From: a virus
Length of the DNA: 35,981 bases
IMG/VR virus record: IMGVR_UViG_3300044678_001935
Coordinates: 1-35,981 of that record
Reading direction: 5' to 3' (one strand)
Shown here: piece by piece, positions 1 through 35,981 of the stretch
Numbering within the stretch: the stretch's first letter is position 1
Layout of the letters: each line of letters starts with the position of its first letter
Notes under the pieces: generated by a model
Databases searched by the model: none
Told to the model about the DNA's origin: nothing
The model's input: the letters and a program-made list of their open reading frames with translations, nothing else
Translations under genes and position numbers: made by a program

Positions 1-117
1 ACTACTGGTCTTCTACTGAGGCTAGTTCTACTAATTCATGCAACGTGAACTTCAATAATGGTAACCAGAACACCAACAGTAAGACTAATACGAACTGTGT
101 CCGTGCCTTCAGGAGTG
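1..117 (+). repeat. DGR template repeat (TR), left end cut by window
   Basis: Aligns without gaps to 2434-2550. Of 117 positions, 104 are identical and 13 differ, and every differing position is an adenine here (30, 34, 42, 43, 48, 49, 54, 69, 70, 72, 75, 76, 114). All 81 non-adenine positions are unchanged. That is the signature of adenine-specific mutagenesis in diversity-generating retroelements, which makes this copy the template. It is rich in AAC/AAT codons in the frame of the target. The frame stays open to a TGA at 126-128. The true left border may lie before the window. Confidence 0.93.
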
Positions 118-124
118 GGAAATT

Positions 125-1156
125 GTGAGTGACATCACATTAGAGGAAGTCATAACAGCTTATTATGATTGTAGAAAAAATAAAAGGAACACTCAACAAC
201 AAATTAAGTTTGAATTTAAATTAGAATCAAATATTTACGATCTTTATAACGAACTTAAAAACCGAACATATAGACCGTCTTCTCATATCTATTTTATTAT
301 AACTAAACCAAAACCAAGAGAAGTTTGGGCTGCTAATTTTAGAGATAGGATAGTTCATCATGTTCTTTATAATAGAACAAAAGACATAGAAAATAATTAT
401 ATTTCAAATACTTATGCCTGCCTGAAGTCTAAAGGAACTCTTAACTGTGCATACGACGTACAGAAAAGTTTGAGAAAACTTTGGCCAGAAAAAGATGTCT
501 ATAGGTTTATTCATGTGGATATCGCTAATTTCTTTGTATCCATTGATAAAAAGGTGTTAAAAAAATCATTTCTACCAACTATAAGAGATGAATTTTCTAA
601 TTATCTTGCTAATATTTTTATTGACCAAGACCCAACTAAAAATTACTATTATAAAGGCGATCAAAAGTTAAGAAGACTTATAATTGAAAGAAAAACTCTT
701 TTCAATAAAGATACAGGATTACCAATTGGTAATTTAACATCACAATTGTTTGCAAATTTTTATTTGAGTGATTTTGACCATTATTGTAATTCTTTGACTC
801 CGTATTACTTTCGTTATATGGACGACATGCTTTTTTTAATACCTAAAACAACTAATAGGAGTCAATTCTTAGAAAATATTAATAATTATCTTAAAACTCT
901 TAATCTTAAATTAAACGATTCTAAGACTAAGCATAATAGACTTGATGTTGGAATTAATTTTGTTGGTTATGTAATTAGACCTTTTTCCATATATGTTAGA
1001 AATTCAACAAAATACAGAGCAAAAAGAGCCATAAATACCACATCTATAAACTCATACTTCGGTCTTTTAAGAAAAGTTAATACATACAATTTAAGAAAAC
1101 ATATCGCAACAATCAATAATTTAAACATGTTTTATTATCAAAAAATCATTTTATGA
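125..1156 (+). CDS. DGR reverse transcriptase
   Basis: This 343-residue reverse transcriptase should copy the template-repeat RNA into mutagenised cDNA that replaces the variable repeat of the target gene. Visible motifs are the first catalytic Asp in VDIANFF (about residue 132), GLPIGNLTSQ (198-207) and YMDD (231-234). The IGxxxSQ form of the fourth motif is typical of DGR enzymes and separates them from group II intron and retron enzymes. The length is normal for the family. The start is GTG at 125, supported by AGGAG at 111-115, which lies inside the end of the template repeat; the family-typical N-terminus (ITLEEVITAYYDCRKNKR) begins directly after it. The stop overlaps the next start (ATGA). 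No separate avd accessory gene is seen nearby. Confidence 0.95.
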   Translation: MSDITLEEVITAYYDCRKNKRNTQQQIKFEFKLESNIYDLYNELKNRTYRPSSHIYFIITKPKPREVWAANFRDRIVHHVLYNRTKDIENNYISNTYACLKSKGTLNCAYDVQKSLRKLWPEKDVYRFIHVDIANFFVSIDKKVLKKSFLPTIRDEFSNYLANIFIDQDPTKNYYYKGDQKLRRLIIERKTLFNKDTGLPIGNLTSQLFANFYLSDFDHYCNSLTPYYFRYMDDMLFLIPKTTNRSQFLENINNYLKTLNLKLNDSKTKHNRLDVGINFVGYVIRPFSIYVRNSTKYRAKRAINTTSINSYFGLLRKVNTYNLRKHIATINNLNMFYYQKIIL

Positions 1157-2058
1157 AAACAATAATAACAATAGATGGTGGCCTTGGTCGCGCCATCACT
1201 GCCTTGCCTGCATTGATTTATTATGCACAACATAATAAAGATTTTAATGTAATGATTCATGGTTGGGATTTTGTAACCTGGGGAATTCCAGAATTACAAA
1301 ATAGAACATTCAACCCTGAAACCAAAGGAGTCTTTGATAATTATTTCTGGAATGCTGATAAGGTTATCGCACCAGAGCCCTATAGAATTCCTGATTATTA
1401 TAGAAATGAAATCTCTCTAATAGAGGCCTTTCATCAAGAAATCAATAATTCAACAGATTACGATAATTTACCAAAAGATTATTTTAGGCTTTCGGTTTTT
1501 GAAGAACTGAAAGGTCATGAGGTTGTTCATTATGCAAAAGAGCATCAGAAAAAACAAAAAACTATTGTAATTCAGCCTTATGGTAGTACAGCCAATAAAT
1601 GTCCGATGGGAGTTTATGATCCATCATTCAGGTCTATTCCCGAGAAGATGTATGTTAAGTTAGTCAATCTCTTATCAAAAGACTTTAATATAATTTATAT
1701 GGGAGCTGTTGAGTTTCAGGACTATCTCTCTTATAAACCTCAACCAGATCCGAGTCTAAGAGATTGGGCTGGTATTATTAAGGCTGCTGATTATTTTATT
1801 GGTTGTGATTCTTGTGGTCAACATATGGCAAAAGCCGTGGGTAAGGACGCATCTGTATTTCTAGCCGGAACTCATAGAAAGAATGTATCTTATGAGGACT
1901 TTCATATCATTGAACGGGATGATCATTATTATCCGGCTCCTATGAGAATTTGTTCTTATGATAGTACCTTGGCTTGTAGATTAAATGAAGATAGAATAAA
2001 CTTTACCGAAGATGAAATTATGGAGACCTATGAACAGATTATGGAAAGAGCTAAATAG
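1153..2058 (+). CDS. glycosyltransferase family 9-like protein (heptosyltransferase-like)
   Basis: A 301-residue protein with a GT-B look. An N-terminal glycine-rich turn (DGGLGRAITALPAL, residues 8-21) is followed by a C-terminal half with IQPYGS, and by a donor-site-like segment DSCGQHMAKAVGK that resembles the GT9/ADP-heptose transferase pattern. The donor and acceptor are unknown. It overlaps the reverse transcriptase stop by four bases and ends 20 bases before the DGR target, so the three genes are probably co-transcribed. A glycosyltransferase between the reverse transcriptase and its target is unusual. It might modify the tail protein or a surface glycan, but that is inference. Confidence 0.65.
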   Translation: MKTIITIDGGLGRAITALPALIYYAQHNKDFNVMIHGWDFVTWGIPELQNRTFNPETKGVFDNYFWNADKVIAPEPYRIPDYYRNEISLIEAFHQEINNSTDYDNLPKDYFRLSVFEELKGHEVVHYAKEHQKKQKTIVIQPYGSTANKCPMGVYDPSFRSIPEKMYVKLVNLLSKDFNIIYMGAVEFQDYLSYKPQPDPSLRDWAGIIKAADYFIGCDSCGQHMAKAVGKDASVFLAGTHRKNVSYEDFHIIERDDHYYPAPMRICSYDSTLACRLNEDRINFTEDEIMETYEQIMERAK

Positions 2059-2078
2059 TTGAGAGTTATTGAATTTTT

Positions 2079-2561
2079 ATGGCGATAGTAGTAGGTCCTT
2101 CTGATTGGTGGGTAGCAACACCAGATGCTATAAACGGTTTAGCCGCTGCTTGCCCTGAAGGTACTACATTGCCGGATGGAAGTAGAATTATCTGTAGGGC
2201 TGGTGGAGTTGCCTGGATTGTTGCTCCTTCCTCCACGGAAGTTGGTCAGACCTGGAACAATTCAACAACCACATTAGTCGGGAATAAGTGTTGTGTTTCT
2301 GATTGGCCTACGTTATGCGCCAGACTTATTGCTTGTGGATTTAATCCAAATGATTGGTGTGTTCCGAATATGACAGATTTAAATAATCCTGGTTATGTTT
2401 GTAGATCTAAGTGGGATACTTTCTCGGCCACTGACTACTGGTCTTCTACTGAGGCTAGTTCTCCTATTTCATGCGGCGTGGGCTTCTATAATGGTAACCA
2501 GTTCGCCGGCAGTAAGACTAATACGAACTGTGTCCGTGCCTTCAGGCGTGTAACATATTGA
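2079..2561 (+). CDS. DGR target protein, C-type-lectin/DUF1566-like, hypervariable C-terminus
   Basis: A 160-residue protein likely displayed on the tail or another virion surface to bind receptors. The C-terminal part (WCVPNMTDL near 93-101, YWSST at 120-124, CVRAFR at 151-156) matches the DUF1566/C-lectin fold used by many DGR targets. The variable repeat covers codons 119-157. Nine codons differ from the template: P129, I130, G133, G135, Y137, F142, A143, G144 and R157; the template has Asn, Thr or Ser there. Several Cys residues could form disulphides. There is no strong Shine-Dalgarno; ATG at 2079 is the first start after the preceding stop. The reading as a receptor-binding protein comes from family knowledge. 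Confidence 0.9.
   Translation: MAIVVGPSDWWVATPDAINGLAAACPEGTTLPDGSRIICRAGGVAWIVAPSSTEVGQTWNNSTTTLVGNKCCVSDWPTLCARLIACGFNPNDWCVPNMTDLNNPGYVCRSKWDTFSATDYWSSTEASSPISCGVGFYNGNQFAGSKTNTNCVRAFRRVTY
2434..2550 (+). repeat. DGR variable repeat (VR)
   Basis: Recipient copy of the template at 1-117. The substituted positions are 2463, 2467, 2475, 2476, 2481, 2482, 2487, 2502, 2503, 2505, 2508, 2509 and 2547, always where the template has A. The segment 2510-2546 is identical to the template and includes a GC-richer part, where the initiation-of-mutagenic-homing element would be expected. Homology ends at 2550, seven codon positions or fewer before the gene stop. Confidence 0.94.
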
Positions 2562-2600
2562 ACTTTGTATTTTATAAACAAATAATTCAGAAAATAACAG

Positions 2601-3194
2601 ATGAAACTATACAGCCCACCCAATAACGGTTTTCCACAAGAGCTTCCTGATAGATGGAAATTTGATAATGGAGAAGTTTATACAAATCTAAAGAGTCTAA
2701 CCGATAATGAACTTTCTCTTCTAGATTGGATTGGTCCGATAGAATATCCGGTAGCAAAACAAGTTGACGATCAAGGAAATCTAATAACACCAGAATGGGA
2801 TTACGACCCAGAAACCCATAGACCTATTTGGTATAAGTATTATCGTAGGTTTATTATTGCGGATAAGAATATTGATGATATGCCATATTTAGATGGTGAG
2901 ATTGTAGAACCTCTTGTTAAACCTGATTGGACAATGTTCCAAAGAACCGCTGTTGCATCTGTAGCATTGAATCAATATATCGCCCAAATGATTCCTTATG
3001 CCCCATTAGCAGCAGTTGCAGTTCCTAGTATTCTAAGAGATGCAATTGCCAAAGGTGATTACGGTGATTTTGTAACGGTCTGGACGACCCTTAAAAGTAT
3101 TATGCCACCGCCACAACAGTTAATAACTGAGATAACAACTCTAGCGACAGCTCTAAATTTACCACAAGAATTTATTGATATTTTTAATACTTAA
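2601..3194 (+). CDS. hypothetical protein, probably tail-fibre associated
   Basis: A 197-residue protein without a family I can name with certainty. The N-terminal half is rich in Trp, Tyr, Pro and Asp (for example LLDWIGPIEYPV). The C-terminal half is helical and Ala-rich (VASVALNQYIAQMIPYA, then a run around residues 130-190). That layout, and its place right after the DGR target, recall tail-fibre assembly chaperones and small fibre proteins of T4-like phages. The assignment is positional inference. The ATG at 2601 follows a 39-base gap with no clear ribosome site. Confidence 0.6.
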   Translation: MKLYSPPNNGFPQELPDRWKFDNGEVYTNLKSLTDNELSLLDWIGPIEYPVAKQVDDQGNLITPEWDYDPETHRPIWYKYYRRFIIADKNIDDMPYLDGEIVEPLVKPDWTMFQRTAVASVALNQYIAQMIPYAPLAAVAVPSILRDAIAKGDYGDFVTVWTTLKSIMPPPQQLITEITTLATALNLPQEFIDIFNT

Positions 3195-3223
3195 GATTCT
3201 CAGTCTTCCATCCGAGTCTTAAG
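3190..3223. terminator. possible convergent hairpin
   Basis: CTTAAGA (3190-3196) and TCTTAAG (3217-3223) form a perfect 7-bp inverted repeat between the ends of two converging genes, with a weaker inner stem. A T-rich stretch lies only on the left, so it could end minus-strand transcripts. Without a T-run on the right it is a weak call for the + strand. Confidence 0.35.
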
Positions 3224-3427
3224 AGCAATAATGGTATTCAATAGAATAATAAGGGTATCGTAGGAGTTTTTCTCAGAATTTTTACATACTTCGGATACAA
3301 TACTTTCTTGATTCCCAAGAATAGAGAATGGTAGTTTAAAATTACAGTTTATAAAGTCTATTGCAACAATACCTATTATAGACAGTGATACTATAAACAG
3401 TAGATTATTGAGACTATTTTTTGACAT
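3200..3427 (-). CDS. small single-pass membrane protein
   Basis: A 75-residue protein with one hydrophobic segment near the N-terminus (LLFIVSLSIIGIVAIDFI, residues 9-26) and a polar C-terminal part with two Cys. It overlaps the upstream minus-strand gene by 14 bases, so the pair forms a tiny operon against the main direction. Phages often place lysis accessory or superinfection proteins this way, but no specific family is recognisable. Confidence 0.55.
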   Translation of the reverse strand: MSKNSLNNLLFIVSLSIIGIVAIDFINCNFKLPFSILGNQESIVSEVCKNSEKNSYDTLIILLNTIIALKTRMED

Positions 3428-3626
3428 GGAATTTCTCCGGTTTTTCTTGATTATGAATCCAAGCCTTCAAATCACGCAAATAAGTTCTTAATAAGTTTGA
3501 TTGGTGTAGATGAAAATCGTCTCCAGTTTCAAGATGCAATTCTGTATGAAGATCAATAGTTTTTAGAATGCTGTGAATCTTAGCATTCCAAGGATCTCTT
3601 GTTTCATTGCTCCATTCTCGTGGCAT
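3414..3626 (-). CDS. small hypothetical protein
   Basis: A 70-residue, His- and Trp-containing soluble protein (starts MPREWSNETRDPWNAK). I chose the ATG at 3626 over a GTG 14 codons earlier, because the longer form would run into the plus-strand promoter box at 3660-3667 and has no ribosome site. It overlaps the downstream membrane-protein gene on the same strand. The function is unknown. Confidence 0.5.
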   Translation of the reverse strand: MPREWSNETRDPWNAKIHSILKTIDLHTELHLETGDDFHLHQSNLLRTYLRDLKAWIHNQEKPEKFHVKK

Positions 3627-3659
3627 TTTATAATTATTTAGAGGTAGCCAATATACAAA

Positions 3660-3702
3660 CTGGCACACAAGCCATGACGTATCCAGGAATCTGTGGTAAT
3701 GT
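3660..3702 (+). promoter_or_regulatory. promoter with CTGGCACA box
   Basis: CTGGCACA (3660-3667) ends 29 bases before the -10 element TAATGT (3697-3702). A weak -35 (ATGACG, 3674-3679) sits at 17-bp spacing, and TGTGG precedes the -10 as an extended element. The predicted start is near 3709, 77 bases before the gene at 3786. The segment 3681-3714 is nearly repeated at the next promoter. Confidence 0.65.
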
Positions 3703-3785
3703 ATCTGGACATTGAGAAATCTTATTATTAGTAATGATTTATTGTTAATTAACTTAAGATTAAAAACAAATTGAGGTGAGTATTA

Positions 3786-4259
3786 ATGGACAGACAACTT
3801 AAAGATGAAATTGAGTCTCTTAAAAATAGACTAAACGAATTAGAAAAACGACTGAATAATCAAAAACCACTTACTATTAATGATGCAACTGTTGGTGATG
3901 TTATGGATGGTAGGTGGATTGTTGGGCATAAAGAAGAAAAGACCGCCATTCTAGTGTCTCCTAGATACTATCAAAAGAAATTAAAGTGGGTTGATATAGA
4001 GGATGCAGCAGACAGTTATCCAGATTTGTTTATACCATCAAAGGAAATTTTTGGCTTAGTTTTTAATAATTTATGTAAGGCAGATAAAATATCAGAAGTA
4101 TTTGAATCATATATGCACTATTGGGCTTCTGATAGTACCGTTGTGAAGCCTAATAGGGTTTATCAAAATATTGTGACCGTTAGTGGTGGTTGTATAGGTT
4201 CTTATGAATTTACTGCACAAGAAGCATATGCCCGTCCTTTTAAATTGGTATGCTTTTGA
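3786..4259 (+). CDS. hypothetical protein, coiled-coil N-terminus, possible lectin-like C-terminus
   Basis: A 157-residue protein. Residues 1-27 are a clear coiled coil (DEIESLKNRLNELEKRLNNQ). The C-terminal part contains YWASDST and ends AYARPFKLVCF, which is reminiscent of the YWSST...VRxxR pattern of DUF1566/C-lectin domains such as the DGR target, but too diverged to be sure. It has no match to the template repeat, so it is not a second DGR target. A good ribosome site (GAGGTG, 3773-3778) supports ATG 3786. It is the first gene behind the promoter at 3660-3702 and is followed directly by another promoter. Confidence 0.6.
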   Translation: MDRQLKDEIESLKNRLNELEKRLNNQKPLTINDATVGDVMDGRWIVGHKEEKTAILVSPRYYQKKLKWVDIEDAADSYPDLFIPSKEIFGLVFNNLCKADKISEVFESYMHYWASDSTVVKPNRVYQNIVTVSGGCIGSYEFTAQEAYARPFKLVCF

Positions 4260-4285
4260 CTGTGGCACTTCAACAACTGGTCATG

Positions 4286-4314
4286 TTGACAAATCTAGGA
4301 ATCTGTGGTAATGT
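4286..4314 (+). promoter_or_regulatory. sigma70-type promoter
   Basis: A perfect -35 TTGACA (4286-4291) is followed by a 17-bp spacer ending TGTGG and by -10 TAATGT (4309-4314). The region 4293-4326 differs from 3681-3714 at only three positions, so the two promoters share an origin. A CTGGTCA motif lies at 4277-4283 but not at the 29-base spacing seen elsewhere. The predicted start near 4321 gives a 30-base leader. Confidence 0.75.
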
Positions 4315-4350
4315 ATCTGGGCACTGTACAATCAATTTTATTATTTAATT

Positions 4351-4728
4351 ATGATAAGCAAACCTATTTTAAGCACAAATAAAAGAAAAATGTCCTGGCT
4401 AGAATACTTTTTCACTCATTGTATTCCAACAGGATTTAAGAATATTAAGGACTCGTTTTATTTTTGGGTTAAACTCCTTCAAGGAGATTTTGAGGATTAC
4501 CGAATCTATAATGGCCGAACTTATAAGTATAGTGACCAAGAATTGTTTGAGTTGTTAAGGAGCGATTTTTGGTATTCTTTAGAGGAGGATATTTTAGAAA
4601 AGGAATTTCTAGAGTATCTTATTGGATTAGCTGAAGATGTTGAGAGTGGAGTTGTTGAAACTATTCCATGGTCTGAGATGGATTATGATGAGTTAATTAA
4701 TCCTATTGGAGATGAAAATCTTGATTGA
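4351..4728 (+). CDS. hypothetical protein
   Basis: A 125-residue acidic protein rich in aromatic residues (SFYFWVKLLQ; YKYSDQELFELLRSDFWYS). No family is recognised. It is first in an operon behind the promoter at 4286-4314 and overlaps the next gene. ATG 4351 follows the AT-rich context TTTAATT rather than a Shine-Dalgarno. Confidence 0.6.
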   Translation: MISKPILSTNKRKMSWLEYFFTHCIPTGFKNIKDSFYFWVKLLQGDFEDYRIYNGRTYKYSDQELFELLRSDFWYSLEEDILEKEFLEYLIGLAEDVESGVVETIPWSEMDYDELINPIGDENLD

Positions 4729-4978
4729 ATTTCATAATAATAGTAATGTATCAGAGAAGTGTAAAGTTTTAATTGATGAGTCAATAAATCCCGATTCTGA
4801 GCCCCTGGAGGACTTTATTGCTTTTTTAATGGAGAAGATGGTTGAAGGTTGGGAATATATTAATTTGTCTTGGGGTTATGATAGTGCAGAATTAAGTCTT
4901 CAAAAATATAGAGACGAGACAGATCAAGAATACGCCATACGATTAAACAAGAATAAAAAGGTAAAAGCCGAGGAATAA
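4712..4978 (+). CDS. hypothetical protein
   Basis: An 88-residue acidic protein (MKILIEFHNNSNVSEK...). I prefer ATG 4712 to a TTG two codons earlier. It overlaps the preceding gene by 17 bases, preceded by TTGGAGAT, a weak ribosome site. The C-terminus is charged. The family is unknown. Confidence 0.6.
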   Translation: MKILIEFHNNSNVSEKCKVLIDESINPDSEPLEDFIAFLMEKMVEGWEYINLSWGYDSAELSLQKYRDETDQEYAIRLNKNKKVKAEE

Positions 4979-4983
4979 TTATT

Positions 4984-5892
4984 ATGGAAAACTCTATTAA
5001 GATTCAAGTTATTCATTTAACAGAAGAAGAGTGTTATCTAGTAAAATTAGGTAGCACTTTTAACCATTTTGAAGTTTCCGGTCTAAGGCTCCATGGATAT
5101 CAAGAATCTGTTACAGTAAAATCTCTAGATGAGATTAAGTGTTATCGCACCATTCCTAGTACCATAACCCACTTTGAAAATAATGGGATGATAATGAGTA
5201 ATAGTGATTACAAAAACTCAGTGGATGAACTTCTCTCTAAAGGAGAAGTTCAATTTGATGATTATGTTTTTGATAGTCTAGATGATGAGTATAGATACAA
5301 GAAATTTATTAGAGACTGGCGACCAGTTTATTCTGCATCTTATGAAGAACGCACACCATTAGAGTTTGTTATTACTGAGATTAGAACGAATTCTGGAGAT
5401 CCTGATATTGTCTCATTGTGGAACTCACCAACTCTTAATGATAATAGGTTATATTCTTTTGATAGACGCAACTTTTCCATTAAACATTTTAAGGAATTGT
5501 GTGAAGAAAAACAGTTAAATTACGATATTCCAAACCATGGTGGAATTTGTTATGCAAAAATTGAAATGGCTTATATTTTTGATGATAGTGTTAATTATGA
5601 TAGAAGTCCGACTTTTATTGGTACTCTAGAACAATGTAAAGAATGTAAAAATTCTCTTGCAAAATATATTGAGAATAAAGTTCTCTTATGTACTGCTAAA
5701 AACACTGAGCTTTTAAATTCAAAAGAAGTTCTAGGAAAAATCCAAAAGGTAACAGGAAATTTAGTGAAGGTACAACCAGTTTCAAAATCAAGAGATTCGC
5801 TCAATACGGTTATTAGAGAACTTAATTCTTTAGCTGCTAAGATTGAAGCCGATATTATCAACAATGTAAAGGAAGAGGAAAACAAATCATGA
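4984..5892 (+). CDS. hypothetical protein
   Basis: A 302-residue protein, the longest unassigned gene in this early block. It mixes strands and helices, has a Cys pair (TLEQCKECKN near 222) that is not part of an obvious zinc site, and a helical C-terminus (SLNTVIRELNSLAAKIEADI) ending in a charged tail. There are no membrane segments. It ends in a four-base overlap with the next gene, indicating translational coupling. I do not recognise a family. Confidence 0.6.
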   Translation: MENSIKIQVIHLTEEECYLVKLGSTFNHFEVSGLRLHGYQESVTVKSLDEIKCYRTIPSTITHFENNGMIMSNSDYKNSVDELLSKGEVQFDDYVFDSLDDEYRYKKFIRDWRPVYSASYEERTPLEFVITEIRTNSGDPDIVSLWNSPTLNDNRLYSFDRRNFSIKHFKELCEEKQLNYDIPNHGGICYAKIEMAYIFDDSVNYDRSPTFIGTLEQCKECKNSLAKYIENKVLLCTAKNTELLNSKEVLGKIQKVTGNLVKVQPVSKSRDSLNTVIRELNSLAAKIEADIINNVKEEENKS

Positions 5893-6290
5893 TTATTGAA
5901 CCCAAAACAAATATTAAAGTTAAAACCGCATTGGAATCAAATAATGTGGATCAAATAAGATCTCTTTTTGAAGAATCAAAAAACACGCAAATGAAAGTTT
6001 GTTACGAAAAAACAGAAACTATTTTTTCCGGTAAAGTTATTTTTACTGGTAAAGATTTAACTATAGAAGACAGACGTAAAACATACGTTTTAAGGAATTT
6101 ATGTAAAAATCTCCATACCCCGAAAGATATTTTAGAATCTTTGATTAAAATGGGTTATTGGTTAATGTATAAAGAATCTTTTTGCTCTGATGAGTTGAAA
6201 ACCCAAATTGCGAGTTTATGGAATGACTCTAATAATATAGTAGGTGAGTATATCATCCCTCCAAATTTTAGAACTATTGTTTGTAAGTAA
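5889..6290 (+). CDS. hypothetical protein
   Basis: A 133-residue protein with two helical pairs (VKTALESNNVDQIRSLFEE; KDILESLIKMGYWLMYKE). The segment NLHTPKDILESL resembles the NPNTPPETLERL turn-helix of the LRV repeats elsewhere in the window, but there is only one copy, so a relationship is uncertain. It is translationally coupled to the gene before it. Confidence 0.55.
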   Translation: MIIEPKTNIKVKTALESNNVDQIRSLFEESKNTQMKVCYEKTETIFSGKVIFTGKDLTIEDRRKTYVLRNLCKNLHTPKDILESLIKMGYWLMYKESFCSDELKTQIASLWNDSNNIVGEYIIPPNFRTIVCK

Positions 6291-6295
6291 TTATT

Positions 6296-6580
6296 ATGAA
6301 CCAAGATAATAAAGATTGGGAAACTTCGCCAATAGGTAAAAATTGGTGGGTTAGAAAGTTTAGACGACATGCTAATTTAAGACTTGTCGCTCTTGAGTCC
6401 CAAATAAGTGGAATTATAAGGTCATTGGGTTTAGAAGAACCTGATGAAGATGAAATTGAAGTATCAATTTTAGAAAGGATTGATGCGTTGGAGGAAAGAA
6501 TTAAAGAACTAGAAGACAACCCACAAACTGGCACAGGGCTTTTGACAAATCTTGATTTTTGTGCTATGATACTATCATAA
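6296..6580 (+). CDS. hypothetical coiled-coil protein
   Basis: A 94-residue protein with a basic N-terminus (WWVRKFRRHANLRL) and a C-terminal coiled coil (ILERIDALEERIKELED, about 58-74). The last 18 codons overlap the next operon's promoter, so this end of the gene carries both codons and regulatory sequence. The start is ATG 6296 in the recurrent AATTATTATG-type context. Confidence 0.55.
   Translation: MNQDNKDWETSPIGKNWWVRKFRRHANLRLVALESQISGIIRSLGLEEPDEDEIEVSILERIDALEERIKELEDNPQTGTGLLTNLDFCAMILS
6528..6570 (+). promoter_or_regulatory. strong promoter with CTGGCACA box
   Basis: Box CTGGCACA (6528-6535), a perfect -35 TTGACA (6542-6547), a 17-bp spacer ending TGTGC and -10 TATGAT (6565-6570). 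The box ends 29 bases before the -10. The predicted start near 6577 gives a leader of about 16 bases to ATG 6593. The whole promoter lies inside the end of the previous coding sequence. Confidence 0.85.
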
Positions 6581-6592
6581 CCAAATGAAATC

Positions 6593-7012
6593 ATGACAGA
6601 CACTATTAAGCTATTTGAAACTTTAAGAGAACTTGTTGACGCTGTTGAGAGTTATAACAAAGACCCTTGGTATGAAGATCGCATTACCGATGCCTTAGAC
6701 CACGCTCACCACATCTTGGATAATAAAGAAGTCCAAGAATTACGAGAATTATGTGCTACGGCTTATCAGGTAGTTGGTGCCGCTTCCGGCCCGGTTGAAT
6801 TATTGGATAATTTATCTGCCGCCAGTAATGGAGAATGCCTTCCACACAACACTTCTGCTGGATTACCATGGACTGTAGAAGACTCAGAAAAAGAATGGAA
6901 AGTCTTAGAAGTTACATTAGAGAATCCCAATTTTGATTATTATTTGTACACGGCATATAATATTAAGCCCAGGAGAAAAAGATTGACGATAGTAAAAGAA
7001 ACTTATTTATAA
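6593..7012 (+). CDS. hypothetical protein
   Basis: A 139-residue acidic protein, mostly helical (ITDALDHAHHILDNKEVQEL) with a Gly/Ser/Pro-containing middle. No known family is recognised. It is first in its operon behind the promoter at 6528-6570, with a leader of about 16 bases and no Shine-Dalgarno. Confidence 0.6.
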   Translation: MTDTIKLFETLRELVDAVESYNKDPWYEDRITDALDHAHHILDNKEVQELRELCATAYQVVGAASGPVELLDNLSAASNGECLPHNTSAGLPWTVEDSEKEWKVLEVTLENPNFDYYLYTAYNIKPRRKRLTIVKETYL

Positions 7013-7020
7013 TATATCAC

Positions 7021-7164
7021 ATGAAAAAACATTATTTATTAATAGCAGGAGATCATTATTATCCTGATTCAGGAACATGAGATTGGATTGAGGGAAGAAT
7101 CTATACAGCTACATTAAAAAATAACTTGAAAAATTATGCTAAAAATTTCAGGCGGAATTACTAA
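7021..7164 (+). pseudogene. small phage gene interrupted by TGA
   Basis: ATG 7021 opens a frame reading MKKHYLLIAGDHYYPDSGT, then TGA (7078-7080), then DWIEGRIYT and on to a stop at 7162-7164. Similar small phage proteins, as I recall them, read ...YPxSGTGDWIG, so the TGA stands where a Gly codon (GGA) is expected; a single G-to-T change explains it. TGA ends many other genes here, so recoding is unlikely. The right end overlaps the next gene, suggesting that the 3' part is also lost. Confidence 0.55.
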
Positions 7165-7351
7165 ACATCTTTGTGATGGACATTCCCCATATTATGTTAT
7201 TGAAGAATCTGACTTGTCTAACGAGGAATGGACTACCTTTAAATCGGAAGGTATCAAAAATCAATATAGCGAAAATATTTGTCCAGTATGCGGAGGATTA
7301 CATCTCATGCAAGGTGATGGGGAAATTCTCTATGGACATTGCGATAAATAA
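7136..7351 (+). CDS. small protein with zinc-ribbon-like CPVCGG
   Basis: A 71-residue protein with His/Cys residues near the N-terminus (KHLCDGH) and a CPVCGG knuckle near residue 50, plus a final His-Cys. These could bind one metal ion. Codon use and composition favour this frame over a second open frame at 7173. The function is unknown. Confidence 0.55.
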   Translation: MLKISGGITKHLCDGHSPYYVIEESDLSNEEWTTFKSEGIKNQYSENICPVCGGLHLMQGDGEILYGHCDK

Positions 7352-7365
7352 AACACAAAAACATT

Positions 7366-7575
7366 ATGAAAACATTTTTAACTTGCTTGTTTCAAGGTCA
7401 CGATTATGAGTTACTTTCTCATAAGTCTTTTGGTCCGAGGATGACAGAAATTAAAGCCGATAACGCGAATAGCTTGCCTTTTGCATTTCACGCAGGAGTC
7501 ATAGGATATACTAAAACAGTTCAGATTTGTAAACGGTGTGGAAAAGTTAATATAACCCAAAGTTTAGGGGAATAA
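7366..7575 (+). CDS. small protein with CxxC knuckle
   Basis: A 69-residue protein. The N-terminal TCLFQGHDY and C-terminal CKRCGK give a Cys-His plus Cys-Cys set that could bind zinc. Similar short 'CLFGHxW...CxxCG' proteins are common in phages and bacteria. GATAAATA at 7343-7350 could be a late-type promoter giving a very short leader. Confidence 0.55.
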   Translation: MKTFLTCLFQGHDYELLSHKSFGPRMTEIKADNANSLPFAFHAGVIGYTKTVQICKRCGKVNITQSLGE

Positions 7576-7585
7576 CAAAAACATT

Positions 7586-7969
7586 ATGTCATTATTTTCA
7601 AATTTTACAATAGACGAAGATCTAGTTGAGATTTTCAAAGAACGAGGAATAGAACTACCAAGTTATAATATTCTTGAAGATGAAAGTGCAATAACTTTTG
7701 AAGAGAAAGATTCTATCAATAAAGATCTAGTTCCTATAAAAGAATATAAAATAACCATCAATAAAGAATCCGCAACAAATCACTATAGTCAGTGGCTTCC
7801 GATTTTTAGAGAGCACTACATGAAGCATCTTTCTCTATCAGAAGATTATTGTAAAACTCTTTTAGATGGATGTCTACTTCAGGGTATTGAAAGAAAATTT
7901 AAGGAAAACCTTCTTCGTGAGGTCATTCAAAAACAAGAAGATTATCGGAGAGAGGTACATGGCAATTAA
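7586..7969 (+). CDS. hypothetical protein
   Basis: A 127-residue acidic protein with a charged, helical C-terminal half (FKENLLREVIQKQEDYRREV). It uses the same ACAAAAACATTATG start context as the gene before it, which suggests local duplication of the leader. It overlaps the next gene by 11 bases. The function is not recognised. Confidence 0.58.
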   Translation: MSLFSNFTIDEDLVEIFKERGIELPSYNILEDESAITFEEKDSINKDLVPIKEYKITINKESATNHYSQWLPIFREHYMKHLSLSEDYCKTLLDGCLLQGIERKFKENLLREVIQKQEDYRREVHGN

Positions 7970-8252
7970 TTTACGCGATTATTATGAAAATAGATTTCAA
8001 GCCCAGTGTATTTTCTCCAATTATGAGACTGAAAGATATGAAAATTTTGGTGAAATCCTATACCATAAAACAGAAGATTTATCCCGAAATATGACTAGAA
8101 AAATCTTTGACACACACAAGATTGTTACAGAAGGATATGGTATTACTGTTTCTATGGATGTTTATGTTTTGACGCCAGATCAGTTGTGTAATATTATCCA
8201 GGCCGCGATGGAAGAGGGTTCAAAATTTTACTTACCAAGAAATTTTTTATGA
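7959..8252 (+). CDS. hypothetical protein
   Basis: A 97-residue protein. ATG 7959 is chosen over an upstream in-frame start because GGAGAGAGG lies directly before it. It contains an N-terminal YYENRFQAQC segment and a C-terminal helix (TPDQLCNIIQAAMEEG). It is coupled by overlap to the genes on both sides. Confidence 0.58.
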   Translation: MAINLRDYYENRFQAQCIFSNYETERYENFGEILYHKTEDLSRNMTRKIFDTHKIVTEGYGITVSMDVYVLTPDQLCNIIQAAMEEGSKFYLPRNFL

Positions 8253-8323
8253 TTGCAATAGTGTTGTTCTTTTTGATTTTTCCTATTGTTCTTTTTATAT
8301 TATCACTGATTCACGAGAAGTAA
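8249..8323 (+). CDS. 24-residue membrane microprotein
   Basis: ATG 8249 overlaps the stop of the preceding gene (ATGA). The product is 24 residues, almost all hydrophobic (IAIVLFFLIFPIVLFILSLI) with a charged HEK end, so it is a single membrane helix. The tight packing, with the next ATG only four bases after its stop, supports a real gene. The function is unknown. Confidence 0.5.
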   Translation: MIAIVLFFLIFPIVLFILSLIHEK

Positions 8324-8326
8324 GTT

Positions 8327-8632
8327 ATGGTTTATCAACGTTTACAAACAGATCAAATTGCACTATTTTTTGCTGAGGATTCGGAAGGTAGAATTCATAA
8401 GTATGAATATCTTAAATATAAAAACTCTGTTGATGATGGGTTTGTTTATCAGGGATTTCTTCTAGATGAAGACGCAGTTTATTCTAATATTAATTCATTT
8501 TTAACCGAATTCAATATTATTGAATTGACTGAAAATGCCCAGATTATTAAAAATATTAACACTCTAGGTAAGCTTTGTATTTTGTCTAAGAAAAAACCAG
8601 AAAAGCCCGTTTACACACCACAAGCAGTATAA
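8327..8632 (+). CDS. hypothetical protein
   Basis: A 101-residue protein without a recognised family. The N-terminal half is strand-rich (LFFAEDSEGRIHKYEYLKY), followed by a helix and a Lys/Pro-rich tail. It is the fourth in a chain of overlapping or abutting small genes. Confidence 0.55.
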   Translation: MVYQRLQTDQIALFFAEDSEGRIHKYEYLKYKNSVDDGFVYQGFLLDEDAVYSNINSFLTEFNIIELTENAQIIKNINTLGKLCILSKKKPEKPVYTPQAV

Positions 8633-8644
8633 CATCAATTAATT

Positions 8645-8779
8645 ATGGATGACGACATGTGCCCAAATTGTATAACACCCTGGAAATGTAATGGCCCACA
8701 TATACCCTACGGTAGTGTTTGGCGAAAATTTCCAAGACTTTATAGCATCCTTTATCGTTTAGGTGTTTTCAATGGCTAA
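8645..8779 (+). CDS. 44-residue Cys-containing protein
   Basis: ATG 8645 in the context TCAATTAATT opens a 44-codon frame: MDDDMCPNC, then a Trp/Cys turn (PWKCNGPH) and a basic aromatic C-terminus. Three Cys and a His could hold zinc. It overlaps the next start by eight bases. It is too short for family assignment, but the frame is well packed between neighbours. Confidence 0.5.
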   Translation: MDDDMCPNCITPWKCNGPHIPYGSVWRKFPRLYSILYRLGVFNG

Positions 8780-9032
8780 ATTTATTGTTGATCTTCAATA
8801 CTTTAAGCCAACGGGAAAATTTTATACTGAGGGTAAGATTGAAGTTCCTGAAACGTGGCAGATGTATCAAATTGCTGATCATGTTGAGAATTTGAGAAAT
8901 TCTGGAGAACTTCCAGGGTTAATAAAAGGAACAAATCATAATTTCTATAGTGTTTACATCAATGCTGAAAATCATCCAAATGGGTATCCGGTTTTAATTA
9001 ATTCAACACAAGATAAAAACTATGGGAAATGA
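8772..9032 (+). CDS. hypothetical protein
   Basis: An 86-residue protein starting MAKFIVDLQYFKPTGKFYTE; ATG 8772 is preferred to a GTG three codons earlier. The pattern of strands with EVPETWQMYQIADHVENLR recalls small phage proteins of mixed alpha/beta fold. The function is unknown. Confidence 0.58.
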   Translation: MAKFIVDLQYFKPTGKFYTEGKIEVPETWQMYQIADHVENLRNSGELPGLIKGTNHNFYSVYINAENHPNGYPVLINSTQDKNYGK

Positions 9033-9035
9033 AAC

Positions 9036-9260
9036 ATGAAAGTACAAATTAACAAAGACTACAAAGATGAATTAACATCCGTTGATTTTATTGCATCTGA
9101 TGGTAAAATATCCTTTAGTGTTGATATCATTGATGACGTTGAGATTGAGGTTAGATCTACGGACTATGTAAGATACAAAGATACTCTCTATGATAAGAAA
9201 CTAAATATCCAACCGATGTCGGCAAACTCTGTTGTTATTAATAAACCGCAGTATGAATAG
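9036..9260 (+). CDS. hypothetical protein
   Basis: A 74-residue protein, strand-rich and acidic, rich in Asp and Val. It begins three bases after the preceding stop. No motif is recognised. Confidence 0.52.
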   Translation: MKVQINKDYKDELTSVDFIASDGKISFSVDIIDDVEIEVRSTDYVRYKDTLYDKKLNIQPMSANSVVINKPQYE

Positions 9261-9311
9261 AGTTGTTATCAATAATCTTTCATTGTGTCAATCCAAAATA
9301 AGAAAAAATTA

Positions 9312-9518
9312 ATGAACATAAAAAACGCTGGAATGTATAAGAGACCAATGAATTTCTTTGAGAAAATTATTGTTGGGTGGCAACAGGTTCGTGATAATCG
9401 TTGGGAGTGGTATTATCACCTAACCGAGGCCGATGAGAAAATGTATCACGAATTTTGGTGGTATTTAAATATGGATTTTGTTCAATACGTTGAAGAATTT
9501 TATTATAATGGAAACTAA
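9312..9518 (+). CDS. hypothetical aromatic-rich protein
   Basis: A 68-residue protein with many Trp and Tyr (GWQQVRDNRWEWYYHL; FWWYLNMDF). I chose ATG 9312; a GTG nine codons earlier is possible. It is the last gene before an operon boundary with a promoter. Confidence 0.5.
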   Translation: MNIKNAGMYKRPMNFFEKIIVGWQQVRDNRWEWYYHLTEADEKMYHEFWWYLNMDFVQYVEEFYYNGN

Positions 9519-9543
9519 CCGAATTAAACAGACAATCTAAAAA

Positions 9544-9586
9544 CTGTCCACTTCAACCCACCCACAATCTAACTTCATGTTATGCT
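9544..9586 (+). promoter_or_regulatory. promoter with CTGTCCAC box
   Basis: AAACTGTCCAC ends at 9551, exactly 29 bases before the extended -10 TGTTATGCT (hexamer 9581-9586). No -35 hexamer occurs at normal spacing, so the box may replace it. The predicted start near 9593 leaves an 18-base leader to the gene at 9611. Confidence 0.65.
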
Positions 9587-9610
9587 TATCAAGCAATCAG
9601 GAAATCAACT

Positions 9611-9742
9611 ATGAACGCAATCAAAGATAAACTACCAATCGTATTTCTTCTCGCAGCACTTTTTACTGGATCTTTTATCGTCCATACTTCTCTTTATTGT
9701 CACAATACTCCAGAGAAGTGTAACGTGGAGAATCTGCTATGA
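9611..9742 (+). CDS. small membrane or secreted protein
   Basis: 43 residues: a short basic N-terminus, a hydrophobic helix (LPIVFLLAALFTGSFIV, 8-24) and a short tail with two Cys. It is either a single-pass membrane protein or a secreted peptide. It is first behind the promoter at 9544-9586 and its stop overlaps the next ATG (ATGA), which argues that it is translated. Confidence 0.6.
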   Translation: MNAIKDKLPIVFLLAALFTGSFIVHTSLYCHNTPEKCNVENLL

Positions 9743-10194
9743 GTCGCTGTGAATATTATGATTGTGGGTGGTGTTACGCCCCTGATAATGTCATGAGTAA
9801 TAACACCAATGGAGCCTGTTATCGGCCACAGGAATGCCCTCAGATGACTAAAGAACATCAAAAACCAGATTGTCCCAAACCACAGATAATCAAAGAGGAC
9901 GTATTACCTGAAAAAACTCCTGATCTTTTTTTGGAAGATTATAGAATCAAAAAGGTTGTTAAGAACGGTGAAACTAAATTCTATCCCCAGAGAATGGGAT
10001 TCTTTAGATGGCGAAATTTTCTGCCTTTGGGCTATTCTTTTTTTCGCACTTATCATGAGGCTAACAAATACCTTTGTTATCATATCATGCAAGAGTCTGA
10101 ACGTTCTGTGGAATACTTTAATCCCGATTTTAGCTTTATTAAAAAAGAACCCAATCCTCAACCAAAAATCCCTGATGGAAGAGCTAAATTCTAA
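9739..10194 (+). CDS. hypothetical protein with Cys-rich N-terminus
   Basis: A 151-residue protein. The first 45 residues contain eight Cys in short spacings (CEYYDCGWCY, then three more pairs), a possible metal-binding or disulphide module. The rest is basic and aromatic. It overlaps the LRV-repeat gene downstream by 20 bases. The family is unknown. Confidence 0.58.
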   Translation: MSRCEYYDCGWCYAPDNVMSNNTNGACYRPQECPQMTKEHQKPDCPKPQIIKEDVLPEKTPDLFLEDYRIKKVVKNGETKFYPQRMGFFRWRNFLPLGYSFFRTYHEANKYLCYHIMQESERSVEYFNPDFSFIKKEPNPQPKIPDGRAKF

Positions 10195-10762
10195 CACCCC
10201 ACTGGAAACCTTAGAACGTCTGGCTAATGATGAGGATTGGTATGTTCGCAGTCGGGTTGCACAAAATCCCAACATACCACCAGAAACCTTAGATCGTCTG
10301 GCTAATGATGATTATATTGATGTTCGTCGTCGGGTTGCAGAAAATCCCAACACACTACCAGAAACCTTAGATCGTCTGGCTAACGATGTTTATCGGTGGG
10401 TTCGTGAGAATGTTGCAGAAAATCCCAACACATCTCCAGAAACATTAAAACGTCTGGCTAATGATAAGAGTTATTATGTTCGTTCTGGGGTTGCAAGAAA
10501 TCCCAACACACCAACAGAAACCTTAGAAAGTCTGGCGTATGATGAGTCTTGGGTTGTTCGTGTGAATGTTGCAAATAATCCCAACACATCAACAGAAACA
10601 TTAGAACGTCTGGCTAATGATGAGGATTATTGGGTTCGTGTGAATGTTGCATGTAATCCTATCATCCCACAATACATCAAAGATTATCTTAAAATTAAGG
10701 AGTTTCTGAAATCATATAATATAAAGCTTAAAACAATTTTAGTAAAAAGTATTAAATATTAA
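10175..10762 (+). CDS. LRV-type tandem-repeat protein, six units
   Basis: 195 residues of 26-residue repeats with consensus NPNTPPETLERLANDEDW, then VR and a short variable stretch; six units are followed by a capping segment (PQYIKDYLKIKEFL) and a basic tail. The repeat matches the leucine-rich-repeat-variant/HEAT-like class, which forms a curved helical scaffold for binding proteins. I place the start at ATG 10175 inside the end of the previous gene, because the repeats begin there. Five relatives lie at 29381, 29934, 32898, 33139 and 34375. The partner is unknown. Confidence 0.8.
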   Translation: MEELNSNTPLETLERLANDEDWYVRSRVAQNPNIPPETLDRLANDDYIDVRRRVAENPNTLPETLDRLANDVYRWVRENVAENPNTSPETLKRLANDKSYYVRSGVARNPNTPTETLESLAYDESWVVRVNVANNPNTSTETLERLANDEDYWVRVNVACNPIIPQYIKDYLKIKEFLKSYNIKLKTILVKSIKY

Positions 10763-10779
10763 TAATAACAATTTTCAAG

Positions 10780-10992
10780 ATGAAATCATTCATTCAATTT
10801 TTAGCAGAAGCAAAAAAGCGACAAGAAATTCTTAAAAAAGTTAAGAAGAGCGTTAAGAAGGATAGAACTCCAGATATCGTTAGCATTGATATTGGTTCAA
10901 AACCTAATTCACCAGAACGGCAAGCTGAGATTGAATATATGATGAAGCATCACGGAGTTAGAGCACTCAAGCAACAGTTAAAACAACGATAA
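10780..10992 (+). CDS. putative internal head protein with capsid-targeting N-terminus
   Basis: A 70-residue, Lys-rich protein. Its N-terminus MKSFIQFLAEA closely resembles the capsid-targeting sequence of T4 internal proteins (MKTYQEFIAEA). FLAE|A fits the LxE rule of the T4 prohead protease. After cleavage a basic peptide of about 60 residues would remain in the head and could be injected with the DNA. T4-like cyanophages also use this N-terminus on other virion proteins. The packaging role is inference from the motif and the charge. Confidence 0.6.
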   Translation: MKSFIQFLAEAKKRQEILKKVKKSVKKDRTPDIVSIDIGSKPNSPERQAEIEYMMKHHGVRALKQQLKQR

Positions 10993-11007
10993 TTTAAATT
11001 TTTTATT

Positions 11008-11601
11008 ATGAGAGAACAACACTACCTTGCACTGGATCTTGAATATAACAGTGATGGTAACTCAACGAGTGATATTATTCAAGTTGGATTAGCTGTTGGT
11101 TCACCACAACATGGTGTACAGTTTAAACAATCTTTTCTGGTTAAACCCACAATTAAAAATGTAATTCTTCACCCATTCATAACAGAGCTAACTGGAATAA
11201 CCCAAGAAGAATACGATGAAAAAGCTGTTTGTTGGAATGTCGTTGTAGATTACATCAGTAAACTACACGAGTCTTATAATCTTTTTGTTAATCCCGTAGT
11301 TTGGGGTTTAACAGACTCTATAGATCTTATAGAAACCGTCAAAGAAGAAGAACTTGATTTTCCGTTCTTTGGTAGAAGAATTATTGATGTAAAACATCTT
11401 TTCCTCTTTATTGAGGCAGCCAAAGGTAGATCTATGTCTGGTGGTCTAAGAACCGCTATGGGTAAGCATAAAATGCAATTCACCGGAACACCACACAGAG
11501 CAGATGATGACGCATTTAACACTCTTAGATTCTTTTTCTTTCTACTAAAAAGACAGAATATTCTAGAAGACAGTGTAAATCGGTTAAAAACGTTAACGTA
11601 A
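11008..11601 (+). CDS. DEDDh 3'-5' exonuclease
   Basis: A 197-residue exonuclease of the DnaQ/RNase T-like superfamily, expected to remove nucleotides from 3' ends of DNA or RNA with two metal ions. Motif I is LDLEYN (D10, E12), the central Asp is probably D103 in WGLTD, and motif III is HRADDD (H163, D168). It lacks a polymerase domain, so it is a free-standing nuclease. It may trim or degrade nucleic acid during takeover or recycle nucleotides. It is followed after four bases by an unknown gene in the same operon. Confidence 0.8.
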   Translation: MREQHYLALDLEYNSDGNSTSDIIQVGLAVGSPQHGVQFKQSFLVKPTIKNVILHPFITELTGITQEEYDEKAVCWNVVVDYISKLHESYNLFVNPVVWGLTDSIDLIETVKEEELDFPFFGRRIIDVKHLFLFIEAAKGRSMSGGLRTAMGKHKMQFTGTPHRADDDAFNTLRFFFFLLKRQNILEDSVNRLKTLT

Positions 11602-11605
11602 TATT

Positions 11606-12286
11606 ATGAGAAAATTTATTCAAATTAACGATAACAATTTGGTTATCATATCACTCTACCAAAATAAAGATAATTTTGGTGTAAGCTTAAACATTGAATC
11701 TGATTGTGAGAAAACGATAAGCCTAGGCTTAAGGGTTCCATTCTTATTTTGCTTTTATTTCACGCTTAATTCAGCATTTTTAGCTAAACAAAAATTCTGG
11801 AAAAGTTTTATCAATACTGATTATGGACCTAGACTCAACTACTTAGATATTTTTAGAGATAATGACAGCGTTGATGGTGGATACAATATCTCTGTAGGAT
11901 TGTGGTCCACATATGAGTCTTCTAATACATTCTTTAGTTGGTTTGCTAATACCAATAGTATTATTTTCGGTGACTATAATCTTATTATAGAAACTAAAAA
12001 TATTTGGAATGAACGTGTTTTTATTCCTGGTGTTGGTAAATATGATGGAGATTATTATGATCTTATCGTAAAGGACGAACTTTATTCGTATAAATGGAAA
12101 CGGTTTAATCGTTTTATGGTCTACAACCGCTTCAGTGTTGATTGTGAAAAAGGTGTTCCAAATAGAGTCAAATGGGGAAGACAAGATCGCTCTTTTGGTC
12201 TTACTTTAGCTGGTAATTCTTGCTCATCAAAAGATGTGGCTATTCAAAAGTTTATTGAAGATATTCAAGAAACAAGACTTAAATAA
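11606..12286 (+). CDS. hypothetical protein
   Basis: A 226-residue protein, rich in strands and aromatic residues. It contains repeated Tyr/Asp/Gly turns (VGKYDGDYYDLIVKDELY) and a short C-terminal helix. The DNA also holds a 113-codon open frame on the minus strand (11843-12184), which I treat as a shadow. No family is recognised. It ends its operon just before a promoter. Confidence 0.58.
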   Translation: MRKFIQINDNNLVIISLYQNKDNFGVSLNIESDCEKTISLGLRVPFLFCFYFTLNSAFLAKQKFWKSFINTDYGPRLNYLDIFRDNDSVDGGYNISVGLWSTYESSNTFFSWFANTNSIIFGDYNLIIETKNIWNERVFIPGVGKYDGDYYDLIVKDELYSYKWKRFNRFMVYNRFSVDCEKGVPNRVKWGRQDRSFGLTLAGNSCSSKDVAIQKFIEDIQETRLK

Positions 12287-12309
12287 AAACATCAATAGAC
12301 ACCTATCAA

Positions 12310-12352
12310 CTGTCCACTGACAACCCGCTGATCACCGTCTCCGTGTTATCGT
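12310..12352 (+). promoter_or_regulatory. promoter with CTGTCCAC box
   Basis: CTGTCCAC (12310-12317), 29 bases, then the extended -10 TGTTATCGT (hexamer 12347-12352). No normally spaced -35 is seen. The predicted start near 12359 leaves about 15 bases to the RNA ligase ATG; that leader can form a small GTTT/AAAC hairpin. Confidence 0.62.
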
Positions 12353-12373
12353 AATTATAGTTTCGTAAAAAAC

Positions 12374-13828
12374 ATGATTCTTAAAACTTCTGAAAAAGCC
12401 AACCGCAACTATCTCGCAAAGATTATTCGCATTGATAATCTTCGTAAACATCCTAATGCAGATCGGATGCAAATTACAACCATTGATGGTAATAATGTAA
12501 TCACGGGTCTAGATGCCAGCGAAGGTATGCTATATGTGTATTTTCCGCTTGAGTGTGCTATTAACAAAGAATATCTTTCCTTTAGCAATTCTTTTGAGGA
12601 TAAGACTCTTAACTTAGATACCGAAGTAAAAGGTTATTTCCATTCAACCGGCCGGGTAAGAGCAACAAGGCTTCGTTCGGAAAAATCTGAAGGTTACATT
12701 GTTCCTGTTCACAATATTACAGAATGGATTCTGTCTTGTTCGGGAGAATCCGTTGAGATTACAGAAGCTGATATCAATAAGGAATTTGATTTGATCTGTG
12801 ATCTTGAGATCTGCCGTAAGTATATTGTTAAGTACGTCCGTGAGCAATCACAACAAAAGAATCAAACGAAAAAATCAAAAGTTAGTCGTCTTGTGGATGA
12901 ACAATTCCACTTCCACATTGACACTCCCCAACTGAAGAAGTTTATTGGAGATGTTAATCCCGAAGCTTATATCTCTATTACAAGAAAGCTTCATGGTACT
13001 TCTGCTGTTATCAGTAAGATTCTATGTGTCAAGACGCTAAATTGGTTTGAGCGACTACTGAAGACTCTTGGTGTCAACATTGTTGATACTCATTATGATC
13101 TAGTTTATAGCAGCCGAAAGGTTGTTAAGAACGGTTTTATGGATGTCGAACTATTTTTACGAATTCTTTCTTTACCAGGGAATAATATTCCTGAAACATA
13201 TGAAAATGTTGTTAATTTAATTGAAGATTTTAAGAAATACGGCATCAAATTGCAGCCAGAAGTGGTTCAAAACCATTTTTACATTACCGAGGTGTGGGGT
13301 GATTGTGCCAAGAAGATTGAACCTTATCTTAAGAACGGTATCTCTCTTTATGGTGAGATTGTAGGTTATCAAAAAGATGGTGCCGAAATTCAGAAAGGTT
13401 ATGATTACAAGTGTAAACCGAACACCTTTGAATTCTACGCATATCGTGCCACCTACACTTCTGTTGACGGTGATGTTTATGAAATGTCTCCAAGAGAGCT
13501 AAAGACCTATTGTGACCGTTATGGGATCAAGACTGTTCCTGAGGTTTATTATGGTAAGGCCAAGGATCTTTATGATCTTCCAACCGATAATCATTGGCAC
13601 GAAAATTTCCTACAGAAACTTTGCGATGAACATCTAGAGAAAGATTGTGATCTATGCGATAACAAGGTTCCTGACGAGGGCATTTGTCTCCGTGTTGATA
13701 AGCCCTTGGATATTGAAATTTACAAACTCAAGAGCTTCGCTTTTCTACAAATGGAAACCAAGGCTAATGATAAGGGTATTGTGGATATAGAAACCATGGA
13801 ATCCGAGGAGGTATCGGAAAATGAATGA
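12374..13828 (+). CDS. RNA ligase, DRB0094/Rnl5-like
   Basis: A 484-residue ATP-dependent RNA ligase that should seal breaks in RNA, such as tRNA cut by host anticodon nucleases. The adenylation motif KLHGT puts the catalytic Lys at 205; further motifs are GISLYGEIVG (motif IV-like) and YKLKS near the end (motif V). The first 200 residues form an extra domain resembling the OB-like module of Deinococcus-type ligases (LRKHPNADRMQI and the strands after it). Its length suits that family better than T4 Rnl1 or Rnl2. It heads an operon with a short, Shine-Dalgarno-free leader and overlaps the next gene by eight bases. Confidence 0.82.
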   Translation: MILKTSEKANRNYLAKIIRIDNLRKHPNADRMQITTIDGNNVITGLDASEGMLYVYFPLECAINKEYLSFSNSFEDKTLNLDTEVKGYFHSTGRVRATRLRSEKSEGYIVPVHNITEWILSCSGESVEITEADINKEFDLICDLEICRKYIVKYVREQSQQKNQTKKSKVSRLVDEQFHFHIDTPQLKKFIGDVNPEAYISITRKLHGTSAVISKILCVKTLNWFERLLKTLGVNIVDTHYDLVYSSRKVVKNGFMDVELFLRILSLPGNNIPETYENVVNLIEDFKKYGIKLQPEVVQNHFYITEVWGDCAKKIEPYLKNGISLYGEIVGYQKDGAEIQKGYDYKCKPNTFEFYAYRATYTSVDGDVYEMSPRELKTYCDRYGIKTVPEVYYGKAKDLYDLPTDNHWHENFLQKLCDEHLEKDCDLCDNKVPDEGICLRVDKPLDIEIYKLKSFAFLQMETKANDKGIVDIETMESEEVSENE

Positions 13829-14060
13829 AGTAACTTGGGCTTTAATCCAACTTATGGATGGTGTAAAAGAACACGACCTACAAAACAATACAGGATTATC
13901 ACAAGAAGATTGTGACCGAATTTGGAATGCTTATCAACTGGCTCTTAAAGAGTTGAAAGTCCATGGGGTTATTGATAATTTTGTTGATTCTCAAGTGCCA
14001 ATGGATTCAGATTCAGCAGGCGCCATTTATTCAAATCTTTGGGAGTTATACGACCGATGA
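13821..14060 (+). CDS. hypothetical protein
   Basis: A 79-residue acidic helical protein (MNEVTWALIQLMDGVKEHDL...). It is translationally coupled to the RNA ligase: GAGGAGG at 13804-13810 is its likely ribosome site. The stop overlaps the next ATG. The family is unknown. Confidence 0.6.
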   Translation: MNEVTWALIQLMDGVKEHDLQNNTGLSQEDCDRIWNAYQLALKELKVHGVIDNFVDSQVPMDSDSAGAIYSNLWELYDR

Positions 14061-14437
14061 ACACAGAGGAAACGTTGCAGATGCTGAGAAGGGCCGCATC
14101 ACAGTTGGAGTCGGCAGGCAAGAAGACCGACTTGGCTCTGTCGCGGATGCAGTCGGCAGTATCGCGGATGAAATCTGCCTCCTCCGCGAGGAGCCATGAG
14201 AATGCACCAGATCAAGGGTTCGCAGCTCCCCAGCCAGTACAAATAGATCAGAAACCATGGAAAGTTGGTTATTGGTTAAACTCGCACAATAAATTATGGG
14301 TTTATAATCACCAAGGTAATTGCTCTTGGAAATTATTGGATGTTGAACTATGTGAGAAAATTCTTGAAGCGTTTCATCATCCTGACATTTGGTGCCTACC
14401 GTATTGGGCAATAAAAATTCCACCCACCCTTTATTAA
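14057..14437 (+). CDS. hypothetical protein with GC-rich helical N-terminus
   Basis: A 126-residue protein. The N-terminal 45 residues are an amphipathic helix rich in Ala, Ser and Arg (LALSRMQSAVSRMKSASSA), encoded by DNA much richer in GC than its surroundings. A second frame is also open through the same DNA to 14199. The C-terminal half looks like an ordinary phage protein (YWLNSHNKLWVYNHQGNCSW). The start is ATG 14057, overlapping the previous stop. The function is unknown. Confidence 0.55.
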   Translation: MNTEETLQMLRRAASQLESAGKKTDLALSRMQSAVSRMKSASSARSHENAPDQGFAAPQPVQIDQKPWKVGYWLNSHNKLWVYNHQGNCSWKLLDVELCEKILEAFHHPDIWCLPYWAIKIPPTLY

Positions 14438-14450
14438 AATGGAGTCTTCA

Positions 14451-14699
14451 ATGAATTTAGATGAAATGAGTTATAGAGAACTTCGCTCTTTACAAAATAA
14501 CGTTGCTAGGGCGATAATGAAAAAGAGTAGAACTCTAGAATTAGTGTTACACTTTACTGTTGAAGGTGTGGGAGATGTTGATTTGGCACCTTATCGTGAT
14601 ATTGATGAGTTAAGACGAGCATTAATGGAATTTTACAATGTTTATTATCCTAGTACACTAAAAATCGTAAGTCAAACTGAAATTACTGAAAAATTATGA
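14451..14699 (+). CDS. hypothetical protein
   Basis: An 82-residue protein with a helical N-terminus (MSYRELRSLQNNVARAIMKK) and a strand-rich C-terminus. ATG 14451 is preferred over one four codons earlier because TGGAG lies at the right distance before it. It overlaps the next gene by four bases. A histone-like start (YRELRSLQ) recalls H-NS-like or phage DNA-binding proteins, but this is too weak to claim. Confidence 0.55.
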   Translation: MNLDEMSYRELRSLQNNVARAIMKKSRTLELVLHFTVEGVGDVDLAPYRDIDELRRALMEFYNVYYPSTLKIVSQTEITEKL

Positions 14700-14932
14700 A
14701 ACTTTACGTTTACGAACGCACAGTTAAAGCTTATGTTCTCGCTGAGACAAAAGAAGAAGCAATGGATTGTTCTTGTGAGATTAATCTCTATGAGACCCCA
14801 GATGAATCCTGTTATGAGACATATTCTAATGGACTAGGGTGGGACTTGGATTGTTTTGTTTATCATAATGGTACTGGCGACATCACCGTAAGAGAAGCCC
14901 TTGAAATCGTTAAGAACCAATCTCAGAACTGA
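14696..14932 (+). CDS. hypothetical protein
   Basis: A 78-residue acidic protein (MKLYVYERTVKAYVLAETKEEA...), similar in layout to small phage proteins with two strands, a helix and an acidic loop. Its last codons overlap the box of the following promoter. No function is assigned. Confidence 0.58.
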   Translation: MKLYVYERTVKAYVLAETKEEAMDCSCEINLYETPDESCYETYSNGLGWDLDCFVYHNGTGDITVREALEIVKNQSQN

Positions 14933-14971
14933 CACATCTCACTTGACAGATTTGGTTTATTGTGGTATTCT
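14929..14971 (+). promoter_or_regulatory. strong promoter with CTGACACA box
   Basis: Box CTGACACA (14929-14936), a perfect -35 TTGACA (14943-14948), a 17-bp spacer ending TGTGG and -10 TATTCT (14966-14971). The box ends 29 bases before the -10. The predicted start near 14978 is next to a hairpin with a GAAA loop (14980-14995). Confidence 0.85.
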
Positions 14972-15009
14972 ATGACGGTGGTTGAGAAATCAATCCAACA
15001 AATAATCGT

Positions 15010-15017
15010 CATAAATA
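15010..15017 (+). promoter_or_regulatory. late-promoter-like CATAAATA
   Basis: CATAAATA matches the T4-like late motif (TATAAATA, given as NATAAATA in cyanophages). A start near 15024 would give a 15-base leader to ATG 15039. It overlaps a 9-bp hairpin (15014-15022 with 15030-15038). Confidence 0.45.
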
Positions 15018-15038
15018 ATCCATCATTATTGGATTATT

Positions 15039-15284
15039 ATGGAAGATTTAAGAATTCTATGTAAATCATGTAACACTGAAATTGTAAAGCAAGGAACCTG
15101 TGGTTGTCCTAATATGGCAACTATAAGAAACGACAGAATCTCTGCCGTTGATATGTCTCAAATCTTATTGCTAACACCTTTAAAATCAAAAACATATAAT
15201 AGTGTTTTCACTCCAACCGAATTGGCTGAACAAGAAGCCAGACGTAAGAGGAAGGTTAGAAAGTTAGAATTTGAAGTGAGATAA
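15039..15284 (+). CDS. small zinc-knuckle-like protein
   Basis: An 81-residue protein with four N-terminal Cys (LCKSCN, then TCGCPN) that could bind zinc, followed by a helical, basic C-terminus (AEQEARRKRKVRKLE). It resembles small T4-like cyanophage proteins with a CKSC...CGC start, as I recall them. The ATG sits immediately after a 9-bp hairpin, so its translation may be controlled. Confidence 0.62.
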   Translation: MEDLRILCKSCNTEIVKQGTCGCPNMATIRNDRISAVDMSQILLLTPLKSKTYNSVFTPTELAEQEARRKRKVRKLEFEVR

Positions 15285-15305
15285 CAAACATTACACCAAA
15301 TTCTA

Positions 15306-15467
15306 ATGGACGAAAAAACTAAACAAAATTGGCAAAAGGTAAAAGAAGCCCTAGAGGCCGCCGGTAAGACTGATAGCATTTTTTATCGGCGAGCTGTCTC
15401 AATTATACACACTGGTCATGATCCATTTGAAAGTTTTTTGAATAACAATGAAACCCGAAGAAATTGA
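15306..15467 (+). CDS. hypothetical protein, 53 residues
   Basis: MDEKTKQNWQKVKEALEAAG opens a 53-residue, mostly helical protein. It starts 21 bases after the previous stop and overlaps the next start by 20 bases. The composition is typical of the neighbouring genes. The function is unknown. Confidence 0.55.
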   Translation: MDEKTKQNWQKVKEALEAAGKTDSIFYRRAVSIIHTGHDPFESFLNNNETRRN

Positions 15468-15585
15468 AAGTTTAATTAATCAAAAAATTAAAGAACACGA
15501 AGTCCGCGTAGGTTGGATTAGTGGTGTTATAGGCTCATTGTTTACATTTGGAATTGTTCACTCTATTTGGTTACTACAACAATAA
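15448..15585 (+). CDS. small tail-anchored membrane protein
   Basis: 45 residues: a charged N-terminal helix (EEIESLINQKIKEHEVR) followed by a membrane helix near the C-terminus (VGWISGVIGSLFTFGIVHSI). This is a tail-anchor layout. It overlaps the previous gene and lies four bases before the next ATG. Confidence 0.58.
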   Translation: MKPEEIESLINQKIKEHEVRVGWISGVIGSLFTFGIVHSIWLLQQ

Positions 15586-15589
15586 TTCA

Positions 15590-15721
15590 ATGTCTGCTAC
15601 TTTTAACGATCCTGAAAAACAAGAGCTTGATTTTAGTAAGCTTTACCAACGAATACAAAAACAGAAGATGGAAGAATTATTTTCTGAACCTTATGACGGA
15701 GACATGGAAGATGAAGAATAG
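15590..15721 (+). CDS. hypothetical acidic protein, 43 residues
   Basis: A short, very acidic protein with a helical centre (FSKLYQRIQKQKMEELF) and an acidic end (DGDMEDEE). It overlaps the next gene (ATG 15711). The chain of overlaps supports expression; no function is assigned. Confidence 0.52.
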   Translation: MSATFNDPEKQELDFSKLYQRIQKQKMEELFSEPYDGDMEDEE

Positions 15722-15905
15722 TGAATTTCATGAAGTTCCTTATTTGTTGGGAGAAATGATTACTGAAATTATTGCGTTAAAGTCCGAAAAAACCAAGCTC
15801 GTTGATGAAATTATTGCGTTAGAGGCCGAAGAATCTAGGCTCATTGAAGAAGAAGCCAGGCTCATTGAAGAAGAAGCCAGGCTCATTGAAGAAACTGAAT
15901 CTTAA
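15711..15905 (+). CDS. coiled-coil protein with heptad-length tandem repeats
   Basis: A 64-residue acidic protein. Its C-terminal half is repeats of the heptad EEEARLI, encoded by a 21-bp unit present about three times (15829-15892). It should form a coiled coil. ATG 15711 is chosen because it overlaps the previous stop; an open frame extends further 5' but only through the neighbouring genes. Repeat number could change by slippage. Confidence 0.55.
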   Translation: MKNSEFHEVPYLLGEMITEIIALKSEKTKLVDEIIALEAEESRLIEEEARLIEEEARLIEETES

Positions 15906-16014
15906 AACACAAGCCAGTCAGAACAGGTGTTCAGAGGGATTTTATAAATCCTTTGCCCTAGATGGGGGCCTTTGGGAGGGATCATTACCCTCGGCTGGTA
16001 TGACACCAAACAAT
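15906..16014 (+). other. non-coding stretch with several hairpins
   Basis: This gap has locally higher GC and several short perfect stems: GAACA-GG-TGTTC, GGATTT-TAT-AAATCC and GAGGG-ATCATTA-CCCTC. A CCAG/CTGG pair could close them into one multi-branched fold. No T-run follows, so it is not an obvious terminator, and it does not fit a tRNA cloverleaf. It may be a 3' UTR structure or a small RNA. Confidence 0.35.
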
Positions 16015-16056
16015 CTGTCCACTCAAAGACCATATGATCGTCTTTTGTGCTATAGT
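16015..16056 (+). promoter_or_regulatory. promoter with CTGTCCAC box (28-base variant)
   Basis: CTGTCCAC (16015-16022) ends 28 bases before the extended -10 TTGTGCTATAGT (hexamer 16051-16056), one base shorter than the other members. There is no good -35. The predicted start near 16063 opens directly with GGTT-GAAA-GACC, a tetraloop hairpin. Confidence 0.6.
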
Positions 16057-16113
16057 TCTCATGGTTGAAAGACCAAACGTCCTTTATCATTATTTTTAAT
16101 TTCAACACTCAAA

Positions 16114-16338
16114 ATGACCCAAAAAGCATTCAATCGTAAATTCGCCAAAGATATGTCTATTATCATCCAAGCCACAAAGGGTGAGGTTTATCTTGGTAGT
16201 TATAATAAACTTGTTAAAAAACTGAAAAAATATTTCATCCAAGAACAAGGAGCACAATTTTACGACGAAGCAGAATCTGATAATCTTTATTTGTTAGAGT
16301 TGATTAGAACCGAACTAGACATTAATGTAGCTGCATAA
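16114..16338 (+). CDS. hypothetical protein
   Basis: A 74-residue protein with two helices (KAFNRKFAKDMSIIIQATKG; YLGSYNKLVKKLKKYF) and an acidic end. It is first behind the promoter at 16015-16056 and abuts the next gene by one base. The family is unknown. Confidence 0.58.
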   Translation: MTQKAFNRKFAKDMSIIIQATKGEVYLGSYNKLVKKLKKYFIQEQGAQFYDEAESDNLYLLELIRTELDINVAA

Positions 16339-16339
16339 A

Positions 16340-17092
16340 ATGGATACTAACATTTATTGGACTCTTCGTGGAAATTACGAAGAGAAAAAACAAAAGCTAG
16401 GTAAATGGCCTAGAGATCATATTGAGGCTATTATTCTAGATGTGACTTATAACAATTTCATTCGTGATTGTTGTGATAATAATTTATTAGCTCTTGAGTT
16501 TGGTGTTGAGACACCTATTCCAATTATTGGTTCACATTGGCGTCATATTGAATTTTCTTGCATCGGTAAAATCCCCATCGGTAAATCTCCTCGCATGGTT
16601 GGTTTCATGGTCAAAAACAAATGGGATTATCCCCAACGATATTTGTCTATTAATGAATCTCAAAATGTTATTGATTTATTAGACGAGGCTATTCAGCATA
16701 ATCAGGGTGAGAATTTTAAAGAAGTTGTGACTACTCTTTGGCGATTACGAGATTATATGCAAACACTAAGTTTTCAGCGAGTTGTTCAAGATTCTTATGG
16801 TGAGGGTAATTTCACCCGAGAAGAAGCTAAAAAAGCTATTCAAACCGTAAGAGGTCCAGATTTTTCACACCTTGTTGATTTTGAGCGAATCAATGGTGAT
16901 ACTATCGCTAGTTGTTTTAAAACCCAGGACGACGAAAGTGTTCTAGTGAGGCAACCGTTTAGGTGGTTACGGGACGGAAAAGTTGTTAGTAACGCTTATG
17001 AGTCTTATGATCTTGAATGTCTCTGCAATGAAAGGGGTTGGGAGATAGTTCATCGTTATGGTAATTCTTTGGCTATCGTAAGGACAAAATAA
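16340..17092 (+). CDS. hypothetical protein
   Basis: A 250-residue soluble protein, mixed alpha/beta, with many Trp and Arg. No nucleotide-binding, nuclease or membrane motif is evident. It lies two bases after the previous stop and is followed by a small membrane protein, so it belongs to the same operon. I do not recognise it. Confidence 0.6.
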   Translation: MDTNIYWTLRGNYEEKKQKLGKWPRDHIEAIILDVTYNNFIRDCCDNNLLALEFGVETPIPIIGSHWRHIEFSCIGKIPIGKSPRMVGFMVKNKWDYPQRYLSINESQNVIDLLDEAIQHNQGENFKEVVTTLWRLRDYMQTLSFQRVVQDSYGEGNFTREEAKKAIQTVRGPDFSHLVDFERINGDTIASCFKTQDDESVLVRQPFRWLRDGKVVSNAYESYDLECLCNERGWEIVHRYGNSLAIVRTK

Positions 17093-17095
17093 GCA

Positions 17096-17245
17096 ATGGA
17101 AATTCTTATTTTCTTAATTATCTTCTTATTACTTGGTCCTTCTCTTACTATTACTTTCGGAGAACCAATTTCTCATGAGAATAAGAACAAACCTAAAGGG
17201 GCGCCACCACTAAAACTTAAACGTAGGGAGGATACACATGAATAA
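17096..17245 (+). CDS. small membrane or secreted protein
   Basis: 49 residues: an N-terminal hydrophobic helix (MEILIFLIIFLLLGPSL) and a basic, Pro-containing tail. It is either a membrane anchor or an uncleaved signal. It overlaps the next gene, whose ribosome site (GGGAGG, 17226-17231) lies in its last codons. Confidence 0.57.
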   Translation: MEILIFLIIFLLLGPSLTITFGEPISHENKNKPKGAPPLKLKRREDTHE

Positions 17246-17525
17246 CATTCTCCAAATTTATGCCCAAAGTGGTCCTCATGACAGGGCTTTCATTTGCGGA
17301 ACCGTAGACGATTTAAAGCAGCTACGAGACCTTCTAGATTTAATGCTTCTGGAAAATTGGGATGGGGCTTATTTGGATACTTTCACTTCTGATGGTGAAG
17401 GTTACAGTCTAAAGATCATGAGACTAAAAGAAGAGGATTTTGATAAAATTATCAATCCTTATACTGAGAAAATCTTCTCAGAACAACCATCCAAAAACAG
17501 AAAACACCCTTGGTTTCTAACATGA
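17238..17525 (+). CDS. hypothetical protein
   Basis: A 95-residue acidic protein with a helical segment DDLKQLRDLLDLML and a GWxG-like turn (NWDGAYLD). A strong ribosome site (GGGAGG) precedes ATG 17238. It overlaps the next start by four bases. The function is unknown. Confidence 0.6.
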   Translation: MNNILQIYAQSGPHDRAFICGTVDDLKQLRDLLDLMLLENWDGAYLDTFTSDGEGYSLKIMRLKEEDFDKIINPYTEKIFSEQPSKNRKHPWFLT

Positions 17526-17875
17526 ATAAACTTACCGACGATCAGATTTTCGCCTTGACAGTCTTATCAGATCTATTGCGAGAGAGAACCAGTCTATTGC
17601 AGGAGAGAACAAAGCTCTCCAGGAGGTTATCAGTGATACGCCAAGCGTCTCCAGTCTTGGGGCGACGGATACTGCGGTCAAGATCAAGACAGGTGGTGCC
17701 AACCCCACCGCACCAGGCACCAGAGCCTGCAATGGTATCTGTTGGGGTCCTACACGTCTCAGATTTTAGGGGTTTTGAAAATTGCGAGTTTCAACAAACA
17801 GAAGATCTGCCTCCTGGAAGATATGAACTATTTTGCGATCCCCACAATCACAGCATTAATGGAGAATCTAACTAA
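17522..17875 (+). CDS. hypothetical protein, possibly frameshifted in its middle
   Basis: A 117-residue protein in the annotated frame. Residues about 12-70 are Arg- and Pro-rich with codons unlike the neighbours (AGG, CGG). The -1 frame across 17555-17768 instead reads like an ordinary protein (LDSLIRSIARENQSIAGE...) with normal codons, but has no start of its own. The C-terminal part (MVSVGVLHVSDF, then LPPGRYELF) looks normal again in the annotated frame. Either indels have scrambled the gene or both frames are used. Confidence 0.5.
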   Translation: MNKLTDDQIFALTVLSDLLRERTSLLQERTKLSRRLSVIRQASPVLGRRILRSRSRQVVPTPPHQAPEPAMVSVGVLHVSDFRGFENCEFQQTEDLPPGRYELFCDPHNHSINGESN

Positions 17876-18072
17876 TGAATTGTCCTAAATGTTGTGCCTC
17901 TTGCGAATGTGATGAGGTAGATGTTGGAGCCAAAATCATTTATGGGCCGTGGAGTTGTCTTGAATGTGGGTGGTCTGAAGAAGAATATTATGACAGTTCA
18001 AATGGTATTCCAAAAGCACAAAAATATTCTAACACGCCACACCCTTATGGTGGTGGAGATTGCGACCATTGA
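17875..18072 (+). CDS. small zinc-ribbon protein
   Basis: A 65-residue protein with CPKCCASCEC at the N-terminus and CLECGW near residue 31: two Cys knuckles in zinc-ribbon spacing. The tail is His/Gly-rich (HPYGGGDCDH). The start overlaps the previous stop (TAATG). The function is unknown; small zinc ribbons in phages often act in DNA or RNA binding. Confidence 0.62.
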   Translation: MNCPKCCASCECDEVDVGAKIIYGPWSCLECGWSEEEYYDSSNGIPKAQKYSNTPHPYGGGDCDH

Positions 18073-18119
18073 TTTATTGTCAATGATAACATGGTAAATA
18101 GTTAAAACAATTCTCATCA

Positions 18120-18344
18120 ATGCAACGAACAACAATTCTGCGCTACATCGGTAATATATTTCTGATAGTTGGTTACTTCATTCTTCTTAATTCTGATATG
18201 TTGACCGGGTTAATCATAAAATGTATTGGTGGTCTCTTTGCCTTTCCTTTCGCTATTAAATACAAGTTGTGGGATGTGGTTTTTATATCCGCATTCTTCG
18301 GTGTTATTGACATTTCTAAAATTATTGAAATCTTAACAAAATAA
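18120..18344 (+). CDS. small multi-pass membrane protein
   Basis: A 74-residue protein with about three hydrophobic segments (YIGNIFLIVGYFILL; LTGLIIKCIGGLFAFPFAI; VVFISAFFGVI). It resembles a conserved membrane protein of T4-like cyanophages that I recall with the core IKCIGG...PFAIxYKLWD. It lies two bases before the fucosyltransferase gene. The role is unknown. Confidence 0.65.
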   Translation: MQRTTILRYIGNIFLIVGYFILLNSDMLTGLIIKCIGGLFAFPFAIKYKLWDVVFISAFFGVIDISKIIEILTK

Positions 18345-18346
18345 TT

Positions 18347-19138
18347 ATGCTTGCTAATAATCTATTATGTAATCTCGGTCGTCTGGGTAATCAGATGTTT
18401 CAATATGCCTCGCTCAGAGGATTAGCAGCTAAGCATGATTATGAATACTGCTTACCACCAAAACAATTTCTTGGAACATTGGACCCTAATTGTGCAGTCA
18501 GTGATTGCACAATTTTTGACTGTTTTGAGCTACCAGAAGCACCAAGAATGATTCTTCAGGCTCAGACTTTAGAGGAATCTTGTTTTGAGTTAGACAAATA
18601 TCTTTGGAATTCTTGCCCGAACAATGTAACCCTTTTGGGTTATTTTCAAACAGAAAAATATTTTAAACACATAGAACAGGACATTAGAGATGCTTTTACT
18701 TTTAAGCCTTATATTACTACTCCTTGTCGTAATTATTACCTGAATAATTTTTCAACGGATACAATATCCTTACACATAAGAAGAGGTGATTATTTAAAAT
18801 ACACTCACCATCCAGTATTAGATTTGGATTATTATTATAGGGCTCTTAAAGAATTTCCAGATCTTCCTGTTTTAGTCTTTTCTGATGATCCTGAGTGGTG
18901 TAAAACCCAAGAACTATTCGCCTCTGATAGATTTAATATTTCACAATCAAACAATACAGCAGTAGATCTTTATCTTCAGTCTGTATGTAATTATCACATT
19001 ATCGCTAATAGTTCCTTCAGTTGGTGGGGTGCGTGGTTAGCGAAGAGTAAAAAAGTTATTGCACCTAAAAATTGGTTTGGTCCACCATTGACTCATAATA
19101 CCAAAGACCTATATCTTGAAGATTGGATTTTACTTTAA
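18347..19138 (+). CDS. alpha-1,2-fucosyltransferase family (GT11)
   Basis: A 263-residue GT11-type enzyme, expected to transfer fucose from GDP-fucose to a sugar. Family marks are GRLGNQMFQYA near the N-terminus (11-21), HIRRGDY (143-149, the GDP-fucose site) and SSFSWWGAWLA with KKVIAPKNWF near the C-terminus. The length is normal for the family. It opens the glycan cassette, just after a small membrane protein. The acceptor is unknown: a virion glycan, host lipopolysaccharide or capsule are all possible. Confidence 0.88.
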   Translation: MLANNLLCNLGRLGNQMFQYASLRGLAAKHDYEYCLPPKQFLGTLDPNCAVSDCTIFDCFELPEAPRMILQAQTLEESCFELDKYLWNSCPNNVTLLGYFQTEKYFKHIEQDIRDAFTFKPYITTPCRNYYLNNFSTDTISLHIRRGDYLKYTHHPVLDLDYYYRALKEFPDLPVLVFSDDPEWCKTQELFASDRFNISQSNNTAVDLYLQSVCNYHIIANSSFSWWGAWLAKSKKVIAPKNWFGPPLTHNTKDLYLEDWILL

Positions 19139-19156
19139 CCGTTACCGAGGAAGCTT

Positions 19157-19504
19157 ATGAATAATTTTGGAGAACTATTAGAGAATTGTCTTAAAGAAAC
19201 CGTAGATTCGGTTCTTTCTAAAAGAGAGGTTCCAGACATTGAATATGTTGAAACCGATAATCTAGGAGAAGTTGTAGAAAAGCTAGCTATTCTACACGTC
19301 CGAATGTGGATGCTGGAGGATCTAATCAACGTATCAACAACCGACGAAGAATTAGCAGATCTAAAACGTAAAATTGATATTTGTTTTAAACAAAAACGAC
19401 CTAAACTGGTTCAGGCAATCAACTTACTGGTGGATAACTCTATCACCAAAAATAAATCATTAAGAGAAGATTCTGTTAAAATTTATAAAGGTGTTCAAGA
19501 ATGA
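19157..19504 (+). CDS. DUF4254-like helical protein
   Basis: A 115-residue helical protein. LHVRMWMLEDLI, ADLKRKIDICFKQKRPKLVQAI and the spacing between them resemble DUF4254 proteins (HxxxWxLED ... LKRxID...RxxLIxxID), which occur beside glycosyltransferases in bacteria. I assign it to that group from memory. GAGGAAG before ATG 19157 is a fair ribosome site. It overlaps the next gene by four bases. Confidence 0.62.
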   Translation: MNNFGELLENCLKETVDSVLSKREVPDIEYVETDNLGEVVEKLAILHVRMWMLEDLINVSTTDEELADLKRKIDICFKQKRPKLVQAINLLVDNSITKNKSLREDSVKIYKGVQE

Positions 19505-20331
19505 GATATATTGTAGCTGGTCAATCTGACGCCAAAGGTGTTATTGGTGATGATTCCGCTGATTTGAATGTTTATTATGAGCTAGGTTGGGAAGTAACTC
19601 TCACAACTGTTATTGCAAAGACTCTTTTAAAAGAGGGCTCTCTATTTAAAACTGATACGATTGTAACGGCAAAGGACAGGGCCTTTTTCTACAGTAGTTT
19701 GTTTGACAATGTTATTGATTGGCATGAATTCAAACAAATAGAAAAAAGTCCAGAAGATGAAATCCATTTTCTCCCAAAGGACATAGATAACTGGTCTAGT
19801 TGGGAGAATAGAATAGATCCAGAGTTAGTCTGTAACTTTGATCTTATTACCGATGTGGAAAAAAGATTCAATGTTATCAAACCTTTCGGAATCTATTGTA
19901 TCCGGCTAAGAGATCATTGTTCTTGGAGAAACAGTAATATTGATGTTGCAAGAAGTGTAATTTCAAGATTTATCAATGAGTGTGGTATTGATATGTTTGT
20001 GATGGGTCAGAATTCTTCATTCTTATCCGAGGAGCTTGGTATTCCTAATATCTCATTACGAGAATATGCTTCTCTAATGGGTAGTAAACATTGTAAGTTT
20101 TGTGTTTCTCCAATGTCCGGTATTATTCAGATTGCTAACTTCTGTGGACACGAGAATCTATACAATTTCATTTTTGATCATAACAGCGAACGTGGACCCA
20201 CATTAGAAAACCATCCACTCTTTATGGGTAATAATATCAATCTTAAGAATGTAAAAAACATTATAATTCCTGGTCAAGAAACAGAGGAACAAATCTTTGA
20301 ATTATATGAAGAAAACGTTGTACATTCATGA
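19501..20331 (+). CDS. probable GT-B-like glycosyltransferase
   Basis: A 276-residue protein coupled to its neighbours. The C-terminal half has the pattern of a GT9-like donor site: FVMGQNS, then LREYASLMGSKHCKFCVSPM (written in two parts: LREYASLM and CKFCVSPMSGIIQIANF), followed by a loop rich in Asn. It resembles the gene at 1153 in overall plan. The substrate is unknown. The stop lies 26 bases inside the next gene. Confidence 0.55.
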   Translation: MRYIVAGQSDAKGVIGDDSADLNVYYELGWEVTLTTVIAKTLLKEGSLFKTDTIVTAKDRAFFYSSLFDNVIDWHEFKQIEKSPEDEIHFLPKDIDNWSSWENRIDPELVCNFDLITDVEKRFNVIKPFGIYCIRLRDHCSWRNSNIDVARSVISRFINECGIDMFVMGQNSSFLSEELGIPNISLREYASLMGSKHCKFCVSPMSGIIQIANFCGHENLYNFIFDHNSERGPTLENHPLFMGNNINLKNVKNIIIPGQETEEQIFELYEENVVHS

Positions 20332-21112
20332 TGAGTTATTTGCTCATGCAAGTACAAGCAGTTGGTATAATGAATCAGAATTATTTGAATGGTTAAGAGA
20401 GTACGATAAAGACTTTCTTGTTTTTACCGATAACTCAATTATGTTATCAGATTCTTATGATAATAAAAGAAAATATGCCTGGCTTGTTGAATCACCTGAG
20501 ATAAATCCAAACATATACGACTACATAAAAGTCAATTCGGATAAGTTCAATCTAGTATTTACTTTTGATAAAGAGCTACTAGAATTATCATCAAAATTTA
20601 AAGTAGCTCCTTTTGGTGGTTGTTGGATTAACGAAGAAGATAGAAAAATTCACAACAAGACCAAGTTGTTATCGGCTATTTTCTCATCAAAAAGATCAAC
20701 TTCTGGTCATTCTCTTAGAGCCGAAATAGAAGCTAATATTCCTAATTTAGATTACTTTGGTAATAAAAATAGAATTGAAAATAAGATAGAAGGACTAAGA
20801 GATTATCACTTCTCTGTTGTAGTAGAAAACACTAAAAGAGATTATTACTTCACTGAGAAGCTAATTGATTGTTTTGTAACTGGAACCATCCCAATTTATT
20901 GGGGTTGCCCTTCAATTGGAAATTTCTTTGATTCCGAAGGTATAATAACTTTTGATACAGTAGACGAGCTTAGGAATATTATTGGCACCCTAACCGTTGA
21001 ACAATATGAAGCCAAACTAGAAGCAGTTAAAAACAACTTTGTTATCGCAAAAAATTACTTAATCTGTGACGATATAATTTACAAAATACTAAAAAGACAG
21101 GAGAACCTATAA
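20306..21112 (+). CDS. alpha-1,3-fucosyltransferase-like (GT10)
   Basis: A 268-residue protein of the GT10 family, which transfers fucose from GDP-fucose. The hallmark segment is FSVVVENTKRDYYFTEKLID, followed by VTGTIPIYWGCPSI near residue 200, which forms the donor site. I chose ATG 20306 (MKKTLYIHDE) over a TTG three codons earlier. It is the second fucosyltransferase type in the cassette, so fucose is probably placed in two linkages or on two acceptors. Confidence 0.85.
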   Translation: MKKTLYIHDELFAHASTSSWYNESELFEWLREYDKDFLVFTDNSIMLSDSYDNKRKYAWLVESPEINPNIYDYIKVNSDKFNLVFTFDKELLELSSKFKVAPFGGCWINEEDRKIHNKTKLLSAIFSSKRSTSGHSLRAEIEANIPNLDYFGNKNRIENKIEGLRDYHFSVVVENTKRDYYFTEKLIDCFVTGTIPIYWGCPSIGNFFDSEGIITFDTVDELRNIIGTLTVEQYEAKLEAVKNNFVIAKNYLICDDIIYKILKRQENL

Positions 21113-21113
21113 A

Positions 21114-21725
21114 ATGTTATTAAATTTTAGAGACTTAAAAACCAAGTATAATATGAATATTACTGGTATTATTCATATTGGTGGTCATTATGGAGAGGAG
21201 ATACCAGAATACATTTCCAATGGTATTAATGATATTCTTGTGTTTGAACCACTATCGGAGAACTTCAGAGTCCTCTCTGAGAATGTAAAAAATCTGAGTG
21301 GTAACATTCATCTGTTTAATGTTGCTCTTGGGAATAGTGCCGGCCGGGCTACAATGTATGTTAGTGATAATGAGATGCAGAGTAGTTCAATTCTTCTTCC
21401 AAAGGTCCATTTAACACACCACCCAAATGTTGGATTCCCTACAACGGAAGAAGTGCAAGTTTGTGTTCTGGATTCTTATGATACTAAAGGATACAATTTT
21501 ATTAACATGGATGTTCAGGGTTATGAGCTAGAGGTTCTAAAGGGTGCAAGAGGAACATTGGCTCACGTTGACTATGTTTATTGTGAAGTCAATAGAGCCG
21601 AGGTTTATGAGAATAACGCCTACGTTGAAGATCTGGATGACTTTTTATCTCAGTACAATATGGTGAGAGTTGAAACCGATTGGGCTGGCGAAATTTGGGG
21701 CGATGCTCTTTATGTTAGAAACTGA
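21114..21725 (+). CDS. FkbM-family SAM methyltransferase
   Basis: A 203-residue methyltransferase, likely acting on a sugar hydroxyl. The SAM-binding start IIHIGGHYGEE (about 19-29), VFEPLSENF (motif II) and INMDVQGYELEVLKGA (about 138-153) match the FkbM family. It lies within the glycosyltransferase run, so O-methylation of the glycan is the natural guess. AGGAG before the ATG supports the start. Confidence 0.88.
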   Translation: MLLNFRDLKTKYNMNITGIIHIGGHYGEEIPEYISNGINDILVFEPLSENFRVLSENVKNLSGNIHLFNVALGNSAGRATMYVSDNEMQSSSILLPKVHLTHHPNVGFPTTEEVQVCVLDSYDTKGYNFINMDVQGYELEVLKGARGTLAHVDYVYCEVNRAEVYENNAYVEDLDDFLSQYNMVRVETDWAGEIWGDALYVRN

Positions 21726-21726
21726 A

Positions 21727-22365
21727 ATGAAAACATTAAACGATTATTTTGAAGGTGTCTTTTGTGTTAATTTGGAGAAAAGATCTGACCGATGGGCAAC
21801 TTGTAAAAAAGAATTTACCAAGCATAATATAGTAGCTCATAGATATTCTGCTGTTGATGGTAAAAGCCTAAATGAAGAGGTTTTTCCGAATTTAAGGAAG
21901 TTTGAGACGCCTGGTCAATTGGGTTGTCTTCTTTCTCAATATAATGTTATCAAGATCGCAAAAATGTGTAAATACTCTTCCGTTCTTATAATGGAAGATG
22001 ACGTTGAATTTTGTGATGATTTCAATGAACAGTTAGAAATCAAAATGCAAGATGTTCCAAAAGATTGGGATATGTTATTCTTCGGTGCCAATCACATCTT
22101 ACACCCTATAAAAATTACTGATAATGTTTATAGAATGACAAGGGCTTATTCCGCTCATTGTTATGCAATAAAAGATAATATTTACGATACTCTTTTAGAA
22201 TCATTATCACAATTCAGAGAACCCTTAGATGTAATTTATGCGAATCTTCAGCCAACGATTAACTCTTATGTTATCAATCCACATCTAGTCTGGCAGCGCC
22301 CAGGATATTCTGATATTTGTGAGTTGAATGTAGATTATAGGCACGTCCACAAAGTTTCGTTCTAA
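21727..22365 (+). CDS. glycosyltransferase family 25
   Basis: A 212-residue GT25-type protein (LPS biosynthesis/collagen galactosyltransferase group). FCVNLEKRSDRW at the N-terminus, LGCLLSQYNVI, the EDD donor motif in VLIMEDDVEF and a late YSAHCYAI segment are typical. I use ATG 21727 rather than an upstream in-frame ATG inside the previous gene. The sugar transferred cannot be told from sequence. Confidence 0.85.
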   Translation: MKTLNDYFEGVFCVNLEKRSDRWATCKKEFTKHNIVAHRYSAVDGKSLNEEVFPNLRKFETPGQLGCLLSQYNVIKIAKMCKYSSVLIMEDDVEFCDDFNEQLEIKMQDVPKDWDMLFFGANHILHPIKITDNVYRMTRAYSAHCYAIKDNIYDTLLESLSQFREPLDVIYANLQPTINSYVINPHLVWQRPGYSDICELNVDYRHVHKVSF

Positions 22366-22367
22366 CT

Positions 22368-23018
22368 ATGTACAATAATGTAACAATGGTTTTGACAAGT
22401 TGTAATAGACTTGATCTGTTAGAAATCACAATTAATTCTATACCAAAAGAGACATTAGATAAAATTCCAAAGAAGATTCTTATTGATGATTCTGCCGATG
22501 TACAATGTTTCTCAGAGCTAGAAAAACAAAAAGAATCAGGATATCTGCAAAACTGGACACTACTTTTCAATCAAGAAAAACTGGGCCAGGCCGGAAGTAT
22601 AGATAGAGCCTATGCCGAAGTTGAAACAGAATACGTTTTTCATTGTGAAGATGATTGGTATTTTACCAATGGAGACTTTATTGATAGATCTTTAAAAATC
22701 TTAGACAAATACGATAACGTTCTTCAGGTAACTTTTAGAGAAGGTGAACCTCATAAATCTGCCGATGAGATATATGAATCAGACCAAGACCATGCTTTTA
22801 AGGTATGGATTCCTGGATGGCAAGGTTATCCAGGATTCACTTATAATCCAAATATCTTTCGGATCAGTGCTTATCAAGAAGTAAAACCCATTTGTGGTGT
22901 TAGCGAAAGAGATGTTGGGTTTAAATACGTTTCCATGGGCTGGCACACTGTCGTTTTAGAAAATAGATCTGTTCGCCACATTGGAGACGGAAGGCATGTT
23001 CAAAATTATGTTGTTTAA
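22368..23018 (+). CDS. glycosyltransferase family 2-like
   Basis: A 216-residue GT-A protein. MVLTSCNRLDLLEITINSI is the nucleotide-binding start, FHCEDDWYF the EDD metal site (about residues 87-95), and PGWQGYPGFTYNPNIFR the acceptor-side part. It begins two bases after the GT25 stop. Donor and acceptor are unknown. Confidence 0.8.
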   Translation: MYNNVTMVLTSCNRLDLLEITINSIPKETLDKIPKKILIDDSADVQCFSELEKQKESGYLQNWTLLFNQEKLGQAGSIDRAYAEVETEYVFHCEDDWYFTNGDFIDRSLKILDKYDNVLQVTFREGEPHKSADEIYESDQDHAFKVWIPGWQGYPGFTYNPNIFRISAYQEVKPICGVSERDVGFKYVSMGWHTVVLENRSVRHIGDGRHVQNYVV

Positions 23019-23029
23019 TCAAGAATAAG

Positions 23030-23671
23030 ATGGTAAATTGTCAAGAATATTCTAATAATGGACACACTGTTATTATGGAAAATCATCTAGGGGGATTTGA
23101 AACTTCCACCGAAAGTTTTCCTAACGGTGATATGAATACTTTCAGCCCTAAACTTTGGGCGTATATTATTAAAAAATATAAAATTAAATCTGTTATTGAT
23201 GTTGGGTGTGGAATGGGATTCTCTCTTGTAGAATTCCTTAAACATTGTGAAGATGTTGTCGGTATTGATGGCTCTCCATATGCTCTTCAAAATTCACCAG
23301 TAAAAGATCATATTTTTGCTCATGATTATAGCAAGGGTGAGCTAGAGACCGAGGATCGTTATGATCTTTGTTGGTCTTGTGAATTCGTAGAGCATGTTAA
23401 TGAAGAGTACCGAGATAACTTTCTTTCAACATTTGCTTTTTCTAAGTATGTTGCAATGACATTCGCAGAACCAGGACAACCAGGACATCATCATGTGAAT
23501 TGTCAACCACAAGAATATTGGGTTGAACATTTAGCTCGCTTCGGGTTCAAATATGACGAAAAAGCAACCACATACATGAGAAGTGTTGCTAAGAAAGAAG
23601 GCGAAGAAGATGGTTATTTTAAGTATTTTGAAAAAACTGGACTATTTTTTGTAAAAGAGGATTTAACATGA
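23030..23671 (+). CDS. class I SAM-dependent methyltransferase
   Basis: A 213-residue methyltransferase. VIDVGCGMGFSLVEF (about 56-70) is the SAM-binding motif I, VVGIDGSPYAL motif II, and LCWSCEFVEHVNEEY the motif IV region of sugar or small-molecule methyltransferases. Its place between two GT2-like genes suggests glycan methylation. The stop overlaps the next start (ATGA). Confidence 0.85.
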   Translation: MVNCQEYSNNGHTVIMENHLGGFETSTESFPNGDMNTFSPKLWAYIIKKYKIKSVIDVGCGMGFSLVEFLKHCEDVVGIDGSPYALQNSPVKDHIFAHDYSKGELETEDRYDLCWSCEFVEHVNEEYRDNFLSTFAFSKYVAMTFAEPGQPGHHHVNCQPQEYWVEHLARFGFKYDEKATTYMRSVAKKEGEEDGYFKYFEKTGLFFVKEDLT

Positions 23672-24441
23672 AGAATGAAACCGTTGGTGCGCTCATGATG
23701 GTCAAAGATGAAATTGACATTATTGAGCATAATATCAATTATCTTTCAACCCAAGAATTAGATTTAATCTGTGTGTATGATAATAATTCTACAGACGGAA
23801 CCGGAGAAAAATTAAGTTGGTTATCTGATATTCATGACGAACTTCTCGTTCTGAATGATTCGGTTGTCGGTTATTACCAGGCCGATAAGATGAACAAATG
23901 GGCTAATGAAATATTTCAAGACGATATTGATGTTGTCATTCCTATTGATGCTGATGAGATATGGTATTCTAAAAATCCAAATTGTACTCTAGGTGGTGCT
24001 ATTAGAGCAACCGATGCTGATATTTTTGTGGCTAGATCTATGGATTATATCCCCACTCTTCTGGATAATTTTGGTGAACCTAATTTTATTAAAAGGATGA
24101 AGTATAGAAAGAAGGATTCTAATTCCTTTAACGCTGTTGCATTTAATTACAGCCCAGAGTTTTGGTTGGAAATGGGAAATCATAATGTTCTTAATCATCC
24201 AGGAGACAGAGTTTCCGACGTTATTGGCATCCGACATTATCAATACCGAAGTTTTGATCAATTTAGAAAAAAAGTTAGTAACGGTAAAAAAGCCTACGAT
24301 GCGACAAATCTTCCAGAATATATGGGAAGCCATTGGCGTAAATTAGGGGCTATGACTAATGATGAGTTGCGTGAATATTGGTTTGATTATTGCGTTGACT
24401 CGGTTGTAAATGATCCCTTTGTCGCTAAGAATTATGCCTAG
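23668..24441 (+). CDS. glycosyltransferase family 2-like (DxD in PIDADEIW)
   Basis: A 257-residue protein of the Glyco_tranf_2_4/GT92-like type: LMMVKDEIDIIEHNI start, CVYDNNSTDGT, then the metal site VIPIDADEIW near 90-99. Similar proteins add single sugars to bacterial or phage glycans. A ribosome site GAGG precedes the ATG. It overlaps the next gene by eight bases. Confidence 0.82.
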   Translation: MKNETVGALMMVKDEIDIIEHNINYLSTQELDLICVYDNNSTDGTGEKLSWLSDIHDELLVLNDSVVGYYQADKMNKWANEIFQDDIDVVIPIDADEIWYSKNPNCTLGGAIRATDADIFVARSMDYIPTLLDNFGEPNFIKRMKYRKKDSNSFNAVAFNYSPEFWLEMGNHNVLNHPGDRVSDVIGIRHYQYRSFDQFRKKVSNGKKAYDATNLPEYMGSHWRKLGAMTNDELREYWFDYCVDSVVNDPFVAKNYA

Positions 24442-25135
24442 ATTATCTCTAGCTATTCCTACGTGTGGCTATCACGGTAAAGGTGATGCTCTATTGGATG
24501 ATTTATTAAGAACTGTTCAGATACAATCTTTTAAAGATTTTGAGATCGTTATTTCTGATCACAGTGAAGATGATAAGATTGAAACAAAAGTGCAAGAGTT
24601 TTCAGAACTCTTTGATGTAAAATATCATAGAAATTCTGATAAAAGAGGGAATAGTCCCGCGAATCTTAATAAAGCAATCTCTTTGTGTACTGGTGAAATC
24701 ATCAAGATTATGTTTCAAGACGACTTCTTTTATGACGATGAAGCCTTTGAGAAGATTTATTATAATCTAGCTGGTGACGATTCAAAGTCTTGGTTATTAT
24801 GTGGAACAAATCACACTCAAGACAATGGGCATAATTTCTGTTGGGATATTTTTCCACGATTTAATGATAATTTATTAGACGGTGTGAATACAATTAGTTC
24901 GCCTTCCGTTGTCGCATTTAAAAAAGATGTGCTAGTAAGATTTGACGAGGATCTGATCTATCTTATGGATATTGATTTTTATTATAACATGAGAAGGACT
25001 CATGGTGAACCGATTTATTATGACGATATATTAGTCACCAATAGAATCCACCAAGATAGTATCTCTAGCAATATTACAAATAGAGAAGAACTTCTTGAAA
25101 ATGAGTCCATTTATTGTAAGAAAAAATATGATTGA
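24434..25135 (+). CDS. glycosyltransferase family 2
   Basis: A 233-residue canonical GT2: LSLAIPTCGYHGKGD, VQIQSFKDFEIVISDHSEDD (in two parts, FKDFEIVISD and HSEDD), SPANLNKAISLCTGEII, and the metal site MFQDDFFYDD. ATG 24434 lies inside the end of the previous gene; an upstream in-frame ATG is not needed. It is one of four GT2-like genes here. Confidence 0.85.
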   Translation: MPRLSLAIPTCGYHGKGDALLDDLLRTVQIQSFKDFEIVISDHSEDDKIETKVQEFSELFDVKYHRNSDKRGNSPANLNKAISLCTGEIIKIMFQDDFFYDDEAFEKIYYNLAGDDSKSWLLCGTNHTQDNGHNFCWDIFPRFNDNLLDGVNTISSPSVVAFKKDVLVRFDEDLIYLMDIDFYYNMRRTHGEPIYYDDILVTNRIHQDSISSNITNREELLENESIYCKKKYD

Positions 25136-25712
25136 TTTTATCGTACCAAGTCTTGGTCGGGAAACTCTTCCAAATTCCACCAACTCTTTACTTAATCAAA
25201 CAAATCCAAATTGGCGATGTTATGTTGGTTTTGATGGTCTGGATGAAAACCAAATTTCTTCTGATCTTCTTGTTGAAGATTCCAGAATTCAATACTTATA
25301 TCTAAAAGAAAAATTGGGAACTTCTGAGTTTCATGGTAATGCTGGTAGAGTTCGCAACAGAATAATGGAATCTATTGAGAATCCTTCCGAATGGACTGGT
25401 TTTCTGGATGATGACGATGCTCTTTCCCAGTATTACGTTGAGATTCTAAATAACGAATTAGAAAAAGAAGCCTGTGATTGTTATGTTTTTAGAATGAATC
25501 ATGGTGGAAATATCATTCCGCCTTTTGATATGAATGTTCTCCAACAGAATTTTGTTGGTATTTCTTTTTGTGTTAGAACTAAATTCTTAAAAAGCCACAA
25601 TATCGGTTTCGTAAATAACAATGCAGAAGATTTTCTTTTTCTACAAGAGATTCATAAAAATGGTGGCAAAATAAAAATTCTTCCTGTTGTTGGTTATTTT
25701 GTTAGAGTATAA
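25128..25712 (+). CDS. glycosyltransferase family 2-like
   Basis: A 194-residue GT-A protein: IVPSLGRETLPNSTNSLL, then WRCYVGFDG, GNAGRVRNRIM and the metal site GFLDDDDALS. I chose ATG 25128, which overlaps the previous stop by eight bases. It is slightly short for GT2 but has all central motifs. Confidence 0.8.
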   Translation: MIDFIVPSLGRETLPNSTNSLLNQTNPNWRCYVGFDGLDENQISSDLLVEDSRIQYLYLKEKLGTSEFHGNAGRVRNRIMESIENPSEWTGFLDDDDALSQYYVEILNNELEKEACDCYVFRMNHGGNIIPPFDMNVLQQNFVGISFCVRTKFLKSHNIGFVNNNAEDFLFLQEIHKNGGKIKILPVVGYFVRV

Positions 25713-26500
25713 TGGATAGAAATAAAGCATCTTATAAATTACAAGGATTCGGTCCTGTATATTATATCAATTTGGACGATAAAGAAGACCGAAAGGTTTT
25801 CATGGAGCAACAATTTGAACATTGGGATATTAAAAATTATGAACGAATTTCTGCTTTTGATGGAAGAAATAGTGATCTAAGTGAACACATTATCGGTAAG
25901 TATCCTGAAGGAATAACGACTCCCGAGCTAGGATGTACTTTATCACATTTGAAGGCTATAAAGCATTGGTATGACACGTCTGATACTCCTTATGCGATCA
26001 TTTGTGAGGATGATTGTCTGATTGATAATGCAAAGCATTGGAGCTTTACCTGGCAGGAATTCATGTCTAGAGTTCCTTATTGCTGGGATTGTCTACAATT
26101 AGCGATCATATCAACGGGGAATATCTCAGTCAATATCCACACGAGATTTGTTAACAATTTCTCCACTGCGATATACTGTATTAATCGTAGATACGCAGAG
26201 AAGTTATTGTCATTTCATTGTAAAGGTAATAAATTTAAATTGGATCAAAATATCAAGCCAAGAGCGGTTGCCGACGATTTGATCTATAATGGTGGCCTGA
26301 CCTTCTCATCACCAATATTTTTGTATGAGTTACGATTAGGAAGTTCAATACATGGTGAGCATTTGGATTTATTTCATAAGAAATCTTATGAAGGTCTGAG
26401 CAATTTTTGGTTTAATCAAGGAAAAGATATGTCTTTGGAACAAATAACTTTCTTTGATCCTTATTTCAGTAGAATTACAAACCCTGAACCCGTAGAGTGA
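25712..26500 (+). CDS. glycosyltransferase family 25
   Basis: A 262-residue GT25-type enzyme: YYINLDDKEDRKVFM, LGCTLSHLKAIKHW, the metal site AIICEDDCLI and a late ADDLIYNGG. It is the second GT25 in the cassette and about 50 residues longer than the first. The start overlaps the previous stop (TAATG). It closes the cassette; a strong promoter follows within 20 bases. Confidence 0.85.
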   Translation: MDRNKASYKLQGFGPVYYINLDDKEDRKVFMEQQFEHWDIKNYERISAFDGRNSDLSEHIIGKYPEGITTPELGCTLSHLKAIKHWYDTSDTPYAIICEDDCLIDNAKHWSFTWQEFMSRVPYCWDCLQLAIISTGNISVNIHTRFVNNFSTAIYCINRRYAEKLLSFHCKGNKFKLDQNIKPRAVADDLIYNGGLTFSSPIFLYELRLGSSIHGEHLDLFHKKSYEGLSNFWFNQGKDMSLEQITFFDPYFSRITNPEPVE

Positions 26501-26511
26501 CAGTCTAAAAA

Positions 26512-26548
26512 TCGTCCACTTGACAAGCATCGCGTTTCGTGGTAAAGT
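26512..26548 (+). promoter_or_regulatory. strong promoter with abutting GTCCAC box
   Basis: TCGTCCAC (26512-26519) directly abuts a perfect -35 TTGACA (26520-26525); a 17-bp spacer ending CGTGG leads to -10 TAAAGT (26543-26548). Here the box sits six bases closer to the -10 than in the main group. The predicted start near 26555 begins with a GAACT/GGTTC hairpin. Confidence 0.8.
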
Positions 26549-26570
26549 GTCAGCGAACTCAAAAGGTTCA

Positions 26571-26578
26571 CATAAATA
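26571..26578 (+). promoter_or_regulatory. late-promoter-like CATAAATA
   Basis: CATAAATA, as at 15010 and 27622. It lies downstream of the early-type promoter, so the rlpA-like gene could be transcribed both early and late. A start near 26585 would still include the structured leader at 26615-26667. Confidence 0.45.
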
Positions 26579-26614
26579 CTATTTCGTAATGAATTAGTAT
26601 GAAACCAAGAGCCG

Positions 26615-26667
26615 TGGATGAAGATCAACTGGGAAGTTGATAGTGACACTTCGTCAATGCGCGGATG
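26615..26667 (+). ncRNA. structured leader RNA of unknown class
   Basis: Three consecutive stems fold this leader: CCGTG with CGCGG, then GATGAAG with CTTCGTC (one G-U pair), then a perfect ATCAACT-GGGA-AGTTGAT hairpin. An asymmetric bulge AGTGACA lies between the last two stems. The element ends about 20 bases before the rlpA-like ATG. It does not match the glutamine riboswitch consensus or another class I know. It could be a riboswitch, a protein-binding operator or a stability element. Confidence 0.5.
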
Positions 26668-26686
26668 CCGAATTCAGTAAAAATTA

Positions 26687-27160
26687 ATGCTTTTTAACGA
26701 CAAAATTTTAACACTTTTTGCTTGTGGTGCTGTTGGAGCCGCAACAATGACTCCAATGACTTCACAGGCAATTTCTGTATCTACTTACAATCCTGACTCG
26801 TTTAATTATCAAACAAAATGGGACAGAGAGTTTGAACAAAAAACTCCAACATATAAAACTCCTCTAGCGAGTGTGTATTACGGTCAGGCAAGTTGGTACG
26901 GTCCAGGTTTTTATGGAAACACCACAGCTAATGGTGAAGTTTATCGTCCAGGCACAATGACTGCCGCTCACCGTTCACTTCCTTTTGGCACCAAAGTTCG
27001 GGTTACCAACCTCAATAATGGCCGCTCAAGAATCGTAAGAATCAACGATCGCGGTCCTTATGTTGGTGGCCGAATTCTGGATCTCTCGGAATCAGCAGCA
27101 CAATCTTTAGGTGTTATTAATTCCGGTGTGGCTTCCGTAAAAGTTGAAGTGTTAAATTGA
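26687..27160 (+). CDS. RlpA-like double-psi beta-barrel protein
   Basis: A 157-residue exported protein. A signal-peptide-like start (about residues 7-28) is followed by a double-psi beta-barrel: GQASWYGPGFYGNTTANGE (66-84), AAHRSLPFGTKVRVTN (93-108) and RINDRGPYVGGRILDLS (118-134), with the conserved Asp at 121. RlpA proteins bind and can cleave bare septal peptidoglycan. In a phage it may help release, act on the host wall during infection, or block superinfection. It has its own promoter and a structured leader. Confidence 0.85.
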   Translation: MLFNDKILTLFACGAVGAATMTPMTSQAISVSTYNPDSFNYQTKWDREFEQKTPTYKTPLASVYYGQASWYGPGFYGNTTANGEVYRPGTMTAAHRSLPFGTKVRVTNLNNGRSRIVRINDRGPYVGGRILDLSESAAQSLGVINSGVASVKVEVLN

Positions 27161-27170
27161 GCCGGAACTA

Positions 27171-27626
27171 ATGTTTTATCAAATAGAAGAAGTACGCTTT
27201 ATACAACCTGATTATTATCAGGTTTTTTCTAACAATAGAGAAAAATTCAATAGGTTTAACGGATACCGCAATAATTGCGCAAATACAGTAAGAACCTTTC
27301 TTACTCTTTTAGGTTACGATTCCTCAGACGTAACAGCCTGGGCGGATACGATTAGAAACGTGGGTCATATATCTTATGATCCAAATAAACTAAAAGAAGG
27401 TGATATTGTGGCCATGGGCCGCCCCGGTGATACCTGGCATGTTGGTGTTTATCTCGGAGATGGAAAGGTTTTACATCAATCTGCAATGAGAGGCTACAAT
27501 GTCGGGGTCTATAATGATCTCAATGCCTTTATCAATGACCGAAGAGGATTTTACTTTGTAAGACCGACAAGTTCTTATAAAAAGATTCTAGAAAATCAAT
27601 TCTATGCCTTTCCGACCGTCTCATAA
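27171..27626 (+). CDS. NlpC/P60-like or CHAP-like peptidase
   Basis: A 151-residue protein with a papain-like catalytic set: Cys36 in RNNCANTVRTFL, His90 in GDTWHVGVYLGDG and a second His at 102 (VLHQS). This is the NlpC/P60 pattern for cutting peptides of the cell wall. It starts ten bases after the RlpA-like gene, and together they look like a wall-acting pair. A perfect intrinsic-terminator hairpin lies in codons 12-20. Confidence 0.7.
   Translation: MFYQIEEVRFIQPDYYQVFSNNREKFNRFNGYRNNCANTVRTFLTLLGYDSSDVTAWADTIRNVGHISYDPNKLKEGDIVAMGRPGDTWHVGVYLGDGKVLHQSAMRGYNVGVYNDLNAFINDRRGFYFVRPTSSYKKILENQFYAFPTVS
27205..27228 (+). terminator. intrinsic terminator inside a coding start
   Basis: AACCTGAT (27205-27212), loop TATT, ATCAGGTT (27217-27224), then Ts to 27228: a perfect 8-bp stem followed by a run of six T. 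It lies 45 bases after the RlpA-like stop, but inside the next open frame. It may end most rlpA transcripts or attenuate the peptidase gene. Confidence 0.55.
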
Positions 27627-27629
27627 ATA
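27622..27629 (+). promoter_or_regulatory. late-promoter-like CATAAATA
   Basis: CATAAATA overlaps the peptidase stop codon. A start near 27635 gives a 14-base leader to ATG 27649, the same distance as at 15010. Confidence 0.45.
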
Positions 27630-27648
27630 GAACAAAACGTTCTACTTT

Positions 27649-27858
27649 ATGATTGGTTTTATTACAGAAGATGGTTATGCGGCGGTTCCTTTCGGTAAAG
27701 AACTTATGATAATTTACGACGGAAAACAATTGGACGTTGTAAAAACAGTCAAAAAAGCGAGAGACTATATCGCTAACCATAAAACCAATTCCGAAACTGT
27801 CCAACCCACACCCAAAAAGTCAGCTAGTTCTGCTAGAGTGAGAAAAACTAAAACATGA
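27649..27858 (+). CDS. hypothetical protein
   Basis: A 69-residue protein: a strand-rich N-terminus (MIGFITEDGYAAVPFGKELM) and a basic, Ser/Lys/Pro-rich tail. The tail-coding DNA contains a promoter (27797-27839), so the codons and the regulatory signal overlap. The function is unknown. Confidence 0.57.
   Translation: MIGFITEDGYAAVPFGKELMIIYDGKQLDVVKTVKKARDYIANHKTNSETVQPTPKKSASSARVRKTKT
27797..27839 (+). promoter_or_regulatory. promoter with CTGTCCAA box
   Basis: AAACTGTCCAA ends at 27804, exactly 29 bases before the extended -10 TGCTAGAGT (hexamer 27834-27839). No -35 is seen at normal spacing. The predicted start near 27846 lies only about nine bases before ATG 27855. It is embedded in coding sequence. 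Confidence 0.55.
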
Positions 27859-28061
27859 ACATATTACTCGCCGAATACATTGCTATTTGCAACACTTTAA
27901 ACTTTCTTTATGAGTTAGTGGATGAGACAAAAACACCAAAGATTTCTAATAATATTAGAGAAAAAGCAAGAATGTGTTTGAAGAATTATCCAAACCCAAC
28001 GACATTAAAAGAATTATACGATAAGACTGATTCTTATCACAAAATTCCTAAAAGGTATTAA
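27855..28061 (+). CDS. hypothetical helical protein
   Basis: A 68-residue protein: an N-terminal helix (ILLAEYIAICNTLNFLYEL), a short turn and a second helix (IREKARMCLKNYP). It resembles the 53-residue product of the next gene in helix layout, and the two may be diverged duplicates. The start overlaps the previous stop. Confidence 0.57.
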   Translation: MNILLAEYIAICNTLNFLYELVDETKTPKISNNIREKARMCLKNYPNPTTLKELYDKTDSYHKIPKRY

Positions 28062-28065
28062 GAAT

Positions 28066-28227
28066 ATGGAATTTCTACTAGCCACTGTAATTACTTGTTC
28101 CCAATTAAATGTTATTTTGTTAAGACTTAATAATAGTCTTGACTTAACACCGAAACAAAAAATAGAAGTGGTTAGGGAATTGTCTGCATTTGTTAAAACG
28201 TGTCCTATAGTAATTAAAAAAGGCTAA
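28066..28227 (+). CDS. hypothetical helical protein, 53 residues
   Basis: 53 residues: MEFLLATVITCSQLNVILLR, then LTPKQKIEVVRELSAFVKTC. It lies four bases after the preceding gene and its stop overlaps the next ATG (TAATG). The layout matches its upstream neighbour: hydrophobic helix, turn, basic helix. No family is assigned. Confidence 0.55.
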   Translation: MEFLLATVITCSQLNVILLRLNNSLDLTPKQKIEVVRELSAFVKTCPIVIKKG

Positions 28228-28475
28228 TGAATTCAATCTACTATTATTCGCTCTTTACTGTATTCGGTATTGTCGCATTTATGATTGTTGTGGATAAGAA
28301 TGTGGGAGAATACCTACTCCTTTCTATTAAGATGTTGAAGATTAATATTGAGCGTTTAAAGTGGATGACCATTTATCACCCAAATAATCCTATTACTACT
28401 TGGTGGATGAATCGCAAGTTGAAAAAATTTATTAAGGAAATGCAGGCCAGATCAGAAACTGTCCAGTCTGAATGA
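28227..28475 (+). CDS. small membrane protein
   Basis: An 82-residue protein with an N-terminal membrane helix (YYYSLFTVFGIVAFMIVV) and a basic cytoplasmic part (WWMNRKLKKFIKEM). The end of the gene overlaps the box of the next promoter. Confidence 0.6.
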   Translation: MNSIYYYSLFTVFGIVAFMIVVDKNVGEYLLLSIKMLKINIERLKWMTIYHPNNPITTWWMNRKLKKFIKEMQARSETVQSE

Positions 28476-28501
28476 GAGGCAGACCGAACATGTGCTATAC
28501 T
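28459..28501 (+). promoter_or_regulatory. promoter with CTGTCCAG box
   Basis: AAACTGTCCAG ends at 28466, exactly 29 bases before the extended -10 TGTGCTATACT (hexamer 28496-28501). No normal -35 is seen. The predicted start near 28508 leaves 14 bases to ATG 28522. ATTTCAG (28503-28509) and CTGAAAT (28525-28531) flank the start codon as an inverted repeat, though most of the left arm lies before the predicted transcript start. Confidence 0.65.
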
Positions 28502-28521
28502 GATTTCAGTTGCGAAAGACC

Positions 28522-29076
28522 ATGCCTGAAATCTTTGATAGTGAGAATCTAACAGAACGCATTAACAAGATCCGAAAAGAAGGAGAAGATTCAACAGAAT
28601 TTACACTAGAATTTCTCCAGTGTTTAATGGAGAGGCATAATCTAGGGTTTTCAATTCCTACCGACTTTTCAGATCCAGATGTTCCTCAAATTATTTTTGA
28701 AACTCTTACTTCTGGTGAATTGCCAACAAAGGAACAAATTCTTTTGATGGATAGTGATACACAAAATCATCTTATTATTGAGTTGATTTGGTTGTGTGGT
28801 ATGTACGCAATCCATAATTACTCTGTTGAATGGGGTGAAGACTACCTAGAATCTATTTTGGCGATGTTAGATGTTGATGCCGGACATTTCATCGGTTGTT
28901 ATCTAATTTCCGTTTTTACTCTTTTAATGGGGACAGTTCCTTCTATAAGTCTCGTAGAATCACTGACTAATAATTTTGACTGTTCACCAGAAATCTTGAA
29001 TAAGACTCAGGATATTTTTCTTGAGACTGCTTATTCTATTCTTCTTCGTTGGAAAGAAGACCAACAACATTACTAA
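28522..29076 (+). CDS. hypothetical protein
   Basis: A 184-residue acidic protein, mainly helical, with a hydrophobic stretch (HFIGCYLISVFTLLMGTV) that may be buried rather than in a membrane. ATG 28522 (MPEIFDSENL) is preferred to a TTG four codons earlier. It is expressed from its own promoter with a 14-base leader and no Shine-Dalgarno. The family is unknown. Confidence 0.6.
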   Translation: MPEIFDSENLTERINKIRKEGEDSTEFTLEFLQCLMERHNLGFSIPTDFSDPDVPQIIFETLTSGELPTKEQILLMDSDTQNHLIIELIWLCGMYAIHNYSVEWGEDYLESILAMLDVDAGHFIGCYLISVFTLLMGTVPSISLVESLTNNFDCSPEILNKTQDIFLETAYSILLRWKEDQQHY

Positions 29077-29108
29077 TCTATTATCAATTTATCCAAGGAG
29101 ATTTAATT

Positions 29109-29330
29109 ATGGCTTTATCTGAAAGTGTGGAGCAAAGTCTTGACGAGGCTTCTTCGGCTCTTAAAAATGCTCTCGCTTATTCCGCAAGACAAGAAGCACC
29201 CTTTGTGTCCGTTGGGATCGCAAATATGATTCAAACAATTGAAAGTATTAAACAGGCCGATAAGTTTCAGGACAAGGTGCAGGACTTTATTAACAAAAAT
29301 AATAATATTGACGGATTTTTTAATTCATAA
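29109..29330 (+). CDS. conserved cyanophage-type small protein
   Basis: A 73-residue helical protein (MALSESVEQSLDEASSALKN, then AYSARQEAPF). The start is fixed by AAGGAG at 29094-29099. It resembles a conserved small protein of T4-like cyanophages that I recall beginning MALSESVE; this supports the phage type. The function is unknown. Confidence 0.68.
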   Translation: MALSESVEQSLDEASSALKNALAYSARQEAPFVSVGIANMIQTIESIKQADKFQDKVQDFINKNNNIDGFFNS

Positions 29331-29380
29331 TTTCAGCTCTTAATATTGGGAATCTATTGTTTTGGAATTGAATAATTATT

Positions 29381-29941
29381 ATGATTAATTACGATCTAGC
29401 AACAAGTCCCAACACATCGCCAGAATCCTTAGAACGTCTGGCTAACGATAAGGATTATATGGTTCGTCGTGGTGTTGTATTAAATCCCAATATACCACCA
29501 GAAACCTTAGAAAGTTTGGCGAATGATAATAGTTATTATGTTCGTGGCTGGGTTGCAAGAAATCCCAATACACCACCAGAAACCTTAGAGCGTTTGGCTA
29601 ATGATGAGGATTGGCGTGTTCGTCGTAGGGTTGCAAATAATCCAAACACCCCACCAGAAACGTTAGAACGTCTGGCTCATGATGAGGATTGGCGTGTTCG
29701 TTATGGGGTTGTAGGGAATCCTAATACAACAACAGAAATCTTAGAACGTCTGGCTGATGATGAGGATTTAAATGTTCGTTATTATGTTGCAAGAAATCCC
29801 AACACACCACCAGAAACCTTAGCTCGTCTGGCTAATGATGAGGATTGGTATGTTCGTGAATGTGTAGTAAGAAATCCTAATACACCACAATACATTAAAG
29901 ATTATCTTAAAATCAAAAAGTTTCTGAATTGTTATGAGTAA
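29381..29941 (+). CDS. LRV-type tandem-repeat protein, six units
   Basis: A 186-residue protein: MINYDLA, six 26-residue units (consensus NPNTPPETLERLANDEDW, then VR and variable residues) and the cap NPNTPQYIKDYLKIKKFL. The units are most alike at the Asn-Pro turn and first helix, and differ at the residues around VRxxV that would face a partner. ATG 29381 has the AATTATT context. Its last eight bases (ATGAGTAA) hold the start of the next LRV gene. Confidence 0.8.
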   Translation: MINYDLATSPNTSPESLERLANDKDYMVRRGVVLNPNIPPETLESLANDNSYYVRGWVARNPNTPPETLERLANDEDWRVRRRVANNPNTPPETLERLAHDEDWRVRYGVVGNPNTTTEILERLADDEDLNVRYYVARNPNTPPETLARLANDEDWYVRECVVRNPNTPQYIKDYLKIKKFLNCYE

Positions 29942-30197
29942 TTTTGATCTTGCAAAAAATCCCAACACACCACCAGAAACCTTAGAACATCTGGCTAATG
30001 ATAAGGATTGGCTTGTTCGTTGTAGGGTTGCGCGAAATCTTAACACAACAACAGAAACCTTAGAACGTCTGGCTAATGATGAGGATTGGTATGTTCGTTA
30101 TGAGGTTGCAAAAAATCCCAACACCCCACAATACATTCTAACTTATTTTAAAATCAAAAAGTTTTTAACACACTATAACTGTTTTAATCATGAATGA
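29934..30197 (+). CDS. LRV-type tandem-repeat protein, two units
   Basis: An 87-residue version of the upstream gene: MSNFDLAK, two 26-residue units and the cap (PQYILTYFKIKKFL). The start ATGAGTAA overlaps the stop of the previous copy, and the stop overlaps the glutaredoxin ATG. It reads as a product of tandem duplication with loss of repeat units. Confidence 0.78.
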   Translation: MSNFDLAKNPNTPPETLEHLANDKDWLVRCRVARNLNTTTETLERLANDEDWYVRYEVAKNPNTPQYILTYFKIKKFLTHYNCFNHE

Positions 30198-30429
30198 ATT
30201 CACAATTTACTCTAAACCTGATTGCCCATACTGTGTAAAAATTAAGCATATTATGGAGTTAAAGAAGTTTCCTCATAAAATTTATACCTTAGGTGTTGAT
30301 TTTTCAAAAGAAGAATTTTACGATAAATTTGGAGAAGGGTCCACGTTTCCACAGGTTATTCATGAGAACATTACTCTTGGTGGATGTGTGGATACGGTAA
30401 AATATCTAAAACAAAAAGAATTAATTTGA
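30190..30429 (+). CDS. glutaredoxin
   Basis: A 79-residue glutaredoxin. The redox motif CPYC is at 12-15, the cis-Pro segment STFPQV near 52 and GGCVDTVKYL near 65. Glutaredoxins reduce disulphides using glutathione; in T4-like phages they feed electrons to ribonucleotide reductase. That enzyme is not in this window. It overlaps the LRV gene before it by eight bases. Confidence 0.9.
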   Translation: MNEFTIYSKPDCPYCVKIKHIMELKKFPHKIYTLGVDFSKEEFYDKFGEGSTFPQVIHENITLGGCVDTVKYLKQKELI

Positions 30430-30430
30430 C

Positions 30431-30787
30431 ATGGATGAGATCTATAATGATATACAACAGGCTATTGATTATGCTTTTATTGACAAAAAATATTTGTTAG
30501 ATTCCTTCAAATATCTCAAATGTAAAAACGTCAAAAGGCTTCATGCTCAGACGATTTTAAGGTCTGCATTAACAAGAGAATTACAATCCTATGTTATTGA
30601 ATTAAACCGATACGTTAAAGGATCCAAAGATCCAGAAACTGAATATGCTACAGAAGCCTATGGTTTTCTGAGTAAACCAGAAGCCAGAAAGTTAGCTACC
30701 TATTTTGATAACATCGTAGAGGGAATCAAGAAGTATATAAATGACAAAAAAGGAGCACTCAAAAAATCAAAACGACCAACTAAATAA
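30431..30787 (+). CDS. hypothetical protein, cyanophage-type
   Basis: A 118-residue helical, basic protein (YNDIQQAIDYAFIDKK; EARKLATYFDNIVEGIKKYI). It begins one base after the glutaredoxin stop. I cannot name a family. The last 47 bases overlap another open frame. Confidence 0.6.
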   Translation: MDEIYNDIQQAIDYAFIDKKYLLDSFKYLKCKNVKRLHAQTILRSALTRELQSYVIELNRYVKGSKDPETEYATEAYGFLSKPEARKLATYFDNIVEGIKKYINDKKGALKKSKRPTK

Positions 30788-30965
30788 AGTTGACAGGGGC
30801 CTACAATTTATGCTCCATTCAAAATTAAAGGAGGAACACATCTTTAGTTTAATATGGGGAAAGATGGTTACTTTTTTTGATAAGGAATACCATCTTCGTT
30901 TTGAGTTTTACATCAAACCAAAAAGGAGATTAACTAATGATCGCAGCCACAATATTAACGCTTAG
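30741..30965 (+). CDS. hypothetical protein
   Basis: A 74-residue basic protein (LKEEHIFSLIWGKMVTFFDK). It overlaps both neighbours (47 and 29 bases), which lowers confidence; a shorter form from ATG 30810 would remove the first overlap. AGGAGG at 30829-30834 lies inside the frame with no start codon well placed after it. Confidence 0.4.
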   Translation: MTKKEHSKNQNDQLNKVDRGLQFMLHSKLKEEHIFSLIWGKMVTFFDKEYHLRFEFYIKPKRRLTNDRSHNINA

Positions 30966-31182
30966 TGTTCTTGTTTTAGTTTCATTTATGGCCATCGGGG
31001 TTATCGTAGGATACCTAGTCCGACAGTATTTTGAAGAAAATAAGCCAATTTATACCTCACACCCTGAGCTTTGGGACCCAGAAACCGGAAGACTTATTGT
31101 TGATTCTGACATTTTAGCTATAAGAGTTGAAAATGAAAGTGGCCTACCCCTGGGAATGGAGGACGAAGACTCCGAAGAATAA
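30937..31182 (+). CDS. conserved small membrane protein, cyanophage-type
   Basis: An 81-residue protein: an N-terminal membrane helix (ATILTLSVLVLVSFMAIGVI) and an acidic soluble part (SHPELWDPETGRLIVDSDIL). This organisation and the xHPExxDxxG text match a small protein that I recall from many T4-like cyanophages. An AAGGAG ribosome site precedes ATG 30937. The role is unknown. Confidence 0.7.
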   Translation: MIAATILTLSVLVLVSFMAIGVIVGYLVRQYFEENKPIYTSHPELWDPETGRLIVDSDILAIRVENESGLPLGMEDEDSEE

Positions 31183-31204
31183 ACTACACATTGAAGAATA
31201 AGAT

Positions 31205-31741
31205 ATGACAACAAAAACAAAAGAGGTGAAATTATCACCCAATCCATTCATGTTTGAAGTTCTAGATTTAGTTCTGAAGCAGAGAACAAAAGCAAACAAA
31301 ATTAAGGTATTAAGAGAGTACAGAGACGATAGTATTATTGCCGTTTTTCTCTGGAACTATGTTCCAGCTTTAGTGTCAGCTCTTCCACCCGGAGAAGTCC
31401 CGTATGCGGCTCTTAAAGATCTTGAAGTGGGAAATGATACACTTTCAGATACGGTGAAAAAACAGATTGAATCTTCAACAGCAATGGACTCCATGGGTTC
31501 AAACCAAAGAACCAGCATTCGTAGAGAGTTTCAGATTTTTTATAATTTCTTAAAAGGTGGTAATGATAGTCTCTCTAGTGTTAGAAGAGAAACAATTTTT
31601 ATTAACTTAATAGAAGGTCTTCATCCAAGAGAAGCAGAGATTCTTATGTTAACAAAAGATAAGAGACTAACCGATCGTTATAATCTGCCTTTTGATCTGA
31701 TTCGTGAAGCATATCCTGACGTTACCTGGGACAGATCATGA
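31205..31741 (+). CDS. conserved T4-like cyanophage protein (DUF6433-like)
   Basis: A 178-residue protein that I recall as widely conserved in T4-like cyanophages (family name from memory: DUF6433). Conserved-looking segments are NPFMFEVLDLVLKQRTKANK, SALPPGEVPY, SIRREFQIFYNFLKGGNDSL and LIEGLHPREAEILML. No enzymatic motif is seen. Its stop overlaps the next start. Its presence is one of the better arguments for the phage type. Confidence 0.72.
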   Translation: MTTKTKEVKLSPNPFMFEVLDLVLKQRTKANKIKVLREYRDDSIIAVFLWNYVPALVSALPPGEVPYAALKDLEVGNDTLSDTVKKQIESSTAMDSMGSNQRTSIRREFQIFYNFLKGGNDSLSSVRRETIFINLIEGLHPREAEILMLTKDKRLTDRYNLPFDLIREAYPDVTWDRS

Positions 31742-32043
31742 TTTGGAGTGAAGACGAGAAAAAGACATTACCCATACAATATAATTGCGAACTTCTTTTC
31801 CATAACGCAGAAGAAGCACAGATTAAAAGCCTAAGTCTTCCTAGTGATGCTTACATTGTAGAATATACAACGGAAAAAGGAGAACATGTAGACTTATGCC
31901 GGTCCAGTAAGATGTCAAATATATTTGATTTATATTATGATAAGATTGGTAATAACATTCGTAAGATTGACTTTGGTTATGGAAGAGTTAATCCTAAACT
32001 ATGGGGATATTCTGCACCGGAAAAAAAGAGGAGAAAACAATAA
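31738..32043 (+). CDS. conserved hypothetical phage protein
   Basis: A 101-residue protein. It starts MIWSEDEKKTLPIQY, contains FDLYYDKIGNNIRKIDFGYG and ends in a basic tail. It probably belongs to a small-gene block shared by T4-like cyanophages. Overlaps on both sides indicate translational coupling. Confidence 0.62.
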   Translation: MIWSEDEKKTLPIQYNCELLFHNAEEAQIKSLSLPSDAYIVEYTTEKGEHVDLCRSSKMSNIFDLYYDKIGNNIRKIDFGYGRVNPKLWGYSAPEKKRRKQ

Positions 32044-32234
32044 TGCAAGGGTTTGAATCTGCAAAAGTACAAGGAAAAATAAACAGAGACGAACTGAATA
32101 ATATTATCCGTAAGTATAAAAAGGCTAAAAAATACATGAGATCCGGCGTCTTTGCTATTAAGACAATGGACGGAACCGAGGAATATATTTCCTCTCTTAT
32201 GAATGAATCAAATGATCCCTCGCTTGTGAACTAA
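32043..32234 (+). CDS. hypothetical protein, 63 residues
   Basis: MQGFESAKVQGKINRDELNN opens a 63-residue protein with a basic helix (IRKYKKAKKYM) and an acidic end. I chose ATG 32043, which overlaps the previous stop (TAATG); an upstream in-frame ATG lies within the previous gene. Confidence 0.57.
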   Translation: MQGFESAKVQGKINRDELNNIIRKYKKAKKYMRSGVFAIKTMDGTEEYISSLMNESNDPSLVN

Positions 32235-32560
32235 TGGGTAAGCATTATCTACTGAATCTCTATGGTTGCCAATTTCATTCCTTGAATGATTTGAATTTTA
32301 TTACTCAACTATTAAAGGATGCCGCCATCTTATGCGAGGCGACTATTCTTAATGTTGCCACACATCAATTTGATCCATATGGGGTTACGGTAGTTTTAAT
32401 GCTCGCAGAATCACACATAAGCATTCATACATGGCCCGATAAAGGAACCGCCGCATGTGATGTTTATACTTGTTCACAAACAGATCCTAAGATTGGTTGT
32501 GATTTTATTATAGAGAAGTTAAAACCTTCTAATTACGAACTGACTTTCATTCAGAGGTGA
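32234..32560 (+). CDS. speD: S-adenosylmethionine decarboxylase proenzyme, prokaryotic class
   Basis: A 108-residue SpeD. It should self-cleave before Ser60 in ESHISIHTWP to make the pyruvoyl cofactor; His65 and Cys80 stand at the catalytic spacing known for the bacterial enzyme. It supplies decarboxylated SAM for spermidine synthesis. Phage polyamine genes may help DNA packaging or host metabolism; speD is known in several cyanophages. The start overlaps the previous stop. It is the last gene before the next promoter. Confidence 0.92.
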   Translation: MGKHYLLNLYGCQFHSLNDLNFITQLLKDAAILCEATILNVATHQFDPYGVTVVLMLAESHISIHTWPDKGTAACDVYTCSQTDPKIGCDFIIEKLKPSNYELTFIQR

Positions 32561-32573
32561 GTCAGTTCGTAAA

Positions 32574-32616
32574 CTGTCCACACATTACGACAACTCTCGG
32601 CTGTATGTGATATACT
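32574..32616 (+). promoter_or_regulatory. promoter with CTGTCCAC box
   Basis: AAACTGTCCAC ends at 32581, exactly 29 bases before the extended -10 TGTGATATACT (hexamer 32611-32616). The predicted start near 32623 is the first base of a perfect hairpin, AAGCTAA-GAGA-TTAGCTT (32623-32640), which leads into the riboswitch-like RNA. Confidence 0.68.
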
Positions 32617-32644
32617 GGTAGAAAGCTAAGAGATTAGCTTCATC

Positions 32645-32691
32645 CGTTGACTGGAATTCTCCAGTGGAAGTAGTCTTATGACGAAGCAACG
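32645..32691 (+). ncRNA. glutamine riboswitch-like RNA (glnA / Downstream-peptide type)
   Basis: A three-stem junction: CGTTG (32645-32649) with CAACG (32687-32691), then CTGGA-ATTC-TCCAG (32651-32664), then the invariant-looking GGAAGTAG (32666-32673), a short stem TC-TTAT-GA, and CGAAG (32682-32686). GGAAGUAG, CGAAG and AACGC are the marks of the glutamine aptamers of cyanobacteria and marine phages. The closing stem differs from the common CGUUC/GAACG by a compensated pair. A short ORF with a good ribosome site follows, as in the Downstream-peptide class. Confidence 0.8.
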
Positions 32692-32721
32692 CGAAATTCC
32701 ACTTTCAATTAGGAGAAAACC

Positions 32722-32823
32722 ATGAAACCAACTTTCGTTCATATTATCAAAAATAAAATTCGTAAGGAAGCTCTTATTAAAAATAGTCAATACGAAATGG
32801 CCAAGAAATCACAAATTTGTTGA
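32722..32823 (+). CDS. riboswitch-controlled short peptide, 33 residues
   Basis: A basic peptide beginning MKPTFVHIIKNKIRKEALIK, with AGGAG at 32711-32715. It lies 30 bases after the glutamine riboswitch-like RNA, the place of the 'downstream peptide' genes. Those peptides are thought to affect nitrogen metabolism in cyanobacteria; a function here is inference. The frame stops at 32821-32823, but the +1 frame continues in protein-like text to 32905, so the gene may have been longer before a frameshift. Confidence 0.6.
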   Translation: MKPTFVHIIKNKIRKEALIKNSQYEMAKKSQIC

Positions 32824-32905
32824 TTATATTAGTGGTTTATTTTTTGATTTGCATGAGAATTTCTCAATCAGCCCTAAATTAAAGTTTTTGAATCGTTATG
32901 AGTAA
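32813..32905 (+). pseudogene. gene remnant ending in an LRV cap
   Basis: An open stretch without its own start reads KFVDYISGLFFDLHE and ends KFLNRYE-stop. The last seven residues and the junction ATGAGTAA match the end of the LRV genes at 29381 and 32898. It is best explained as the tail of a deleted LRV copy, or of the 33-residue ORF after a one-base shift, joined to an LRV end. Confidence 0.45.
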
Positions 32906-33152
32906 TTATGATCTAGCAGAAAATCACAACACACCACCAGAAACCTTAGAACGGCTGGCTAATGGTGGTAATGCTAATCTTCGTTGGCTTGTTGCATTTA
33001 ATCCCAACACACCACCAGAAGCCTTAGAACGTCTGGCGAATGATGAGGATTCAGAAATTCGTTATGAGGTTGCAAATAATATTAACACACCACAATACAT
33101 CAAAGATTATCTAAAAATCAAGGAGTTTCTGAATCGTTATGAGCAATTATGA
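32898..33152 (+). CDS. LRV-type tandem-repeat protein, two units
   Basis: An 84-residue protein: MSNYDLAE, two 26-residue units (the first diverged: LANGGNANLRW) and the cap PQYIKDYLKIKEFLNRYE. At its end the usual ATGAGTAA junction has become ATGAGCAA, which removes the stop and adds two residues before TGA. It lies immediately upstream of another copy. Confidence 0.76.
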   Translation: MSNYDLAENHNTPPETLERLANGGNANLRWLVAFNPNTPPEALERLANDEDSEIRYEVANNINTPQYIKDYLKIKEFLNRYEQL

Positions 33153-33465
33153 TCTAGCAAGAAATCCCAACACACCACCAGAAACATTAGCGCGGCTAGC
33201 TACTGATAAGGATTATAACGTTCGTCGTGAGGTTGCAAGAAATCCCAACACACCAATAGAAATCTTAGAACGTCTGGCTAATGATGAGCATCTGCATGTT
33301 CGTTGTTGGGTTGCATTGAATCCCAACACATCGACAGAAATCTTAGAACGTCTTGCTAATGATAACGATTTTTGGGTTCGTAGCAGTGTTGAATTAAATC
33401 CCAACACACCACAATACATTAAAACTTATTTCAAAATTAAAAGAATATTACGTTGTTATGAATAA
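33139..33465 (+). CDS. LRV-type tandem-repeat protein, three units
   Basis: A 108-residue protein: MSNYDLAR, three 26-residue units and the cap PQYIKTYFKIKRILRCYE. It overlaps the previous copy by 14 bases and the next gene by eight. The variable residues after LAND differ between all units. An antisense open frame here is an artefact of the repeat. Confidence 0.78.
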   Translation: MSNYDLARNPNTPPETLARLATDKDYNVRREVARNPNTPIEILERLANDEHLHVRCWVALNPNTSTEILERLANDNDFWVRSSVELNPNTPQYIKTYFKIKRILRCYE

Positions 33466-33700
33466 GAAAAAAACATTATTACTTATAGATAGCTTACAGA
33501 ATTTATTAGATGTATTAAGAGAAGAGCTAACAGAAAATGATATTACTCCAGCAGATAATAAGATATCCATAAATGATCTTTTATCACGAGATATTTCTAA
33601 AGAAATAGAATATGCTGAAGAAGGAGTTGATGGCCCGGATATATTATTGAATAGTGAAGAAGAAAGAAAATTTTACGAAAGATTTAACTTAGGAGAGTAA
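33458..33700 (+). CDS. hypothetical acidic protein
   Basis: An 80-residue, very acidic protein (KTLLLIDSLQNLLDVLREEL; KEIEYAEEGVDGPDI). It resembles in charge the DNA-mimic and anti-nuclease proteins of phages, but no family is recognised. The TTAGGAGAG at its end is the ribosome site of thyX. Confidence 0.55.
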   Translation: MNKKKTLLLIDSLQNLLDVLREELTENDITPADNKISINDLLSRDISKEIEYAEEGVDGPDILLNSEEERKFYERFNLGE

Positions 33701-33703
33701 CTT

Positions 33704-34387
33704 ATGAGACCCGATGTAAAACTTATAGCCATAACTCAGGGGGCAGGAGATCTTGTCAATAAAAATGCACAAGAGGTTATTTCTTATGTCGCTAGAGTTA
33801 GTAATCCAAATAATCAGCTAAATTTTGATACAGCTAGCGGACTCATTAGATACTGTATTAAAAATAAACATGTAAGCATTTTTGAACATTCTTATATGAC
33901 GCTGGAGATCAATACAACCAGAGCGATTGCGGCTCAAATTTTGCGCCATAGATCCTTTTGTTATCAAGAATGGTCCCAAAGATATTCTGATGTAAATTCT
34001 TTAACAGAAACGATAGTGGTTCCAGAACTTCGTAGGCAAGACACTAAGAACCGACAAAATTCTATTGACGATCTTGATAAGGAAGTTAAGCAGTCTTTTG
34101 AAGATGAAATTAAAGATTATTTCAAACAAGGACAAGAACTTTATAATTCGCTTCTTGATAATGAAGTCGCAAAGGAATCAGCACGTTTTATTTTGCCGTT
34201 AGCAACACCAACAAGAATTTATATGACGGGCAATGTTCGTTCTTGGATGACATATATCGCTCTTAGAGAGAAAAATGGTACACAGAAAGAGCACCAAGAC
34301 ATTGCAAAAGAATGTAAGCTCATCTTTAAAGAGCAGTTTCCAGATTGTTATGAGGCTTTAGGTGGGGGCGAAGAATGGACTATCTAG
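33704..34387 (+). CDS. thyX: flavin-dependent thymidylate synthase
   Basis: A 227-residue ThyX, which makes dTMP from dUMP using FAD, NADPH and methylene-tetrahydrofolate. The signature RHRx7S is present as RHR (81-83) plus Ser91 in RHRSFCYQEWSQRYSD. RFILPLATPTRIYMTGNVRSW near 170-190 completes the dUMP/FAD site. The length is typical. A good ribosome site (AGGAG) precedes ATG 33704. ThyX is frequent in cyanophages and supports phage DNA synthesis. It overlaps the next gene by 13 bases. Confidence 0.95.
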   Translation: MRPDVKLIAITQGAGDLVNKNAQEVISYVARVSNPNNQLNFDTASGLIRYCIKNKHVSIFEHSYMTLEINTTRAIAAQILRHRSFCYQEWSQRYSDVNSLTETIVVPELRRQDTKNRQNSIDDLDKEVKQSFEDEIKDYFKQGQELYNSLLDNEVAKESARFILPLATPTRIYMTGNVRSWMTYIALREKNGTQKEHQDIAKECKLIFKEQFPDCYEALGGGEEWTI

Positions 34388-35643
34388 ATTACTTACAACA
34401 ATACCGCGAAAAATATCATTTAGATGATATCTTCAATCACAATAATAATGCTGATGTAGAACAAGTAGAGAAGTATATTGGGGAATTATGCGGTGTTTCT
34501 TATGTTTTACTTGAGTTGTTTTGTGGCGCGCGTTCGGAAGAACATTACAAAGGTGGACGGACGTTCCCAAGCAATATTCATAGATTTGTTATGAAAAATA
34601 GTGTATTAGAAAATACTGGTAAAGAACCGAAAAACATTGATTATCTTACCAGAATGCTGGTGACAACTCTAGGTAATCCCGATTCTGAGATTTTAGATTC
34701 TATAGCAAGAGAAAATAATCCAGTAATAAACAAAATTATTTCACGCCACCAAAACACATCAAGCGACACTTTGATGTATCTTGCGTCTTCCAACATTTAT
34801 GCTTCAAGTATTATTTGTCATAGTAATATAACCTCTGATGTTTTATTGGAGATAACAAAAGTCTTATTATCTGATCTAAGTAAAAAAATTTTTTGGGTTC
34901 AATATCCAGAATGTGATGATTGGGACTTTGTTCAGAAACTTCCTTATGTAAGTGGAAAGCCGAGTGGAAGGATATTAGATTTTTTGGAATATATTGTGGG
35001 CTCTTCTAATTTTAATGAGGATACGATGAAGTTGTTTTTATCGGTAGACGATGAAACAATGAAAACGTTAGTGTGGGATCAAATCTTTTATAGTATGGGT
35101 AGAAATCCTTATATTTCACCTCAAATAATGGATATATTGTGTGGGGATCAATTCGTTACTTTAAAGTATAATGGCGTTCTTGAAAATCCTAATGCGCCTA
35201 AACATATTTTAGAAAAGTATTCAACACATAACAAAATGTTTTATCGTGAGCGTGTTGCATATAATACTAACACACTAACAAAAACATTAGAACGTCTGGC
35301 TAACGATAATCATCCTGATGTTCGTTGTGGAGTTGCATGTAATCTCAACACATCACCAGAAACATTAGAACTTCTGGCGAATGATGATAATCGTTGGGTT
35401 CGTCTTAGGGTTGCAAAAAATCCAAACACACCCACAGAAATACTAGATCGTTTAGCTAATGATAAATCTTGGGGAACTTTGGAAGAGGTTGCTCATAACA
35501 GAAATGCTTCAGTAAAAACGTTACAAAATATTATTAATAACTTAGAAACTTTTGAAAGAAAAGGTGATTCTAGTGATTGGCTTATTGGACATCTTAAAGA
35601 TTTTTGTACTCAACGATCTTTATTTTTAACGTCTAACTCGTAA
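34375..35643 (+). CDS. large LRV-domain protein
   Basis: A 422-residue protein. The first 270 residues are helical and contain degenerate repeats (NPDSEILDSIARENNPVI; NPYISPQIMDILCGD). Residues about 300-380 hold three clear LRV units (LERLANDNHPDVRCGVAC and two more), followed by a non-repeat end. It is therefore a longer, older relative of the short LRV genes, without their cap. It starts inside the thyX end. The function is unknown; a protein-binding scaffold is likely from the repeat class. Confidence 0.72.
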   Translation: MDYLDYLQQYREKYHLDDIFNHNNNADVEQVEKYIGELCGVSYVLLELFCGARSEEHYKGGRTFPSNIHRFVMKNSVLENTGKEPKNIDYLTRMLVTTLGNPDSEILDSIARENNPVINKIISRHQNTSSDTLMYLASSNIYASSIICHSNITSDVLLEITKVLLSDLSKKIFWVQYPECDDWDFVQKLPYVSGKPSGRILDFLEYIVGSSNFNEDTMKLFLSVDDETMKTLVWDQIFYSMGRNPYISPQIMDILCGDQFVTLKYNGVLENPNAPKHILEKYSTHNKMFYRERVAYNTNTLTKTLERLANDNHPDVRCGVACNLNTSPETLELLANDDNRWVRLRVAKNPNTPTEILDRLANDKSWGTLEEVAHNRNASVKTLQNIINNLETFERKGDSSDWLIGHLKDFCTQRSLFLTSNS

Positions 35644-35677
35644 TAGATACATTATAATAACAAAGGAGGTAAACAAC

Positions 35678-35926
35678 TTGCCAACATACCCAATTTATAA
35701 TAAGGACACCGGAGAAAGAAGTGAAATCGTTCTTTCTTTAGATGAATGGGATAAATTTAAAGACGAAAATCCCAACATTATTCGGGATTGGTCTGATCCA
35801 TCAACAGCTCCTTCCTCAGTGGAACAAGGAGAATGGAAGGATAAATTAGCCAAATCTCATCCAGGTTGGAATGAAATGCTTGGAAGAATGTCAAAGGTTC
35901 CTGGTTCAAAAGTACAAAAAATCTAA
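35678..35926 (+). CDS. conserved cyanophage-type small protein
   Basis: An 82-residue protein starting at TTG 35678, fixed by the strongest ribosome site in the window (AAAGGAGG, 35663-35669). MPTYPIYNKDTGERSEIVLS, FKDENPNI and GWNEMLGRMSKV resemble a small conserved protein that I recall from T4-like cyanophages (MPTYxFxDTxTG...GWKEVLxK). The rare TTG start with a strong ribosome site suggests controlled, steady expression. Confidence 0.68.
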   Translation: MPTYPIYNKDTGERSEIVLSLDEWDKFKDENPNIIRDWSDPSTAPSSVEQGEWKDKLAKSHPGWNEMLGRMSKVPGSKVQKI

Positions 35927-35930
35927 CCAT

Positions 35931-35981
35931 ATGTCAAGAAAAAGAAAGCCCTCAGGTCAAGTCGGAATTAGTACAACCTTT
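35931..35981 (+). CDS. start of a gene cut by the window edge
   Basis: ATG 35931 opens MSRKRKPSGQVGISTTF and runs to the last base of the window without a stop. It begins four bases after the preceding gene. The basic start is typical of small phage virion or DNA-binding proteins, but no assignment is possible from 17 residues. Confidence 0.5.
   Translation, partial: MSRKRKPSGQVGISTTF

Follow-up and report, generated by a model that had tools for sequence, protein, structure and literature searches.

Diversity-generating retroelements (DGRs) are well known and common in phages. The DGR of Bordetella phage BPP-1 is arranged as mtd-avd-TR-brt, and there a template RNA is converted by the reverse transcriptase (RT) together with Avd into adenine-mutagenized cDNA, and this cDNA takes the place of the target gene's 3′ end. 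The locus described here is like that of BPP-1 in the class and motif of its RT, in the adenine-specific differences between template repeat (TR) and variable repeat (VR), in the target-Avd-TR-RT order seen in its relatives, in a template of about 134 nt (as annotated in BPP-1) and in the C-type-lectin fold, predicted here, of the target. It differs in belonging to a T4-like phage, whose genome is much larger, in its Lcl/DUF1566-type target, in the position of the visible target downstream of the RT and beyond a glycosyltransferase-like gene, in the several targets of its relatives, and in that Avd is not visible. The closest RTs of GenBank phages among the matches listed belong to Burkholderia phage Magia, Pseudomonas phage Haboob and Shewanella phage vB_Sb_QDWS, which at 37–39% identity are far more distant than the uncultured relatives (59–65%). 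The DGRs of these three phages include Avd relatives that are 33–35% identical, and their genomes of 45–50 kb are not T4-sized. The tentaclin phages likewise combine one DGR with more than one C-type-lectin target, so that two-target phage DGRs are already known, but these are gut phages with another target architecture (PMC10743442). The Legionella Lcl C-terminal domain (DUF1566, PDB 8q4e) resembles the target in sequence profile and predicted fold but belongs to a trimeric bacterial surface adhesin, and the text of the paper on it mentions neither diversity generation nor phages.

The stretch of DNA analyzed here (the window) is taken from a 99,981-bp IMG/VR record, classed as linear, and covers its bases 1 to 35,981; inspection of the record showed that contig base 1 is window base 1. 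The window very likely carries a Bordetella-type DGR of a T4-like, probably cyanobacterial, phage, which would mutate a lectin-like adhesin by the steps proposed below. Its features are:

1–117, plus strand: template repeat, visible part, with 36 adenines and 10 AAY codons in the frame of the VR
125–1156, plus strand: DGR RT, 343 aa, GTG start, motifs VDIANFF, GLPIGNLTSQ and YMDD
1153–2058, plus strand: heptosyltransferase-like protein (phrog_8954), between RT and target
2079–2561, plus strand: target protein, 160 aa, predicted Lcl_C/DUF1566-like C-type-lectin fold, VR at the C-terminus
2434–2550, plus strand: variable repeat with adenine-specific differences to the template and nine changed codons
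2529–2545, plus strand: 3′ repeat end, TGTGTCCGTGCCTTCAG, the same in TR and VR and kept in relatives

The two repeats differ at 13 positions, all of which (13/13) are among the 36 template adenines, and the non-adenine positions are identical throughout (81/81). Under random placement, the probability that all 13 differences fall on A is 3.7e-8. The earlier note had described the repeat pair accurately, and a recount of the altered codons in the target also returned nine (129, 130, 133, 135, 137, 142, 143, 144, and 157). The 13th difference, A114 to C, coincides with a site at which other family members carry a fixed TR/VR difference (AGGAGTGG versus AGG[T/C]GTGT, just past the conserved 3′ core), which leaves 12 that can safely be counted as mutagenesis-type changes. 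In relatives, the match between template and variable repeat begins about 17 nt further upstream and has a full length of about 134 nt, which indicates that some 17 nt of the template 5′ end are cut off by the contig start and that the full template would measure about 134 nt. By the same comparison, VR homology probably starts near 2417. The VR of the window and that of a second contig discussed below (L019) have TTCTCGGCCACT in common just upstream of the position equivalent to base 2434, a sequence expected from the missing template segment. The segment at 2529–2545 is a candidate retrohoming initiation site (IMH) by analogy with BPP-1. Beyond 2434–2550, no further VRs were found in the 99,981-bp record.

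The open reading frame at 125–1156 matches Pfam RVT_1 (2e-14) as well as PHROG 1423, and contains the GLPIGNLTSQ and YMDD motifs from which it had been called a DGR-type RT, a call on which motif, PDB match and tree agree. Its top PDB match is 8ub7 (1.7e-26), which is labeled only “Reverse transcriptase” and which we take to be the BPP-1 RT. In a tree of 24 rows, which includes group II and Cas1-linked RTs and leaves out retrons, the window RT groups with its uncultured relatives (support 100/100), and the DGR enzymes of Magia, Haboob and vB_Sb_QDWS form the sister clade (94/92). It lies inside the set bearing the SQ motif ([LIV]GxxxSQ), apart from group II and Cas1-linked RTs; deeper splits in the tree are weak. 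Tree placement had been named as a possible refutation by the earlier note, and the window RT falls with the DGR enzymes. The plasmid RTs ShewPl and RT_Apil, first labeled “other”, also carry the SQ motif, fall within the same set and may be DGR enzymes themselves. An assignment to group II intron, retron or DRT enzymes was rejected on NCBIfam scores far below the cut-offs and on the tree (which is without retrons).

The target scores 25.5 bits against Pfam PF07603, below the gathering cut-off of 34.9, and its kinship with Lcl_C/DUF1566 therefore rests on profile and fold matches. The profile match to the Lcl C-terminal domain reaches 2.7e-12. A structure model built from a 29-sequence alignment has a pLDDT of 82 (an earlier model from a shallower alignment only 51), and its best PDB match is again the Legionella Lcl C-terminal domain (3.5e-5); the lower-ranking matches are weaker and mostly to C-type lectins. 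With good confidence, the predicted fold is C-type-lectin-like, and the lectin-like character claimed for the target holds by profile and predicted fold alike. In the model, the changed residues 129–144 lie in or adjoin predicted strands 130–135 and 141–145, within the segment 126–145. A search of the target against 50,697 phage records gave no match. The gene at 1153–2058 is probably a neighbor outside the DGR: phrog_8954-type genes also lie near DGR targets in relatives, and many cyanophages that lack a DGR match have them too. A role as DGR accessory factor was rejected, since its relatives occur in many cyanophages, none of them among the RT matches listed.

The record also encodes a T4-type ssDNA-binding protein, baseplate wedge, tube cap, head closure and baseplate hub, as well as a long tail fiber protein, and the nearest relative of its ssDNA-binding protein is that of Synechococcus phage B23 (54%). 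The T4-like identity proposed earlier is borne out by these genes, cyanophages being nearest. The source is a large T4-like virus closest to cyanophages; its hosts are aquatic and probably photosynthetic bacteria, and the window's own phage presumably infects cyanobacteria. A psbA match was absent from the 99,981-bp record, and the major capsid protein family PF07068 gave zero matches in this partial record and also zero in controls. The first 20 kb had no DNA match in an isolate search of 50,697 phage records.

No Avd gene was found in the 99,981-bp record, which starts inside the template. In relatives, Avd (PF22296, 67 bits) lies directly upstream of the template. A scan of uncultured viral contigs for Avd returned twelve loci, among them cassettes of Avd, RT and target (G004/G002, L078, L079, L080/L081, L082/L083, L084 in G015, and L085), all with the gene order target-Avd-TR-RT. 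This order places Avd and probably a first target off the window contig, and Avd presumably lies just upstream of it in the window's phage. With the Avd gene missing from the record and the template cut by the contig start, the system cannot be called complete, as it had been. The cassette appears, from these contigs, in at least seven distinct uncultured lineages and is T4-like in context wherever the contig is long enough for testing, namely in G004, where the same T4 gene block and a full DGR share one contig, in G011 and its twin G012, and in G015, all by the ssDNA-binding protein and G015 also by a full-length match to the same tail-fiber family; the short contigs L078, L082/L083, and L085 stand outside this count. 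The 125-kb G011 combines a full DGR with a T4-type ssDNA-binding protein at 73% identity to those of Synechococcus phages; its psbA shares 99% identity with the one in Synechococcus phage S-SKS1, and these genes identify one cassette lineage as a psbA-bearing Synechococcus-type phage.

Nine TR/VR pairs were pooled: the window's own, the L019 VR compared with the window's template, and seven pairs found in relatives. Template adenines occupy 370 of the 1105 positions and account for 169 of the 175 differences (P about 3e-85 if positions are independent). The template of L079 (= L004) was excluded from this count. Its differences to its VR (L004 7860–7992) show no preference for adenines, and the template may stem from a chimeric assembly or have been overwritten by variable sequence.

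The remark in the earlier note that such an element is unusual in this phage type holds for isolates, since no T4-like phage appears among the matches listed from the 88 records with a related RT in 50,697 phage records; it does not extend to the uncultured lineages that carry the cassette. Sequence comparison supports a DGR that is rare among sequenced isolates and repeated in uncultured relatives. The words T4-like and cyanophage are absent from the main text of a global DGR survey, whose metagenome data set may include such elements (PMC8144416). A search of the open literature, which excludes subscription papers and supplements, turned up no account of DGRs in T4-like phages or cyanophages.

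One template may serve several targets. In G015, a single template corresponds to three targets, one of them about 5.5 kb downstream of it, with all differences at adenines (15/15, 20/20, and 18/18); non-adenine sites are identical in each pair (93/93), while the flanking gene parts differ by 6–10%. Among viral contigs, only one other copy of the window's template was found, in L019 (contig 3300042556_001633), where a second gene carries a copy with all 12 of its differences to the window's template at adenines. The VRs of L019 and the window agree at all non-adenine sites (77/77), those at third codon positions among them (36/36), and the two targets have 25 of 100 residues in common upstream of the VR. 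The identity at non-adenine sites argues that L019 is another part of the same phage or of a very close relative. The set of glycosyltransferase-like gene, target and “MKLYSPPN” gene around the window's target recurs in G006 and G019; this conserved locus makes it most likely that the phage has two or more targets and that the window's is the distal, second and downstream one.

In the proposed mechanism, the template RNA would be copied by the RT together with an Avd protein encoded off the contig, with misincorporation at template adenines during copying. Starting at the conserved 3′ repeat end, the cDNA would then take over the 3′-terminal part of the target gene and rewrite adenine-encoded residues on the binding face of a C-type-lectin-like adhesin, which most likely sits on the tail. 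Such a diversified adhesin would therefore give the phage population many binding specificities. The earlier note had called the element active-looking. The pattern fits recent retrohoming, yet near-identical relatives from different samples have identical VRs (three contig pairs, uninformative if the samples are related), and there is therefore no direct sign of ongoing change. Current activity in the window's phage can only be inferred.

Several relatives appear to have lost the mutagenic core. In G007 (L086), Avd is interrupted near residue 42 and the sequence continues with the RT tail; in G017 (L103), Avd 1–57 is fused in-frame to RT 284–343; G009 and G022 retain about 33 Avd residues; and in G019 an oxygenase gene directly follows the target. 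No full RT was found on any of these five contigs, and their targets stay open. The deletion sites are L103 6511–6870, L086 4001–4126, L087 2410–2502, L055 8337–8435, and L105 1–600. Because the junctions differ, the sequences suggest separate deletion events, each from a single assembly. A tentative generalization, for which the odds are somewhat short of even, is lineage-wide multi-target hypermutation in T4-like cyanophages, in which one template would serve several lectin loci and some lineages drop the Avd/template/RT core and keep the lectins, the core being the disposable part. T4-like cyanophages rank among the most thoroughly studied viruses of the environment. Directed mutagenesis with several targets, together with apparent repeated loss of its engine, offers a testable answer to how they keep up with host surfaces that vary, and intact and core-deleted lineages provide a setting for comparison.

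These losses also lend some substance to the reading of the window's element as a remnant, with Avd truly missing or the core decaying and the VR a frozen record of past mutagenesis: five relatives lost the core and kept their targets, and the record contains no Avd. This reading is rather improbable: the RT has its full length and its motifs are intact, comparison of the template with two VRs over 112 nt reveals no non-adenine difference, and the template is simply where the record begins. Far less probable still is an assembly artifact, a chimera of population variants, even though the contig starts at a repeat and the L004 template looks overwritten; all differences lie at one base of one copy on an identical non-adenine backbone, the RT adjoins the repeat, and independent contigs show the same pattern.

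A working DGR with a target that serves some other binding role (decoration, exclusion or particle attachment) is unlikely, though somewhat less so than a remnant. The target is short (160 aa) and without an obvious tail-anchoring N-terminal domain or other recognizable anchor, unlike that of G011, and the L037 target has a different N-terminus and no fiber gene nearby in the ORF list of its contig. Against this, the targets of G004 and G011 lie directly downstream of tail-fiber genes, that of G011 begins like a fiber protein, and tail fiber is the commonest DGR target prediction in a virome survey (PMC7981956). The preferred reading is Bordetella-type retrohoming into a target that is probably a receptor-binding lectin, with receptor tropism switching a reasonable expectation from gene position and fold.

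Several further observations concern the phage genomes. A glutamine riboswitch lies at window positions 32643–32695 on the plus strand (RF01739, 43.8 bits, above the gathering score). Leucine-rich-repeat-variant (LRV) units build several proteins (window 9956–10762 and 34375–35643; record 68–100 kb), and the far end of the record also lies inside an LRV repeat. A block at window 18347–26500 contains glycosyltransferase genes, with families 11, 10, and 25 among those tested. A small-gene region contains direct repeats of 47 nt (83%) at window 3675–3721 and 4287–4333, with a shorter 21-nt relative at 4743–4763. In G015, the T4-type ssDNA-binding protein gene lies in two ORFs with about 480 bp between them (L097, G015:C1:20700-22500), without an Rfam intron match. 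Finally, ORFs resembling aminoacyl-tRNA synthetases and a nicotinamide phosphoribosyltransferase-like protein were noted by eye at record positions 87281–88768, 92973–95324, and 96342–97691.

Follow-up and report, generated by a model that had tools for sequence, protein, structure and literature searches.

A predicted type-1 glutamine riboswitch upstream of a conserved 33-codon peptide gene in a T4-like cyanophage

The riboswitch, the peptide gene and the virus

The window, that is, the whole stretch of 35,981 nucleotides analyzed here, belongs to a viral record (IMG/VR IMGVR_UViG_3300044678_001935, G000) of 99,981 bases, which may be a fragment. Near the 3' end of the window, a leader with a putative glutamine riboswitch aptamer is followed by a short peptide gene, and the following features were identified.

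32587..32616, plus strand: weak sigma-70-like promoter ACGACA-18-TATACT, TG before the second hexamer, 9/12 matches, just 5' of the leader
32603..32615, plus strand: GTAN7TAC, one base short of the NtcA box GTAN8TAC; relatives have the exact box at a fixed distance
32623..32640, plus strand: 7-bp hairpin AAGCTAA-GAGA-TTAGCTT at the leader 5' end, from folding
32643..32695, plus strand: putative type-1 (glnA) glutamine riboswitch aptamer, RF01739
32645-32649/32687-32691 (P1), 32651-32655/32660-32664 (P2), 32673-32675/32680-32682 (P3), plus strand: aptamer stems
32657..32669, plus strand: possible OFF-state strand TTCTCC-AGTGGAA, pairing with the Shine-Dalgarno sequence (32712-32717) and with 32697-32703 in minimum free energy folds
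32697..32703, plus strand: linker TTCCACT, which pairs with 32663-32669 in the alternative fold
32712..32717, plus strand: Shine-Dalgarno sequence GGAGAA, with ATG 4 nt further 3'
32722..32823, plus strand: 33-codon peptide gene, MKPTFVHIIKNKIRKEALIKNSQYEMAKKSQIC, net charge about +6, predicted single helix at residues 3-32; homologue QPX47984.1 in phage S-SRM01

A cmscan search of the whole window returned a single Rfam match at or above the gathering threshold, RF01739 at 32643-32695 on the plus strand, with 43.8 bits (threshold 35 bits), model positions 1-53 of 53 and an E value of 1.6e-6. The original prediction of a phage-borne glutamine riboswitch, with its motifs in the right order between three stems, was thus confirmed: CGTTG, the P2 hairpin, GGAAGTAG, P3, CGAAG and CAACG follow one another at 32645-32691. 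The window forms standard pairs at each of the 13 pairs of the model, P1 is paired, the conserved GGAAGUAG and CGAAG stand in the three-way junction, and no conserved core position has been lost. The predicted compensation of the closing pair of P1 is also real. This pair is G-C in the window versus C-G in the consensus, and among 116 distinct viral aptamers it is C-G in 99, G-C in 11, T-A in 3, T-G in 1 and unpaired in 2; since 114 of the 116 pair there, the G-C represents a true compensatory change. On this sequence evidence we classify the element as a type-1 (glnA, RF01739) glutamine riboswitch aptamer, with glutamine binding taken from the literature on the class. The Downstream-peptide (type-2, RF01704) class that had been proposed instead shares the glutamine ligand and a short ORF directly 3' of the aptamer, but it has a pseudoknot fold and is an extremely improbable assignment ruled out by the covariance models, since the type-1 three-way junction fits the full RF01739 model and 32540-32830, searched alone with permissive filters, matched neither RF01704 nor any other Rfam family besides RF01739 at E<=10.

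The predicted 33-codon ORF with a good ribosome site was found at 32722-32823, and it starts 29 nt 3' of the last P1 segment of the aptamer (AACGC). The window copy agrees with the known glnA RNA motif in its full-length match, its core, its three stems and this distance to the start codon, but differs in being viral and in preceding a peptide without known family. Relatives were sought in viral contigs by a pattern of the aptamer and MAKK codons. This yielded 13 further contigs in which a glutamine aptamer is followed by a peptide of always 33 aa. Among them, L107 stems from the same virus, at 99.97% identity, and one ORF recurs unchanged in three contigs; the three remaining matches of the pattern were without an aptamer. 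Among nine distinct ORFs, the length is constant and the pooled pN/pS is 0.25, with values mostly around 0.05-0.2 inside the close group; comparing the window with this group gives a weaker signal, 0.48-0.66. These figures indicate a real gene under purifying selection. AlphaFold2 predicted a single helix over residues 3-32 of the window peptide, with a mean pLDDT of 86. The peptide (P0001) has no Pfam match, hence none to DUF4278 (PF14105), tblastn of it in INPHARED found nothing, and blastn of the aptamer-peptide unit gave chance matches only. A search of 300 picocyanobacterial genomes for an origin of the peptide also stayed at chance level (best E value 0.046 per genome), and a host origin in picocyanobacteria was rejected on this basis.

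The virus shares the gene order speD..thyX..PhoH..exonuclease..SSB with T4-like cyanophages, and thyX, PhoH, exonuclease and SSB agree with Synechococcus phage DSL-LC03. Its ThyX is closest to that of DSL-LC03 (66.8%), followed by marine T4-like cyanophages; megablast of the last 14 kb of the window against phage records gave no match. The psbA/psbD genes (PF00124), common in T4-like cyanophages (Kyanoviridae) though not universal, are absent from the 99,981-base and possibly fragmentary record. Gene order and ThyX place the virus among the Kyanoviridae, and a cyanobacterial host is well supported by synteny, ThyX and the homologue in S-SRM01. The original prediction had named such a host from the riboswitch; the host stands, but the riboswitch alone is not host-diagnostic, because SAR11 phages carry the same aptamer. 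RF01739 scores 50.0 bits in the SAR11 phage Mosig, where a short ORF of another peptide family (Mosig_00116) follows, and it has been reported, with a tmRNA, in the OM43 phage Melnitz (PMC9004378). The aptamer itself is of a known type, and its carriage by phages was previously reported. A riboswitch-associated peptide family other than that of the window (MNYRDFELARKK...DDPRLQKI) was seen in SAR11 phages (L012, L068, L071 and others; Mosig 92025-92180; HTVC023P 31328-31480), which shows that cyanophages are not the only viruses with glutamine-riboswitch peptides.

Several other features of the record were observed. At 125-1156 and 2079-2561, a reverse transcriptase (PF00078) lies close to a protein that weakly matches the Lcl_C/DUF1566 type, an arrangement that looks like a diversity-generating retroelement. 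Numerous ORFs consisting of LRV-type repeats (NPNTPPETLERLANDEDWYVR, PF01816) lie at 9956-10762, 29381-30197, 32898-33465 and 34375-35643, and also in L276-L278, an expansion that is unusual in a T4-like phage. The nicotinamide phosphoribosyltransferase gene (L277:16992-19340; G000 92973-95321), with a NUDIX/cytidylyltransferase gene upstream, is interrupted by some 300 residues with matches in several unrelated phage families, probably an intein, and a full-length cysteinyl-tRNA synthetase-like gene (PF01406) is found at L278:361-1710 (G000 96342-97691).

The peptide family and its relation to inactivating factors

The isolate S-SRM01 (host Synechococcus sp. KCZYC6, Serangoon Reservoir) carries an annotated 33-aa homologue, QPX47984.1, which was found with a relative's peptide as the query. 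It is 54.5% identical to the close relative's peptide, and the match, with an E value of 5 alone, has the corresponding location next to thyX-phoH. A 45-52-aa gene that is DUF4278-like by Pfam (L004 protein 19.9 bits, below the cut-off of 25.3) precedes the peptide gene in S-SRM01, L004, L019, L042 and L117, and its end is overlapped by the peptide gene (ATGA); the window itself is without a DUF4278 gene. A profile search of IMG/VR with this gene gave at least 490 confirmed related stretches, of which 80 were examined. Our script recognized the DUF4278 gene in 58 loci, and in 56 of these 58 scored loci it is followed, at a -4 overlap, by a basic peptide of 23-34 aa. We then compared four peptide types, D (that of the window), H, K and NW, by profile, and they match one another, with 0/40 column-shuffled nulls reaching the score for every pair. 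By this comparison, the window peptide belongs to a family of basic, helical peptides 27-34 residues long. Neither Pfam nor NCBIfam gave a match for this family, nor did PDB by sequence, and the NW type matches one PHROG of unknown function. Single-linkage clustering of riboswitch-associated phage peptides merged unrelated families and was discarded for claims; D and H fell together in it, a grouping that the profiles confirmed.

The loci of S-SRM01 (QPX47983.1/QPX47984.1), DSL-LC02 and DSL-LC03 likewise belong to T4-like freshwater cyanophages, with the S-SRM01 peptide between glutaredoxin and thyX-phoH. They differ from the window in having an elongated, nested aptamer with an ORF inside, which does not reach the RF01739 cut-off (28.9 bits in S-SRM01, 34.2 in DSL-LC03). 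Such a nested, putative type-1 aptamer precedes the DUF4278-peptide cassette or, in DSL-LC03, the inner ORF described below in 44 distinct sequences, including these three isolates (L332-L405, e.g. L340 and L339; L325 for S-SRM01, L409 for DSL-LC02 and L269 for DSL-LC03). Its elements are arranged as CGTTC-P2-GGAAGTA, P3, a second GAACG/CGTTC pair, a hairpin or ORF, and GAAG-GAACG. P3 is a helix of 6-8 bp with conserved A.C mismatches and compensatory changes at pair 1 (AT/GC/GT/CG) and pair 8 (TA/GC/TG), and its loop holds the second GAACG/CGTTC pair together with the hairpin or a 50-55-codon ORF. This ORF (MEALILTCLQAQL...) occurs in L338, L374, L378, L385, L397, L399, L400, L325, L409 and L269, the DSL-LC03 nested aptamer preceding the same inner ORF, and in most of these aptamers its TGA stop codon overlaps the conserved core GAAG. 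The same palindrome (GCTATTTGCGAATAGC) often makes up P2 or the inner stem (L010, L257, L260, L264, L268, L009 and a large number of nested forms), which looks like the insertion of a small repeat into aptamer stems.

The relatives' cassette recalls cyanobacterial gifB, which is under NtcA control and a type-1 glutamine riboswitch and whose product IF17 consists of an N-terminal DUF4278 fused to a part that inactivates glutamine synthetase (GS) (PMC6316151). The two share the aptamer class and, in the relatives, NtcA boxes and a DUF4278 gene before a small basic peptide; they differ in that the relatives have two separate coupled genes and the window has the peptide alone. One might thus derive the peptide from the C-terminal, IF7-like portion of IF17 and see the phage operon as a split gifB (DUF4278 plus inhibitor) of which the window keeps only the inhibitor, to bind and inactivate host GS. 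By eye, RKEALIKNSQYEM of the window peptide aligns beside MRHHxLIKNRQQSM of IF, and the peptide alone reached 6.8 bits with a profile built from 24 cyanobacterial IF cores, a value matched by 10 of 5000 shuffles. At the family level, however, column-shuffled nulls reached the score against IF in 24/60 (D), 41/60 (H), 45/60 (K), 55/60 (NW) and 47/60 (ALL) cases, and in 35/60 for an earlier D set, while the positive control, the IF-like L172/L182 outside the profile, passed with a probability of 96. Furthermore, IF7 requires three conserved arginines for GS binding (PMC6316151), a pattern absent from the phage family, as the window peptide has one Arg and most D-type relatives have none. IF7/IF17 homology was therefore rejected and the peptide was not filed under these factors, and common descent with IF17 appears unlikely. 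Our leading hypothesis, by analogy, is that the peptide works like an inactivating factor, being small, basic, predicted to be helical, apparently riboswitch-controlled and, in relatives, adjoining DUF4278.

Nitrogen control sites and the expression platform

GTAN8TAC is the NtcA consensus used for cyanophages (PMC3037559). It occurs 41-47 nt 5' of the aptamer in L002, L010, L257, L258, L260, L264 and L268, and 24-25 nt 5' in the H, K and NW types and L261; of 46 distinct nested-form loci, 41 have it 44-46 nt 5' of the aptamer. The background rate is 0.036 per 100 nt. An exact box is absent from the window, and the function of its GTAN7TAC (32603-32615) is doubtful. With this near-box and no DUF4278 gene, the nitrogen logic of the window is read across from the relatives. 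That the phage senses the host nitrogen state, as first proposed, may fairly be inferred by analogy, with glutamine binding by the window RNA being a prediction. Neither this peptide family nor its frequent association with nitrogen control sites of the host type seems to have been described, and our literature search found no paper naming both DUF4278 and phage.

The sigma-70-like promoter at 32587-32616 is weak, because the region holds two such sites versus 1.6 expected by chance, and the 7-bp hairpin at 32623-32640 is absent from the upstream sequences of relatives. Among viral aptamer loci at large, a T4-late-type NTAAATA box precedes the aptamer in 78 of 124 (e.g. L012, L051, L071; 3.3 loci expected), mostly at 5-8 nt (mode 6), and the aptamer thus starts at the transcription start or close to it. 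Viral aptamers preceded by this box are followed by many different families of short peptides.

In free folds of the window leader, the unpaired probability of the Shine-Dalgarno sequence was 0.02-0.09 in 8 of 9 fragments and 0.26 in the remaining one; the sequence is hidden by pairing of GGAGAA with TTCTCC of P2 and of TTCCACT with AGTGGAA. When the aptamer was imposed, the probability was 0.45-0.51, at a cost of about 3-4 kcal/mol. These modelled folds would fit an ON switch, and type-1 and type-2 glutamine riboswitches are described as activating (PMC6316151, PMC6698751). However, 27% of linker shuffles hid the Shine-Dalgarno sequence equally well, and the possible OFF-state strand at 32657-32669 was not beyond chance in this shuffle. 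Imposing the aptamer on 113 viral aptamers did not raise accessibility (0.374 vs 0.392), and a general ON switch by Shine-Dalgarno accessibility was rejected under this simple folding model. Therefore, the ON direction rests mainly on the literature, and the modelled expression platform is not established. The lack of a general ON effect over the 113 aptamers, and the part that P2 of the window takes in the alternative pairing, would also suit a relic or an OFF switch. We regard this reading as improbable, because every conserved core position is kept, the compensatory change in P1 is common to several lineages, and described members of the class activate.

A further question is which gene the riboswitch would control. 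The short ORF might be a leader or upstream ORF, with the LRV-repeat ORFs or thyX as the real regulated genes, as the downstream ORFs are on the same strand, the next about 75 nt away and thyX about 1 kb downstream. Yet in related viral contigs the unit keeps its location (speD - aptamer/peptide - thyX - phoH), whereas the small ORFs that separate the peptide from thyX vary among loci, being LRV-repeat ORFs in the window. Because the peptide, conserved in length and sequence, stays where these ORFs change, it is the peptide and not a downstream gene that forms the constant partner of the riboswitch. In S-SRM01-type loci, moreover, the peptide itself is the coupled second gene, and a mere leader ORF is thus quite improbable.

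Proposed role in host nitrogen assimilation

Taking the riboswitch-controlled peptide as the preferred reading, we consider it fairly probable that this freshwater T4-like cyanophage uses a type-1 glutamine riboswitch to switch on a 33-residue effector at high glutamine, and thereby adjusts host nitrogen assimilation. Glutamine binding and the ON direction are carried over from the literature on the class, and we infer the alternative fold of the window RNA as well as the role and target of the peptide. In a nitrogen-replete host with high glutamine, the ligand would close the three-way junction, the alternative fold between P2 and the Shine-Dalgarno sequence would be lost, and the peptide would be translated. 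The basic, predicted helical peptide could then bind a host nitrogen-assimilation protein, with GS as the first candidate and PII-type regulators as the second, and the pathway would be lowered or retuned. Such an action would resemble cyanobacterial gifB/IF17 feedback with no detectable IF7/IF17 homology, and the cassette may be seen, by analogy, as a variant of this feedback.

A bolder and more speculative proposal is that freshwater cyanophages might have their own version of the brake that gifB puts on nitrogen use. Its parts would be an NtcA box, a glutamine riboswitch, a protein with DUF4278 and an unrelated helical peptide of 27-34 residues, by which host GS or a PII-family regulator is shut down or retuned. 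The window would then be the minimal form, and the aptamer of its relatives a nested double form able to hold a whole gene in the P3 loop.

Nitrogen is often limiting for cyanobacteria and for phage production. If our reading is true, a phage gene read out by host glutamine, and in relatives equipped with the host's NtcA site, would offer a concrete way of testing how nitrogen assimilation is steered by cyanophages. The small size of the peptides allows their synthesis, and the isolate S-SRM01, with a cultured host, carries a homologue. To our knowledge, picocyanobacteria appear to be without IF7/IF17, and their own glutamine riboswitches control DUF4278. Because the partner protein of the phage peptides, DUF4278, is the target of these riboswitches, the finding may also bear on how GS is regulated in picocyanobacteria.
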